From: Patellaria atrata CBS 101060
Lineage: Eukaryota; Ascomycota; Dothideomycetes; Patellariales; Patellariaceae
Direction: 5' to 3'
Length of the DNA: 64,000 bases
Assembly: GCA_010093705.1 (NCBI GenBank)
Contig: MU006102.1
Location: 371,947-435,946, forward strand
The translations under genes and the position numbers were made by a program. The notes beneath the pieces were generated by a model, which saw only the letters and a list, made by a program, of their open reading frames with translations, did not search any database and was not told where the DNA came from. Positions 1 to 64,000 of the stretch are shown here, piece by piece; position 1 is the stretch's first letter, and every line of letters begins with the position of its first letter.

Positions 1-640
1 TATCATTTGCTTCATCACTCCTTTTTTTTTTTTTTTGGCACTGCATTTTGATGATTGGGTGGTTGTGGTTTTTATTGTTGATGTTCCTATTCGTGGGCCT
101 AATATCTCCTGCTGAGACGACGTTCGTGGAGTGTACCCATCAACTACAAGTAAGGTTTGTTTTTGAATATTTTTTTACCTGCAAAGGTATGTAACGAAGA
201 AAGAATTCTGACCGTTCTACAGGAAGGGAACTCTAGCTATTGGATGATTAGATATAGCAATGAAATGCATGTTGTGAGAATGATAAGAGCGGCATTAAGA
301 AAACAAACCCACCAATCCGATGTGTACGAAAGTTTGGTATAACTCATTTAGGGGAAACTTTTTACGAGGGAACATTCACGTATAAAGAGATTAGTAGAAA
401 GATAATAAAAAAAAGGGCCAACGAAGCTCCACATTACGCCTTACCTTCTTTTGAGAATAAAAATAAAGAAAAGAAGACAGCCCATAAGATACTATAAATA
501 TAACCGAGATACGAAACTACAATTTGAAAGCCCTATTCAGAACTCCACAAGTATGAGAGGAATTCCTAGATGGATATCATAGAAGAAAGATCCCCTCACT
601 CACACGCCAGAGAAAGGAAATAGCCCTCGACCAGAAGCCT
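1..640. other. Non-coding stretch at the window edge
   Basis: No supported gene. It carries a T run near position 21 and AT-rich sequence. A 61-codon open frame at 157-342 has no recognisable domain and begins at a non-ATG codon, so it is not called. The last part probably holds the 3' UTR of the minus-strand gene ending at 641. Confidence 0.5.
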
Positions 641-1381
641 CTAAAAGATTTCCAACCCCTCAAACTCGACGCACAAATTCCGTTGACTCGTACTTGGACC
701 ACCATGTCTCTGCGAGTACTGAGTAGGTCCAAAGTTCGCCGGCCGTGACGCATACACCCCCACACGCACCGCTTTATCTTCGACTCCCCAGAAGAACCAG
801 GTCACCTCCCTCAGCTTCTTCCAGCCGTTCACGTCGTCCTCGTACCAGACCCAGAGCGCGTATCCGATGCGCTCGATCTTCACCCTGAGGTCCGTTCTGC
901 GCGCGTGATGTGGGGGGAGGGCCGAAAGGGACCAATCCGCCCCATCCGACGTCGCGCAGACGGACGTGGCATGGCATGCGTTACTGCAGAACTCGAGGCC
1001 AACCTTGACCCACTTGGAGACGGGGGCTGGGGGGGTATACGATGGGGGCGTCGAGTTCACCGATGCTGCTGTCTGGGTGACAGTGGAGTTCGTTACTGTT
1101 GCAGCTCCACCGCGAATTGTGCTCGGCGGAGCTCCGGCAAAGATGACCAGACCGGCTTGATCCCATTCCATCTCCCAGTCTGCCGATACCGTGACCTCGG
1201 CGGCTACGAAGGGATTCCGCAGCGCTGTGTACAGGATCGGTGCGGTGGAGGTGTCACGACTTGGTGGCTTCCGCCAGAGATCTGTGTTCGGCGGGGCGGA
1301 AAGCTTGAATGATCCCAACCATTCTGGCACCGAGGAGGAAGGGATATTGAGCGCCGAAAACGAAGCCGGATCTGGAGGCAT
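641..1381 (-). CDS. DUF1349 family protein (concanavalin A-like fold)
   Basis: Single exon of 246 codons with an ATG at 1381 and TAG at 641. The order of motifs fits DUF1349 (regulation of enolase 1-like, a ConA-like jelly roll): an N-terminal LWRKPP segment, a DQAGLVIF strand, WVKVGLEFC, a Ser-Val-Cys-Ala-Thr-Ser-Asp-Gly-Ala-Asp-Trp-Ser segment, LRVKIERIG..LWVWYED and a closing VGVYASRP strand. Total length is that of the fungal family. No signal peptide or membrane segment is seen, so a cytosolic location is inferred. The biochemical role of DUF1349 proteins is not established; a carbohydrate-binding-like fold is family knowledge only. The gene stands alone, with 4.7 kb of sparse DNA upstream. 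Overlapping open frames on the other strand are shadows of its GC-rich coding sequence. Confidence 0.85.
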   Translation of the reverse strand: MPPDPASFSALNIPSSSVPEWLGSFKLSAPPNTDLWRKPPSRDTSTAPILYTALRNPFVAAEVTVSADWEMEWDQAGLVIFAGAPPSTIRGGAATVTNSTVTQTAASVNSTPPSYTPPAPVSKWVKVGLEFCSNACHATSVCATSDGADWSLSALPPHHARRTDLRVKIERIGYALWVWYEDDVNGWKKLREVTWFFWGVEDKAVRVGVYASRPANFGPTQYSQRHGGPSTSQRNLCVEFEGLEIF

Positions 1382-4300
1382 TCCTCAAAAATGAGGAGGG
1401 TTATCACAATGGAAGTTGGGAGCCGTGTATTACTGCCCGACTTATAGAACTAATCCTGCCCGCCTAATCTCCGCCTTTTCCACTTGTGGCTTCAAAGGTT
1501 AAATGAACTCCCTTCGCGAGTGAAAAATCTTCCGCGAATCCGGGAGGCGATTATCATTCGTTTGCTTCGTATGAGCGGCAGCAAGGATTTGGGCATAAGC
1601 TGACTTTCCGGGGCGCAACGAGATCGGTGCTGCGCAGGAAGGCGGAAGCGCGCAATTCTACAATAATGAGACGTTAATGGACAATGCTATCTGGATCTGT
1701 CTTGACCGGCTGCTGACTTCGATACGCGACGAGCTGTTCGGTGGATCCTCCGCCTCGAATTGACGCTTAGGTTCGTGATCTGATAGACAGGTTGATACAA
1801 CTTTTTTTTTAGTGAACAGTCTACCAGAACTAGAACTAGTAGAACTAGACTTAGACCGTATCCTGCTTATTCTGGGTTAAGGCGCGTTGTTGACCCGAAA
1901 TTGTCTCAGCCAGAGTGTCAGACATTAACAGGAGCGTATCCTGAGCTCAATATATGCTCTTTCGTGCAGCCACGAACAAAATGCTTTGGACCACCAAGAA
2001 TGATATAAAAAGATATAAATACCATCTTGCATACAGCATACACACCCGGCGCCGCTCTAATCCTCGGCTAGGGCTGTCAAGCTGAATCTACCCGCCACTT
2101 CGCATAGACATGCGCTGACCAAAGCAGCTGCATTGTTACTTGCTGGTAGATGTACCATCGTCCTTTACGATGGTGATCCTGGAGCGGTTTGGTATGATGA
2201 GGTGAGCGGTTGATGGTTTAAGGCCCGCGGTATGATGAAGTTTGTTCAAAAAGATTTGCGGGGACTTCGCTTTGACGCCACGGCAAAGCCACTCTTGTCA
2301 TTCGATTATACATCTTCAATGCACTCAGCCGCTCCCTGACACTACGTGGCAATCGTTGAGAAACCTGAGATAGATATCCTAGATGTGTCTTTCAGGGGAC
2401 TCGAACGCAAGCGCGGACTTGGACTCGTTCGATAGGGCCTTCTTATTAGGTGCCAGTGGTGCAACTGAATCCTTTGAGAGCAAGGAACCTCGATGAACCT
2501 GGACGACGGGAGGAAGAGTCCCCAGTGAGAATGCAGCAACGTTCGGATCTAGAGAATCTGCCGTATCGCCCCAACTCTCTCCATCGACCGGACGGGACTG
2601 TCGTGGAAATGCTTTGCTGAGCTGTTCTGTTGCACCAGCCAGGGGTTTTCCCTTCGATGTCACGCATCTGCCATCTGTTGCAAGGGCTTTTGAAGAGAGA
2701 AAACCTCATGTCGTCTTATCCTGTTTTGTCACCACGCAGGAGGCTTGGTTCTGGGGGATCTCCCTACTGGAGAAATACTTCATCAAAATCGATCGGCTGC
2801 ATAGCCTATCTCTCCGTTCACTACCTTTACACGTGATAGTAATTGCTGTTCCTATTCTTGATCTATAGGGCTAAATCAAAAAGACGAAGATGTCGTTGTT
2901 TGTTGGCGACATATTGCTGTAAGATTGGATGAAGTGTTGTCATGAGACACTATGCAGCACAGAAAGTTGCATTTTGTGGCACGTAGTACTTCATGCTAGT
3001 ATAGACGGATATTCTGTCAATCCTTCCTCCGAGCAGTAAAACTAGTAGTTTATCGCGAACTTCATGATGCGTTGTCCGGCAACATGAGCGTGTAAAAGTT
3101 AGTATAGCTGCAGTGCACACAACACAGCGACATGGATGAGATGGGTAATTCTTATGTCTGATATCGACAATTGTATCTGCAACTATGCGGACTTCATCTT
3201 TAGGCGTTGCGTGGTTATTGGTTTGCCCCAAAATGAAATCTCATAATGTTTCTGCCCCAACTTGGGGGGCCATTATCTGCATCTCGCCTCTCAATTCTAG
3301 TATCAATCTATCTATCTTTAGGGTCCGCTCTTAATCACGTTTATCCGTCCGTCCGCCCATCTCATCTTCCATATGTTTGTGAACTTGGACAAGTTATTTT
3401 CGAAACCCGAATCTGTGTGCGCTGGCGTACTGCTTTGAAATGCAGCAAGTATGTGCTGTTTTATGCATATGCGTACCTTGTAACGATTTGGCTGATATCA
3501 GCTGTATCGGCCCTTCATACATCCTATTGTGCTTCTTGATTGTAATATGCGATGGAGAAATCCAACGGTCTATAGAGGTTGGTGTCACAGAGCTCGTGAG
3601 GGCCTATAGGTGATTGCTGTTCAACCCCATCAGGTGCTAATTGTTCCATCCATTTTCGTAGATCGGTTACTGACCGAGGTAAGCATTCTAACTTTCAACG
3701 AAAATAAGGATACGCTAGAATATGCGACAATGTGACATCCTCGATTATAGATAGTACCTACTGCTGTCTCCATCCAGTCCGGTATGGGTAGATCATAGAA
3801 TTAGTAGGTTTGACAGCACAGGTGTAGGATCATACCAAAAGGATATAGTTTCTGGCTGATGTCTTATTCTTGTTCATTAGTTGGCTTATAGAGACACATT
3901 GTTAATCCAAAAGGGGAAGTTTGACAGGCTAGTTCTACTAGGACAATGCCACCTTGAATAATAGAAAAAGTTAAATTCAAAAATGGACTTAAAAGTATCC
4001 GCCGCAATATAACAGCAAAGGTCGACTGCAAAAATGGGGCCAAAACGCTTCGAATAATCTGGGCCAATAGTCCACTGGTCTAGGGCAGGCGCTTCTAGAT
4101 CAAAGTTCCTGTTATGTGGAATGCTACAACTCCCCTTCTCACTAGGGGTGTAATATGATTGACGGAAAAAAGATGTAAGGCCACAGAATTCTGTGCGTGC
4201 TCGGAAATGCTAACAGAAATGTAGGAGAGTGGGAAGGATGCATGGATGGAAACAGGACGGCTCTTTCGAATGATACTGTCACACAATCGTAAGTGTTTGT

Positions 4301-4558
4301 GAAATCAAGAAAAATAGCCCGACTACCTCGATCTAGATTGCATGCTTATAGGGGTGCCACCGATCGGATTGATGTTTCACGATATGAAAGAAGGTGATAC
4401 TGAAGAAGTCGATGGATGTGTAGAACTAATCCTTACCAGCCAGAATGAGCGGACCTGAAACGAACCTGAAAAGCGCTCGTACGCCCCTAAATGTAGGTGT
4501 ATGAGTTGATTCAAAGGTACTCACATTTAGAGACCAAGGTTAGTATGCAACCATTTTT
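1382..4558. other. Gene-poor intergenic region
   Basis: No convincing gene in about 3.2 kb. It holds copies of the TAGAACTA motif (1444, 1826-1848, 3930, 4421). A minus-strand frame near 2379-2709 keeps about 90 codons with no known domain; it could be one exon of a small gene or a relic. A minus-strand frame at 3864-4067 encodes two loosely similar hydrophobic 16-residue blocks, with no family recognised. Confidence 0.4.
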
Positions 4559-5400
4559 TCACAGCTCCATATTTACACAAAATTGGAGGTGTGTTTGACC
4601 AGCTTTGAGTCTCTGTACGGTCGCAAGGTTCTTGAATGCCGAAGCTAATTGACCCAGGCCGGTCATTGATATCTCTATTCCTCTTAGATTATACGAAGAC
4701 GGACTCGTGAATGAAGGAATTTGCTGTTGAGGGGGACGGATATAAATAAAGGAAGAATTGGAGGAACTAACCCTCTGGGTGTATCCTAATGTCTTTCGAA
4801 TCCAGTAGCTAAGCGTCTTCCCTCTGGTCTCGGGAGGTTTCTTCCAATGGTCAACGACTCGTACAACACTTTTGATTTCAATGCGGTTAAGAGAAGAGCT
4901 TGATATATTTGAAAGTCGAGAATAACAATAATAGATCCACACATAATACAGTTCTTCGAGATTCCGATGGTAACAAGTAGATAGAGACCTTGTAGAACAT
5001 AATCCGCGAATCTGAGCTGGAGGGACTTGGACGATATAATACTTGTATATTCCTCGAGCTATCACTTACTCCGCAGGATGATACCGGGGGTAAAAGAGGA
5101 AATACTACTCTGGGCAGATGTTTGAGGAAGTATAAATCTGACGTTTAGGCTTTCAAGTGAGAGACGTACAGTAGTAGACGCAAGTCTTCATGTTTAGAGA
5201 CGAATTTTCTGTCTGTTAACTTACAACTCATCCGTCTTCTTCCTTTAAGGTCTCCAATTACTACAGGTCGATTAAAGACCAAGTGTTTCGAGTGCCCAAT
5301 AGATCCTTGATCGGGTTTAGGTTTTAGGCAACCGCGTATCGCGGCCAAAAGGCTAGGGATCGAAGAGGCGTCTTTGATCGCCCAAATGGCCCGGTATCCG
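4559..5400 (-). pseudogene. Possible F-box/LRR-type gene relic
   Basis: A 168-codon minus-strand frame (4559-5065) reads like the leucine-rich tail of fungal F-box proteins: short segments such as RNLEELYYVWI, LSNISSSSLNRIEI and YNLRGIEISMTG have the spacing of irregular LRR units. A second frame at 5145-5348 contains EDLRLLLYVSHLKA, which could be an earlier piece of the same gene. The pieces are in different frames, an ATG-started full-length gene is not visible and no clean splice sites join them, so I read this as a decayed member with a few breaks. It could also be chance open frames. Family assignment is weak and rests on leucine spacing alone. Confidence 0.3.
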
Positions 5401-6119
5401 GAGCAATGTGAGACGAATATGATCTGCAGCGTGGAGTAAGTGCGTAATCACAAACAGCTTCTCTTCAATCGGCTGTTTAATAGGGGAACAATATCAAGTT
5501 TACACCATTTTGCATAGGCGGGCTGCCATCCACTTCATGCTAACCAGATCAGAATGGGACTCAAAGACTCGCGGAAATGCTCGGTCTGATATCTGTCGAA
5601 AGGAATGATCGTGGTCGACATTAGCGGTATGCTCAAATGAAGCCGTGCATACCGCGCTTGTCAAAGCACACCATTCTCCATACTTTCATGGTACACGAGG
5701 AATTTTCGACCCGGGCAACCGGTCAACACAACCAGAGTAAGCTATATGCACGCTGCCCTCGACAGGTCTTTCGCCACGAGGGTATAACGATTGTTTAACG
5801 GTTTCGTGTAAGTTGAACCGTGCATATGTGGAGAACTACCGAGGAAGCACTGGTGATAGATTGCCAGCGGCGATGAGCTGACCGCTCTCGTCCATGTTGA
5901 GCGATTGCTTAATATTATACTGATATCAAAGAAGTAAATACTGTAGCCCAAACTACATCATTCGGGGAACTTTTTAATTGATAATAAACCATCTTTAGGA
6001 CATCGACTCGGTTGGCGCAATCGAATATAAATGATCAAGTAGTGCCGGTCTCTTCAGAAGTGGGAATTTTAGCCAGCCCCGCACCGATTCTTGGTCATTT
6101 TCTTTGAACCTTTGACGGG
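5401..6119. other. Intergenic, no gene seen
   Basis: About 0.7 kb with scattered short open frames on both strands and no recognisable domain. It contains the 3' flank of the minus-strand Bin3-type methyltransferase. Confidence 0.5.
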
Positions 6120-7129
6120 CTACTTGGACATTTTGCGGTAGACTTGAATCTCTCTTGGTAGATCTTTAGATGTTAAAATCTGCTTGAAGCCGTGGTGCAC
6201 TAGAAGGTCGGCGAATTGATCCGGATGGATTTGCAGCCGATCAAAATTTTGATGCAAATGCGGGGATTTTCCTCTTTTGACCGCTTTTTGATATGAGTCC
6301 CATGGTTGTATCTCAAGGACGAGGAAACCATTTTGAGACAAACATTTTGAGAATTTTGCAAACAAGACTTGAAGACCATCATCCTGGTGTTCCAAATGAA
6401 TCCATTTGACTACGCTCAGAGCAAGAATCACATCGTACGGGCCTGACGTGCGTGGGTTCTCGCTGACGGCCCAATCCTCGCACACGAACTCGATTTTGGG
6501 AAGTGCGGGTAGACTTGCGTCAGCTAATCTACTCTCAGACACCTTAATCAGACGAAATCCATGGCAGTCTATAGCTGGATTCTCTCGAGTCTCTCTATGT
6601 CCATGCTCAATAATGGCCGAAATAGGAAAATATATCAGATCTGCCTCGTGCAAAGCACGAGATGGACGTATACGCGAAATCTGGAATGACCGATGACTAC
6701 GGGCTTTGCTGATTAGATTCTGGTCAATGTCGACGCCTGTGACTGATTTGGCATTGAAGGCCAAGCCTATGATATATATCAGACTCCATGAGTTATAATC
6801 GCTTAGAACCGTGACAAGGGCAATCCTTAAACTTTCTTACCAAGCCAAACCGCAACGTTTCCCGCGTTGCAGCCGAGATCCAATATTTCCTTGTTGTCGA
6901 AGAAACCCGGGATCAGGCTAGCAATCAGCTCTAGACGTTTGTCTCGAATGTGTGAAGCATTCGCCGATGGGCCAGGTTGATGACGGTTCGACCCTTGATA
7001 GTCTTGAAACAAAACATCGAACTTCAGTCACTTGGACCAGTCGGAAACGACGAATTCTCAAGGACAACACAAGTCCGGCGTCCGACGGGGATTGGCAAAC
7101 TTACATTGATAATTCCCAATCATCATCAT
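6120..7129 (-). CDS. Bin3-type RNA methyltransferase (MePCE/BCDIN3D family)
   Basis: Three exons: 7105-7129, 6841-7002, 6120-6766, joined by GTAAGT/AAG and GTAAGA/TAG introns of 102 and 74 bp. The start is the first of three consecutive ATGs at 7129. The tiny first exon completes the family hallmark IGNYQYYQG (compare GNY..YY in Bin3 proteins), which supports the splice choice. The Rossmann motif I is ILDLGCNAGNVAVWLG, followed by VTGVDIDQNLI (motif II acidic residue). Then come DVILALSVVKWIHLEHQDDG, typical of the Bin3 domain, and LVLEIQPWDSY. A charged insertion of about 45 residues lies between the VDID strand and the CEDW strand. Family members O-methylate the 5' gamma- or monophosphate of small RNAs (7SK, U6, tRNA or miRNA precursors). 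Which RNA is the substrate in this fungus cannot be told. About 277 residues. Confidence 0.85.
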
Positions 7130-8981
7130 GAGATTGATTGTCGTGATATGTGGAGGTGCTAGAGGGGAGCGATAATGATTGACAATGATAACCGAGGATC
7201 ATCGTTTTCATCACCTAGTTTGGCTTTCGCATCAGGCGTAGATGGGTTCAACCTGTATATTCGAGTAATAACAAGTGATAATTCCTGGAGGATTGCTTTG
7301 GGTGGGTTTTTGGATTATCGATGCGCGTTGGAGAAGAAGAGATAATGCCGTAGAACTACCGTAATAGACCTAGGCCTTCTGTAATCGGCGGACCCAAATT
7401 CCAGCCTGGGTAAGAAGTTAACAACTCACACCAGCAGGGTCAACACAGGTTTCAATATCCACAAGCGACTCCGCCATACAGAAAACACTATTGTACAGTT
7501 TCTTTTTTTCTCATTTCTATTTTGTTGGGTTTGGAAAATGGTGTCAACCTTGGAGGTTAGAGGAATGCGGTGTAACATGTGCAAGTATGCAGAAAAATGA
7601 GCCTATTTGAAGTACGTGTACTATTACTTGCACAGTAATTGTTTCATACATGTCAATATGAGCTGAACTGGACCGCTAAATTCCACCATAGAATAAGGTA
7701 GGCTATCTGAAGTCCTACTATGTCGAAGAACTACTAACAACAATAGATATTGACGAACGTCACTCTACGACTGCCTACGTTTGGGATTTAAGGTAAGTTC
7801 AAAAGGCACACAGCCAACTTGTGTGACGGCTCTACTTCTGATGTCCGGAGAGCTACGATGACGGGGCAAGAATTACCTTAGGGATTAATTGTCGAGACTT
7901 CGAGTCTGCATCTGCAACACCATATCTGGAAATCCGGTGTCAGGGCATACCTGATTTGGGCGGAACTTGGACAAAAGTCCGGTTGAATATGCAGATTAAG
8001 CTTTGAGCAGCTGCACGCCTCCGCGATTCGATTTACACTATTGCCGCTAACCTATTGATAACTGGACCGCATCATAAATTCATAAACTGCTGAGGTGTGT
8101 GTTAAACTTACCGAATATACGGAGTACGTACAGTAGGTGAAGGATAGGAAGCAAACCTCTATGGGGCCGATTGAGGGTTGCTAGATTCGTTTCAGCTTCA
8201 ACCACGATCATGGTTGATCAAGCAGCTCGAAATGTAAGTTGATTGATTTCTTGATCGCGGGATCACATCATTTCCTCGATTGACAATCAGGAATCCCCGC
8301 CATTTCTTATTCCCAGCTGTGAAGTTCTCTTCATACCGTACATTATTGTTCTATCTTTCCAGTCTCCTATTTTTTTTTTTCATTTATATTTTTCAAATCA
8401 TTTGACAGGCTAGATATTATCCTCCGTTTACCCCTCCTAGCATAACTGCCGAAAAATGACGTTCATGTGGAGTTGCTTGTACTGTAAGTTATATAAGGGA
8501 CCGCAGATTTATATAAACGAATTGTGCACAAGTTCCTGTCTCCCATATGATTTTACCATAAAAGACCGAGCACACTCATATGCTCTGCCATGGTTTCACT
8601 GTGGGGCTAAGCATGCAAGACAGCCGTTGGTAGCAGGGTTGTCAATCCCGGATGGTGGCCATACATTCGTATAATAGAAGTAATGGACACGTTGATAGGC
8701 TCGTTACGGAGTCTAAACACAGTTACAGTAAAGAGACAAGAGTCCAAACAGACGGTTTACAGTAGCACGCCAAGTACCTAATAGTGTACGATGCTTTATG
8801 GACTGTTCAAATATACCGAAATCTCGAGATACTACTACACTGTACTCTTGAGCCGAGGAAAGACGTTACTGTGCCATGTCGTTCTAGTCGTACGCCACCG
8901 TCCACATAACGATCGAATGGCGTTATCTTATGGAACTCATGGCTGTTGTGGAAGACGGGTTGTGGGCTTGACGTCCTGCTC
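7130..8981. other. Intergenic, promoter side of the Bin3-type gene
   Basis: No supported gene in 1.8 kb. It holds poly-T tracts (7500s, 8370s), a TAGAACTAC motif at 7351 and an imperfect inverted repeat around 8193-8222 (CAACCACGATCATGGTTG core). A 72-codon frame at 8456-8674 starts with ATG but has no recognisable feature. Confidence 0.45.
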
Positions 8982-9597
8982 TTAAAGGTCTGGAGGGTCT
9001 CCTTTCGATGCAAGTCCTGAAAGGGGATGAGCGGGACGAAACTCTGATTCTGGTCTGGTAGCGCGGGCGTAGATCAACGCTTTACCCGCGGCAAGCCCTG
9101 ACTTTTCAGCATAAGGCTTCTCCAAATAATCGCGAGCTAAGTATCCTAAATCCAAGAACCCCCATGAACCCCATGCGGACATTCCACCAGTACTAACGGC
9201 CGCTATGGACCGAGTGCAAGTATAGCCGTTGACATTTGATGCGCGCGCAACCAGGAAACACAAAAGCGCAATGCAGCCACCGGCAAAAGTAGTCACACCG
9301 CGCTCCTTGAGGGATGCCAGTGCCTGCAAAAAGATGCCAGGGCCTGTCAGTGCCTGCCAATGCCTGCCACCCATCCGTCAGAAGCTTGCCAAAAGAGATG
9401 GCAGAGAGCTTCAACACCTTCTCCCTGATGTGTATGGCGTAGATCCCGCATGGAGGCCGTAAAACCTCGCCGAACACTTGAGAGGTAGTTCTATCGTCCA
9501 GACCTGCATGCACAATGATGATTCCGGTTCTAGTGTGGATGAGAAATTCATCAGACAGTCCGAGCTGGATATCGAGTTGTATGCCTAGCGGTTCCAT
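8982..9597 (-). CDS. Hypothetical protein, gene model uncertain
   Basis: Two overlapping minus-strand frames may be two exons of one gene. The first starts at an ATG at 9597 and begins MEPLGIQLDIQLGL. The second runs to 8982 and contains a hydrophobic stretch (GGCIALLCFLVARA) that could span a membrane, followed by a Gly/Trp-rich segment. A GTGTTG donor and TTTTTGCAG acceptor would join them in phase, but the donor is weak. Between them lies a run of TGCCTGC-type repeats (about 9316-9369). No domain is recognised. It may also be non-coding. Confidence 0.25.
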
Positions 9598-11128
9598 CTA
9601 GCTGCTCGACTAGAACTAGCTACTTTTTTGCTTTTGCACACCTTTGCACAAATCTTCGCATCACTACTGGTCTTGGTGTGCGCAAGATGGAGTAGTTGGC
9701 TGCTTTGCTGTTCAGATCGGGATGCGGAGGTGATGCGGAAACTCGACGTCTTTCTTGCTTAGTCCAGTATTTTCACTGTACTATACATTACTGTACCGTC
9801 TATCGACCAATCTATGCGATATTTGCCCTCAAATTACCGGGGCTCGCGGAGACGCTGTGAATCACCTTTTAGGTCCCAAATAGTGGAATGATTCGAAACC
9901 GCGCCTCCTTTCTCCCGTGAACCCAGGGTGAGGGTTGCAAAAACCTGGGGTCGTCGCCGAATGTTTGTTCGTTTTATCCGGCAACAACCTTATCGGTGGT
10001 GACGCGAACGAGAATGCAGTTCTGGCGACTTTTCTGCGCCTGCACCACCGCCGTAACCACCGTAAACCATCGCCGGGGGCCAAGGTTGGGTGAGCGAGCT
10101 GCTACGAGCGTCTGCTAATCTCACAATTTGCTTTCCAAGGCCCCAGTTTAAGGTCCTTGTCGTCTGTTTCCGTTGGGTACGACACTCTCCCTAGCTAGGA
10201 CTCTTGCGTAAGCAGTAAGGAATAGAAGAAGCAGAAAAATTCGCCCATATCTGGTGTGAGAGGCTTGCCCAACAGCAAAGACAGACATAGTATGACTGTA
10301 TGAGGTGTTGTTCACTACTGTGCGAGGTCGCGCATTAGCTCTTGCATGTAAAAACCCGGCATAACCCTGACATCGGCCACTCTTCCTCTTCCTGAAGGTT
10401 TTCGAGCTTAGGGAAGGGAAAAAAAAAATAGGTTGTCCTAAAGAACCCTTTAACGAAACGCTCGACCCTCGAAAGTCAACGTAACGCAAAAGCAACCGTT
10501 TATCGCCGTTTGGCCCTGGGAGAACGGCGTGCTCACGGGCTGTTCAAGGCTTTTACATATAACTAGGTTGCCCGAATGCCCGTCCTTGGTCCCCTTGGTC
10601 CCCTTGGTCCCCCAGCCCCAGCCCTGTCTCCTCCGCACATCATATCGACCCGCCAAGACCGTTGTTTTCATTCTTACCCGCCAATCGAGTAGCGTGGTTC
10701 AGGCGTGGACACCAGATTCAAACCCTCGTCTACTTGAATATTGCCATGTTACAGATGTCTGGCGTGAGGCTTTTCTGAAATCCTGGATCACATCCCGGAG
10801 GCCATCATCTGGATCATCTGCGCTTAGAAGAGCCGAAAGCTGGACGGAATCTGTCCCTGCTGCGGGCACACGGTGATCCCATATAGTTAACATTACTGTG
10901 AGTATAGACCGGGATTGCTCGTGCCTATAAACTCTGTGATCGTCCGCCAACTTTCTCTCGTTCCCGAATTTGGTCGAATTGCTCTGTCTCCATCATACGG
11001 TTCCACAGCCGGAACGCTGGATCACCACGCCTAGGAACCTCACTTGGAACCTCACCTGGAACACGAAGCGGAATTCTCGATGCGGCTTCGTGCATGTCGT
11101 CCTGCCGCAGACAGATAATAATACACGT
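9598..11128. other. Upstream region of the velC-like gene
   Basis: No supported gene in 1.5 kb, but long open frames on both strands lack ATG starts or domains. It includes a TAGAACTAGC motif at 9611 and a 9-bp tandem repeat at 10584-10610. The frame of the velvet gene stays open upstream to 10970 without an in-frame ATG, so that part is probably 5' leader. Confidence 0.45.
10584..10610. repeat. Tandem 9-bp repeat, three units
   Basis: Three perfect head-to-tail copies of CCTTGGTCC lie in the leader side of the velvet gene, about 520 bp before its chosen ATG. Confidence 0.8.
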
Positions 11129-12522
11129 ATGTCCCGACCTCCTCCTCCGCCGCAACTACATCCTCCAAATACCAGTCCAACTCCTTCCGCCATGGCCGAA
11201 ACTCAACATGCACCGAGACCTCAGTTATTCACTGCCCATCGTCGTCTTCCCCAACAAGGATATCGACTTCCTCCTTTGACCATTCCAGCTTTGACACAGT
11301 CCGAAAATCAATACGGTCAACCAGCGGGTCAAACTCTCCCTGGCATTCATTCCGCTCCTCCTGCTCGGCCATTACCTCGACAACAGCTTCCTCATGCTGC
11401 ACCGGTCGAAAAACTTCTGGGGACCAACCCATACACTCCTCCAAGATCCGAAAGTGCCCTTTCACCACAGCAATTTGCACATCCTCAATCCCCAAGATCT
11501 GCTATAGAATGGCAACCGCAACGAAGAGGGGAGCGGCATCCTTTTGAAGAACCTAGACCGCCTCCTAATCAAGAGTCCGCATTCCTATCACCCATCGAAG
11601 GCCAGAGAAAGCTCTCCTATGCACCTCTACCTTCCCCGAATTATACGCCAAATTTTCCCGGCAGCAATGCACCCTATCGTGGTTCTTCAAGTATTCAACG
11701 TGAACCGGCTATCCCTCCTTATGCTCCACCTCCACCGTCATATCGTGATCCCGCTCCAATAGCTCCACCTAGGGCAGCACCTCAACAACCCCAGCAACGG
11801 CACTCGACAGAGTCAGAGTGAGTTTGATCTATTCCCTGCGTGATATTTTTCCCTAATCAAAGTTTAGGCCGTATTTGTATCGGCTTACTGTCCGACAACA
11901 ACCGATTGCTGCTAGAGCTTGCGGTTTCGGTGAGCGAGATCGTCGAGTGATCGATCCGCCTCCAATTATCCAACTTACGGTAACTGACAAGAAAACCGGA
12001 GTACCGGATACGGATGAACTCAGGTATTCACTTAATGTCATTCATTGCACCTTATGGAATGAACATGGCACCCACGAAGAAACCGCTCTTATGCAGCCTG
12101 ACAGACGTACGACACGGAGACTCATGGGCCAACTCGTAGCATCTCCATCCGTTGCGAAGGACGAGCATGATGTCGAAGGATGCTTCTTTTGCTTTCCGGA
12201 TCTCTCATGCCGCACGCACGGCAGGTATCGGTTACGTTTCGTGATGATCAGGATTGACCCGTCGAATTTGATTGTAGGGGACGTGTCACCAATTTTAGCG
12301 GATGTGATGAGTGACGTGTTCACGGTATATACGGCCAAAGATTTTCCGGGGATGCGGCCCAGCAGTGCGCTTACCAGAGCATTGAAGCTGCAGGGATGCA
12401 ATATCCAAGTCAAGAAAGGCAACGAGAAGTCACTGGCAGCACGCAAGAGAGCCAAATCACCCGAGGAGGCTGAGGGTGAGGAAGACGATACGGACCCGAA
12501 TAAAGCAAAGCGTAGGCGTTAA
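11129..12522 (+). CDS. velC: Velvet-domain regulator, VelC type
   Basis: Two exons, 11129-11817 and 11868-12522, split by a 50-bp intron (GTGAGT, TTTAG), giving 447 residues. The start is the ATG at 11129, the first in the open frame. Residues 1-230 are proline- and serine-rich and look disordered. The velvet domain begins at the splice junction: YRLTVRQQP, ARACGFGERDRR, DPPPIIQL, then LMGQLVASP, CFFCFPDLSCRTHGRYRLRF and FTVYTAKDFPGMRPSS. The exact wording ACGFGERDRRVIDPPPI and the KDFPGMRPSS ending fit VelC better than VelB or VosA. The tail is lysine- and acid-rich with a basic KAKRRR end, a possible nuclear signal. Velvet proteins are NF-kappaB-like DNA-binding factors that form dimers and control sporulation and secondary metabolism; VelC is linked to sexual development in other ascomycetes. 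The target set here is unknown. Confidence 0.92.
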
Positions 12523-13458
12523 CAGGCGTTCAAAGCAGTTCCCAAGATGATCACCTCATGAGACGACATGACGATACATTTTGGATTTATCATTCCAATT
12601 ATCATAGAGATTGGTTGGTTGCATGGCATTAGGAGCTTTTGATTATCTTTCAGTCAGACGACATTTTTCCGACGTTTTTTTCTAACGAGTGCAAAGCAAA
12701 CGAAGAAACAAGTCAGATTTTCTTTTTTTTTTTTTTTTCTTCTCTTTCTGTGGAGTGGAATTCGTACTTTTTCGGCGTCGTACATTAGCAAGTTACCAGC
12801 AATGCGGTCCTTGATCCCCATTATTCGCCCAGCTTTGACGGCTGTGGCTTACGCCAGGACCATTTTCGTTAGTTGTACAGCAGGAAGGCATTTGAGGAAT
12901 CTTTTTTCATTTTCATTTTTTTGTGATGGGAGCATTTGACGACACGTTTTGGAACTTTTCAGCAGGTATGGCATGTTGGAGAGTGTACCTTATGATACAG
13001 CACATGATACCACGTTGTTAACGAATGAATAGTTTCTAACTATATCATGAATGAAAAAGGTCTTCATAGTAACCTAAGCTTCTTGAAGATTTTTAAAATG
13101 AGTGATTGGCGATATTGCATGGTAGTACATTGTTCTTGAGCATATTGAGATACATATCAAAAGCCCCCGATGCGAGGGGAGCAAGGAGGATAAGTTGGTA
13201 GTGGGGCAGCTGGAAGTTTGATACGGTATAGTAAGGTATTGTTCAGAACACTTCACTACTGGCTGTAATCGAGCTTTGGGGGCTTATTAAGTTATTAACA
13301 GGACAATGTAGGCGCTAGCAGGGAATTGTAGTTCTACCGCGGGGTCCCTTTCTCGAGGGCCACTTTATTACTACGCGACTCTTTCCAAAATTTCTTCTTC
13401 TCTTCTTTCCCCCTGGCAATAGCCAGGAAAGGCACCCTATACTTCCGATAATACCAAT
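12523..13458. other. Intergenic between velC and CTP synthase genes
   Basis: About 0.9 kb holding the 3' region of the velvet gene and the promoter of the CTP synthase gene. It has a run of 16 T (12723-12738) and several shorter T tracts. No gene seen. A TAGTTCTACC motif lies at 13329. Confidence 0.5.
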
Positions 13459-15598
13459 ATGAAATATGTTCTTGTCTCCGGAGGTAAGTGGCGTCCGAGA
13501 CATATCCTATTTCGTCTTCAATTGTCCTAATGCAGACGTGTACAGGTGTTATTAGCGGTGTTGGGAAAGGCATCATTGGTAAGAATATTGTCCCCCAAGC
13601 GGCTAGTCGCGTCATGGTGGAGAGCTTTCCAGTCTGATCTCAACGCGTCACAGCCTCTTCTACCGGCTTGCTACTCAAGACCACCGGTCTCAAGATAAGT
13701 TTTTCCCCTTTGATCAATGCACAATGTGCTTTTTATCCTTCGGACAATTACTGATATTCCTTGCACGTATCCTCCATCAAAGTAGACCCCTACATCAATA
13801 TCGATGCGGGGACTATGAACCCCAAAGAGTGAGACACAACATCTCATCTGCATAATTCAAGCATCACTAACTTTCTACGTAGACATGGGGAGGTTTTTGT
13901 TCTTGACGACGGCGGTGAGGTTGATCTGGACCTTGGGAACTACGAGAGATATCTCAACATTACCTTGACCCGTGAAAACAATATTACCACCGGAAAGATC
14001 TACAAACATGTTATTGAGCGAGAACGGAAAGGTGACTACCTTGGAAAAACCGTACAGGTGGTTCCACATGTCACAGATGCTATCCAGGAATGGATAGAAC
14101 GAGTCGCAAAGTTACCCGTAGATGACACAAAGGAAGAACCGGACGTGTGTAGTAGGTTATCTCGCTCAAAACTATAAGCAACAAAATTAATAACAGTAAC
14201 TCTTTCAGTTATCGAGTTAGGAGGAACGGTCGGCGATATCGAGAGTATGCCATTCGTTGAGGCTATGACACAGCTGCGGAGGCGTGCAGGGAAGAACAAC
14301 TTCATACAGATTCACGTATCTTACATACCTCTCATCAATGGGGAACAGAAGACAAAACCCACACAGCAGGCGATCAAGATGGTACGAAGCGCTGGTTTAA
14401 TTCCGGACCTGGTAAGTGCTTGGTTGGCATCACCCATACCCACTTCTAACGTGGACCACAGATCGCATGTCGCTGCGAGGTACCACTAGAACCATCCACA
14501 GTCGACAAGCTCGCACGGTTCTGTCAGGTTGAACTCGAACAAGTGGTCGTGGTGCGTGATATGCCGTCTATTTATCAAGTACCTGTCCTTTTGGAAGAGC
14601 AGGGACTGGTTCCTCTCCTTGCTGATGTCCTCAAACTTGGTGACATGGAACTATCGAAATCATTAATAGCCAAGGGAGCAAACATTTGGCATCAATGGAA
14701 GGCTCTAACCATCAAGGACACTCGATTTCTGGATCCAGTAAACATCGTCTTAGTGGGCAAATACACCGAATTACACGATTCATACTTGAGCGTCATTAAA
14801 TCCTTAGAGCATTCGGCAATGCGATGCAGACGCGCACTAAAGCTTATTTGGGTTGACTCCGAGCATCTCGAACTAAAGACGCAAGAGAAAGAACCCGCAA
14901 ATTATCATAAAGCATGGCACGATGTATGCACAGCCGACGGTATCCTTGTCCCAGGCGGGTTCGGTTATCGGGGTACCGAAGGTATGATGGCGGCGGCTAA
15001 GAGGGCTCGCGAAAACGGCACACCGTACCTCGGCATTTGTCTCGGCATGCAGATAGCCGTCATCGAGTACGCTCGAAACTTGTGTGGCATCACGGACGCA
15101 TCATCTGAGGAGTTTCGCGAGGCACCGAGTGACAACAAGGTTATCGTGTTCATGCCCGAAATCGACAAGGAGACCATGGGTGGTACTATGCGTCTCGGTC
15201 GTCGTCCTACCATCTGGCAGGAAGGTTCTGAGTGGAGCAAACTTCGCGCTCTGTATGGGCAACAGAAAGAAATTCATGAGCGACATCGTCATCGGTATGA
15301 GGTCAATCCTAAGTATATCGAAAAACTGTCACAGGCGGGCCTCAACTTTGTCGGCAAGGACGATAAAGGCGAGCGTATGGAGATTATTGAACTTAAGAAT
15401 CATCCTTGGTTTGTGGGTGTGCAATATCATCCGGAATACTTGAGTAGAGTGCTGGATCCGAGCAGACCGTACCTTGGATTCGTTGCGGCGAGTGCGAAGT
15501 GCTTGGACGAGATCACGAAGCAGATGGGATGGAAGAAGGATGGGCTTGTTAATGGTACCAATGGTGTTAACGGCGCCGATGACGGTACTCACTTCTGA
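13459..15598 (+). CDS. URA7: CTP synthase
   Basis: Seven exons: 13459-13483, 13546-13578, 13654-13694, 13767-13828, 13883-14151, 14209-14411, 14462-15598; 589 residues, the usual length. It makes CTP from UTP, ATP and glutamine. The N-terminal synthase domain shows [18 protein letters not shown] (P-loop), [31 protein letters not shown] and [14 protein letters not shown]. The C-terminal class I glutaminase domain shows [16 protein letters not shown] with the nucleophile near Cys404, and QYHPEY with His534/Glu536. Six introns crowd the first third, a layout often seen in this gene. Intron 3 appears to be AT-AC (13695-13766): with it, exon 3 to exon 4 reads [12 protein letters not shown], exactly the family sequence. 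GT-AG alternatives in the same place stay in frame but delete conserved residues including the lysine of SIK. Confidence 0.95.
13695..13766 (+). other. Probable AT-AC intron (intron 3 of CTP synthase)
   Basis: The 72-bp interval starts ATAAGTTTTT right after the AAG codon and ends TTCCTTGCAC right before GTATCC. An ATTACTGATA branch-like sequence lies 12-22 bases before the end. The donor is a normal U2 donor with A in place of G, not the U12 donor ATATCCTT, so it would be a U2-type AT-AC intron. The other five introns of this gene are GT-AG. Confidence 0.7.
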
Positions 15599-16023
15599 AT
15601 ATCTCGTTGATCCGAAACATCTGAGGATAGGATAGCAGGTAAATAGGGGATCATAGGAGAGTGAATGCGGTCATGAGATAATGTAGATAAGATCGGTCAT
15701 GGTTTCGGTTTGCAGAAATGGGTGGGTATATGGGAATCCTGATGATGATGCTTCCTTAGGTTTCTGAGGGAGAGCAACAAGTTTTTTGACACTAATAGTT
15801 ATGTAGGACCTGTGATATTTCATGTACATTTTACACTTCTCCTCTATATAAATGTACTGTACAGATGCACAAAAATATTATTATACAGTTATACAATCAT
15901 GGTTGGCGAAAGCGTGAGCACGCGTACCCCTGATGATCAATTCCGCGTCTTCCATCTCGAGTCCTCACGATAGTTCTAAAGTACGACACAATTCCAGAAA
16001 ACATCTCTAGATTTTCAATCCTC
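15599..16023. other. 3' region of CTP synthase gene
   Basis: No gene seen. It contains the first exact TGTACTGTACA palindrome (15853-15863) and a TATATAAATG stretch just before it. Confidence 0.5.
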
Positions 16024-16483
16024 ATGTCTACATCATCTGATTCCAGCCCTTTCTTTCACATCAGCGACCGATGTTCGAGCAGTGAAATAATCGAAAAGGA
16101 CCAAGAAAATGAGACACGTCGAACTACCGACGAAACCCCGGCCGATAACCAACAACCCCACAAACGCAGCGAGGAGGATATCCCCCCGCGTCCCCATTGA
16201 AAAAATGAGAGAAAGCATCAGACTCCGCTCCCGACAATACCAATAAGAAAAAACCCTCCTCCTCGACGAATTACTAAAACGATCCGCTGCTGCCAACGCT
16301 CTCCCGCAAAAGAGGGGACCGGGCCGACCGCGCATCTGGAAAGACGCCGCGGATCGGCAGCGAGGGTTCCGGGAGAGGAGGAAAAGAGAACGAGAACAAC
16401 TTCTAACGAAGGACTTCCTCCTCAACTCCAACCGCGCAAGATGTCCGTATCAGACTCAAAAATCGTGTCCACGGAGCCATTAG
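16024..16483 (+). CDS. Possible small basic AT-hook-like protein overlapping the Nudix start
   Basis: A 58-codon ATG frame at 16024-16200 is hydrophilic (acidic, Ser/Glu-rich). A second frame from about 16247 to the TAG at 16481-16483 encodes a strongly patterned basic segment: KRGPGRPRIWKDAADRQRG then FRERRKREREQLLTK. GRPR is an AT-hook core, and the ADRQR..RERRKRERE part resembles a basic helix. A weak GTCCCC donor (16188) and a CAATAAG acceptor (16247) would join the two frames in phase, leaving the reading EDIPPQKTLLLDEL. The frame overlaps exon 1 of the Nudix gene in another phase, and its stop falls on that gene's splice donor. It could be a separate gene, an upstream ORF of the Nudix mRNA, or a 5' UTR with chance coding look. 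I cannot name a family. Confidence 0.35.
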
Positions 16484-17295
16484 TGCGTATCCCCCACCCC
16501 TAAACCCCCCCACACATTCATCAATCGACCACAGGACTCCAAAGACGCCCGCTGGACGAAATTAGTCAAGTACCTCTTTCCCCCGCCCTTTTATCCCCCT
16601 TCTTTCCCCTCCCCCCACTAACTAACACCCGACAGAACAACCTACACAGACCCGCACGGCGCAACCCGCGACTGGGAATCCGCCATCCGCCCCACGCGCC
16701 CTGCCGACAGCCCCATCGACGGCGTCGGCATCCTCGCCCTCCTCCACCGCCCCTCGGGCTCGGAAATCCTGCTGCAGAAACAGTTCCGCCCCCCCGTCGG
16801 CGGCGTCGCGATCGAGATCCCGGCCGGGCTCGTTGACGAAGGTGAAACGGCGGCGCAGGCGGCGGTCAGGGAACTCAGGGAGGAGACGGGGTATGTGGGT
16901 GTTGCTGCGGGCGTTGGTCCCATTATGTTTAACGGTGCGTTGTGCGTTGTTCCTGTGACCTTATATTACCCTTTATACCCCCGTGTTTCAGTTGAGGTTG
17001 AAGACTAAGAGCTAACTAAACACCCCCCCGCCCCCGGGCCCCCACAGACCCCGGCTTCTGCAACACGAATCTCAAAATCGTCCACGTGACAATCGACCTC
17101 TCGCTGCCGGAGAACCAACCGCAGAACCTGAAACCGAAGCTCGAGGAGAACGAGTTCATCGAGACCTTCTCCGTTCCCGTCGCGGAGCTGTACGCGCGCT
17201 GTAAAGAGTGGGAGCGCGAGGGTTTCGCGATCGATGCCCGTGTTGGGACGTTGGCGGAGGGGGTCGAGGTTGCGAGGGGGTTGGGGTTGAGGTAG
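16441..17295 (+). CDS. YSA1: Nudix hydrolase, ADP-ribose/ADP-sugar pyrophosphatase (Ysa1-like)
   Basis: Four exons: 16441-16482, 16535-16569, 16636-16934, 17048-17295; 207 residues, close to the family length. The Nudix box is complete: GLVDEGETAAQAAVRELREE followed by TGY, with the RE..EE metal-binding glutamates in place. Ahead of it lie WESAIRP, VGILALLHRP, ILLQKQFRPPVGG and VAIEIPAGL, the usual ADPRase strand order; the PAGL proline-alanine before the box is typical of ADP-sugar hydrolases. Exon 4 gives DPGFCNTNLKIVHVTIDL and EENEFIETFSVP. The enzyme is expected to split ADP-ribose to AMP and ribose-5-phosphate in the cytosol or mitochondria. The start follows directly on a basic upstream ORF (see 16024-16483), so a longer 5' exon cannot be excluded. 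Confidence 0.92.
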
Positions 17296-17380
17296 AGGAT
17301 GGGCGGGGGATCGGGGAGAGGGAAGGGGGACGGGGAGGGAAAGGGGGAGAAGGGGAAGGAAGAAGGGGATTTATGGGTGA
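17296..17380 (+). repeat. G-rich polypurine tract in the Nudix 3' region
   Basis: Directly after the stop codon, about 80 bases are almost pure purine on the + strand, with at least seven runs of three or more G (GGGCGGGGGATCGGGG and onward). It could form G-quadruplex or triplex structure in DNA or in the transcript. Confidence 0.75.
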
Positions 17381-17872
17381 GAGACGTGTGGTTGAGTAGA
17401 TCGGCTGGGTCGGATACAGTCGTCCGGAGTGGTTTCGGTTTCTATGCCTGGCATCTGCAGTTACCGATGGTGGAATGTGAAAATCCTCTTCTCGTACAGC
17501 AGGATGGAGTCATGAAGTGTGTTGGTCTTCTAATACCGTCCCGTCGCTCCTTTTTTGATATCCCGTCGGAGTCGGAGTCGGATCACGTGGATCCTTGGAC
17601 TTCGAGTCCACCATGCTGTACTGTACGATTCCAGCTTTGCGATAGGGTGCAGTATTCTCGTTTCCGTACCGGTTGAAATTCCAGTTAAGAACGTACGTGC
17701 AGCATCAAGATCAATATCTCTATTCTATACAGTGTAGTGTATACGTGATACTTCCCACAAGAGCATGGCCTCGCTACTCCTCAACGGAAACTCTCCACAA
17801 ACTCTATCCCACTACAACATCCCTCAGTCCCACAACTCCTCAACATAATTCCCCTCCCCCCATCCTTTCAAC
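17381..17872. other. Convergent intergenic space between Nudix and BAR-SH3 genes
   Basis: Both flanking genes end here. No gene is seen. It contains TGTACTGTAC at 17617-17626. Confidence 0.5.
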
Positions 17873-19548
17873 CTATCCCACTCTAACATAATTCGCCGGA
17901 AAAGACCCCCTAACACCCTCCAACTCCCCCTCCCACCAATCATCCGCACTCTCCGTCTTCCTAACAACTCTAATCCGATCACCCTCCCTAAACCCCAAAT
18001 CCCCCTCCTGCGCCGCATGGTAATCATACAGCGCGGTCACATAATCCCCTTGCGTCGACTGTATCCTCTTCGGCTTCGGTGGCGGGGGCGGAGGTTTCTT
18101 TTTCGCTGCTAGCGAGGAGATGGAGGTGTGCGAGGGAATGCGGGATGTGGGTTTCGAAGTGGGCGGGGAGAAGTAACTGTCGGATTTGAAGGTGGAGGGG
18201 GTTAGGGAGGGGGAGTGTGCGCTTGTGGAGGAGGTGCGGGAGTTGTATGAGGTGTTTGACGCGTAGGGGGTTAGAGTCGCGCCGATGGAGGGGGAGGTCG
18301 TGGCTGAGGAGATCCTGGGACGGGTGGAGAAGGTGTTTGGGGGCAGTGAGCCGATTTTGGTTTTGGATGATAGGTCGGGCGGTGGGGTGTTGATGGATTG
18401 TGCAGAGGCGGATTGAGAGATGGGTGGTCTAGGTGTGGTAGGGTGACTGGAGGTTTGGCTGTTCTTGCGGAATCCGATGCGGTTTGAGGCTCCGTTTCGA
18501 AGGTTCAGGCCGGTTATGGAGCCGTGGGAGTTCTCTTTGGGGGTCATGGGTTGGTGGACCGCTTTCCCGTGTAGCAGAAGTGAGAATTGACCCTCTATCT
18601 CCATACGTAGTGGTGTGAAAGCTCCATCCCAGTCCGAGACAATGTCTCTCAGCTCCGGTGGTGGAGAGGGATAGTTATGATCGAGGCAGAAGTTATGCAA
18701 AGTTGTATATAACTGTCCAAGAAGAGTATTTTGGATCAAAATTTGAGTGGCAAGAAGTTGTGGTAGAAGAGAGAATACAGTTGCAGTTATACCAGGGAGT
18801 GTTTGACGTAAATGTTCGTCCGCGTCATGGTAGTCCTATCGCATTTCAGTAAAATCATCCGAAGTATAACATAGATTTTAGGAGCATCTACCTGTGTTAT
18901 ACGACTCAAATCTGCTTCATGCTTTACTAGAGCAATGGTCTCACGATCAGAGAGCTTTGCCTTCTTCTGCAGAGTATCTACTCGACCCTTGTATCGCTCA
19001 TAGTCCAACTACACTTTGATCAGCAGTCGAAACGGCCCCAGAACTCGGGACTTACATACTTTTCGATCTTCACGCTTTTTGATCACCTTCTTCATAGGCT
19101 TGATCTCATCTTTTGCTCTCACAGCAGGCTTTATAAGCTTCTCTTCCATCATCTCAACATCAGCCATAACCTCTATCTTAAGCTCTTCACAAGCTTGTTT
19201 TAGCTGTACAGCCCTCCCTAAAGTCTCTTCTGGAGTTTCCACATATTGATGTCCATTGAGCGTCTCCGAATGTCCACTTATGGATTGGAAAAGTTCCTCG
19301 AAGGTGTGGGACATAGTGATTTGATGGGCTAAGAGGTCTCTCCAGGCTAATCGCCATGCTGTAGCCCCTTCAATGATCTAGGGAATATGTGAGCTATGAA
19401 ATTAAGGAAAAGAGGATATCATTAGATCATTACTCACCTGAGCCAATGCATTGTCAGCTTCCTCGAACTCTTTGAGGGCAACAGCAACATTTGTGTCATC
19501 CGCAGATCTCGTCAAGAAAGTACCGAACTTCCGTTGCATACGCTGCAT
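17873..19548 (-). CDS. BAR-SH3 protein (amphiphysin/Rvs167-like)
   Basis: Four exons: 19438-19548, 19060-19377, 18892-19008, 17873-18835, all joined in phase 0; 502 residues. The N-terminal BAR domain (about 1-235) reads MQRMQRKFGTFLTRSADD, FEEADNALAQIIEGATAWR, then LKQACEELKIEVMADVEMME, MKKVIKKREDRKLDYERYKG and a C-terminal helix IQNTLLGQLYTTLHNFC. A serine/proline-rich linker follows, with KKKPPPPPPKPKR just before the SH3 domain (about 446-502: ALYDYHAAQEGDLGF, DDWWEGEL, GSFPANYV). Such proteins bend membranes and link them to actin during endocytosis and polarity. The poly-proline stretch could bind its own or another SH3 domain. The opening residues differ from classical Rvs167 (no MSFKGF start), so this is probably the second BAR-SH3 paralogue of filamentous fungi. 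Introns are 49-60 bp. Confidence 0.9.
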
Positions 19549-20477
19549 AATTGCGGTGTTGTAGAAGTATAGACGTAAGAAATGAACAAATGAAATCTCA
19601 GTTCAAAGGAGCTGAGATGGTAGAGTGGCTCTCCATGAGGCGACGTTGAAAGAAGATATCGTATAGCCTCCGTAGATCAAAATCTCCACGAAATAGAAAC
19701 GAATTGGGATTGCGGGGATGGATTCAGCCTTGCCAAATTGTCGTGGGGTCAATTCCAAGCTTTTTGATAAACAACATCACCTCAGCCGACTTAGCATCAA
19801 ATCCCTTCTTTGTTGGTTTTTGATTCATCTTAGTTGTCCACGGCATGCATTCGTTACATTGAAAACGTGTTCAGAGGACGCGTCACGGCGCATCAGTCAG
19901 CAATTCCTTCCCCGATGATCCCCACAAAAGCATCTTCTTGTCTCCACCAGCTGGAACTCTCAAGTCAGTATTATATATTGTAGAGTTGTGTTCTGTCTTT
20001 TGTATGTTCAAGAGTATGTTATAGTAAAATCGATTTAATACATCTAACACACCTCCCACAGGATTTCCATGGTTTGACGGGGCTGAATGAAGTCGTATTA
20101 TAACAGTATCCACTGCGTCCTTTCACTCCACAACGCAGGCTCTCTAAATCATTTCCATGTTCAATATGTCCTTCTTACATAAACTCTGTCTTCTTTCTAT
20201 CAGCCCATCGGATACCACTGTGACACACACGCCGTGAGGTATTTCGCAGCCCAAAACACCAGGGACCGGATATCTGCATTTCCAAGAGCCTAACCCTTCC
20301 TCCTCGCAGTATCCGCTTTGTTTCCATTAACGTACAAACTCGCTCCCAATGTACCCCCCGACATTCCAATATTCCTCGCCTGTACCTCAACATATCCCCT
20401 CTCAACCCGCTCTCTTGCCTCCCCTGAGCTTGTCCCACAGAGCTCGGAGACGTCACAACCCTGTCCCCACCGAGATA
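19549..20477. other. Intergenic, promoter of BAR-SH3 gene and 3' side of the next gene
   Basis: No supported gene. A minus-strand frame at 20290-20481 contains VEVQARNIGMSGGTLGASLY and looks more protein-like than chance, so it may be a last exon of the hypothetical gene at 20478-20909, but no convincing splice pair joins them. Confidence 0.35.
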
Positions 20478-20909
20478 TCACAGTCGCATTTCACCCTCCC
20501 TCCCATGATACATGTGTCCCTGTCGCAGCGCTCCTCCCCCGCTGTCGTGGACCGTCTCCCGGGACCCATCCCGCCCGTCTTTCCCTGTATAGGTCTGCGA
20601 CCATCTTTGTTTCGGCCTTACATTGCTAGATATCGCCTGCTGATATGCAAGCACCCGATCGGGGTACTTGTGCAGCACTCTCCGTTTCCGCTGGGCGGAC
20701 AGCGTATCGATGTGCTCGTACGGACTGGGGACATCGACGTCCTTAAAGGGTAGAGGCATCTCGGGGTCGAATTCGACTTCGTGTACCCATTTGCGGATCA
20801 GGGCTGTTTGGGATGGGGTGAGGGCGTTCGCGTACATGTCCCGGAGTAGTTTGCGGTGGCGAGCCGCGTCTGAGCTTGGTTGGAACATCGTGAGGTGATT
20901 ATGTGCCAT
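20478..20909 (-). CDS. Hypothetical small protein
   Basis: The ATG at 20909 opens a 143-codon frame. Residues 1-90 look like real coding sequence: a helical, charged segment FQPSSDAARHRKLLRDMYAN, then LTPSQTALIRKWVHEVEFDP, PLPFKDVDVPSPYEHIDTLS and RKRRVLHKYPDRVLAYQQ. The last 40 residues are glycine-rich and low-complexity, which suggests the true gene splices out of this frame before 20560 (see the frame at 20290-20481). No domain or membrane segment is recognised. Confidence 0.45.
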   Translation of the reverse strand: MAHNHLTMFQPSSDAARHRKLLRDMYANALTPSQTALIRKWVHEVEFDPEMPLPFKDVDVPSPYEHIDTLSAQRKRRVLHKYPDRVLAYQQAISSNVRPKQRWSQTYTGKDGRDGSRETVHDSGGGALRQGHMYHGREGEMRL

Positions 20910-21547
20910 CTCATTACCCTTTTTGTTAGGATAGAGGATTTTTGTCAGTGGGAGATGTCTTCATTGGAATTCTGCTGAGATATGCCATTTACTCGGCTTT
21001 GTTGATCTAGATTGCGATTTCTCGGCATTTAATTTCAGCGATGCTTTGTCTCTTTCTCAAGTGTAAGGCTGGATGGTTCATCCAGACTCGTTTCTATAGA
21101 TTCTTTTATCTTTTTTTCTTTGATGCCACGTTCGAGCTCAAAATAATCAGTAAATCTTGGAAGAAATGTGGTATCAAGTAATAGGAAAACTCGTAGCCTT
21201 ATGTACCGCGTCGTTCAAAGCGTAAAGCAAGGGTCAAAGGATCCTGTAAAGGAAATGGTATGGCAAGCCTCAATATCTAATGTCAATATCTTCATACCGC
21301 TCGAACCCATTCATATGGGCTCATTCAGTGGTACAGCGAAGACGGAGACTCTGGCTAAGAGCAATGGAACAGTAAAATAGAAGTACCGCGATATGGAAAA
21401 GGTTATTATGCTCGAAGTCAGAGCAATTAAAATTGGGCGTAGCGAACGGAAAGATTCTATCAAGTACTTAAGCAACAAAATATAGCTTCTTAGGACGCAC
21501 AATAATACAAACCAGAGATGAGCCTATTCCTTAATAATATTATAAGT
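20910..21547. other. Intergenic, no gene seen
   Basis: AT-rich stretch of about 0.6 kb with only short frames, none with a recognisable motif. Confidence 0.5.
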
Positions 21548-22300
21548 TTACCCCATTGGTGATGATATACAGAGTAAAAATAAAATCCTCAATCCAACCT
21601 CATCTGAAACCCGAAGTTCATCGGATATCTCCCACTCATCCTCCACGCCGATGTCGATTGGGTAACTTGTCCTTGCGTTGAGAATGGTCCTCATCTGTAG
21701 TAGCAAGTCTTGAATAGTCTCGTCGTCCACTTCGCGAAAACAAGACTTTCACGCCCTGCTTCCTCAACAAATCTACCTCCAGATGCATCAAACCGATTAG
21801 CGACTCGTATCCTCTCGCCTCTTGGCGATTACCGCCTTGCAGGTATTTCTCGTAAGTCTTATCCATGGCGTCGACTCAGTATCCCCAAATTGTCTTGATG
21901 ATTGCTTGCTTGAAATCTTTGCCCTCCCGGTTCAGCCTGCGGATGTAGAGTAATCCTTCATTGCCGGCGTGGATCTCACCTCATTCTATTCCGTTGCAAG
22001 CATCCTCAACGATTTGGGAAATGTAGTCGCCCTTCTGGGTTTTGACACAGGTGGCGTGTACGTTGATTCCATTTTCGTCGGGGGTGTAATCGCTAGCTAC
22101 TGTAATAACAACGTGTTGATCTGAGGTGGGGGCGTCTTCCGGTTTGGGTATCTGCTATTCAACTGCTTCGAGGGACTGTTTGCCGGCTATAGTCATGTAA
22201 CACTTGGACTGGTCAGCAATGTATTCGCTCTAAAAGAAACCTTCGCCCGACTGCATGGGTAGAAGACTTGGAAAGGTATAAATGAATTAGAACTATACGT
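21548..22300 (-). pseudogene. Decayed gene of unknown family
   Basis: Minus-strand frames give several protein-like stretches in consecutive order but in more than one frame: VITVASDYTPDENGINVHA, then GDYISQIVEDACNGIE, GNEGLLYIRRLNREGKDF, EARGYESLIGLMHLEVDLL and DETIQDLLLQMRTILNARTS. They fit one former gene with several breaks. No family is recognised. The neighbours (20.9-23.2 kb) are otherwise empty, so this is probably an old single-gene relic rather than part of a larger element. Confidence 0.4.
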
Positions 22301-23262
22301 ACAGCTCAATTTTACGGGCGATTGAAATCGTAGTTTACTACTTTTAACAGTACTCCTGTAAGACGTTCTGCAGGTGTACAGTTTAGTCGAGCTGCCACAA
22401 TAGAGAAGGATAGTTGTGAATACATACAGTCTAGCTCCTATCCCTTGGTTTGAGAGGAAGTTATTTTGGTCGTATGCAAACTGAAGATAGACCTGGTATA
22501 GCAGAATGGAGAGAAGAGCGGCCAGTAAGAACCATAATCAAGGTAGAAAACAGCTGTGAGAGTGACATACAAACCTGTCCTAAAACTGAGAACTACACAC
22601 AGTAACCTGCACACAGCTCACCAATATGAGACTCATGTTACAAAACCTCAGCTTACTTTCAGATATTACGGTCAAACAAATCTGTTTCTGTGTTGTACGC
22701 AGCCATCTTTTTCCTGCAGGCGAATCATCAAATGCTGATGACGAGCCGCGTGTGGGCGTATCGATTGCGTATGAGCGACGGCGAATTGAATTGCGGCACC
22801 ATTCATACTTGACCCTGATTCCGTACGAGGTTGTCGAGCTACGTATAGGCCTTTGCTGTATAGTCAGTACGGTTTCAAACAATATGCTAGCCTCATCAAA
22901 GCTTGTAGTTAATCTGTACAAACTGATCCTGTACGTACGATGGAGGCGGAGTAACAATTTTGGAGAGAACCGTACAATAGTCGAGGGTGGTAAAATAAAG
23001 GTATATGGGATATTGGTTTCTCCAACCTATCCTCTAAAACCCATATTTTGTAAGCAGTTACTTGAAACGAGGTCAAAATAAGTTTCCAACGGTCAATTTG
23101 CACCGTCCCCTACTCGCATGAACCACAACCAAAATGGCAATGATCTTCAGGCACCCCCGGTCCGGACTTTGCGGAGTAAAAGCTTCTTCATAGCCTCACC
23201 ACACACCATCACTTTTCCTGCCCTACAAAATTAACACGCTATATAAAAATCTATGATAAACC
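22301..23262. other. Intergenic, overlapping open frames only
   Basis: Two overlapping frames on opposite strands (22580-22957 minus and 22626-23081 plus) are both long, but neither shows a domain, codon bias or splice context. At most one can be real. Confidence 0.4.
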
Positions 23263-24087
23263 ATGGACGCAGAAAACACCGCGTTCCTCACCAGCATATC
23301 CCACATCCTCACCGACTTCAAGGCGGTCCAAAACTCCTACACTGCGCTCCAAGAAACCCTCTCCACGCTCCCCGAACCCGCCCAGTCAACCCTAAACACG
23401 CACATCACCGAGCTCCAAACCTCCATCTCAACCCTAGGCGCGACACTAAACCGTACCCGCGCAACGCTTCCCCCCTCCCCATCCCGACCATCCCAATCGC
23501 ACGTAACTTACGTCCTACCACCGGGTGCGTCTCCTCCCCTTTAATATTCCGAAGCCCAATTTAACACCCAACCAGCCATTCCCCTCCCCCTCCTCCCCCA
23601 CGACACCCTCTCTCCTCCCCCCACCCAAGTACCCCTATCCCCCCTTCCCCCGGCGAACATCACAAACGCCGGTTCCACCCCCGGTCCCCCCTCCGACGAC
23701 AACACACCCACCCAACGCTCCTACAACGACTCCCGCTCCGACGACATACCCCTCGACACGGACACTGACCCGGCGCTGCGGGGTCCGCTAACCATGCTCG
23801 ACTCGCCGGACTTCGCCGCGCGGGTCGATGAGAAATTGAGGGAGTTGAGTAGGGGCGAGGATGGGGAGGGCGTGTTGCCTACTGTCTTACTGGGGATGGA
23901 GGTGGAAATAGGGATAGGGGAAGGGTTAAAAGTAGGGATAGAGGGGGAAAGCGGGACAGAAGTAGAAGTCGTTGAAGATGCAGAGACGGGATTGCCGATT
24001 AAACAGAAGTTAGGCGCGAAACGGAGTCTCAACTTCGAGGACCTAAAACTGCATCGGCGGAAAGTGTCGGATGAGTTTTTGGTCTAG
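23263..24087 (+). CDS. Hypothetical coiled-coil protein
   Basis: Two exons, 23263-23524 and 23576-24087, with a 51-bp intron (GTGCGT, ACCAG); 257 residues. Residues 1-70 form a likely coiled coil (ISHILTDFKAVQNSYTALQE, ITELQTSISTLGATLNRTRA). The middle is proline-, serine- and aspartate-rich and disordered. The tail has a conserved look: MLDSPDFAARVDEKLRELSR, then acidic glycine-rich sequence, and ends KRSLNFEDLKLHRRKVSDEF. No family is recognised. No signal peptide or membrane segment. The strong C bias of the + strand at 23563-23700 reflects proline codons. Confidence 0.75.
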
Positions 24088-24681
24088 GTCTGTTCGTGCG
24101 ATTTAGTCAAAGGTATACTTTTTGCTATGTGGATGATTTGGATTATAGTCTAAGGGTGAGAGCGGGTAGGAAGTTTGTTCGTTCGCCCGTGTCGAACTGG
24201 AAGATATTGTGATCCCTTGGTCCAGTACGGGTCAAATACCTCGGTCGCTATGCTTGTTGAATAAATACTGCGATGTTGGTTGCCCGGTGTTGATACTCCT
24301 ATTGTCCGTGCGGTCGTTCCGTACGTAGTGTACCTTTGAGGGTTCGCCGTATGTTTACAGAGTTTATGTATTGTAGAGTCAGACGCTGGAGAGAATGAGT
24401 AGAGAGAATCGAAAGAAAAATTGATATATTATTTGGAGACTGAGAAGGCCCCGTGCGTTCTGTGTTTTCCTGTATTATATGGTCGAGGACACGTTGGGAA
24501 AGAGTAGCTAACTAAAACTATATCCTGATCTTGAAACTCTCCAGCTTCCGTCCTCTGAATGATTTCCCCGTTCATGATACCTTGTATGTAACACCCAGCG
24601 ACTAACTTGTAACAATCGAATCCTTCGTCCATTTCCAATATGTAAATAACTCCCCCCAGTAAATGTCAGCCAGTATGCATC
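24088..24681. other. Convergent intergenic space
   Basis: 3' flanks of the coiled-coil gene and the HET pseudogene. No gene seen. Confidence 0.5.
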
Positions 24682-26170
24682 TCACAGGTCCTCATAAAAA
24701 GTCCTAAATCCACGTGCCGTGATATCTCGAAAGATCTCATCGACTTCTGGGCAGTAACCGATTGTCTCCACGATTGGGTTGCGACGCTCCTGATGGAAGA
24801 ATTCGAGAGCCGGAGACACCCAAGCTACTGCGTCAAATAGGATGCTTCGGAGCTGTAGAAAGCGTTCCCTGAGAACTTTTGCGCTAAATGACGAGCCGGA
24901 TCCGCCAGCGCAGTACCACGATCGCACCATTCGGAGGGTATTAACAAACAAACCATCGTTCCAGCGAGGTACCCAGGATGGGCGCGAGGAGTGCAGGGAG
25001 ATGTGTTCCCCGGTGTGGTCGACAGAGGAAAGGGTGGTCCAGAGCGCTATCGGGTCGCGTAGGATAGCACACGCCACTTCGAAGTAAACCCGATCGACGA
25101 ATTTGGTATAGTTAATAGTGAATAAGTGTTCTCCCTCAGAGGTCCTAGCGGTGGTTTGGTCAATGAATGCAAATACGTGATCGCGGGAATCTGAAGTTCC
25201 GAAAGATCGACTGAGCGCTAGAATGTCGGTTACGTACAGTTTTTCATGATGAGTATTTAAATTTTGGATTAGAGACTTGCCAGCCCTCCATGTGGGGCTG
25301 TTTTTGTAAGAGCGCCATAGTAACTTGAAAGGAATGAATATCGAATTGACAAGACTGAGCCCTGTTAATCTTACAAGTCGTGGTTGATGGATACTAAAGG
25401 GTGATAGTTCACCAAGCTCGCTTAGATCCATTATCGAACCTCCCTATATGATCACAGCAGCTCTTGCTAGGCCCATTTCCGAGAGAACCCACACACGTCT
25501 AAAGTATTGCAACTCCATCATCATTGCTTCAAGTTTGGTCCACCTTGCTCGATCAGTGCATACAGGGGTAAAACATGGTTCGGGCTGCATGGGTGGCTCA
25601 AGCATGAAAGAGCCCCCACTGACCGTCCGTGATTGCATCGTTTGAACTTTATGGGCACGATCAGAGACGGTGGTATGTCTCTAGGATCTTCATATCTCTC
25701 TAGTTGGCCATTAAGATATTCATTAGTCATCTTGACAAGGTTAAAGCAATCTTTAGCAATTCCTCGTTCATCCTTTCCAATCCAAATAAGTACTTTTGAC
25801 GCTTGTTGATAAATCGACGCCATCTGCCTGACTTGATGTCCTTGCTCTTCCTCATTTTCCTGGTGAATACATACTGCGCCTGCCCATAACGCTCTCGTCT
25901 TCTTCTTATCCCGAAATCTTTCAAGAGCATCATGCAGATTTCGTGTTACTGGAAGTTTAAGACCATTGCATGAAACATATTTCGTGTCTTTTGCGTCTCC
26001 CCAGCAATATGAAATGGCTTCATACCTAGCTTCCACATCCTCGAAAAATGCTATCCGCAGTCTGCATTGTATGACAGGGCCGTCGCCTGGTATGAGCTCG
26101 AGCAGCCGAATCAAATCTTCGCTCGGGAGGGCTACGTACACATACGAAGGTTTGAGGGAAAATTCGAGAC
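24682..26170 (-). pseudogene. HET-domain (heterokaryon incompatibility) gene, broken
   Basis: The first part (26141 down to about 25650) is a clear HET domain: IRLLELIPGDGP, RYEAISYCWGD, LPVTRNLHDALERFR, ALWAGAVCIHQENEEE and QVRQMASIYQQASKVLIWIG. The usual LWIDA is LWAGA here, so a normally conserved aspartate is replaced. The middle (WTKLEAMMMELQYFRRVWVL) and the C-terminal part (24682-25431, with LYVTDILALSRSFGTSDSRD and the HVFAF segment) match family order. The gene lacks an ATG in the opening frame, changes frame near 25640 and has an in-frame TAG near 25445, so I read it as a recent pseudogene. A missing first exon could explain the start, but not the other two. HET proteins mediate non-self recognition between hyphae, and broken alleles are common. 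Confidence 0.8.
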
Positions 26171-27063
26171 CGGTCGATCAAGCGTCTGCCTACGACTGAG
26201 CGACTTTTGGATTTCATCTTCATTCTTTGAAAGACTGAGAAGAAAAGATTGCGGGATTGAAGTCACAGTCTTCCCTTCTTCTATCGACACGCATGCTAAG
26301 AATGATTGAGAGGGCGAAGACTCGATGTTGAACTATCTCAGCCCCAGCCTTGCGTCCCAATTCGACCATAGATGGACCTGATAAGCTTTCATCGTGATTC
26401 CGGCCATTGAAATTGCGCGTAAACAACATAAGATAGAGAGACTGAAAAATAAGAAGAAAGAAATGCGGGTTGAAGAAGATAATCAAAAATAGAACGTTGA
26501 CTCAGCGCGTTATTGTTGAAAGGAAAGAGCTCAGGTATCTTAGAACTCAAGTATTTCTTCTTTAGGGGTACTGAAGATGATGTAATCCTTCGGTTAATTT
26601 CGGCTATAGGCTTGCCATGAAGTCGCCGACGGACTGTTGAGCTCTAGAGTCGTTTCGAGCTTTTAATCACATACTCAGATCAGATGTGCATACTTTTCTG
26701 AGCTGTGTATATGTCAAGTGCATTACTTAGACGGTGACTACGTCTTTCAAAGACCAGCTGTACGGTACCGCGAGAAACTATCGTTACCCTTCCTATGGCG
26801 CAACACCATATGCACAGTTCCCCTCAGTACGCACAGTGAAGTCGGATATCCTTTTAGGTTCAAGCGTATAGAACCTAGGTAGTAGTACGAAAAGGAACTC
26901 TGTAAAACGCCATTCTCCGGAATTTGTCCTGAAAATATTAGACCCATTGATATGAGCATATCTTCCCGAGATTAGATCAGTTTCATTCCACACGGCACAA
27001 CGATGTGTACAAATATCTTATCAAACACAGAAGATATGTCATCATACCGTTCATCAAGACACA
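26171..27063. other. Intergenic between HET pseudogene and ALG5
   Basis: Short frames only. No gene seen. Confidence 0.5.
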
Positions 27064-28463
27064 CTATCTCCTGTAGACGCCAATAGCCCATGCGATCCGT
27101 AAAATCGCAAGTCCCCAAGCCATGCCCAAGCTATCCCAAATGACATTCAATTTACTCCCCATGACCTCTTTCCACCCAATGGCGACTTCCACGACAGTGA
27201 TTTTCGCGCTTTCGGCGAGCATGAGCATCTCAACGTCAAATATCCATCCCTCCGAATGCATGTGGGGAATTATATAGGGAAGAGTAGGACGAGAGAAAAG
27301 CTTGAAACCACATTGGGTATCCTTAATGAGAGAGGTGTTGCGGGTAGTGAGAGAGCGGATAAGGAGATGGAAGCAGTGCATGAGAAAATTGCGGAGTATA
27401 GATCTCTAAAACCAAACCATTAGCGTCACCCACAGTTTTAAGACCCTGAAAAGAAGTTACCTTTACAATTGCATCACTTCCTACTAGATGAGCTCGAGAT
27501 CCAATTGCAACACCTCGTCCTTTATCGTCTTCGATGTCCTGACATCCCTTGACCAGCTTTGCTAAATCCTCAAACTTGCTCGCACCGTCTGCATCTGCGA
27601 AAACAACATATTCGCCTCTTACGTGTCTCATTCCGTGTGTAACTGCACCTCCTTTGCCTCTATTTTCCTCCAGCTCAACAACACGAATACTACCGTGAGG
27701 TATTTGGGTTGCGTGGGTGGGATGTGGTGTCCGCGGTCCTGGTACTGGAACCGGATACTGAGCAAGCTGATGATCCCTCGCGAAGTCAAAAGCTTTCTCC
27801 ACCGTTTTATCCGTCGATCCATCCGATATGATCAGTATTTCCCAGCCACGCCCAACTTTCATCTGGCCCTTCGACCGAACAGTCTCCGGCGTCTCACTAT
27901 TCTTCTCCTGAGCTATCTTTCTGTATGTCGCTGAGGTAGAAGGAGATTTTGACTCTACGTCTGCACCGTGAGCATCTCCGTATTCCCGTTGAAGGAACTC
28001 GACTGCCTCTTCCAGCATCCCGCCTAAACGGTCTTGTTCGTTGTAGGCAGGGACGACAACACTCATGAAGAGTGAAGCTCCCTGCACAGCATCGGGGTCT
28101 TCTAATACTCTATTTTCCTTTCGAGCCTGCAACTTCCGCACGAGCCAAGAATCCTCCCAACATGGTAACCTAGCATATTCGCTTATTTCCCCGTTTGGCA
28201 ATATCGTACGGTATCTTTTTTCGGACAGTCTTGGTGGGCGAGGAACGGGTGCGACAATGAAGACAAGCAGATAGCCCTAGAAATGTCACAAGATATTAGC
28301 TCAAACCGGATTGCTTGAAGTTTTGCTGACTCCAAGAACATACAAATGCCGAAAACGCTAGAGCATTGGTGACTATAAGACCAATTAAGAGTGGTAGAGG
28401 AGTTGTTTGCGCAATATCAACGCATTTCTGCAGAAAAGCGCCGAGAGTATTGATGGCATACAT
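27064..28463 (-). CDS. ALG5: Dolichyl-phosphate beta-glucosyltransferase
   Basis: Three exons: 28344-28463, 27461-28276, 27064-27405; phase-0 introns of 67 and 55 bp; 425 residues. It transfers glucose from UDP-glucose to dolichyl phosphate on the cytosolic face of the ER, feeding N-glycan precursor synthesis. An N-terminal membrane anchor spans the first splice site (PLPLLIGLIVTNALAFSAFG then YLLVFIVAPVP). The GT2 catalytic domain shows SVVVPAYNEQDRLGG, LIISDGSTDKTVE, ELEENRGKGGAVTHGMRHV, VFADADGASKFEDL (DXD-like), AIGSRAHL and, in exon 3, RNFLMHCFHLLIRSL and DTQCGFKLF. A roughly 45-residue charged insertion (ADVESKSP to KGQMKVG) between strands 1 and 2 is longer than in yeast. The start is the ATG at 28463. 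Confidence 0.93.
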
Positions 28464-31400
28464 CCGGTATGAGCCGGGGAGATAAGAGGCTCAATTGGAA
28501 GCAGAGCAGCGCATTGATTGGATATTTTGCAAGCTGTAGCTGAGCCGAAACGATTCCGATATGATACCACTCGAACTGAATGAAATGAATGACTGTGGTA
28601 AGGTTAACATCTATGGGGATGTCATTGCTTAACGTGCTACTAATAAGTGTTTCCGTCGGGTCGGGAGATCTGTCATGTTCCTAACTACCGGGGCGGACAC
28701 CGGGGGATAGAACTACGATTACATCCAACAGCTCGATGGGAAGTATAATATAGAAATTGGTCTGAGCAATTGGGCTATTCTTGCAAGTGGAAGTATATTT
28801 TATGACCTCAATTGAGTGGCATAACCACCTGAATCGATGTTTGTTTGTCTCAAGGAAAGTTGTTGCAATCCCAAGTTGGGAGATTATCTCCGAGAATTCT
28901 AGGCTTGATCAGGCTTAGCGGAATTTTATCTGGGGAAATGTGGCTGTGTTGCACCTGTGGCTGTAACTATGCGTCGAGCCTAGCCTAGATGCGAACTAAG
29001 ATGAATACGGTAAGGCTGGTTTGATCGCATGAACTTGTCAAGTAGATTTTACTTTTTAAACCTTCCATACCTCCACTACTGACTTGTCCAACTCCTCCCC
29101 CTTTTCACTAGAATACATTACGAGAACTGCGTACTTGTGGTTCTGCGAGCATTCAAGTACGCACTCGAAATCATCGCCGCTTCCTGAAATTTGTGTATAG
29201 AGTATCACCGGAGTATCACGTTTTGATGTTAGAATTCAGCTAAGCCAGATCTCATAGATTGAAACTCCTCAGCTGAACGTCAGCTATTGTCCTACACTTA
29301 GTCCTTATCGTAATTTAGTCCCTTTCAGAGTTCTTCCAAAGATATACTAGTCCTATCGTAGCTTCAGCTTCGTCTTCTGCGGTTTGCCCCCACTTGCAAG
29401 TCTACTTACCAAGTAGAATTTCTATTTTTAGCGAAGTAATGGTTCTTGATTTCTCTACTTTAATTATTCACGTCGCTCGTGAGTGTTTCCGTTGTTTTTT
29501 CGGGTGTGTGCATATTTTGCTCCACTGAAGATAACCGCACCGCTTGCGAAAGTGAGACTGGAGTTCCTTGGTGATATTCCATGTTGCATGTGGCGGTGCA
29601 CTAGAAGCACCTGATTTACGACAACAAATCGCCACATTCTATGCATTTCTCTCTATAAAATTCGCTACATTCAGGTAATCAAGCGGCAAATTATCATATA
29701 CATGTCAAAATGAAAGGTCATACCACAATACATTAGTGTCAGTCAATGCTACAGATATCGCTCAGGGTTATCATCAGCCATTCCATATTACTCCACAGGT
29801 GAAAATTATCTGGAAGTTATTGCACCCTTTTAACCAAGAAGCTATATTCGAGGTGATAACATGGTTACTTAATGTTACTCTGAAGATCATCTTCTACACT
29901 CCCCTCAGGATCTTGTTTGCCTCTCTGCTCATCAACTAAGTACCGCCTATAATATCTGGTACCGACATTTACTTGCCACCGTAGATTCTCAACATCGGAG
30001 TCACCGAAGCAAGCGATCACCAAAGTTCCTGGAGGCGCATATGATCAAGGGGCGTATGACCGTGTCATTTACGCTTAAATACGGCTTATTACCAACAATC
30101 AACCGTCGATTTATTACCAGCAAGATCGTTGGCGCACTGGTTGGGTCATAGATTCCCCAGATCATGCGATGGTTGCCTTGATGCAAGTGCATTCAGCGAG
30201 AGAGGATCTCCCTGTTGTCTCCAGCTGGAAGAGCAAAGTTTAGGGCGTCACCGGATTTGAGGGATATTGATCGCTCTAAGAGCTCTAACCCTATACTTGA
30301 CCGGTTGTTCAGCACGTCGTGTGTTGTTGGCTACGCAATATCAGCGACTTATCCACCTCTCAAGTCTATTGTGAGCCTTGTCCTACTAATCTCCCCGTTC
30401 ACACCACCTTGATTTGTGTTCAACTACAAGGATGATCTACTTTTACTTACGTGTTCTGAGAAAACTGGCTGGATCATCCAAAAAAGCGTTACCCACTCCA
30501 CGGAAGGAACGATATCATTGTCGTCTGCCGTATACAATACCGAATGAGGAATGTGTATTCTAATTACAAGTAAGTGACAGTTTCTAGTTTATTTCACTTA
30601 AACCCTTAGGCCCTATGGGTTTAGCTGAGCTATCAAGTCTCACAAAATGTCGACAAGGATCTTAGGATGTTGAAGCCCCTAGCATAAAGGTTTATCCATG
30701 CATTGTCTGTAGCCGCACCTTCCGATTCAGGGACTGCTATTCGACCACGTCTGGTTCGGCTTCAGTGCATAACAATTTTCCGCGTTTCGTGCATTGGTCA
30801 TGAATAGACCGCCTCACTTCTACCATGGGTTACGTTTCCTTCGCTATGTTTCAGATAATAGCTCTGCGGTATTTCATTAGCTATCGTAAGTATTAGCTTG
30901 CGTCGTCCAGAGACCCGAACCAGCTCACACTGCATTTAGTGGTACGTGGCTTTCGTTTTATGATTTTTTGACTTTGTAGTAACTATGGTTGCCTTCTTCA
31001 TCTCTTCAAAATAATTGGATAAGGACGAAGATCGAGGCTTTTTATTTCGCGATACAGCAAGCCATCCATGTACACTTTTTCTTTTCATCATCTTGTGCAT
31101 GATGTGATTAACAGAATAATATTGTTTGCCTTTTTCTTAATCTATGTACTTGTCGTTTCTAGCTCTCAACTCCTGATTCTGTTGAAACAGTTCACGTGAT
31201 TGCTACCGAACATGTATAGATCTCCGAATCTGTGACCTGTAGCCTCGCTGCGTTAAGATTGAGGATATCTATCGGTGAAGCATCGCTATTTTTATTCTCT
31301 CAGGCGATTGAATTTTCAGATCCAATGGATTACAATCATCAGTTTCATACTACCTAACTAGAGGGTAGAATTCCTCTGCCTTCTCAGAAACCTCGTCATG

Positions 31401-33480
31401 CATGAAGTTTTTCACAGGACAAGCTCCTCTCACTGCTCAAAAGAAAATAAGCGAAAAGAACTCCCAAACGCTGTTTCAAGCTTTGAACAATCAGTCGGTG
31501 AAGCGGTGCTGTATTTCTTTTCATCAACTCCCGCCTTTCCATCCGATCAACTATATCCAGTCAAAACCATGAAACGAGCCCCTGAATAGATCTAGGTCGA
31601 GCAACTTCCATCCCGTATCAACACCGACCATTTCCATCCTCAGATCTCCCCTACACCGTTACGTCCTCCGACCATCCGCTTCATCGCCTTCTTCCTCACC
31701 TACATCGTCCGTGTCGCCTAGATGCCATTGTTGGTCACAACGCCGTGAAACGGCACTGTACGGCATGGTCACTCTCCAACATAACCGCTCCAGGCTCACA
31801 GCGTGACCACCCTAGCGTATAATATCAAAAATACACAAATACACATAGTTGGATATCATTGTAGACCATAGTCATCCGGCGAACAGTCCCATTAGCGTCC
31901 AATTCAGGGGCAAGGCTGAATAGACTCAAGGCGTAAATAGGATTAGTAAGAGGCGGGTTGGGGGGCGGAAAAAGGAACTCCACACTCCAATTTTTATCAT
32001 GTGAATATGTAGAGTAAGTTCTGTTTGCTTTTCCTACAGTATACTCCAGACAAACATTTTCTCACCTCACATCCTTAGAACTTATAAATCCCTCGTCTCC
32101 CGTATCGGACGTTGCATTTCCCACCCCGTATCCCATTTGCCTTCAAAATTCCCACACATGCCCTAGAATTGCGCTCAACACGAAGTCACGAAACCACAAT
32201 CACACCATCCCCCCATCTTACCACATTTGCTAGTACCCGAGACATAAATTCCGCAACCCACTCTCTCTTGACAGAAGGTGTGAGACAAGCGTGACATTCC
32301 CACACTACCACCGGGACGGAATTCGCCTACTCCCCTGTCCAATTAGCTTAGCTAATCCAGGGCAGGGCAGGCACGTGCGTCCGGTCAAAGACGCAGGTAC
32401 GGCTCTAGTTCTCCCTACGGCCGATCCGGTGGGGTGGGTGTGGGGTTGGGATCGTGGGGTTTGGGAAGTTATTCCTTAACGGGTAGTTGGGCTTATGGAT
32501 GCCCTGGGTGGTGAGTTCACGTATTGGTAAATTTGGCAGGTGGGATAGAGGTGGTTCTGTGATTGTGAAAGAGGGCCGTATATTTATAATTTATGGACTA
32601 CTAAATCTATCGATTGTGTACGTATGAAAGAATCGATCGGTGAACAGAGAATCATCGTATGAAATAAGAGAAGTCTTGAAGTCGAAATAGAGTAAAATAT
32701 CCCAGTACGCAAGGAAAACTGATACCGAATACCAGTACTCAAAACATGACACCGAACACCACAACTCCGGTAGGGAAAGAGTGCAAGATCAAATAAATGC
32801 TCCCATCTAGGTTTCCGAACGTCAAACCGAAAACCTAATTGTGAATCCTACGCTCTGTGTACCAAAGAATCGATACCCTTAGCCCATGTTTCACAAAAGC
32901 CCGAAAAGACATTAAATTTAAGATTTGCACACCCTGAAGTACTAGCACCATACCTCCCGTCCTCTCACGCGTCCTAGACCGGGAGGAAACTTCCGATTCT
33001 GTTCCGAACAAAAACCATCCAGGTATTGATATAAGACGCTACACCAGGATCCTACTTCTACTGTACATTTTTCCTTTGAAGAGCAAGATCAGACACATAT
33101 AGGCCTCCAGAGTATGAGTAGCTACTTGCCAGACCCGCCTTCCTGCGCGTCCTAAGAAGTAGCTGTGTGATTTAGAGGGGTGTCCATTGATCCCGCATTT
33201 GTGCCATTGCGTAAGTGCGTCTACTGTATTTCCCTAGCTTTGCTTGTCAACGTTGATGTAGGATATGCTTGTAGTCATCTTAGTCCTCTACTTTTTAGGA
33301 AGCATCTACAACCGAAACTAGTAAAGGGCTAGGACAACTATGAACAATGCCGTACATTAGCGTTGGCACGCAAAGCTGAGAAAATACGGTACCTGATACC
33401 TAAATAGTCCCTGATGCTGTGGAACTCGAACTGAACACCCATGAATGATAATTAGCCATTCGTGGGGGACATGTCCATTT
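28464..33480. other. 5-kb gene desert
   Basis: No supported gene. Many short frames, none above about 70 codons with a recognisable domain. It holds a TAGAACTAC motif at 28708, a hydrophobic 67-codon frame without an ATG (29736-29939), and a strong G-quadruplex candidate at 32431-32465. I see no terminal repeats or transposon protein remnants, but old decayed repeats could escape reading by eye. Confidence 0.45.
32431..32465 (+). repeat. G-quadruplex candidate
   Basis: The + strand reads GGGGTGGGTGTGGGGTTGGG, then ATCGTGGGGTTTGGG. Four G runs with loops of 1, 3 and 2 bases meet the usual intramolecular quadruplex pattern. It sits in the desert, far from any called gene. Confidence 0.7.
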
Positions 33481-35984
33481 TCAATGTGATTCGTCTTCGG
33501 GGAGCTGGCATGATTCCCTTGTGCTACTTTCAGCTGTAGATTTCCATTCCATCATATCGTCTTGGGACGTTGTGCTACCTAGAAGTGGTCTTTCTAGGTC
33601 ATTTGTATCAGTCCTCTGCTTCCTTGCTTCAATATATTCAGGTGTCAATGACCAGGTTTTGGTTTTTGAATCATATTGCATCCATGGACCCGCCTAAATG
33701 AGTTAGATAAAGAATGCGAGAAACAAGACACTTGAAACAGACCATGGCGAGTTGGACTCCACGATGGAGTACTCTTTCAATCCTTGTCTTTACCGTTGAT
33801 GGTAGCTCGAGACTACGTGAATCCCCATCCTTCGCACTATCTCCGAAGAAGTCCTGCGGTAAGCTCCACTGATACCACAACTGTCCTCTAGCATGATGAT
33901 CTTCCGGTAGAAGGTGTTCTTCTCCGCTCCCTTTCTCAAGTTGAAGAAAGTCTTGTCTCTCAAAGCGATCATCAACTTTTCCGATTTTGAATAATGTAGT
34001 AAGAAAGAAAGCAACCTCTTCCCACGGGACTTCTTCAAGAATATATGTGCCTACGTATGTACGTGTTGAATCGACAGACTGAACAGAAAAAAGACTAAGA
34101 AGGAAGGAGAAGATGAGGTAAAGATGAGTCAAAACATTATTGTCCCCGATTCTTCGGAGATTCAAACTCAATGTAGGGAGGAGTAAATGAGTGGCAAGTC
34201 GAACATTGTTATAAGAACTTCGCTTTGAGCTGGTGGATGTGATAGAAGTATCTAAAATAGAGGGTGATAGAGAGAGAGTAGTGGACGTTATTCTCGATTG
34301 GGTGTGCTCTTTCCCATGTTTCTGCGGATGAAAATTATCATCGTATGATCTGTAAGCTTTCCAAAGATCTGATTCCGCGGAGCCGTAATCAAAAACACTT
34401 GCAATATTCGCGATTGCGACGTAAATGCCTTGTTCCTTCCACTTGGCGGTCACTCGTCCGATATGCGGGTCCAATTGACGAAGGTACTCGGAAACGTTGC
34501 TCTTAAAGGTCTCTAGGGATCCACGCGAGAAGATGGCAATGTGTGCGCGAAAATAGTGAGCTTCCCATGTCAAAGAAATATCGGATGAAGGTTCTGCAAC
34601 TACCTGATCGAATAACATCGCAATTGATCCCCTAGCCTTTGAATACGGCTGAGCGGAAGTCAACGACCTAGAGTATAAATAGAGTTGTTGGAGGGCATTC
34701 GCTCTTGCAAGAATAGATAGGTGATGGTATAGCCTGCCAACATGAGGATTCTTTCTAGCTGCTTTAGTATACCAAAATCGAGCCACTTCAATCCATATCT
34801 CACGGTCGTGGGATCCCTGCTTCTCGATGGACATACGATATCTGCAAAGGTCGCCAAGATTCTCTATCCAGATGTCTTCAAAAATTGGTACTGTCTCGTA
34901 AAGTAACGCCATCATTTGGTAAGCCGAATATAAAAAGGTGAGCATGTGTTCGCGCCTTTCGGGAAGCTTGTCCTGCAACATGGCTAAGAAGGGCTCAATC
35001 CCATTTTTCCACATACGACGTGGCATCTCCTCCGTTTCAGCCTTGCATTTCAGTTCATTGCTTGCTGAAGGATGTTGAGAGGCTAATAGAAAGTCATGAT
35101 GCTCATGCAATAGGGTCTTGAAAAGCGCTATTAAAGCTTGTAGCTTATCATCGCCTAACTTGGTTTCTTCTTTTTGATTTTGCTTTTGCTTTTGATAATC
35201 ATGATAGACTTTCTTACATTTCTGTTCGACCATCACGAGGCCTGCCAGTATCAAGGTAACCTCTACGTCTAGCTGTTTCGCACTAATTGGCGTTGACTCA
35301 GGCTGTAGGATCAACCCTGGATATTTGGTATCAAGAAGCACTCTCAGCCCATCTCGGGAACCATAGCGTGCCGTCGACGAGAATGGAAATGTAGTGTTTT
35401 GAACATGCTGACCTGGGAAGGTTACTGAGCCTGGGGCCAATCCGGGCGAATACATTTGATGACCAAGCGGTCTGGTTTGTCGAGGCGATGATTTAGTTCT
35501 CCTTGATCCATGTGACCTCTCTGCTGATTGCTCTTCTATATCCGAGCGAGCTCTACGCTTGCCCGAGCTGCTAAACTGTGGCTCAGATAAAGATAGATCT
35601 TTGATTCTGAGCGTCTCGGATCCTGGGGCTACCTGAAGAGATAGCTCGGATGGTACACCGCCTACATGAGTGGCATCTAGTTGCTTACTGTAAGGCAAAC
35701 GTCAGCTGCGATGAGGCTGAGCGTTCCTAAGAAAGAAAAGGTTTGGAGTATGTGATTACGAGCAGACAAGGGTAAGTAGTGACGTACGTTTTCAGGTGTG
35801 CCTCGTCCAGGACATGTCTCTTCTTATCGGTGTCTTTTGAGTCAAGTTGTGGGTCATGTTCTGCTATTACGTGATTCCAAAGGTCGTCATCCGTAAATCG
35901 TTGAGGTGCATCGTCGCAACGAGGGCAAGCGAGTTGTCGAGGATTTCTGGGTTGATTTTGCAATGCTTCTATGTAGCGATTCAT
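33481..35984 (-). CDS. Est1/SMG7-like protein with N-terminal C2H2 finger
   Basis: Three exons: 35788-35984, 33743-35687, 33481-33693; introns of 100 and 49 bp, the second with an unusual GTCTGT donor; 784 residues. Residues 19-43 form one C2H2-like finger (CPRCDDAPQRF..HVIAEH). A basic, serine-rich linker follows. The centre and C-terminus match the Est1/Ebs1/SMG5-7 DNA/RNA-binding domain: EIWIEVARFWYTKAARKNPH, VGRLYHHLSILARANALQQL, LYLYSRSLTSAQPYSKARGS, and further helices. Full SMG7 proteins have a 14-3-3-like TPR domain that binds phosphorylated Upf1 or telomerase; the helical part around KTLLHEHHDFLLASQ may correspond. Filamentous fungi carry several such proteins of unknown role with a leading zinc finger, so a function in mRNA decay is only inferred. 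The last exon holds a YDSKTKTWSLTPEY segment. Confidence 0.82.
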
Positions 35985-38900
35985 GGTAGAACTGCATCTC
36001 CTGGCAACAATGGAGGTGGGAAACAGACTAGAGGCAGATGCTTCGTTAGCGGAATGTCAGCCTCACGGAACCTTATTAGGATCAAGATATAATAACGATT
36101 AAGGTAAATGATCAAGTGCTTAGATACGTACTTTCTTTTATGGGACACAGTCTGGGTATCTATCGCATGAGGTCTACCTTATTCTTTTCCGACGGCAGTT
36201 CCACTAAGGTAGATGTTTACTGTAATTTTCCGGTTTAGATGTGTGATGTCCAAGCGTAAACAGCGAATTGCGGGTCGTAGGCTTTTCCTTGACTTCGAAA
36301 ACGAAAATGTATGCCGACGTATGAAATGAATACTCCCGTACTCCCCAGTGAAAGACTGCTAACTACTGATCTATTAACAAGAGGAGTCGACCTATATTTA
36401 TTCTAACATCAAGCGCTTCAGAGAACGATCTCGATCACGGTCTGTAGCATGTGTATTAGCTCATAATATGTTGCCTTCTTCACTGTTATCAAATGGTGGT
36501 TCGCAAATCTGGTAACCGAGAGGACCAGAGCCTCATCTTCCTGAAATTCTTGTAGGGGGTAGTCCACTCAATCTCAACTACGTGTATACGGGGCGAATTA
36601 TATTTAACAAGGCATCACTAAAATTTCATTGATAAAATTTACTTCCTACCTGAAGTCGCCGGTCAACGTTCTTGGGTTGGATAATCGACATTTCTTCTTG
36701 AACTCTAAACTGCACTTTTAACCCTTCTGCGTGAATGCCATTCCTCTATGATTGGGGGCCAAAGAGCCCAAAAAAAAATATTGTAGCGCCGAGAACCGTT
36801 TCAAATGCCTTCGAATGAATCAGCTTTGTTCGAGGCTACGAGTATTGTTCGCGTCGATTCCAAACAAGTCGAAGCACGTAGGATGGATGCCCGCCTCTGC
36901 GTTGTGTGTGGTAACTCAGCAGCAGCGTAAAATTCAAAGTAAGGCGAAATAGGTGAAGATTTGTCCAATACATTTTCCCTCTCGCTAAGTCGATGAGGCT
37001 ACAACTCCAGACGTACTAATGACATGGAACTAGAGCAAATGAGAAAGTCCACACCCAACACTATGATTGCGAGAACAAACAGAAAACTTAAGGCTTTCAG
37101 ATTCCAATAGTCGAACAACGAGAACATGTACGATCTTTCCAGGTTACTAAAACTATGTACAGTAAAACAACGCCGTAACACTAGTCTAATCGCACCACAG
37201 TGAGGGAGAGTCTCAATGCTTCCCGTGTGCGATCTACAATCACGAATCACTTTTAGCACTGCAATGACGGCCCAAACTAGGAGGGGATAGGTTGAAACAC
37301 TCAAAGGATGGTTGAGGAATGTTTACAATGAGAGGAGATGTCTTGATCGAGATTAATCGCTCCTATCCACCCGAGCTCGATCTTAAGACTAACATTCAAT
37401 TGGAATCCCGTACGTGGTGAGCTTTTGGATAACAGACTAAACCGCTGCTCTGCATGAAACGTGGCCGTAAGCACCTGGACTCATGTATACCTGGCCCCAA
37501 TAATTCTGACCCAGAAGACGAAGTAATGTAATGCGAACATAGACGATATGATACTAGTACTCCGCCGACTCTGGTTAGGATGGGCATTCTTCTATGAAAC
37601 TAACACAGTTCTGTCCGTGTGATTGAATACATTTTTCTAAGTCGCTTGGATACCGAGATTGCAACACCCGATTGTAAAGTCGGGCGAATGGCCCCCGAAA
37701 CCGTTTACGTCTGGTTCGTACAAGACAAATAAGCCCAACATTCGCGAGATCAAGATGATTTGGAGTCGATTTAAGGACTCGGAGCATCAAACAAGATGCA
37801 ACCTTTCGGGACTTAGAATTGAAGAACTAGCACAACTTTCCTTTGGCCCAACCACCTGAACGAGATGAACTGGACAAGCAACTTCCCGACCCTCGAAGTC
37901 ATAGATATCTATCAATAACACAAGATGCCAGCTAAACACTACCAACTGGTGCGCATCAGTGTTCCGACTAATGTAAACATAAGCTGTGCAAAGGCTCAGA
38001 CGTGCCCGATGGTATCGATGTGAGTGAATGAGAACAGCTCCTATTCAACTCAGCGCAATTTTCCCCTCTCGTAATTTTAAAGCTTTGGGGTAAAGATATA
38101 TTCCCACAAAGAAGGAGGATTTGATGGAGAATCTCTACGGAAAAAGGTCTAGAATGAGTACAAGTCTCTAGAGTGCAATCACCTTTATCCGTAACGTTCA
38201 TAAGCGAAACTACATTACTATGAACCACTCCTTGGATTTTTCCTAGCTCTTACACTACTGTACACATATACTTCGCGAAGAGATATACAGTAGAACGTAA
38301 ATGGGCCTAAGCACAAACATCGTTTGCCTGATCTATCGGATGTTTTCGTTGATTAAAGCCCCTTGGGTCGTGCATGAGAGTTGGAATCTGCAAAGAAAGC
38401 ACCTACACGGCGTATTGTAGCTCCTTCTGCCTACGGTAGTCTATCCGGGAGGATTATGGCCAGTGCGCGTTGATGTGGGCCTGGTGTTGATGCTAACTGA
38501 GGTGGCTCTGCATGCTACATGTACTGTAAGTGGAGTAAGGCCGCTAATAGAAGAGACATTCAGAGGGAAAGGGGCCATATGGGAGGAATTGGTTTCCTCA
38601 AATCAACAGTGAAACTGATCTCTTACTGTTGACGTTTGTCGTGAGCTCCTGTTTCTCCTTCGAAGTTGGAATAAACTTAGGTTGACTTAGCGCATTTGGG
38701 ATAGAACTAGTTCTACGCGATTCAGGAACAAGGCTGAGAAGAAGAAAGTCAGAGTCTATCCTTCCGAGGTAAGTCAAGGCAGCACCGCATCTCCATGCAT
38801 GTTGATCGCGCTTTAATGATGTCTACGAAAATGCACCAATATAACCGTCCGTTTTCGGAGAAGGCAGTAAGGCAAAAACAATCGAAGGGCACCAATACAT

Positions 38901-41900
38901 GGTAGCTAATTTCAATTCGTGATATCGTTTCATTCAGCTTCACAACGTTAGAAATCGATATCATGTTGCCTTTCCATCGCGAGTGCCAGCATACATATCC
39001 TGTATCAGTCATAGGTCGACATTACCCCTCTCGAATTCCGAGCGAAAGGAGGGAAAGGCGAGTTTGTAGTGTGTAATTGGATATGAGTAACCGATGGGAG
39101 TCGTTGAAGAGGTTACTGGCTTTGGATATTCCGTGCCCAGTTCGAATCGAGACTTATCAAGTGTGGTGCGCTTGGTTCAACACGTATGGGAAGGGACAAA
39201 GCGAGCGGAAACTAATTGTTACATTGCACAGGCCTTCTTATAGTAAATTCGAAATCATCGAGCGCTCATGGATTGCACGGCATGCACACATTTAATACGT
39301 GTCTATTATTCTAGTATCAGTAAAAGAGATATTTGAGCTGAGGTTCGTAAACGTCTCATATATTTCACTATTTCAAACGTTCTTTACATTCATTCGCATC
39401 TTACAACTAAGCGAAATTTTTTGAACCCCTCTGTGAAACTCATATCCGTTTCCTAGTTCCTGTATCATTGGGAAAAGGGATTCCGTAAATAACACGTTCC
39501 GTAATAGTCATCATATCTGTACATGTATCTCCAAAGAGATATGGTACCATTTGTTTCATCTGATCGAAATTGTTTCTATCATAGCCGACAGAAAATTGTA
39601 CTGTACGGTCTGAACTACTGTCTATTTCGATAGATTGATGTTGGCGTCAGAGTTTAAAGACAAAGATATGTACCGGTATTACTTCTCAGTTGAAGCATAC
39701 AACGGCATCAGCTAGCCTGAGAATCGGAGAATCCTTAAGGTAGCTGTTGTTTACAGAATGTGTATAGCTTTAACTGCAGTTGCAATAGGAAAACTCAAGT
39801 CAATCGTATCTTTATTTGAAGTCTATATACATATTTTAAACTTCTCTAATTTCCTACTCTGAGTATCCACTATCTTCCGGCGATGCTTATCAAGCAACTG
39901 TACTCCGTACGTGTATCTCAAAAAGGACACATCCTCCAAAAAAAAAAGAAAGAAAGATATCGTACAGAGCCTCAAGTCTTATGTGAAGTACAAGTACTCC
40001 ATAGCATTGTTCCTTCCCCTATTGTATTACTTACTTAATGCCAAGTTGAGAATTGTAGAAACTGTCCACCTGTCCACATCACCTGCTGCTTTGTATCTAT
40101 GACCTCTGTTCTGTTCTCCCTATCATTCGATATTGAGTCTAGATGCTCCGCGGTGAGTAATGATTGCGTATTGTACAACCGATATCCGGGAGATCAAAGA
40201 AGGCAAAAGTGGAGTCTCAGGCCTAGTGGTCTCTCAAGGTCTGAAATCCGAGTTCAAGTTTAAGCAATCTGGTAGTCTAGTTAGTTCTAACATTGCCGAT
40301 ATCTAGCTTTGTGAGCGGTGCAAATCATGGCGTAGGCAGCAAGGCTAAGATTACTCATTCTTAGGCCGACATAGATACAGGGTGCTACACTCGATGAAGA
40401 CCAATCATCTAGTTTCGATATGAAGTTCTGATCCCCAAGAACCGGTCCTACGCTGTGAAAGGGAAAGTCATGCTAGCCTAGATTTAGCAATTCTCTCGCA
40501 CTAGTCACCATTTAAACATACTACTAGAACTACATGAGGGACTCCGTAGCTTATGGGTCAATAATGTTTTACGTGCACCACATCTGACGTTACCGCATGA
40601 CTCTCTGGTCTCGTTCTTAGGAAGCTAGGCTAAGGGTCGGTGGGTATCTTAAGAGGCACAGATGTATAAGCGGAGAGACCTATCACACATTTATATAGTT
40701 CACCAGTTGCCTTTTTATCTTACACACCGTATCTCCCTTCTCACAAAGGATCAGATGGCGTCTTCTCAACCCTATAATTTTACTAAACCCGGCCCCCACA
40801 AACAAGCGGGGCAATGAAGGCTACGTAGAAAGCATTCCAGCGCTCCGGAAAGATCCCCCAATTCTTTCATGCAAAGGAAAAGTTTATCTTCGACACTATG
40901 TTTTCCCCATAACCGCCCTTTCCCACTATATAAAGGCTGAAAACCGCTTCTGTGACTACCTGCCGTGTTTGCCCTGCTCCACTCCTCCGTTCCCAGCAAT
41001 GAGACGACTCCCTAGCAGACCTCGTGCTTCCATCCTCTACCTATCCCGTTGGACATACCATGGTATATTTGCTTATTATGCCTTAGGGCAATATCGAGAT
41101 CATGAGCTTCCTGCGCAAAGGGGCGGATATGGAAGGATGGGCGAGCAGAGAGGAATCCGTCGATTTGCGGCAATGCAGAGTAATTATGTCCTCAGTTTGA
41201 TTTTGGGCTTGTTTGCCTACAGATGATGTCCACCGAATGAGGAACTTTTTGCGAGTGATACGAGGGTTGTTGTATTTCCGGCGCTTTGTAGCCTTGTGGA
41301 GCTTGAGGACCTCGAGGGGTAATTATGCAAGGCTTTCCGTGGGGATATGTCCATGGCCTCTTTCTCCATGAACACCCCTAATCCTTTTACAACCACTTGT
41401 CAGTATACATTTTATGGTCCCCAGGTACAGTTGAGAGAGACTATTCGTCCTGGAAGGACTTTGCCATAGGTTAGATCTGAGTTCATTCGTTCATGTTGTT
41501 GAGGAAATTCTAGTCTAGAGTTAGTATCTTTCATAATTATCTTATGTCTTAGTCGTTGTGTTTTCGGTCACTCTGTCAAATTTTCATTGGGACATTCCTC
41601 GATCAAGATATACGCGGAGTTGGAACGATATTTGAATTGGCAAAAGACACGTGTTAAGAGACCAATTTCTCCGTACTGTATTGTACAGTACCACCATTCA
41701 TGCTTTCTCTTCTAAACTGGATTATCCATATTTTCAAGACTAAGTTTCGAAAGACATCTACATTAATAACTATAAAATGGCGGTGATATACTGTACAACA
41801 CCGAAGTCGTGAATTCAAATTCAGGGGCCACTTGTCAGACCTTAGTGTGGTGGACCATAACATTATCCTCAGAAAGACCATGAATCTCAGTGTTTTCCTT

Positions 41901-42986
41901 TCTCCCGAAGTTCATCTCCGCTCTTGTAGTAGCTGCCATCCCTCAGTTGTTGTACTGTACACTTGAGCCTCTGCTCTCGGATCCCGGCCAGCTCATACAT
42001 TCCGTTCTCCTTCCGCTTCAAGCTCCCATAGAACTACCCGCCGGGCATTATTTCACACATTCCCCCTTTCGTCAACTCCATCGGTCCCTTAGAGTCCGCC
42101 CAACGCGTATATTTCCCCTTATCTAATCTCTCTTTCCGTACCGTACAGTATGCTCCAACTGCACCATACAACAAACTAATCCTACAATTGACCCAATTGG
42201 CTACAATCCGCTCATCTGTATAAACCATACATTGTAAGTATACTCATCCCCATTGTTCATATTCTCCACCCTTTGAATTGACTCTGGGTGAACTTCCTCT
42301 GTGGTGGGTTTCCGTTCGGTGGGGGTATGCTCGTTCAGTACCGTATAGTCTTTTGACGGTTGAGTCTTCAGTAAAGTTTAGTCATTTTGTCCAGCCCACC
42401 CAATCCCTTCCGCACCACTGGTACACCAGCCGTCAGCAACCCACGTCCAACAGAACAGGTGCAAGAAGCTAAATCAATATCTATATAATTGGTATCTAAA
42501 CACGTCATAAACATCATAAACACCACCTCCTTTCCAACATGGGTACACGTAAACAAATAGAAGCCGCTTCGTTAAATGCTATGCGCTATATCCAATCCAT
42601 GCTCCGTTACAACCAGACTGCTATTCCAATATGGTGGCATAGATCCAACTCCTCCGACGAACCCAGATTATCACTTGGATAGATGAGGTTTTTGAGGGTT
42701 TGATTACCCAGTAAGTGGCCGTGCATAAGACCTGGTATGACGCCGTCGAGATATCAAACCACGGACGCCGAACAAGCATCTCGTGCGTGTCTCTGACGAC
42801 CTATCTTCGAGAACTGTCCCATCAAGTTAAACTATACAATCTTATCCGAACCACTATGCCTTAAAACTGTCCCACAGGATCCTCATCTTCCGCATTGGTG
42901 GAAGTCCTACGACCACTCCTAGCCGCGCCAGCCGGTTCGTCGTAATAAACTGTAGGACCAATGAGTACAAAGATATCGAGCGTTTG
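35985..42986. other. 7-kb gene desert
   Basis: No gene could be supported. Short minus-strand frames between 36999 and 38228 include FSVEILHQILLLC, which resembles an F-box start, and may be remnants of one decayed gene. A 75-codon ATG frame at 40999-41226 lies about 65 bp after a TATATAAAGG box (40929) and is a weak small-protein candidate. Perfect or near-perfect GTACTGTAC palindromes occur at 39598, 41673-41691 and 41951, and TAGAACTAGTTCTA at 38702. No terminal repeats or transposase pieces were seen. Confidence 0.4.
41673..41691. repeat. Inverted repeat GTACTGTA-TTG-TACAGTAC
   Basis: Eight-base perfect arms around a three-base centre. It belongs to the dispersed TGTACTGTACA palindrome set. 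Confidence 0.8.
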
Positions 42987-44755
42987 TCAAATTTGAAACT
43001 CACCGTGCGGCTTCACAAACCACGTACACGTAAAAGCAACAGCGAAGGTCACGGTTAAGCATAAGAAGACTGTTTGTGTGAACTTGCCGACCGTGACGCT
43101 GTAAATGCCCTGAAAGATTGTCGGAGCGATGATGCGGGCGCAGGCGTGTAGTAGTCCTGTTGCACCGAGTAGTTGTCCCGTTTGGTTAGACGATACATGT
43201 TTCGTCAAGGCCGAGGTGATAGTGGGAGAGGCCATACCTCCTATTCCACCGATGACTCCGGAAATGGTGAACAGTAGACCGGTGCGGGAGACCGTGTATC
43301 CTAGGTATGCTAGAGTGTCGAAGAAAACTGCTATCCGGATGATGGATAGGTCGAGAAGGTCAGAGCCCATGTTGCCATGCGGGTTACTTCTTCTTTTATG
43401 GAAAATGCGCGTCACGAGCGGCAAGACTAGCAGGAGACATGAGACGCGACAGGCATTGACGATGGAGACGAAACGGGAGGATTCGAATGTGGTCCAGCCA
43501 AATTGGAAGTTGGAGTAGATAACGACTACCGTCATCGCACTCATGGCAATGCCGAATATTGTGAAATCAACACCGGCAAGTAGCAATAGGTTTCTCCGCA
43601 GTGCAGGACTAGAGCCTTCTCCCGTTGGATATAAAACCTTAAGGGGTTCTATCAAATTAATATGCCGCAATTGATTGATCCAGTCGGACGATGGGCCCTG
43701 TGCTTCACGATGAGCCCGATGCTTTTCTCGGGCTTCATGTTGACGAGACTTTGACAAGGATTCTGGAATCAGAAGGGCGAGGAAGAGCATGAAGGATAGG
43801 TGAGCTCCTAGCGCAACATAAAAGATACTGAGGATAGAACCAGTGCATTTTACGACGTATGCGGCAATGATTGGACCGACAGCGATACCAGTAAATAGAC
43901 TGCCATGGAAGTACCCAAACGCAACATTGCGATTAGCTGGAGGAGTGCAGTCAGTTGCGTATGCATATGATAATGCCATGCTAGTGATGAAGGAGCCGCA
44001 GATACCATCGATAGCATAGCCGAAAAGGATCCAGTCGACCGAGACCTGGTCCGGATATTTACCTGCTATAATAGTTACAACTTCGGTTGCAAGTAAGCCC
44101 GCTGATGATAGTAACAAGATAGGTTTCCTGCCATAGCGGTCGGACAATGCACCGAGTTTTGGACTTGTCAAGGCGCATAGTATACCCATGATTAGGTTGC
44201 CGTATAGAGTAAACTGAGATACACGCGATTGTACTTCAGGAATTCGACATTGGGGGTTCTCCCCCCCGAAAACAACTGGCATGATCGTCATATTTGGGTC
44301 TTGGAGAACCTGTTCTGCTAAGTATTGCTTGCAGATAAGCTCAAGTATGAGATTGATCTTAGGCACGATAATGCCACCAAAGGCAAGCATTGCGATTATA
44401 TATGGAGGGACCACCCAATATATCTTGAGCCAAGTTAGTTCAACAGCTTTATGAATATATGAGGATTGGCGCTTACAGAGGGCCTTTTGTACCAAGGCAA
44501 CTGATCCAAATATGCTCGTCCATCCCATTCCTCCTCATCGACGGATTCATTATCACCGCTGAGAGACCCATTTTTTGGGAGCAAGGGAGTCTCTTCAGAC
44601 CAGTTCTGTTTTCCAGTAAACGGGTGTAGTCCTCCAGTGGTAGCTGTCACCACGTTTTCTCCACCAGTAGTGTTATGTCCCGAACTCGAACCTGCGAACT
44701 CTGGGCGAAGTCCGGAGACTCTCTCCTCTGCAGCGAAGGGAGCGCCGTCCTGCAT
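42987..44755 (-). CDS. MFS transporter
   Basis: Two exons, 44477-44755 and 42987-44423, with a 53-bp intron (GTAAGC, CTCAAG) in phase 0; 571 residues. The N-terminal 90 residues are hydrophilic and acidic (SGDNESVDEEEWDGRAYLDQ). About twelve membrane helices follow. The MFS A motif GALSDRYGRKPILL sits between helices 2 and 3. A long first outer loop with paired cysteines (ICKQYL..NPQCRIPEV) and a charged central cytoplasmic loop (SRQHEAREKHRAHREAQG) are present. The pattern resembles the fungal group related to tetracycline-type and SLC46 transporters. The substrate is unknown. The gene is separated by 0.7 kb from the convergently placed-same-strand ferrochelatase gene, with no sign of a cluster. 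Confidence 0.88.
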
Positions 44756-45436
44756 GTTTAGTAAGATATATCGGTTCGAGCACTACCTAGGTGGGGCGAT
44801 GGAGAGAGTCTGGAGTGCACAGTATGGTAGCGTTCGCCATAGATATTGGGAGGACGAAGATGGTCAATGTCGTAGGAATCCCACTGTTGATAAAATGTAT
44901 ATCTTGATTATTAGGGCCGTACAGGAAGGGAGATGGACGCGATTGGTTATACTGGGAATATAGTAAACGTCAACAGTCGCGGCCTCGGGTGTTGCTTGAT
45001 AATCGCTGTCAGATCTTGTTGGCCCACTATGAAACGGAATGCGGATAGTATAGAATCCGAGTAATTGACTCATCTAAGTATTAAGGTATTCTCAAGAGAC
45101 GCGATACCTCATATATATCAGCAAGTCTTTTCCTCTTACCTATACATTTTTCATTGCGCTGAATTGGAATTTCAAAGTTATCGCGTCCAGAATCTGTACG
45201 AGCGGACGTGCATATCGATGACGCTATTGTCGGTGTTTCAGGTTGTAGCAACGGAATACTTGCACGCTGTCGCCGGACCGTGCCATGGATGTTACTGCAT
45301 ATCAAACGTGAACTTATACATGACATAGTTTTGCAAAAACAAATATTTCGTGACTTGATAGCCTTGATAAAAGTGCTGTACAAATGCTACTATATATATA
45401 CACTTTACATAAGGTAACCGTCATTCCGCCGGCTTT
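44756..45436. other. Intergenic between MFS and ferrochelatase genes
   Basis: No gene seen in 0.7 kb. It holds the promoter of the MFS gene, which is transcribed leftward, and the 3' flank of ferrochelatase. Confidence 0.5.
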
Positions 45437-46836
<1,400 letters not shown>

Positions 46837-47937
46837 TGGGGTTACTGAAGGGCTATTTTGATGCACGATTGCGACTCAAACAGATTCGATGTGAGGGTAG
46901 GACATCATTTTCTCATCTTGACCTTGCTCGTGAGCAAATTCATTAAAAAGATCTGGATTTCTAGACGATGTGTACTTTCAAGCATGTCATCGATGCGGCG
47001 ACACTATGACTTGTGGCGATGAATCGGTCTTTTACCGCCCGAAAACGCCAAGTGGCAGATCATCAATAACTTAAAATCAGACGAGATGCGACCACGCGAT
47101 GAAGATCCAAGAGGTCACACTTCCAAAACCTTAATAACTCCTTCATCCTCTTGCAAAGACGAGGTCCGTAGGCAGTATGGTATGAGGTCGCATTCATTAC
47201 TTAGGTTACAATGTACACGAAATTGAGCTTCGACCTTTACTATACACCCTTGAAAGCTCGATACGATGCCGAAGTTGACAGTATACCAGCAAATATACTA
47301 AATAAAGTGTACAGGGCCGTAAGGATAGCGGATCATGATTAAGAACGAGATGCTCTCGTCTACCTTAGCGTACTCCAATTCAGATTCTCATTCTCTACTA
47401 TCCCATCCATTGGAAGAACCTGAGATAAGCCGCCAACAACGGACAGTAGTAGGAAAGGTTTATTATTAGGAGTGTTGTCTCTATGAAACAATGCCAAATA
47501 CCATACTCCCTTGGGAAGTGCTCTCTATCATGGCCCTTTACACCCAATATAATGAGAAATTGACAAAGAGGGGATTATCATTATATTTGAAATGCTCCTC
47601 TCCGCTCATTCGATGACAGAATGCGGCAAGTCTCCGCGATCTGCTTAGTTTTAGCTCCACCTGACCGGCCTAATAACTACGACATCGAAGTTTCAAACCC
47701 GCTGACATATAACACCAAAGCAGACCACGCTGCCATTCCGCTTATTACGACAGTCTGTATTGAAAAGGCACAATGGCTCAGTCTTTCACGAGAAAAATTT
47801 TCAAGTCCGTTGTCCTAATTCAGCCAAAGAATTGATTTTTTTTTTTTTAAAAAAAAAAAATAAAAACAAAAAGAAAAAGAAAAAGGAACTCTTATTGGCC
47901 CCTATTCTGAAATTGAAACCACCAGAAAGTTTGCACT
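46837..47937. promoter_or_regulatory. Divergent promoter region between ferrochelatase and MFS genes
   Basis: The two genes point away from each other across 1.1 kb. No gene is seen. Just before the MFS start lies a T13-A12 block (47836-47860) followed by an A-rich stretch to 47885, a typical nucleosome-excluding poly(dA:dT) element. Confidence 0.5.
47836..47885. repeat. T13A12 palindromic homopolymer block and A-rich tract
   Basis: Thirteen T are followed directly by twelve A and then by A4-5 runs separated by single other bases. It lies 53-102 bp before the ATG of the MFS gene at 47938. Confidence 0.85.
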
Positions 47938-49599
47938 ATGCCAGAAATCGAAGAAGAGAAGGTCTCTTCCATTGGCGATGACCAGTATGACGACGAAAGT
48001 TACCCACCGGGCGTCGCCTCAGACGAAGAAAAAGCTAAAGACCTAACGCGAGGGAGCTCTCATATTTCTATCGCCGAGACGCTTTCTCTTCCTCATGAGA
48101 TCGCTTTCGTTGCTGTCGTTTGTATGGCACAAGCTATGACGCAGGCGGGATTGGCTCAATGCCTGAGTATCCTTCGCGTGGTTGGAGATTCTATGGGATT
48201 GTCAAATACTAGCGAGCTAAGCTGGCTGATAGCGTCCTACAGCTTGACTGTTGGAACTTTCATCCTATTTGCGGGACGGCTAGGGGACCTGTTTGGGTAT
48301 AAGAAGATGATCCTAATCGGATTCTCCTGGTTTTCTGTTTGGTCAATGATCGCGGGCTTGAGTGTCTACTCAAATTATGTGCTATTCAACTTTGCTCGTA
48401 AGTCCAAAACTACCCACTCATACCGTGTTTAGCATACATGATATACTACTGGATATAGAGATGGTTTCCTTTGTAAATGAGGTCAACTAACAAGTACAGG
48501 TGCATCTCAAGGACTGGGACCAGCCATCCTCCTCCCAAACGCTTTGGCAATCCTTGGAGCAACCTACCGTCCAGGACCAAGAAAAGCCATGGTATTCGCT
48601 ATATTCGGTGCAACTGCACCAGGTGGTGCCGTCCTGGGAGCGACTTTCGCAGCCCTACTAGCACTTGAATGGTGGCCCTGGGCATTTTTCGCCTTTGCCA
48701 TCGTCCTCGCCGTACTCGTCGTCCTGAGCTACTTAATAATCCCCTCACCCCCTCCGGCACCGTTATCCAACGAACCCTTAAGTGAGAAGCTACATGACCT
48801 TGACCTTCCCGGAGCGATTACTGGGATCCTGGCTCTGGTCCTGATCAACTTCGCCTGGAACCAAGCACCCATCGTCGGTTGGTCGACACCGTACGTTTAT
48901 ATCATTCTCATCCTTGGCCTTCTCTTTGTTCCAGTTTTCTTCTTCATCGAGCTTCGTGTTGCTCGCAAACCACTGATTCCACTACATGCCCTAAATACCG
49001 ATGTCGCCTTCGTCTTGGGATGTGTTGCCTGTGGCTGGGGCTGTTTCGGCATCTGGGCACTCTATGTCTGGCAATTCTTCTTGGAAGCCCGCCATGCATC
49101 TCCACTTCTAGCGTCCGGGTATTTCTCCCCCGCCGCTGTCTCCGGCGCTTGTGCTGCCGTAATTACCGGGTTCTTGCTCGGCCGACTCAGACCTGCGACC
49201 GTGATGATAATGGCACTGACCGCTTTCACCGTTGGCTCGATCATCATCGCAACAGCGCCAGTTGATCAGTCCTACTGGGCCCAGTGTTTCGTCAACATGG
49301 TCATCATGCCCTTTGGAATGGACATGAGCTTTCCCGCCGCAACATTGATTCTGAGTAATGCAGTGGGCAAAGAACATCAAGGGATCGCAGCGAGCTTGGT
49401 GAATACGGTGGTCAATTACAGTATCTCTTTGGGTCTGGGGTTTGCGGGGACTGTGGAGGTGCATGTGAATAATGGGGGCCATACGACTGAGGACTTGCTG
49501 AAGGGATATAGGGGAGCGTGGTATGTGGGTATTGGACTCGCGGGCCTGGGGATGGTGATTAGTTTGATATATAGCTTGAATACTAGGCGAAGCAAATAG
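47938..49599 (+). CDS. MFS transporter, DHA2-like (Atr1/Amf1 type)
   Basis: Two exons, 47938-48397 and 48500-49599, with a 102-bp intron (GTAAGT, GTACAG); 519 residues. After an acidic N-terminus of about 55 residues come 13-14 membrane helices. Marks of the family: LSWLIASYSLTVGTFILFAG with GRLGDLFGYKKMIL (A motif), ASQGLGPAILLPNALAILGA, the helix-5 antiporter motif GATAPGGAVLGATFAALLAL, and WPWAFFAFAI. The whole resembles the Atr1/YOR378W group, which exports boron, aminotriazole or ammonium in yeast. The substrate here is unknown. The gene is divergent from ferrochelatase. Confidence 0.9.
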
Positions 49600-51095
49600 A
49601 TATCGCTTCCTTCGTTGTAGAACTGCTAAGCTGGGTACGGTTGCTCTTTTATTGACCTCCTGCTGCACTGTACGTAATCAATTAAACTGTACGGAATGCC
49701 TGCAAGCTGTTCGAGTCTCGATCCTGTACATGTGGAAAAGGTATGGAAGATTTTGCTTTCATGGCCTCCTGCTCGTGCCACAAGCATGGCGATCAGTTGT
49801 AACAATACAAATAAATGACTTCTCTAAATTCGTTCCGACTACCGTCCTCCTTCGTATATCAAATAATTTTCCTATGGTATCATGCTGTAGATTGAAGGTC
49901 CCAATCCGGTAAATGGTGAAATTACCATTTTAGGTCTAGTACCATCTAGAGCTATAAACGTCTACCTCCATGAACTTTCCATTCATCAACTTCACTCTAT
50001 TGTCAATACTTGCGTATCGCTATCTATGTAGGAAATGCACAAAATAGCTAGAGACCACTTATAGCTTCGTATAAGTTATATCGGGCTATATACAATCTAC
50101 CTTAGGTGAACCATAACCAAATTTTGTAATCCTTAGTTTCAGGTTAGGATAGAGTCGACAAGAGTGGCTTTCAAGTTCTCAGTTTGTTCCGTTATTTTCT
50201 TCTCATTTGAATTTTTTAGTTTACTTCCCATGCGGTTATTATTTTCTTTTTATCATGGTCGGGAATATAGGACTTCGACCGCTAGGACAGCACTGATGTA
50301 TAATGGGGTCTGAAGTGGATACGGTAATATCATCATTACCTTAAGGTAGAGTAACTCCGTCTCTCGAAAAGGGGAAGAACGAATTGTTCTACATCGCCGT
50401 TAACCTTCCAAAAACACTACGTCGCCCTTTTCTCGAAATGTATACTGGAATGATACTGTGGCATCTTCCAGGTCACAGGGCACTTTTTCTTCGTTTCTGT
50501 GTACCATATCTCCTTCATTGAAACTGACAGTTCATTCCGAGTAAGACTACAATGGACTGCCGGTGTCCTCAAGCTTTTGGGTTCAACCCAACTTGCCGGT
50601 ACTCGGCCAGAAAGCGGATGCCGGCCTGAGTGCTCTTGCGCTCAAACATATGCTCTTACCGTTTGTCGGTGGTAAGATGGAAGTATTAGATCACTCTTGC
50701 AAGAAAGAACAGCACGAAGGACTTCCATTTCCCTTACATATCCTCTCATCTCTTATTTGAAACCTCAACTTCTCTTCCTCGCGCCAGTCTTTGTAACCAT
50801 AGGCTGTTCGTCGCCTTCCAGACCTCGACTTTCCTCTTCGCCAGTATTGTCTGATCCGACACCGTTCATTGCTCTCAATATATGTTGATTACTGTTCACA
50901 CACGAGCCATAGCTGTTTATACTCGCCTTATTACTGCTCGCACCCGCTTTATTCTGATCACTCACCGCTCATACTGCTCACACGCGAGTTGAACTGTCCA
51001 TACACCGCATTAAGACAACTCTTCTTTGCACCAAGATATCAACGTTGACTATAGCTTATTTATAAGTGAGGAATTGTGGACCTTTGTCTTCCAAC
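49600..51095. other. Intergenic between MFS and DUF300 genes
   Basis: No supported gene in 1.5 kb. It contains ACTGTACG at 49666. At 50890-51000 there are imperfect repeats of ACTGCTCRCACSCG-like units. A 65-codon frame at 50563-50760 lacks any motif. Confidence 0.45.
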
Positions 51096-52641
51096 ATGAA
51101 GACTTGCAAGGCGGCATTGACGGATGAAATGGGTGGGTGCCCCTTTTCAACTGCTTCTGCCCTCCCACTGGTACTGACACTCAGTAGATGACGGCCCCTG
51201 GGTATGGAAGCATGCTTCATTCAATGAGATTTGTTTCGCGATATCCTTGGTGTTCGCTTCTGCAGCTATCATAACATCGTTTGGCCTGATTTTCATGCAT
51301 GGGATTCACTATTCACAGCCGCAAGAGCAAGTTCAGTACGTACTATCTAGTATTTACGATACGGTACCTCGCCCTCACATCCTACTGCAATTGTTATCTA
51401 ACGGAGATCCCAAATAGCGTTATTCGACTCGTTCTAATGATACCCTTGTATGCCTATATAGCAGCCTGCACCCACAATAACCCCACAAAGGCAGTGTATC
51501 TTCAAATGTACCGAGACCTATGGGAGCCCTTCGCCATCGTAGGTTTCTTCAACCTCCTCCGGTTCTATATTGCACCCAATCTCCATGGTCAGAAAGAATA
51601 CTTCAGGACGATGGAGACGAAAAATTGGTTGTGGCCGTTACCTTGGTTACAGAAATGTACCGGCGGGCGCCATCGTGGGCCTTTTCGAAAACCTAGAAGC
51701 GGGTTGACTTGGTTCAATGTGAGTTATCTCATGTATTGCCTACACCCTTGAAGCGGAGCATGCTGATCGCTCAACAGATCGTTTGGGCCGGAATGTACCA
51801 ATACTGTTTCGTCCGCATCGTCGTGACGGTAGTGGCAGTTTGGGCCGAAAACACCCATCGCTATTGCGCTCACTCTTTCGATCCCTCTTTCATGTCCGTC
51901 TGGGCCTTATTGATTATCTTGATCTCGTCTTCCGTCGCTCTTTATTGCTTGGTGCAGTTCTACTGGCAACTAAAAGAAATAGTGGCACCGCGAAAACCGG
52001 CCCTTAAAATCTCCTGTGTGAAGCTGGTCATCTTTTTCATGTTTTGGCAGTCTGTAAGTTACTCATCATGTCCGAACACCCTTACCCTATCCTTCGTCCT
52101 GGTTCTCCTTACTCTCTGTACACTTGTGACAAGCTGTTGCCTTACTTGCGTTACGTGTACTATTCCACCCGCAAGATTCTATACGGAAACAAGTCTTACA
52201 GTATGGCTTTGTGTACTCCGAGCCTACCGTAGACGAGAAGCACAAGCCAAAAGGATAAAAAAAAAAAAAAAAAAGAGCACGCTAACCACCCTGCCCACCT
52301 TGCAGGTCGTGAACGAAATCCTCGTCGCCACAAACCTCTGGAAACCTAGCAAGGTAGTCCGCATGGTCGACATCAAAGTCGGGATCCAAAACATGCTCCT
52401 CTGCATCGAAATGTTTGTCTTCGCCGTCCTGCACCACTGGGCCTTTCCCTGGCGGGAATACAGTCTCTCCCGCCAGCTCTACGATACCGGAGCCGAGTAC
52501 GAGGGGGGTTTCTTGGGCTGGGCCGCGTACTGGGATGCGTTGAGTCCGGTGGATCTGGTGAGGGCGTTTGGGCGCGGGATGCGCTGGCTGTTTTGGGGTG
52601 TGTGGAATAGATTTGGGGATAGTAGTTATTATGGGCAGTAG
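51096..52641 (+). CDS. DUF300 / organic solute transporter alpha-like (TMEM184) membrane protein
   Basis: Five exons: 51096-51132, 51188-51335, 51418-51718, 51778-52053, 52306-52641; 365 residues. Seven likely helices include ISLVFASAAIITSFGLIF, IRLVLMIPLYAYIAACTH, FAIVGFFNLLRFYIAP, VWALLIILISSSVALYCLVQ and MLLCIEMFVFAVLHHWAFPW. Family signatures are MIPLYAYIA, YRDLWEPFAIVGFFNLL, LVIFFMFWQS and DIKVGIQNMLLCIEM. Animal members move bile acids or steroids, while fungal members have no assigned substrate. Introns 1-3 are 55-82 bp and ordinary. Intron 4 (52054-52305) is 252 bp, a multiple of three, has no in-frame stop, and includes a 17-base A run. Excising it restores the exact family reading FWQSVVNEIL, so splicing is the main form, but retention would add 84 residues. 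Confidence 0.88.
52054..52305 (+). other. Stopless 252-bp intron (exitron candidate) in the DUF300 gene
   Basis: The donor is GTAAGT and the acceptor TTGCAG. The translation through it stays open in the exon frame: a hydrophobic stretch (LTLSFVLVLLTLCTLVTSCC) and then a lysine run coded by A17 (52258-52274). It is about four times longer than the neighbouring introns. Confidence 0.65.
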
Positions 52642-52951
52642 GATCTTGGTGTTGGTGGTGTACTGGATGTGAGGGGATAGGCTGGCTGGATGGGACTTGG
52701 ATTGTGGCCTGTACATCGATATCCGCAACAGAGCACCATCGCACATTTCTCACCTGAATTTCCTAGCGTACAAATCGACCCTTTTTTCCTTTTGAAGGTC
52801 TCTGAGGTCGCAGAGAGCTACTGTACTGTACAAATGCGAACCATATCCGTGCGGGGATATCCATCTTCCACCCTCCCTACATTCAATAACACTCAAACCA
52901 CCACCACTCCATTCTCTATCATCTCACTTACCCCGTCCCTCCATATACCAT
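52642..52951. other. Convergent intergenic space
   Basis: 310 bp between the 3' ends of the DUF300 and Acinus-like genes. It contains an exact TGTACTGTACA (52822-52832). Confidence 0.6.
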
Positions 52952-54907
52952 CTACCGTCCCCTCCAACCTCCCCTGCCTCTTCCCCTTCCTCCCCCCTCC
53001 CCGGGATTCCTATGAGCCCCTCCATCCACGATTCGCTCCTCCTGAAACGAATACCGCCGCAACTCCTCCTCTGTAACCCTCCCGGCCACCCAGTCGCGAC
53101 TACTCTCGGTCTTGAAAGCGGCGAGACGTTTTTCCGCGACCTCTTTGCCGATCGGGAGGTAATACAGTTTCGGTTTCGCGGTCGTGGAGGGGAATAAAGC
53201 GTCCAACGCGCGAAAAGGGCGGGAAGGCGGCTCCTTCGCTTCCAGCCCCGGTTCAAGTTCTTTACTTTCACCCTCTGCTTCAAGCCCCGGTTTCATCGCA
53301 TGGTTCGGGCCGGGAATCCGCGGAGAGCCAAGCCCGTATTTCGAGTCCGCTGCTTCGTCGGAGGGCTTGAAAGGGGGTTTACCCCCACCGACTTCTTTGA
53401 ACACGGCTTCGACGCTGCCGGAGGCCAGAGGCGTGTAGATGACTTCCCACCACTTGCCCTGTCTGCTCCCGGTGCCGAGCGCGTCTTCTTCAATCTGGAT
53501 CCACTTTGCGACGAGCTCGGCGGGGACGAAGTCGGACCAGAGGGGTTTTCGGTCGCGCTCGGGGGGCCAGATTGTGTCGTGGAGGGCGGCGCGGACGCGG
53601 GCGGCGGCGGCGAGGGTTGTGAAGGCTGCAAAGGCGTGCGTGCGCAGGGGGTCGAGGTGAAAGGTGTGAAGAAGGGAGGGGTCCGGGGTGTTGGTTCCCG
53701 GGGGTGTGGCGAGAGTTATGAGGTGGGATTTTAGGGTGTGCGCTTGGAGGGGTCGCTTGAAGTTGCGGATGTAAAGGGATGTTGTTGCGGGATGGAGGGA
53801 GGGGGTTACGGTCCGGTCGGTGGGTTGGGAAGGAGGGATTGTGGGGGGAGCGAGGAGGGGTGCGAGACCGTGGTTGGTGGAGGGGCGTCGCGGTTGAGTA
53901 GGTTTTGTGGTGTCTGAAGGGGTAGAGGCGTCTGGTTTTGAGGATGAGGGTGAGGGAACTGATTTGTTGTCTGTCTTGGGGACGTCCTGTTTACCATCTC
54001 CTGGCGGGACGTCATCTTTGGAAACCGTTGTTGGGACGTCGTCAATGTTTTCAGTTATAGGAATGTCCTTCTTTTCATCCGGCTGAGGGATATCGTCTTT
54101 CCTGCTCACAATGGGTGTCCGGTCCTTCCCTTCAACAACTGGGGTATCATCTTCCGCTTCAGATTTTGAAGTGTCATTCGTGGTATCGGTCATGGGTATA
54201 TCTGCTTGTTCCTCGGATGATACAGCAGTCTCCATACGATCCTCTTTTAGGTGTACCACACCACCGTGCTCCTCCTCTTGTCTAAGCTTCTTCTTCACAA
54301 CTTCCTCTTCAATTACTGGAGACGGGCTCCGCCTCTTTCTCTTCCGCCTATCCTCTACAAGCTCATCGGTGTTAAGCCTAGATTGTGATTTAGAATGTGC
54401 CACGCTTTGCGACTCCGATAATTCTCTTGCAGGCTCTGCGATAGGTACCGGTTCCTCATGAGATGGTACGGGTGTCTGTGATGTGAGCGGCTCTAACGGA
54501 GCAAGTTGTTCGGTTTTCTTGACATCCTGTGCTGGAGTCAATTTATCTGACTCGACTAGCGCACCCCATGCGTCTTTCGCTTCATCTTGACCTCCATCTT
54601 CTTGACTGACAGGTGGATCCTTCTGCTCTTCCTCTTTGTCTAGATTATCTCGAGTTGAGATTTCATCCGAGGCTGCGACTTGTTCCACCTCTGAATCCTG
54701 ACTAGCATCCGCCTGATCGCTTTTATCTTCTGCAGGCAACTCTGCTGCTGTGAGCTTTTCCTCGACCTCTTTCGCGCTCTGCTGATGGTCCACTTCTTCA
54801 AGCTTGTCAATGATCTGTTGCTTTCGCGTCAAACCGGTAGAAGGAATGCTGCGGTCTTTCAGAAGCTGTCGCAGTTGCGCAACGGTAGATTTGCTGTAGT
54901 CTGTCAT
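52952..54907 (-). CDS. Acinus-like SAP-RRM protein
   Basis: Single exon, 651 residues, ATG at 54907. Residues 5-40 are a SAP domain (VAQLRQLLKDRSIPSTGLTR, then KQQIIDKLEE). Residues 185-215 hold a basic nuclear signal (RRKRKRRSPSP). Residues 235-313 carry about eight imperfect 9-10-residue acidic repeats of the type DDVP/DIP. Residues 375-465 form an RRM-like fold (TSLYIRNFKRPLQAHTLKSH, HAFAAFTTLAAAARVRAAL). Residues 567-586 match the RSB motif (RALDALFPSTTAKPKLYYLP), which in Acinus binds RNPS1 and SAP18 in the ASAP complex. The C-terminus is RG-rich (GGGRGRGRGGWRGR). The domain order equals animal and plant Acinus, so a nuclear role in splicing or the exon junction complex is inferred. The 3' end converges with the DUF300 gene. 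Confidence 0.9.
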   Translation of the reverse strand: MTDYSKSTVAQLRQLLKDRSIPSTGLTRKQQIIDKLEEVDHQQSAKEVEEKLTAAELPAEDKSDQADASQDSEVEQVAASDEISTRDNLDKEEEQKDPPVSQEDGGQDEAKDAWGALVESDKLTPAQDVKKTEQLAPLEPLTSQTPVPSHEEPVPIAEPARELSESQSVAHSKSQSRLNTDELVEDRRKRKRRSPSPVIEEEVVKKKLRQEEEHGGVVHLKEDRMETAVSSEEQADIPMTDTTNDTSKSEAEDDTPVVEGKDRTPIVSRKDDIPQPDEKKDIPITENIDDVPTTVSKDDVPPGDGKQDVPKTDNKSVPSPSSSKPDASTPSDTTKPTQPRRPSTNHGLAPLLAPPTIPPSQPTDRTVTPSLHPATTSLYIRNFKRPLQAHTLKSHLITLATPPGTNTPDPSLLHTFHLDPLRTHAFAAFTTLAAAARVRAALHDTIWPPERDRKPLWSDFVPAELVAKWIQIEEDALGTGSRQGKWWEVIYTPLASGSVEAVFKEVGGGKPPFKPSDEAADSKYGLGSPRIPGPNHAMKPGLEAEGESKELEPGLEAKEPPSRPFRALDALFPSTTAKPKLYYLPIGKEVAEKRLAAFKTESSRDWVAGRVTEEELRRYSFQEERIVDGGAHRNPGEGGGRGRGRGGWRGR

Positions 54908-55833
54908 GTTGCGCGTCTTATATTAGGTTATAGTTGGTAAGATAGCATGAAGATATATCGAATTGACTGCGTGAAGAGTTCAATAGGATGTTGGTTTGAC
55001 ATCTGAACAAAGCTCCAAAAAGTCGCGGTGGTTTAAGACGAATGCGGTTAGGTCCACAAACGTTGCCAAGCGCATGCTGACATAAGACATCGTAACGTTC
55101 ATCTTCCTCTTTCTCGGCAGTCGGTAGCAGACAACAAACATACGGAGCAATCACTTCTCAACCATGTTCATTTCCACGATAATAGTTCGTTCACGATATC
55201 TGCTTTTGAAACCCTCGAGTGCTACAAAAGCCTTCGAGGACTCATATCTAAAAATAAGATGCTTACTGATGAATCTGAACAAGAGGTTAGCGCGACGCGA
55301 TCCTCCTAACCGTCCAGCGTAGCTATTTGCTGTCTGCCTGATCTGGCCAGTAACAACGGCGTGGAGCCGCATCTGGAACAGCATCCACGCTTGCAGCCTT
55401 GATCAAATTGGTGAAAAAGCTTCGTAACCGAAGTCACCATATCTACTAGTCCTGGTATATGTGTAGAGTCCTAGTTATTAGTCTTTGTTTTCTTCTGAAT
55501 ATCTTCAATCCATGTCGTATTTGTGTTCATTTCGATTTGTTGCGATAGTATTACATTAAGGCCACTGGCGGATTCTATCCCATGCTTATTAACCCTGTTC
55601 AAGGCCGCTAGTAAGATGAGAGAATTGTTAGAGCTGTATGATAAAAAGCCGCTGAGATCCATCATGATGAAGATGTCTTTTAGTGGCATACTTCTCATGT
55701 AGCGTCATGCTCTAGAAAATTTGAATCGTTTTAATATAAAGTCTCAGACTCATTTTGATACCGTGTCTACTGTGTCTCCCTTAAACAGAAAAATATATCT
55801 CATTCTCCCTTTTCATATCTAGAGAGCAACAAA
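54908..55833. promoter_or_regulatory. Divergent promoter region between Acinus-like and MFS genes
   Basis: 0.9 kb. A 75-codon ATG frame on the minus strand (55471-55698, with KDIFIMMDLSGFLSYSSNNS) is a weak candidate for a small or decayed gene. Nothing else is seen. Confidence 0.4.
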
Positions 55834-57700
55834 ATGGCCAATGCAGAAACAAACATGGAGAAGCAACCCACCGGGACTGTCGAACCATTAACAGCAAAGT
55901 CTGAGATAGGAGATGATACAGTTAGCCAGGTTGTTAACTCGCAGACTGATGACCAGGCCCTTCAATCTCCACGTCAGCTCCATGGCCTTTTATGGGCTGT
56001 CGTTGTATCCTCTGTTCTCTCTGCAATTTTTCTATTCGCCTTGGACAATACGGTTGTTGCATTGATTCAACCGCAAATTGTTGATACTCTGGGTCATATT
56101 GAGAAGCTCCCATGGCTTTCGGTATCATTTGCTCTGACGTCTGTTACTACGAATCTTATCTGGTAAGTCCTTAAATGCTACACACTCATTGTGATTCTGA
56201 CGGAGATGATGTATTAAGGGCTAAACTTTCGGACAATTCAATTCCAAGAAGCTGTTCCTGACAGCCGTCTTCCTCTTTGAAGTCGGCTCAGCTCTATGCG
56301 GTGCCACGCCTAATATGAATGCTTTTATTATTGGCCGTGCGATCTGCGGTATCGGTGGCTGTGGGATATACATGGGAGCTATCAATATCATGTCAGTCAC
56401 CACTACAGAAGCTGAGCGTCCGTTGTATATCAGCTTGCCCGGAGTGACGTGGGGCTTGGGAACTGTGTAAGCCTACTGACTTAGATCATGCCCCTTTCCA
56501 ATCATCTGATGATCTCCAGGCTCGGGCCGATAGTTGGAGGCGCATTTGCCGATAGTTGGAGGCGCATTTGCCGATAGCAGTGCGACATGGAGATGGGGAT
56601 TCTATATCAATCTCTGTGTCGGAGCTGTCGCTGCTCCCATCTACTTCCTGCTTCTACCATCACACAATCCCCGCCCGGATATTCCAACTATGCAGAAGAT
56701 CCGAGAACTTGATTTTGTTGGTATGGTCCTAGAGACTGGTGGTCTTCTCTCTGGGGTCATGGCCATCAGCTTCGGCGGCGCTATGTACACGTGGTCTAGC
56801 GGTACGATCATAGGGCTTTTTGTCTGTTCAGGTGTTCTAGGCATCTTGTTCTGCTTACAACAGAAGTTCCGTCTCTTTACCGACCCGGAGAATCAACTTT
56901 TTCCTGTGGATCTGCTCAAATCGTGGGAACTCGATATCCTATTCTGTCAGAGTGCCATCGCGATAAGCTGTGTCTTCATTCCGATATATTTTACACCAGT
57001 AAGGCGATACCACTTGCTTAGATCAAGGTGATACTGATAATGGTAGCTTTACTTCCAATTCGTCCGACAGGACAAAGCACTGAAAGCTGGAGTCCGTCTC
57101 TTGCCCTTTGTGTTTCTCCTTGTCGCAGCGAATGTCTTCAATGGAGTGCTCATGGGTAAACTTGGGTACTATATGCCATGGTTTTTCGGAGGCTCGATCT
57201 TCGTAATCATCGGCGGTGCTCTTCTCCATACTATCGGGATCAATACTAGCAACAGTCAGCTGTACGGTTATACCATCATCGTTGCCATCGGTGCTGGCTG
57301 TTTTGTGCAAGCTCCATTCTCTGTTACTCAAGCAAAGGTTGGAGCAGCACGTGTTGCTGAAGCTACTGCGTTTATTGGGTTCGCCCAAATTCTCGGTATT
57401 ACGCTATCGCTCTCGATATCAAATAGTGTCTTCATCAACCGTGCCATGACCTTGATCGGAAGGATATTCCCGGATGCTCCTAAAGATATAGTTCAAGCAG
57501 CCATTGCTGGCGTCACTGGCGATCTGTTTACCGTGATTACTGATGCTCAACGAATGGAGGTTCTGGAAGCGATTGTTACGGCGATCAAGGACGCGTGTAT
57601 TTTGGTTCTCGCTGCAGGAGCCCTGTCTCTGGTTCTGGCTTGCTTCATGAAGAGGGAGCGTCTATTCTTAGAGAATATAAAGGACAACGTCAGTGAATGA
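55834..57700 (+). pseudogene. DHA2-type MFS transporter gene, broken
   Basis: Four exon-like blocks with good splice sites: 55834-56162, 56219-56466, 56520-56998, 57047-57700. The content is a 14-helix drug:H+ antiporter: FLFALDNTVVALIQPQIVDT (D1 motif), then FGQFNSKKLFL, AICGIGGCGIYMGAINI, LPGVTWGLGTVLGPIVGGAF (C motif), WRWGFYINLCVGAV, and a normal second half ending FMKRERLFLENIKDNVSE. Two lesions spoil the frame: one base appears to be missing at the start of block 2 (WAK to FGQ transition near 56225), and a 22-bp tandem duplication lies in block 3 (56529-56572). Everything else is intact, so the loss looks recent, or an assembly error explains part of it. Such pumps often export antifungals or the fungus's own metabolites. 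No biosynthetic genes are nearby. Confidence 0.85.
56529..56572 (+). repeat. Perfect 22-bp tandem duplication inside the MFS gene
   Basis: Two identical adjacent 22-base units start GATAGTTGGAGG, and a third partial copy (GATAG) follows. Twenty-two is not a multiple of three, so one unit shifts the frame in the IVGGAFADS segment. Confidence 0.92.
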
Positions 57701-58241
57701 GGAAAGAAAGTACGATACAGCTGCGGCCAAAATTGGAATTTCTCACTTATTTTCTTTCGTATCAAACGGCTACTAAGGTATCATGTCAAGAGTCGGAAGA
57801 GGTGATTGAAAAGACATGTCGTTGTCCTAGTTCACCGTCAAGGACCTCATATATCAGTTCTCTAACGTCTTTTACCTTTTCGAATGACATCTCCTCTTTC
57901 AGTCAGTCTTAAGAATAGAGTCTATTTATGTGTTTGCATTATCGGCAATCTTGACGCTCCTGCAATTGATTAGGGTGCCTTACCTTCACGTGTACTCCCC
58001 CCTGCCAAGCTCTATCAATGGTGAAGGTGAAGCTGGACTGTACGTCAACAATAAACAATTCCGCACGATGCAGACCCTTGGAAAAATTGGCACAGAATCA
58101 CCTTCTCTTGATTCCTCCAGTTATCACTTGAGAACAACACTCACAATTGGACAATTCTACCTACATATCATCAGCGTCCACAGTCATCAGACCTCTTTCT
58201 CTCCTTTCAAATTATCACCGTACAGAATAACACAAGCGAGA
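57701..58241. other. Intergenic, leader of the Pth11-like gene
   Basis: The frame of the downstream receptor stays open upstream to 57930, but shows no conserved residues. It is probably 5' leader. Confidence 0.45.
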
Positions 58242-59504
58242 ATGATTAAGCTTGTGGATATTTCCCAGAAATGGGTGTTGATCGTGTGTGGAGTTTTTTT
58301 CTTGCTGTCTGCTGTCTGTTTCGCCCTCCGTCTGTACGCGACGCGGAGGAAGTTCTCAAGGATCTTTGCGGACGACTGGATGATGCTGGTTTCTTTGGTG
58401 AGCAGTACAATCTCCGTCGATTCCTTAATAGAAACTGACTGTTTTCAGGTGGGTCTTCTTTTGTTGACGGTTGGTACCTATACGGGTAAGTCTATATACC
58501 GTATCCAATTACGTCTTCTAGTGTTAATGAACTGTTATACAGCTGTCTTGATAGGCGGTATGGGCCTAAATAAAGGCTACGTCATGAATTGCTACGGAAA
58601 AGGTCCAGTCGAGTTTCTTCTGCTAGTAAATACCCCCTCGCTTACAACAATTCATTCCAATGAGCAGATACTAACCATACCCCTGTACAGAACAAGTTCA
58701 TCACCACCTCCATATGGACAATCTCGGCCTCAGCATGCCACATCTCCATCCTGCTGTTCTACCGCCGCGCATTCCCTGTACAGAGGATGCGCCTCCTAAC
58801 CAAGTACGGCAGCGTACTCGTCCTCCTCTTCACCATCGCCTCCCTCTTCAAGGACTTCCTCATTTGTATCCCCATACAGGAAGCCTGGTCCCTCGACCCC
58901 CAACCCGGTTCCTGCGGCAACATGTCGCTAGGCTACGGCCTCTCCCTCCTCCTCAACCTCACCCTCCAAACCGCCATCCTCCTCCTCCCGCAACCCACCA
59001 TCTGGACCCTCCAGATGGCACCGCAGCCTAAGATCGGGCTCAGCATCCTCTTTCTCGTCGGCCTCTGGTACGTCTCCCCCCCATCCTAATCCTCGTACTG
59101 TACTGTACAAACAATCTAACATCCACAGTGGCGTCGCAATGGGCTCAGTACGCGCATTCTGGCTCCTCCGCGGCGACACCCAGAACCAGAACACCACTCG
59201 GGTCCTCGCTCTCAGCCACGCGTGGACGACCATCGAGCCCGCGCTCAACATCTCCCTCGCCTGCGTCCCGGCCATCCGGACCCTCTTCGCTGCGGCCCCC
59301 GGTGCGCCGAGCGGGAACCGCCTCCCGGTCTACCGTGAGCCGGTTCCCCTCGCCGCTTCCGAGGAGATACTCTTGGAGACGTTGGCGCCGAGGGAGGAGA
59401 ACGAGTCCGTACAGAGCTTTGCAGAGTTTCTCGGCGAGGCGGATGGGGCCTTAACTCCTTCCGTGGCGACGGTCGAGTCGGGTGATATGGTACGGGGCGT
59501 ATAG
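58242..59504 (+). CDS. Pth11-like / fungal rhodopsin-domain seven-helix membrane protein
   Basis: Five exons: 58242-58397, 58449-58485, 58543-58625, 58691-59067, 59129-59504; 342 residues. The start MIKLVDISQKW is chosen because the domain begins there; the frame is open for 104 codons upstream and an earlier start cannot be excluded. Hallmarks of the family: RLYATRRKFSRIFADDWMML, GMGLNKGYV, ISILLFYRRAFPVQRMRLL, SLFKDFLICIPIQEAWS, a CGNMSLGYGLSL segment and ALSHAWTTIEPALNISLACV near the seventh helix. The tail is hydrophilic with acidic patches. Introns 1 and 2 (51 and 57 bp) are multiples of three without stops. Relatives of Pth11 act in surface sensing, but the ligand is unknown. An exact TGTACTGTACA lies in intron 4. 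Confidence 0.87.
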
Positions 59505-59911
59505 ACCCGCTGGGTGTGTTCTTTGGGGAGCGTGTGGTGGGACACCGTGGATGGAGTTGGCTTTGGACGATCTTTTCGTCGATTTGTACGATATGATGGT
59601 GGATGATGACTTGGGACGATGATATGAGTTTACGATCACACGAAAACGGACACGTAGATAGAGACATGATAACCCTTTTTGCTCGGATCACGAGCGCATT
59701 TATACACGATGAACCTCCTGATATGTGAAAATCCCTATAGCCATACCAGCTTAAGGGGTTATTTATTCGTTAAAGACGAACCGGCGCGACTGTGCAACGG
59801 ACGACCGAGCCCAGCAAAGTGCTTATAGTACATTGATGATATCCCTACAAATCAAGAGCAGACGCTAACCCCAGAATGATATCCGGGTTCATGGGTCTGT
59901 TAAGACAGATA
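59505..59911. other. Convergent intergenic space
   Basis: 0.4 kb between the 3' ends of the Pth11-like gene and the serine-rich gene. No gene seen. Confidence 0.5.
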
Positions 59912-61768
59912 TCATTTGGATCCAGAACTCTTGAGCCATGAAAACGCCGACGCTCCTCCTACAGGATTCGCATCTCTCGTCTTGGGCACGTTCAAGTCCT
60001 TCTCCTTCTCCCTTTCCCTCAAGATAGACGCTTTCGCCATACCGATAGGTTCTCCTTTCCCACCTTCCTCCCCAAGGCCAGCCCCACTCCTCCTCCTACC
60101 CTCATCGAAAAATCTACTCTGTCCGGTCAAGCTTGGACTACTCGCCGCAGCGGGTTGCTTCGCAGGCTCTGTCGAAGTTACTGTCCTCGAAGGAGCCTTC
60201 AACGGTCTAAGAACTTTGATGCCTGATTCTCGTCGTTGGTATGTTGGAGCACCACCTTTTGAAATAGCCGCCCAATCCATTTGACTGGATGGTTTTGCAT
60301 CGCTATCACGACGCCAATTTCCCCAGATTGCAGAACCTGACCTTGATGGCGTGCCTGTGCGAGGGCTATCAGTCTCCTTAGGATCGGGGCGAGTGTTAAG
60401 AAGGCCGAGTGAGGGACGTTGCTCGAGAGCTGGGCGGGTAGTTGGGGGAACGAAATTGGATTCTTGAGTGGTATTAGGAGCAGATACTCTTTCTGACTGT
60501 AACGGTCGGGGTTTCCCAGTGGATATGGATGGTGCGGTGCTGGGAAGTGTATCAGGTTCCGAGGCACCAGTAGAAGAGGTTCCTTTTTCGGAAGCGTCGG
60601 TACTACCTTGAGATATAGAGGAACCGGATGGGGCAATAGGGCCCTTCGGCACAGAGTCCTGGAGGAGATCGGTGTTGGAGAGGTGTAATGTTTTGAATAC
60701 ACGTTCATCTTCAGGTATCACGAATGGAACGGAGAGCTTACTGCCCTCGTCATCAAAAAGTGTAAGACGGTTAGAAGAAAACAGGATGTCAGCATTGTGG
60801 CCGCGGAGCATATCACTCCCTAGGAAAACTTGTATTTCTTTAGAACCTGAATCTGACTCATCGCGATCGATGACAGTTAGGGAGACGGAGACAGAGGGAA
60901 GTTGAGGCGCGGCGCTGTTGGAGCGAGATGATGACGGTTGCGGGATAGCTTCCGGGAGATACATTGTAAGCTGTACCTTACGAGAACCGTCTCCTTGCTG
61001 GTATATGCGGTTTTGAAACCCAAGCCGGACAACGAGATGCAGATCGATATAAGACACGCAAGAGCCCGTGCATACAGCAGCATAGAGTAAAGAAGAGTGT
61101 TTGAAATTGTTATCGAGCCAACAGCGAATGATAGAAGGAACAGGACCCAAAATCAACTGACCTGGAGCAAGGGAAGGAGGTTCTACCGGAGAGTTGTTGG
61201 AGTGGGATAAGCCATAATTTGTATCTAGACCCAAACTATTGGCACGACCGGATGTTAGAGAGTGGACAGAATGCCCAGCAGAACTTTGTCTCCCATCTGA
61301 CTTATGGGAATAGGTTCGTTCAGACATTGGATGTCCTCCCAGTCCACTTCCAGTTCGTGGAATAAGATCGACAGAAGATCTGGATGTGTGAGCCCAGTGA
61401 CCTTGATTAGCGCTTTCATCGAAACGGACACTATTAGCCCTAGATGTAGCACCAATCCGGCGCGGTTCCTCATCAGCGTCAAGATGTAAGCTATTAATAA
61501 GATTGGTATGTTGATCATCGAAATTGCTAAATGCGTCAGCTGGAGGCTGCTGTACCGGTCCTTGTTGTGGAGTGCCACTCAGAATAGAGGGGAACGGTGA
61601 TGATGTTCCCCAAACTGATTTCATTCTAGCGTCGTTATCTTGCCGTCTCTCTAATCTCTCAAGTCTCTCTGAGTGTTCCACCTGCGTTTGCTGTAGGTGA
61701 AGCAAATCCGCCTGAACACGCCAGAGATCGTTTTGAGGTGTAAATGCAGCACTCTGCGGATCCATCAT
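59912..61768 (-). CDS. Serine-rich fungal protein with a retropepsin-like core
   Basis: Single exon, 618 residues, from the ATG at 61768 (a second ATG follows directly). Residues 10-45 are a likely coiled coil (LWRVQADLLHLQQTQ, then ERLERLERRQ). Residues about 200-380 form a globular core: GQLILGPVPSIIRCWLDNNF, LLYAAVCTGSCVSYID, LVVRLGFQNRIYQQGDGSRK, VQLTMYLPEA, SVSLTVIDRDES, EIQVFLGSDMLRGHNADILF and LTLFDDEGSKLSVPFVIPED. The strand order (A-V-x-T-G-S, then FLGSDML..ADI.F..N.L.L) resembles retropepsin-like or Ddi1-like folds, but the catalytic Asp of DTGS is Cys, so a non-peptidase role is likely. The tail is Ser/Pro-rich and ends GGASAFSWLKSSGSK. This is a host gene. The similarity is my reading and is not certain. 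Confidence 0.75.
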   Translation of the reverse strand: MMDPQSAAFTPQNDLWRVQADLLHLQQTQVEHSERLERLERRQDNDARMKSVWGTSSPFPSILSGTPQQGPVQQPPADAFSNFDDQHTNLINSLHLDADEEPRRIGATSRANSVRFDESANQGHWAHTSRSSVDLIPRTGSGLGGHPMSERTYSHKSDGRQSSAGHSVHSLTSGRANSLGLDTNYGLSHSNNSPVEPPSLAPGQLILGPVPSIIRCWLDNNFKHSSLLYAAVCTGSCVSYIDLHLVVRLGFQNRIYQQGDGSRKVQLTMYLPEAIPQPSSSRSNSAAPQLPSVSVSLTVIDRDESDSGSKEIQVFLGSDMLRGHNADILFSSNRLTLFDDEGSKLSVPFVIPEDERVFKTLHLSNTDLLQDSVPKGPIAPSGSSISQGSTDASEKGTSSTGASEPDTLPSTAPSISTGKPRPLQSERVSAPNTTQESNFVPPTTRPALEQRPSLGLLNTRPDPKETDSPRTGTPSRSGSAIWGNWRRDSDAKPSSQMDWAAISKGGAPTYQRRESGIKVLRPLKAPSRTVTSTEPAKQPAAASSPSLTGQSRFFDEGRRRSGAGLGEEGGKGEPIGMAKASILREREKEKDLNVPKTRDANPVGGASAFSWLKSSGSK

Positions 61769-64000
61769 CCCAGTGGTGTAGGAGTCCAAATACCAGGATT
61801 GATTCTAATCGACCTTTCTTAATGTCCCTGGCTCGCACCGTCCCAACACCTCCCCACCTTCACCTAGTCCAGAGGACAACGGGGACAACCGTTTGCCCTC
61901 CACCGTGAAGCCCCAGTATAATTTGGATGATCTTGATCCACAGAATCCGTATTATGTTTCCGACAAGAGTGAAGGTCTGTATTGCGGAGTCAAAGGAGTA
62001 GAAGTTATCGCCGCCGCCGCAGATACTGGATTCTGGGGTCAAGATCGTTCTATATCAGATAAAAACTGACAGCGTCTGTTTCACTGTTTGACGAGCAAGT
62101 GAAAACAGATGGCCAAGCTGTAACCAGTGCCTGAATAACACAGAGCGGAAGTTAAACTCAAGGCTTGATTGAGGTGGTGAGGCTAAGCGGCGAATTCGAG
62201 GCGAGGGGTTTCTTGTAGAGATGCGAGCAGAGGTTCACAAATTCAATCTGATGAGACGTTTGAGGACAACCAGTAGAGGGAAGGATATGAGAGAAGATGT
62301 GACATTCAGGTATCGTTGTAAGGGAATGACGATTGTGTATGGTAGAGTTGTATCTTTAACGTGGAGTGATCCATGAACATGGAAGGTAATAAATGATTGA
62401 TTACTGTATAGAACTAAGGTAGAACTAGTTCTAGTTCTAAAGGTAGCGCCGCCGCCGAGCCATGCCAGTCCCACTTCTACTCCTTATCTTTGCAGAGATA
62501 TAAGAAAAATACTTTATTTATTCCAAGATTGCTATACATATGTTAAAAGGCGCTAAAGATATATCTATAACGCCTATAGTAGCCGTATAGCAGCCGTATA
62601 GCAGCCGCAATAGTCTTACCTTGCTGGGAAAAATGTCCCTTAATCAGAGCTGGTGATTCAATTTACACTCCACCTTTATACTAAATTACCATAATTTAAG
62701 GTAAATACTGGTACTTTCTGATCTATTTTAGTCATCCTCTGCCATTCCATTAATCTGTCACTCATTCCTTTTTTTCCAGTTTCTCTTTTCTAATGAGATA
62801 TGAACCTTCAACTGCACCAGACTGTATCTCTACACCCTGCTTTTCAATAATCGATTCTAGGCTGTATTAGAAAACAATTGGACATTCATCAGCTACTTCC
62901 TGGGTTACGTCCTGCAGTATTTACCGTCTCGCATGTTTATCAATACTCTATGCGCTGCATTAGACGCCTTTGCCATCACTTTGCTTCTTTCTTCTGACTC
63001 AACTGACGAATAAAACACTAAACGGTCAAACGTATTCCACTGTTGGTTTCTCATGGTGAAAAATATCCTATATGCTAAATTATCTCCATCACTCGTTTTC
63101 TCTGTAAAGATGAAGAAATCTTTCAAATAAAGAGTCAAGTGTGATGATGGTTTGGTTAGGGGGACCCCTCAGACGACGTTGGCATGGCAGGTCTTTACAG
63201 AATAACGAACTATCAGACACGTGGAGATATCTTATCGAGAGGTAGGAGATCGACATTTGCAACAATATCCCCGTCTTCATTAGTTCGGATGATGCTGCCG
63301 TCTTGGACCGGGTGGCTTATGAGATAAGTAGCTGATACCGGTACATATATATATACTTCCTACAATCAATCCACCAACCTGCGCAGCGAATACACAACCT
63401 CGAATTGTGGCCGCACGCAAAGCGATACGTAGCCATATCAGTCACATGTGCCAAGCATTGCTCGAGCAACTCAGATAGTGATCCAGACCATAAAACCTAT
63501 AGAGTTCGCACAAAAGTTATCACTCGGTGTTATTCCTCCCATTTCTAGACCATGGTCTACCCAATCGAGGACCAGCAGCTAAGTGGAAATCTCCATAATC
63601 TCTCCTGAGAAAACTTCCGAAAAGCGCGATACGAACCCGTTCCACAGGACAAAATCTTGTATTTCTTCTGTCCATTTGCATAACCCTATCTTGGGTGGCC
63701 TGGAATACAAGAACTCTAGTGGAGATCAACCCTCTCTCCCAATGAAACCCCTTGTGAAGCATGCTTCCACTTCCAAGTATTAGAACCAGGTCTCTCCTTT
63801 ACCATCACGCCCACATGCAAATTGTCAGATGCTCAAGATGAACCACCCAGTCAACAGGCAAGCAGGGAGCTCATGAACGCCATTATCGATCGTCAGCAGC
63901 ACTCTAGACCTACCCATATTCAATCACTTGGCGAACGCCCTTCATCCCACACGACCAACACTAAACCTCCCTCTCTATGCGTATACGAGATCCCTCACAT
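61769..64000. other. Non-coding stretch at the right edge
   Basis: No intact gene in 2.2 kb. It holds TAGAACTAGTTCTA (62420-62433) and an 11-bp tandem repeat (62581-62608). A minus-strand stretch at 62700-63138 has two consecutive protein-like frames (DFFIFTEKTSDGDNLAYRIF, then DVTQEVADECPIVF and IEKQGVEIQSGAVEGSYLI), which look like remains of one gene of unknown family with several breaks. Confidence 0.4.
62581..62608. repeat. Tandem 11-bp repeat AGCCGTATAGC, about 2.5 units
   Basis: Two full and one partial head-to-tail copies, in non-coding DNA. Confidence 0.75.

Follow-up and report, generated by a model that had tools for sequence, protein, structure and literature searches.

The window, the whole 64-kb stretch of DNA analyzed here (C14:371947-435946), carries a CTP synthase gene on the forward strand at positions 13459-15598. 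Seven exons (13459-13483, 13546-13578, 13654-13694, 13767-13828, 13883-14151, 14209-14411, and 14462-15598) are separated by six introns (13484-13545, 13579-13653, 13695-13766, 13829-13882, 14152-14208, and 14412-14461), and the joined exons comprise 1770 nt that encode a product of 589 aa with one terminal stop and no frame error. The five best PDB matches of this product were CTP synthases (E values from 1.2e-233 to 7.7e-229), which we take to be the enzymes of budding yeast. The Pfam domain CTP_synth_N was recognized with 402.6 bits, and the GATase domain was found in the last exon. When the genome (28.3 Mb in 46 contigs) was searched with the CTP_synth_N profile, two matches were obtained, both inside this gene, which is therefore the sole CTP synthase locus found. 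A velvet-domain reading frame (11857-12519; PF11754, 208 bits) lies directly upstream on the same strand. This neighbor, the best protein matches, and the shortness of the introns suggest that the genome is that of a filamentous ascomycete.

Five of the six introns have GT-AG ends, and each of the five has G at position +5. Intron 3 (13695-13766; 72 nt, phase 0 between Lys33 and Val34) has AT-AC ends. It reads ATAAGTTTTTCCCC...GGACAATTACTGATATTCCTTGCAC and is flanked by AAG on the 5' side and GTA on the 3' side, giving AAG/ATAAGT...CTGAT...TTGCAC/GTA. The 5' splice site AAG/ATAAGT occupies 13692-13700. A branch-site-like CTGAT, the sole CTRAY motif of the intron, is located at 13751-13755, and its A (13754) lies 12 nt from the intron end. 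The same distance was found in introns 4 and 6, and the range was 12-16 nt in the four GT-AG introns with a CTRAY motif (intron 5 has none). The 3' splice site CAC (13764-13766) contains the first AC that follows the branch A, with AC dinucleotides in and around the intron starting at 13721, 13744, 13750, 13765, and 13786. Translation through a retained intron would reach an in-frame TGA at 13752-13754. The intron ATAAGT...CAC that restores the frame of a seven-exon gene, as proposed in the sequence-only reading, was thus recovered with the same coordinates and lengths.

Every removal of 30 nt or more that kept the frame and left no stop was enumerated, with donors allowed from 13654 to 13774 and ends up to 13828. 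The resulting 2374 splices were ranked by alignment score against one PDB sequence. The top 12 were all 72-nt placements around one junction. Splice-like ends were present in only two of them, namely AT-AC (13695-13766, score 352) and GT-AT (13699-13770, score 355); the 11 placements other than AT-AC had non-spliceosomal ends or GT-AT. No GT and AG sites that preserve the protein were found at intron 3.

Canonical GT-AG splices do exist in this region, and the enzyme could in principle be made from one of them without its SSIK segment. The sequence-only reading named the donors at 13687 and 13699 with an end at 13782 as the best GT-AG options. Both splices are open and in frame (581 and 585 aa, respectively) and canonical at both ends, and a further in-frame splice at 13726-13782 (594 aa) had been overlooked. 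An ab initio scan restricted to GT-AG introns chose 13687-13782 in this region. The Pfam scores for CTP_synth_N, however, were 387.0 bits for 13699-13782, 375.8 bits for 13687-13782, and 388.8 bits for 13726-13782, a loss of 14-27 bits for the three GT-AG alternatives relative to the AT-AC product. As the dinucleotide AG is absent from 13700-13780, the in-frame TGA cannot be removed by an AG-ended splice without loss of the SSIK codons and with them the conserved lysine of the SIKxDPY motif, in agreement with the earlier expectation that these alternatives strip conserved residues. The SSIK lysine probably aligns with an active-site lysine of bacterial CTP synthase. This loss would affect the sole CTP synthase found in the genome. 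The GT-AG acceptor is also separated from the branch A by 28 nt, compared with the 12-16 nt of the four CTRAY-bearing GT-AG introns, and we regard the use of a canonical GT-AG pair at this place as very unlikely.

The second splice-like placement, at 13699-13770 (GTTTTT...ACGTAT), had not been noticed in the sequence-only reading. It could represent a genuine GT-AT intron; alternatively, it could be an intron of the GT-AG type in which the T at 13770 replaces a G by sequencing error or strain variation, a single base change being sufficient to produce GT-AG. Its product, GLKITSIKVDPY, is open and 589 aa long, its alignment score is the highest of the 2374 splices, and its Pfam score (402.5 bits) ties with that of the AT-AC product. 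Across the junction, the sequence in the five best PDB rows is GLKVTSIKIDPY. At residues 34-35, the AT-AC splice gives Val-Ser, the GT-AT splice gives Ile-Thr, and the five PDB rows have Val-Thr, so that Thr35 of the GT-AT product is the residue of the PDB rows and the AT-AC product differs slightly from them. The statement that AT-AC splicing keeps every family residue is accordingly a little too strong. A contig scan for relatives of CTP synthase recovered prokaryotic loci only, and the viral scan recovered none. Among 17 prokaryotic loci obtained from 23 stretches, three lacked a match to the motif and were set aside; in the remaining 14 readable relatives, position 34 was V in 12 and I in two, which argues against Ile34, and position 35 was variable. 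As all 14 carry MNPKEHGE, which was the search pattern, they do not represent an unbiased sample. The protein fit leaves AT-AC and GT-AT undivided, and it is the splice signals that decide for AT-AC.

Five U1-like snRNA copies were found among 41 scored candidates of 383, all below the Rfam cut-off and all with the 5' end ATACTTACCTTC. These genes are dispersed (contigs C3, C4, C8, C3, and C11), and their bodies differ around the common 5' end. A variant U1 matching the A at +1 of intron 3 was sought among the five copies; none of them had such a 5' end. Eight of the nine positions of AAG/ATAAGT pair with the U1 5' end, and the only mismatch is A at +1; the donor is thus complementary to U1 beyond its first base and has G at +5. 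The GT-AT donor forms four of nine pairs and lacks the G at +5 that each of the five GT-AG introns has, and its predicted duplex energy is -2.5 kcal/mol versus -4.3 kcal/mol for the AT-AC donor. The rival donors of intron 3 taken together form 3-5 of nine pairs, with energies of -0.4 to -2.8 kcal/mol. The five GT-AG donors of the gene range from -5.3 to -13.9 kcal/mol and are all stronger than the AT-AC donor. Two of these five donors pair with U1 at only five of nine positions, so that a low number of pairs is not enough in itself to dismiss every rival donor. The GTTTTT donor did not occur in a set of 46 introns predicted ab initio, a set that omits the introns of CTP synthase and is partly contaminated (other end pairs gave 18-39 clusters).

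The arrangement of signals was compared with shuffled versions of intron 3. A shuffle was scored as positive if any of the 12 protein-compatible placements combined a U1 match at +2 to +6 (TAAGT) and a CTRAY at the usual distance with AC or AG as its last two bases. Of 200,000 shuffles of each kind, one dinucleotide shuffle and three mononucleotide shuffles had the signals in register. The motifs are of a general nature, although the criterion was chosen only once intron 3 had been seen. If the GT-AT placement were used, including the variant with a misread 13770, the presence of ATAAGT and CAC in register, each four bases before the corresponding end, would have to be a coincidence of this order. 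We therefore consider splicing at 13699-13770 to be unlikely, and AT-AC is again the preferred placement.

Apart from its terminal bases, intron 3 resembles an ordinary GT-AG intron in sequence, AAG/(G)TAAGT...CTGAT...CA(G). The AT and AC letters could thus be assembly or sequencing errors in a GT-AG intron at the same place. Such an origin would require two independent errors that hit precisely the first and last bases and turn them into just the alternative pair that is known to function, while the rest of the CTP synthase coding sequence contains no frame error; it is highly improbable.

The AT-AC ends are also compatible with a U12-type (minor) intron. The U12-type donor is RTATCCTT, and that of intron 3 is ATAAGTTT; ATATCC is absent from 13690-13790. 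The U12-type branch site is TTCCTTRAY, located about 10-15 nt from the intron end. TTCCTTA is absent from intron 3, and TTCCTTGCAC is present but its A falls in the terminal AC. The claim that the donor is U2-like rather than U12-like is supported by these absences, the eight of nine U1 pairs, and the major-class CTGAT branch site at the usual distance. U1, U4, and U6 snRNAs were found in the genome. Searches of the genome for U11, U12, and U4atac returned none, but they lacked a positive control and do not prove absence: in the control genomes, the U11 and U12 searches matched nothing, and U4atac matched only an archaeon below the cut-off. The U6atac search gave one match of 27.3 bits (cut-off of 33) on a U6-like gene that scored 59.8 bits as U6. 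A survey of more than 3000 genomes describes Ascomycota and Basidiomycota as having no convincing minor introns (PMC10639083). The U12-type reading was rejected on the donor and branch motifs together with the snRNA searches, which found no U11, U12, or U4atac but lacked a positive control, and its probability is close to negligible.

Several observations were made on the U6 genes. The canonical U6 gene (ATACAGAGAAGATTAGCATGGCCCCTG; C1:675328-675383 and beyond) appears to be split by an mRNA-type intron (GTAAGT...CTAAC...TTAG) before CACTAAGGATGACACGC; mRNA-type introns are known in fungal U6 genes. The second, U6-like gene (C1:639983-640079) is intronless and diverged and lies 35 kb from the canonical one. 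Two bases are missing from its ACAGAGAAG, its internal stem-loop is altered though still pairable by eye, a TATA-like stretch precedes it, and a run of nine Ts is present at its end. Cofolding with the U4 of the genome was less favorable for the U6-like gene (-53.6 kcal/mol) than for the canonical U6 after splicing (-61.1 kcal/mol). The U6-like gene may be a variant snRNA or a processed pseudogene. A weak match to the animal mir-10 family at the U6-like locus on C1 (L004, 434-486; 30.3 bits with a cut-off of 47.5) is most likely a chance hairpin.

The genome was examined for further introns of this kind. The strict pattern AG/ATAAGT..CTRAY..YAC/G occurred at 12 places and at 17 in the reversed control. 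The GT-AG analogue of the pattern occurred at 36 places versus 14 in the reversed control, which indicates that such a pattern test is able to see a real class. By coding score, CTP synthase was the only one of the 12 places that combined a closed intron with two coding-like flanks. Among the remaining 11, a long open frame encloses one (L022), another had no acceptor that passed (L021), and the weaker flank of the other nine scored at most 2.7, compared with 5.8 for CTP synthase. An ab initio scan of 264 kb (3076 bases of N) did not place AT-AC above other end pairs; outside the GT-AG candidates, six coding-flanked AT-AC candidates were counted, compared with 3-12 in the other non-GT-AG classes. 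The pattern test covers strong donors alone and the ab initio scan about 1% of the genome; in the parts covered, there was no sign of a wider AT-AC class and no other convincing AT-AC intron.

Taken together, intron 3 of the sole CTP synthase gene found is very likely a U2-type (type II) AT-AC intron, and the transcript is, to the same high degree of likelihood, spliced at the AT-AC ends. The testable parts of the sequence-only reading, which had called it a probable U2-type AT-AC intron, hold for the protein-forced junction, the donor, and the branch site. The intron would probably be removed by the major spliceosome. The ordinary U1 snRNP would recognize AAG/ATAAGT at every position except the first intron base, and U2 would recognize the CTGAT branch site. 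The major spliceosome would then join Lys33 to Val34 at the first AC past the branch point, with A...C in place of G...G as the matched pair of first and last nucleotides. The ends of intron 3 may have been derived from GT-AG by paired changes.

A regulatory role can be imagined, in which the AT-AC intron acts as a deliberate brake on the sole CTP synthase found. The weak first base would limit splicing, retention would expose the TGA at the branch site, and the diverged U6-like gene might favor the donor. The U6-like AAAAAGACAGA can pair with positions +5 to +10 of intron 3 (GUUUUU) by six pairs in a row, including one G-U, whereas the canonical U6 forms only two pairs in a row there; the five GT-AG introns of CTP synthase form at most three in a row with the U6-like variant. 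As GUUUUU is a low-complexity run of U, this pairing may well be due to chance, and we consider the brake very improbable.

If confirmed by reads, intron 3 would provide a clean natural case of a fungus that probably lacks a minor spliceosome and yet retains an AT-AC intron, here in a gene that is presumably essential. If the reading is true, the major spliceosome of such a fungus would handle A...C ends reliably. Gene callers limited to GT-AG would mis-annotate CTP synthase and drop the conserved lysine, as the GT-AG-only scan did here. No new mechanism is involved. U2-type AT-AC introns and fungal AT-AC junctions have already been reported. Our literature search found no paper on an AT-AC intron in CTP synthase.

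Intron 3 is best compared with the U2-type AT-AC introns of sodium-channel genes. One study reports that the removal of the AT-AC intron 21 of SCN4A is U2-dependent and needs the major-type spliceosome, that the sodium-channel U2-type AT-AC introns carry G at +5, and that their conversion from U12-type introns has been proposed (PMC2831892). Splicing of a U2-type AT-AC intron has also been described in an Arabidopsis reporter (PMC5473141). Intron 3 of CTP synthase shares the AT-AC ends and the G at +5 with the sodium-channel introns. It differs in being a 72-nt intron of a fungal housekeeping gene, with predicted splicing, in a genome where the searches for U11, U12, and U4atac (run without a positive control) found none. 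With U12-type AT-AC introns, it has the terminal dinucleotides in common, whereas the donor and branch motifs differ and the corresponding machinery was not detected in the genome.

For annotated genes, it is reasonable to call AT-AC introns very rare in ascomycetes, and they are described as rarer in fungi than in animals and plants (PMC7072748), but they are not unprecedented in RNA-seq data. AT-AC ends were found at 69 of 14,305 junctions in Trichoderma longibrachiatum, where the distance from the branch A to the intron end peaked at 11-14 (PMC4324775). In human fungal pathogens, their share was 0.09-5.19% depending on the species (PMC6176087). In Fusarium graminearum, AT-AC is one of the other non-canonical types that together account for 0.31% of introns, and seven genes with non-canonical sites were confirmed by Sanger sequencing (PMC3577648). 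The terminal dinucleotides of intron 3 are the same as those of the junctions in these data, which likewise include filamentous ascomycetes. The fungal junctions rest on reads, whereas intron 3 of CTP synthase rests on protein conservation and splice signals.
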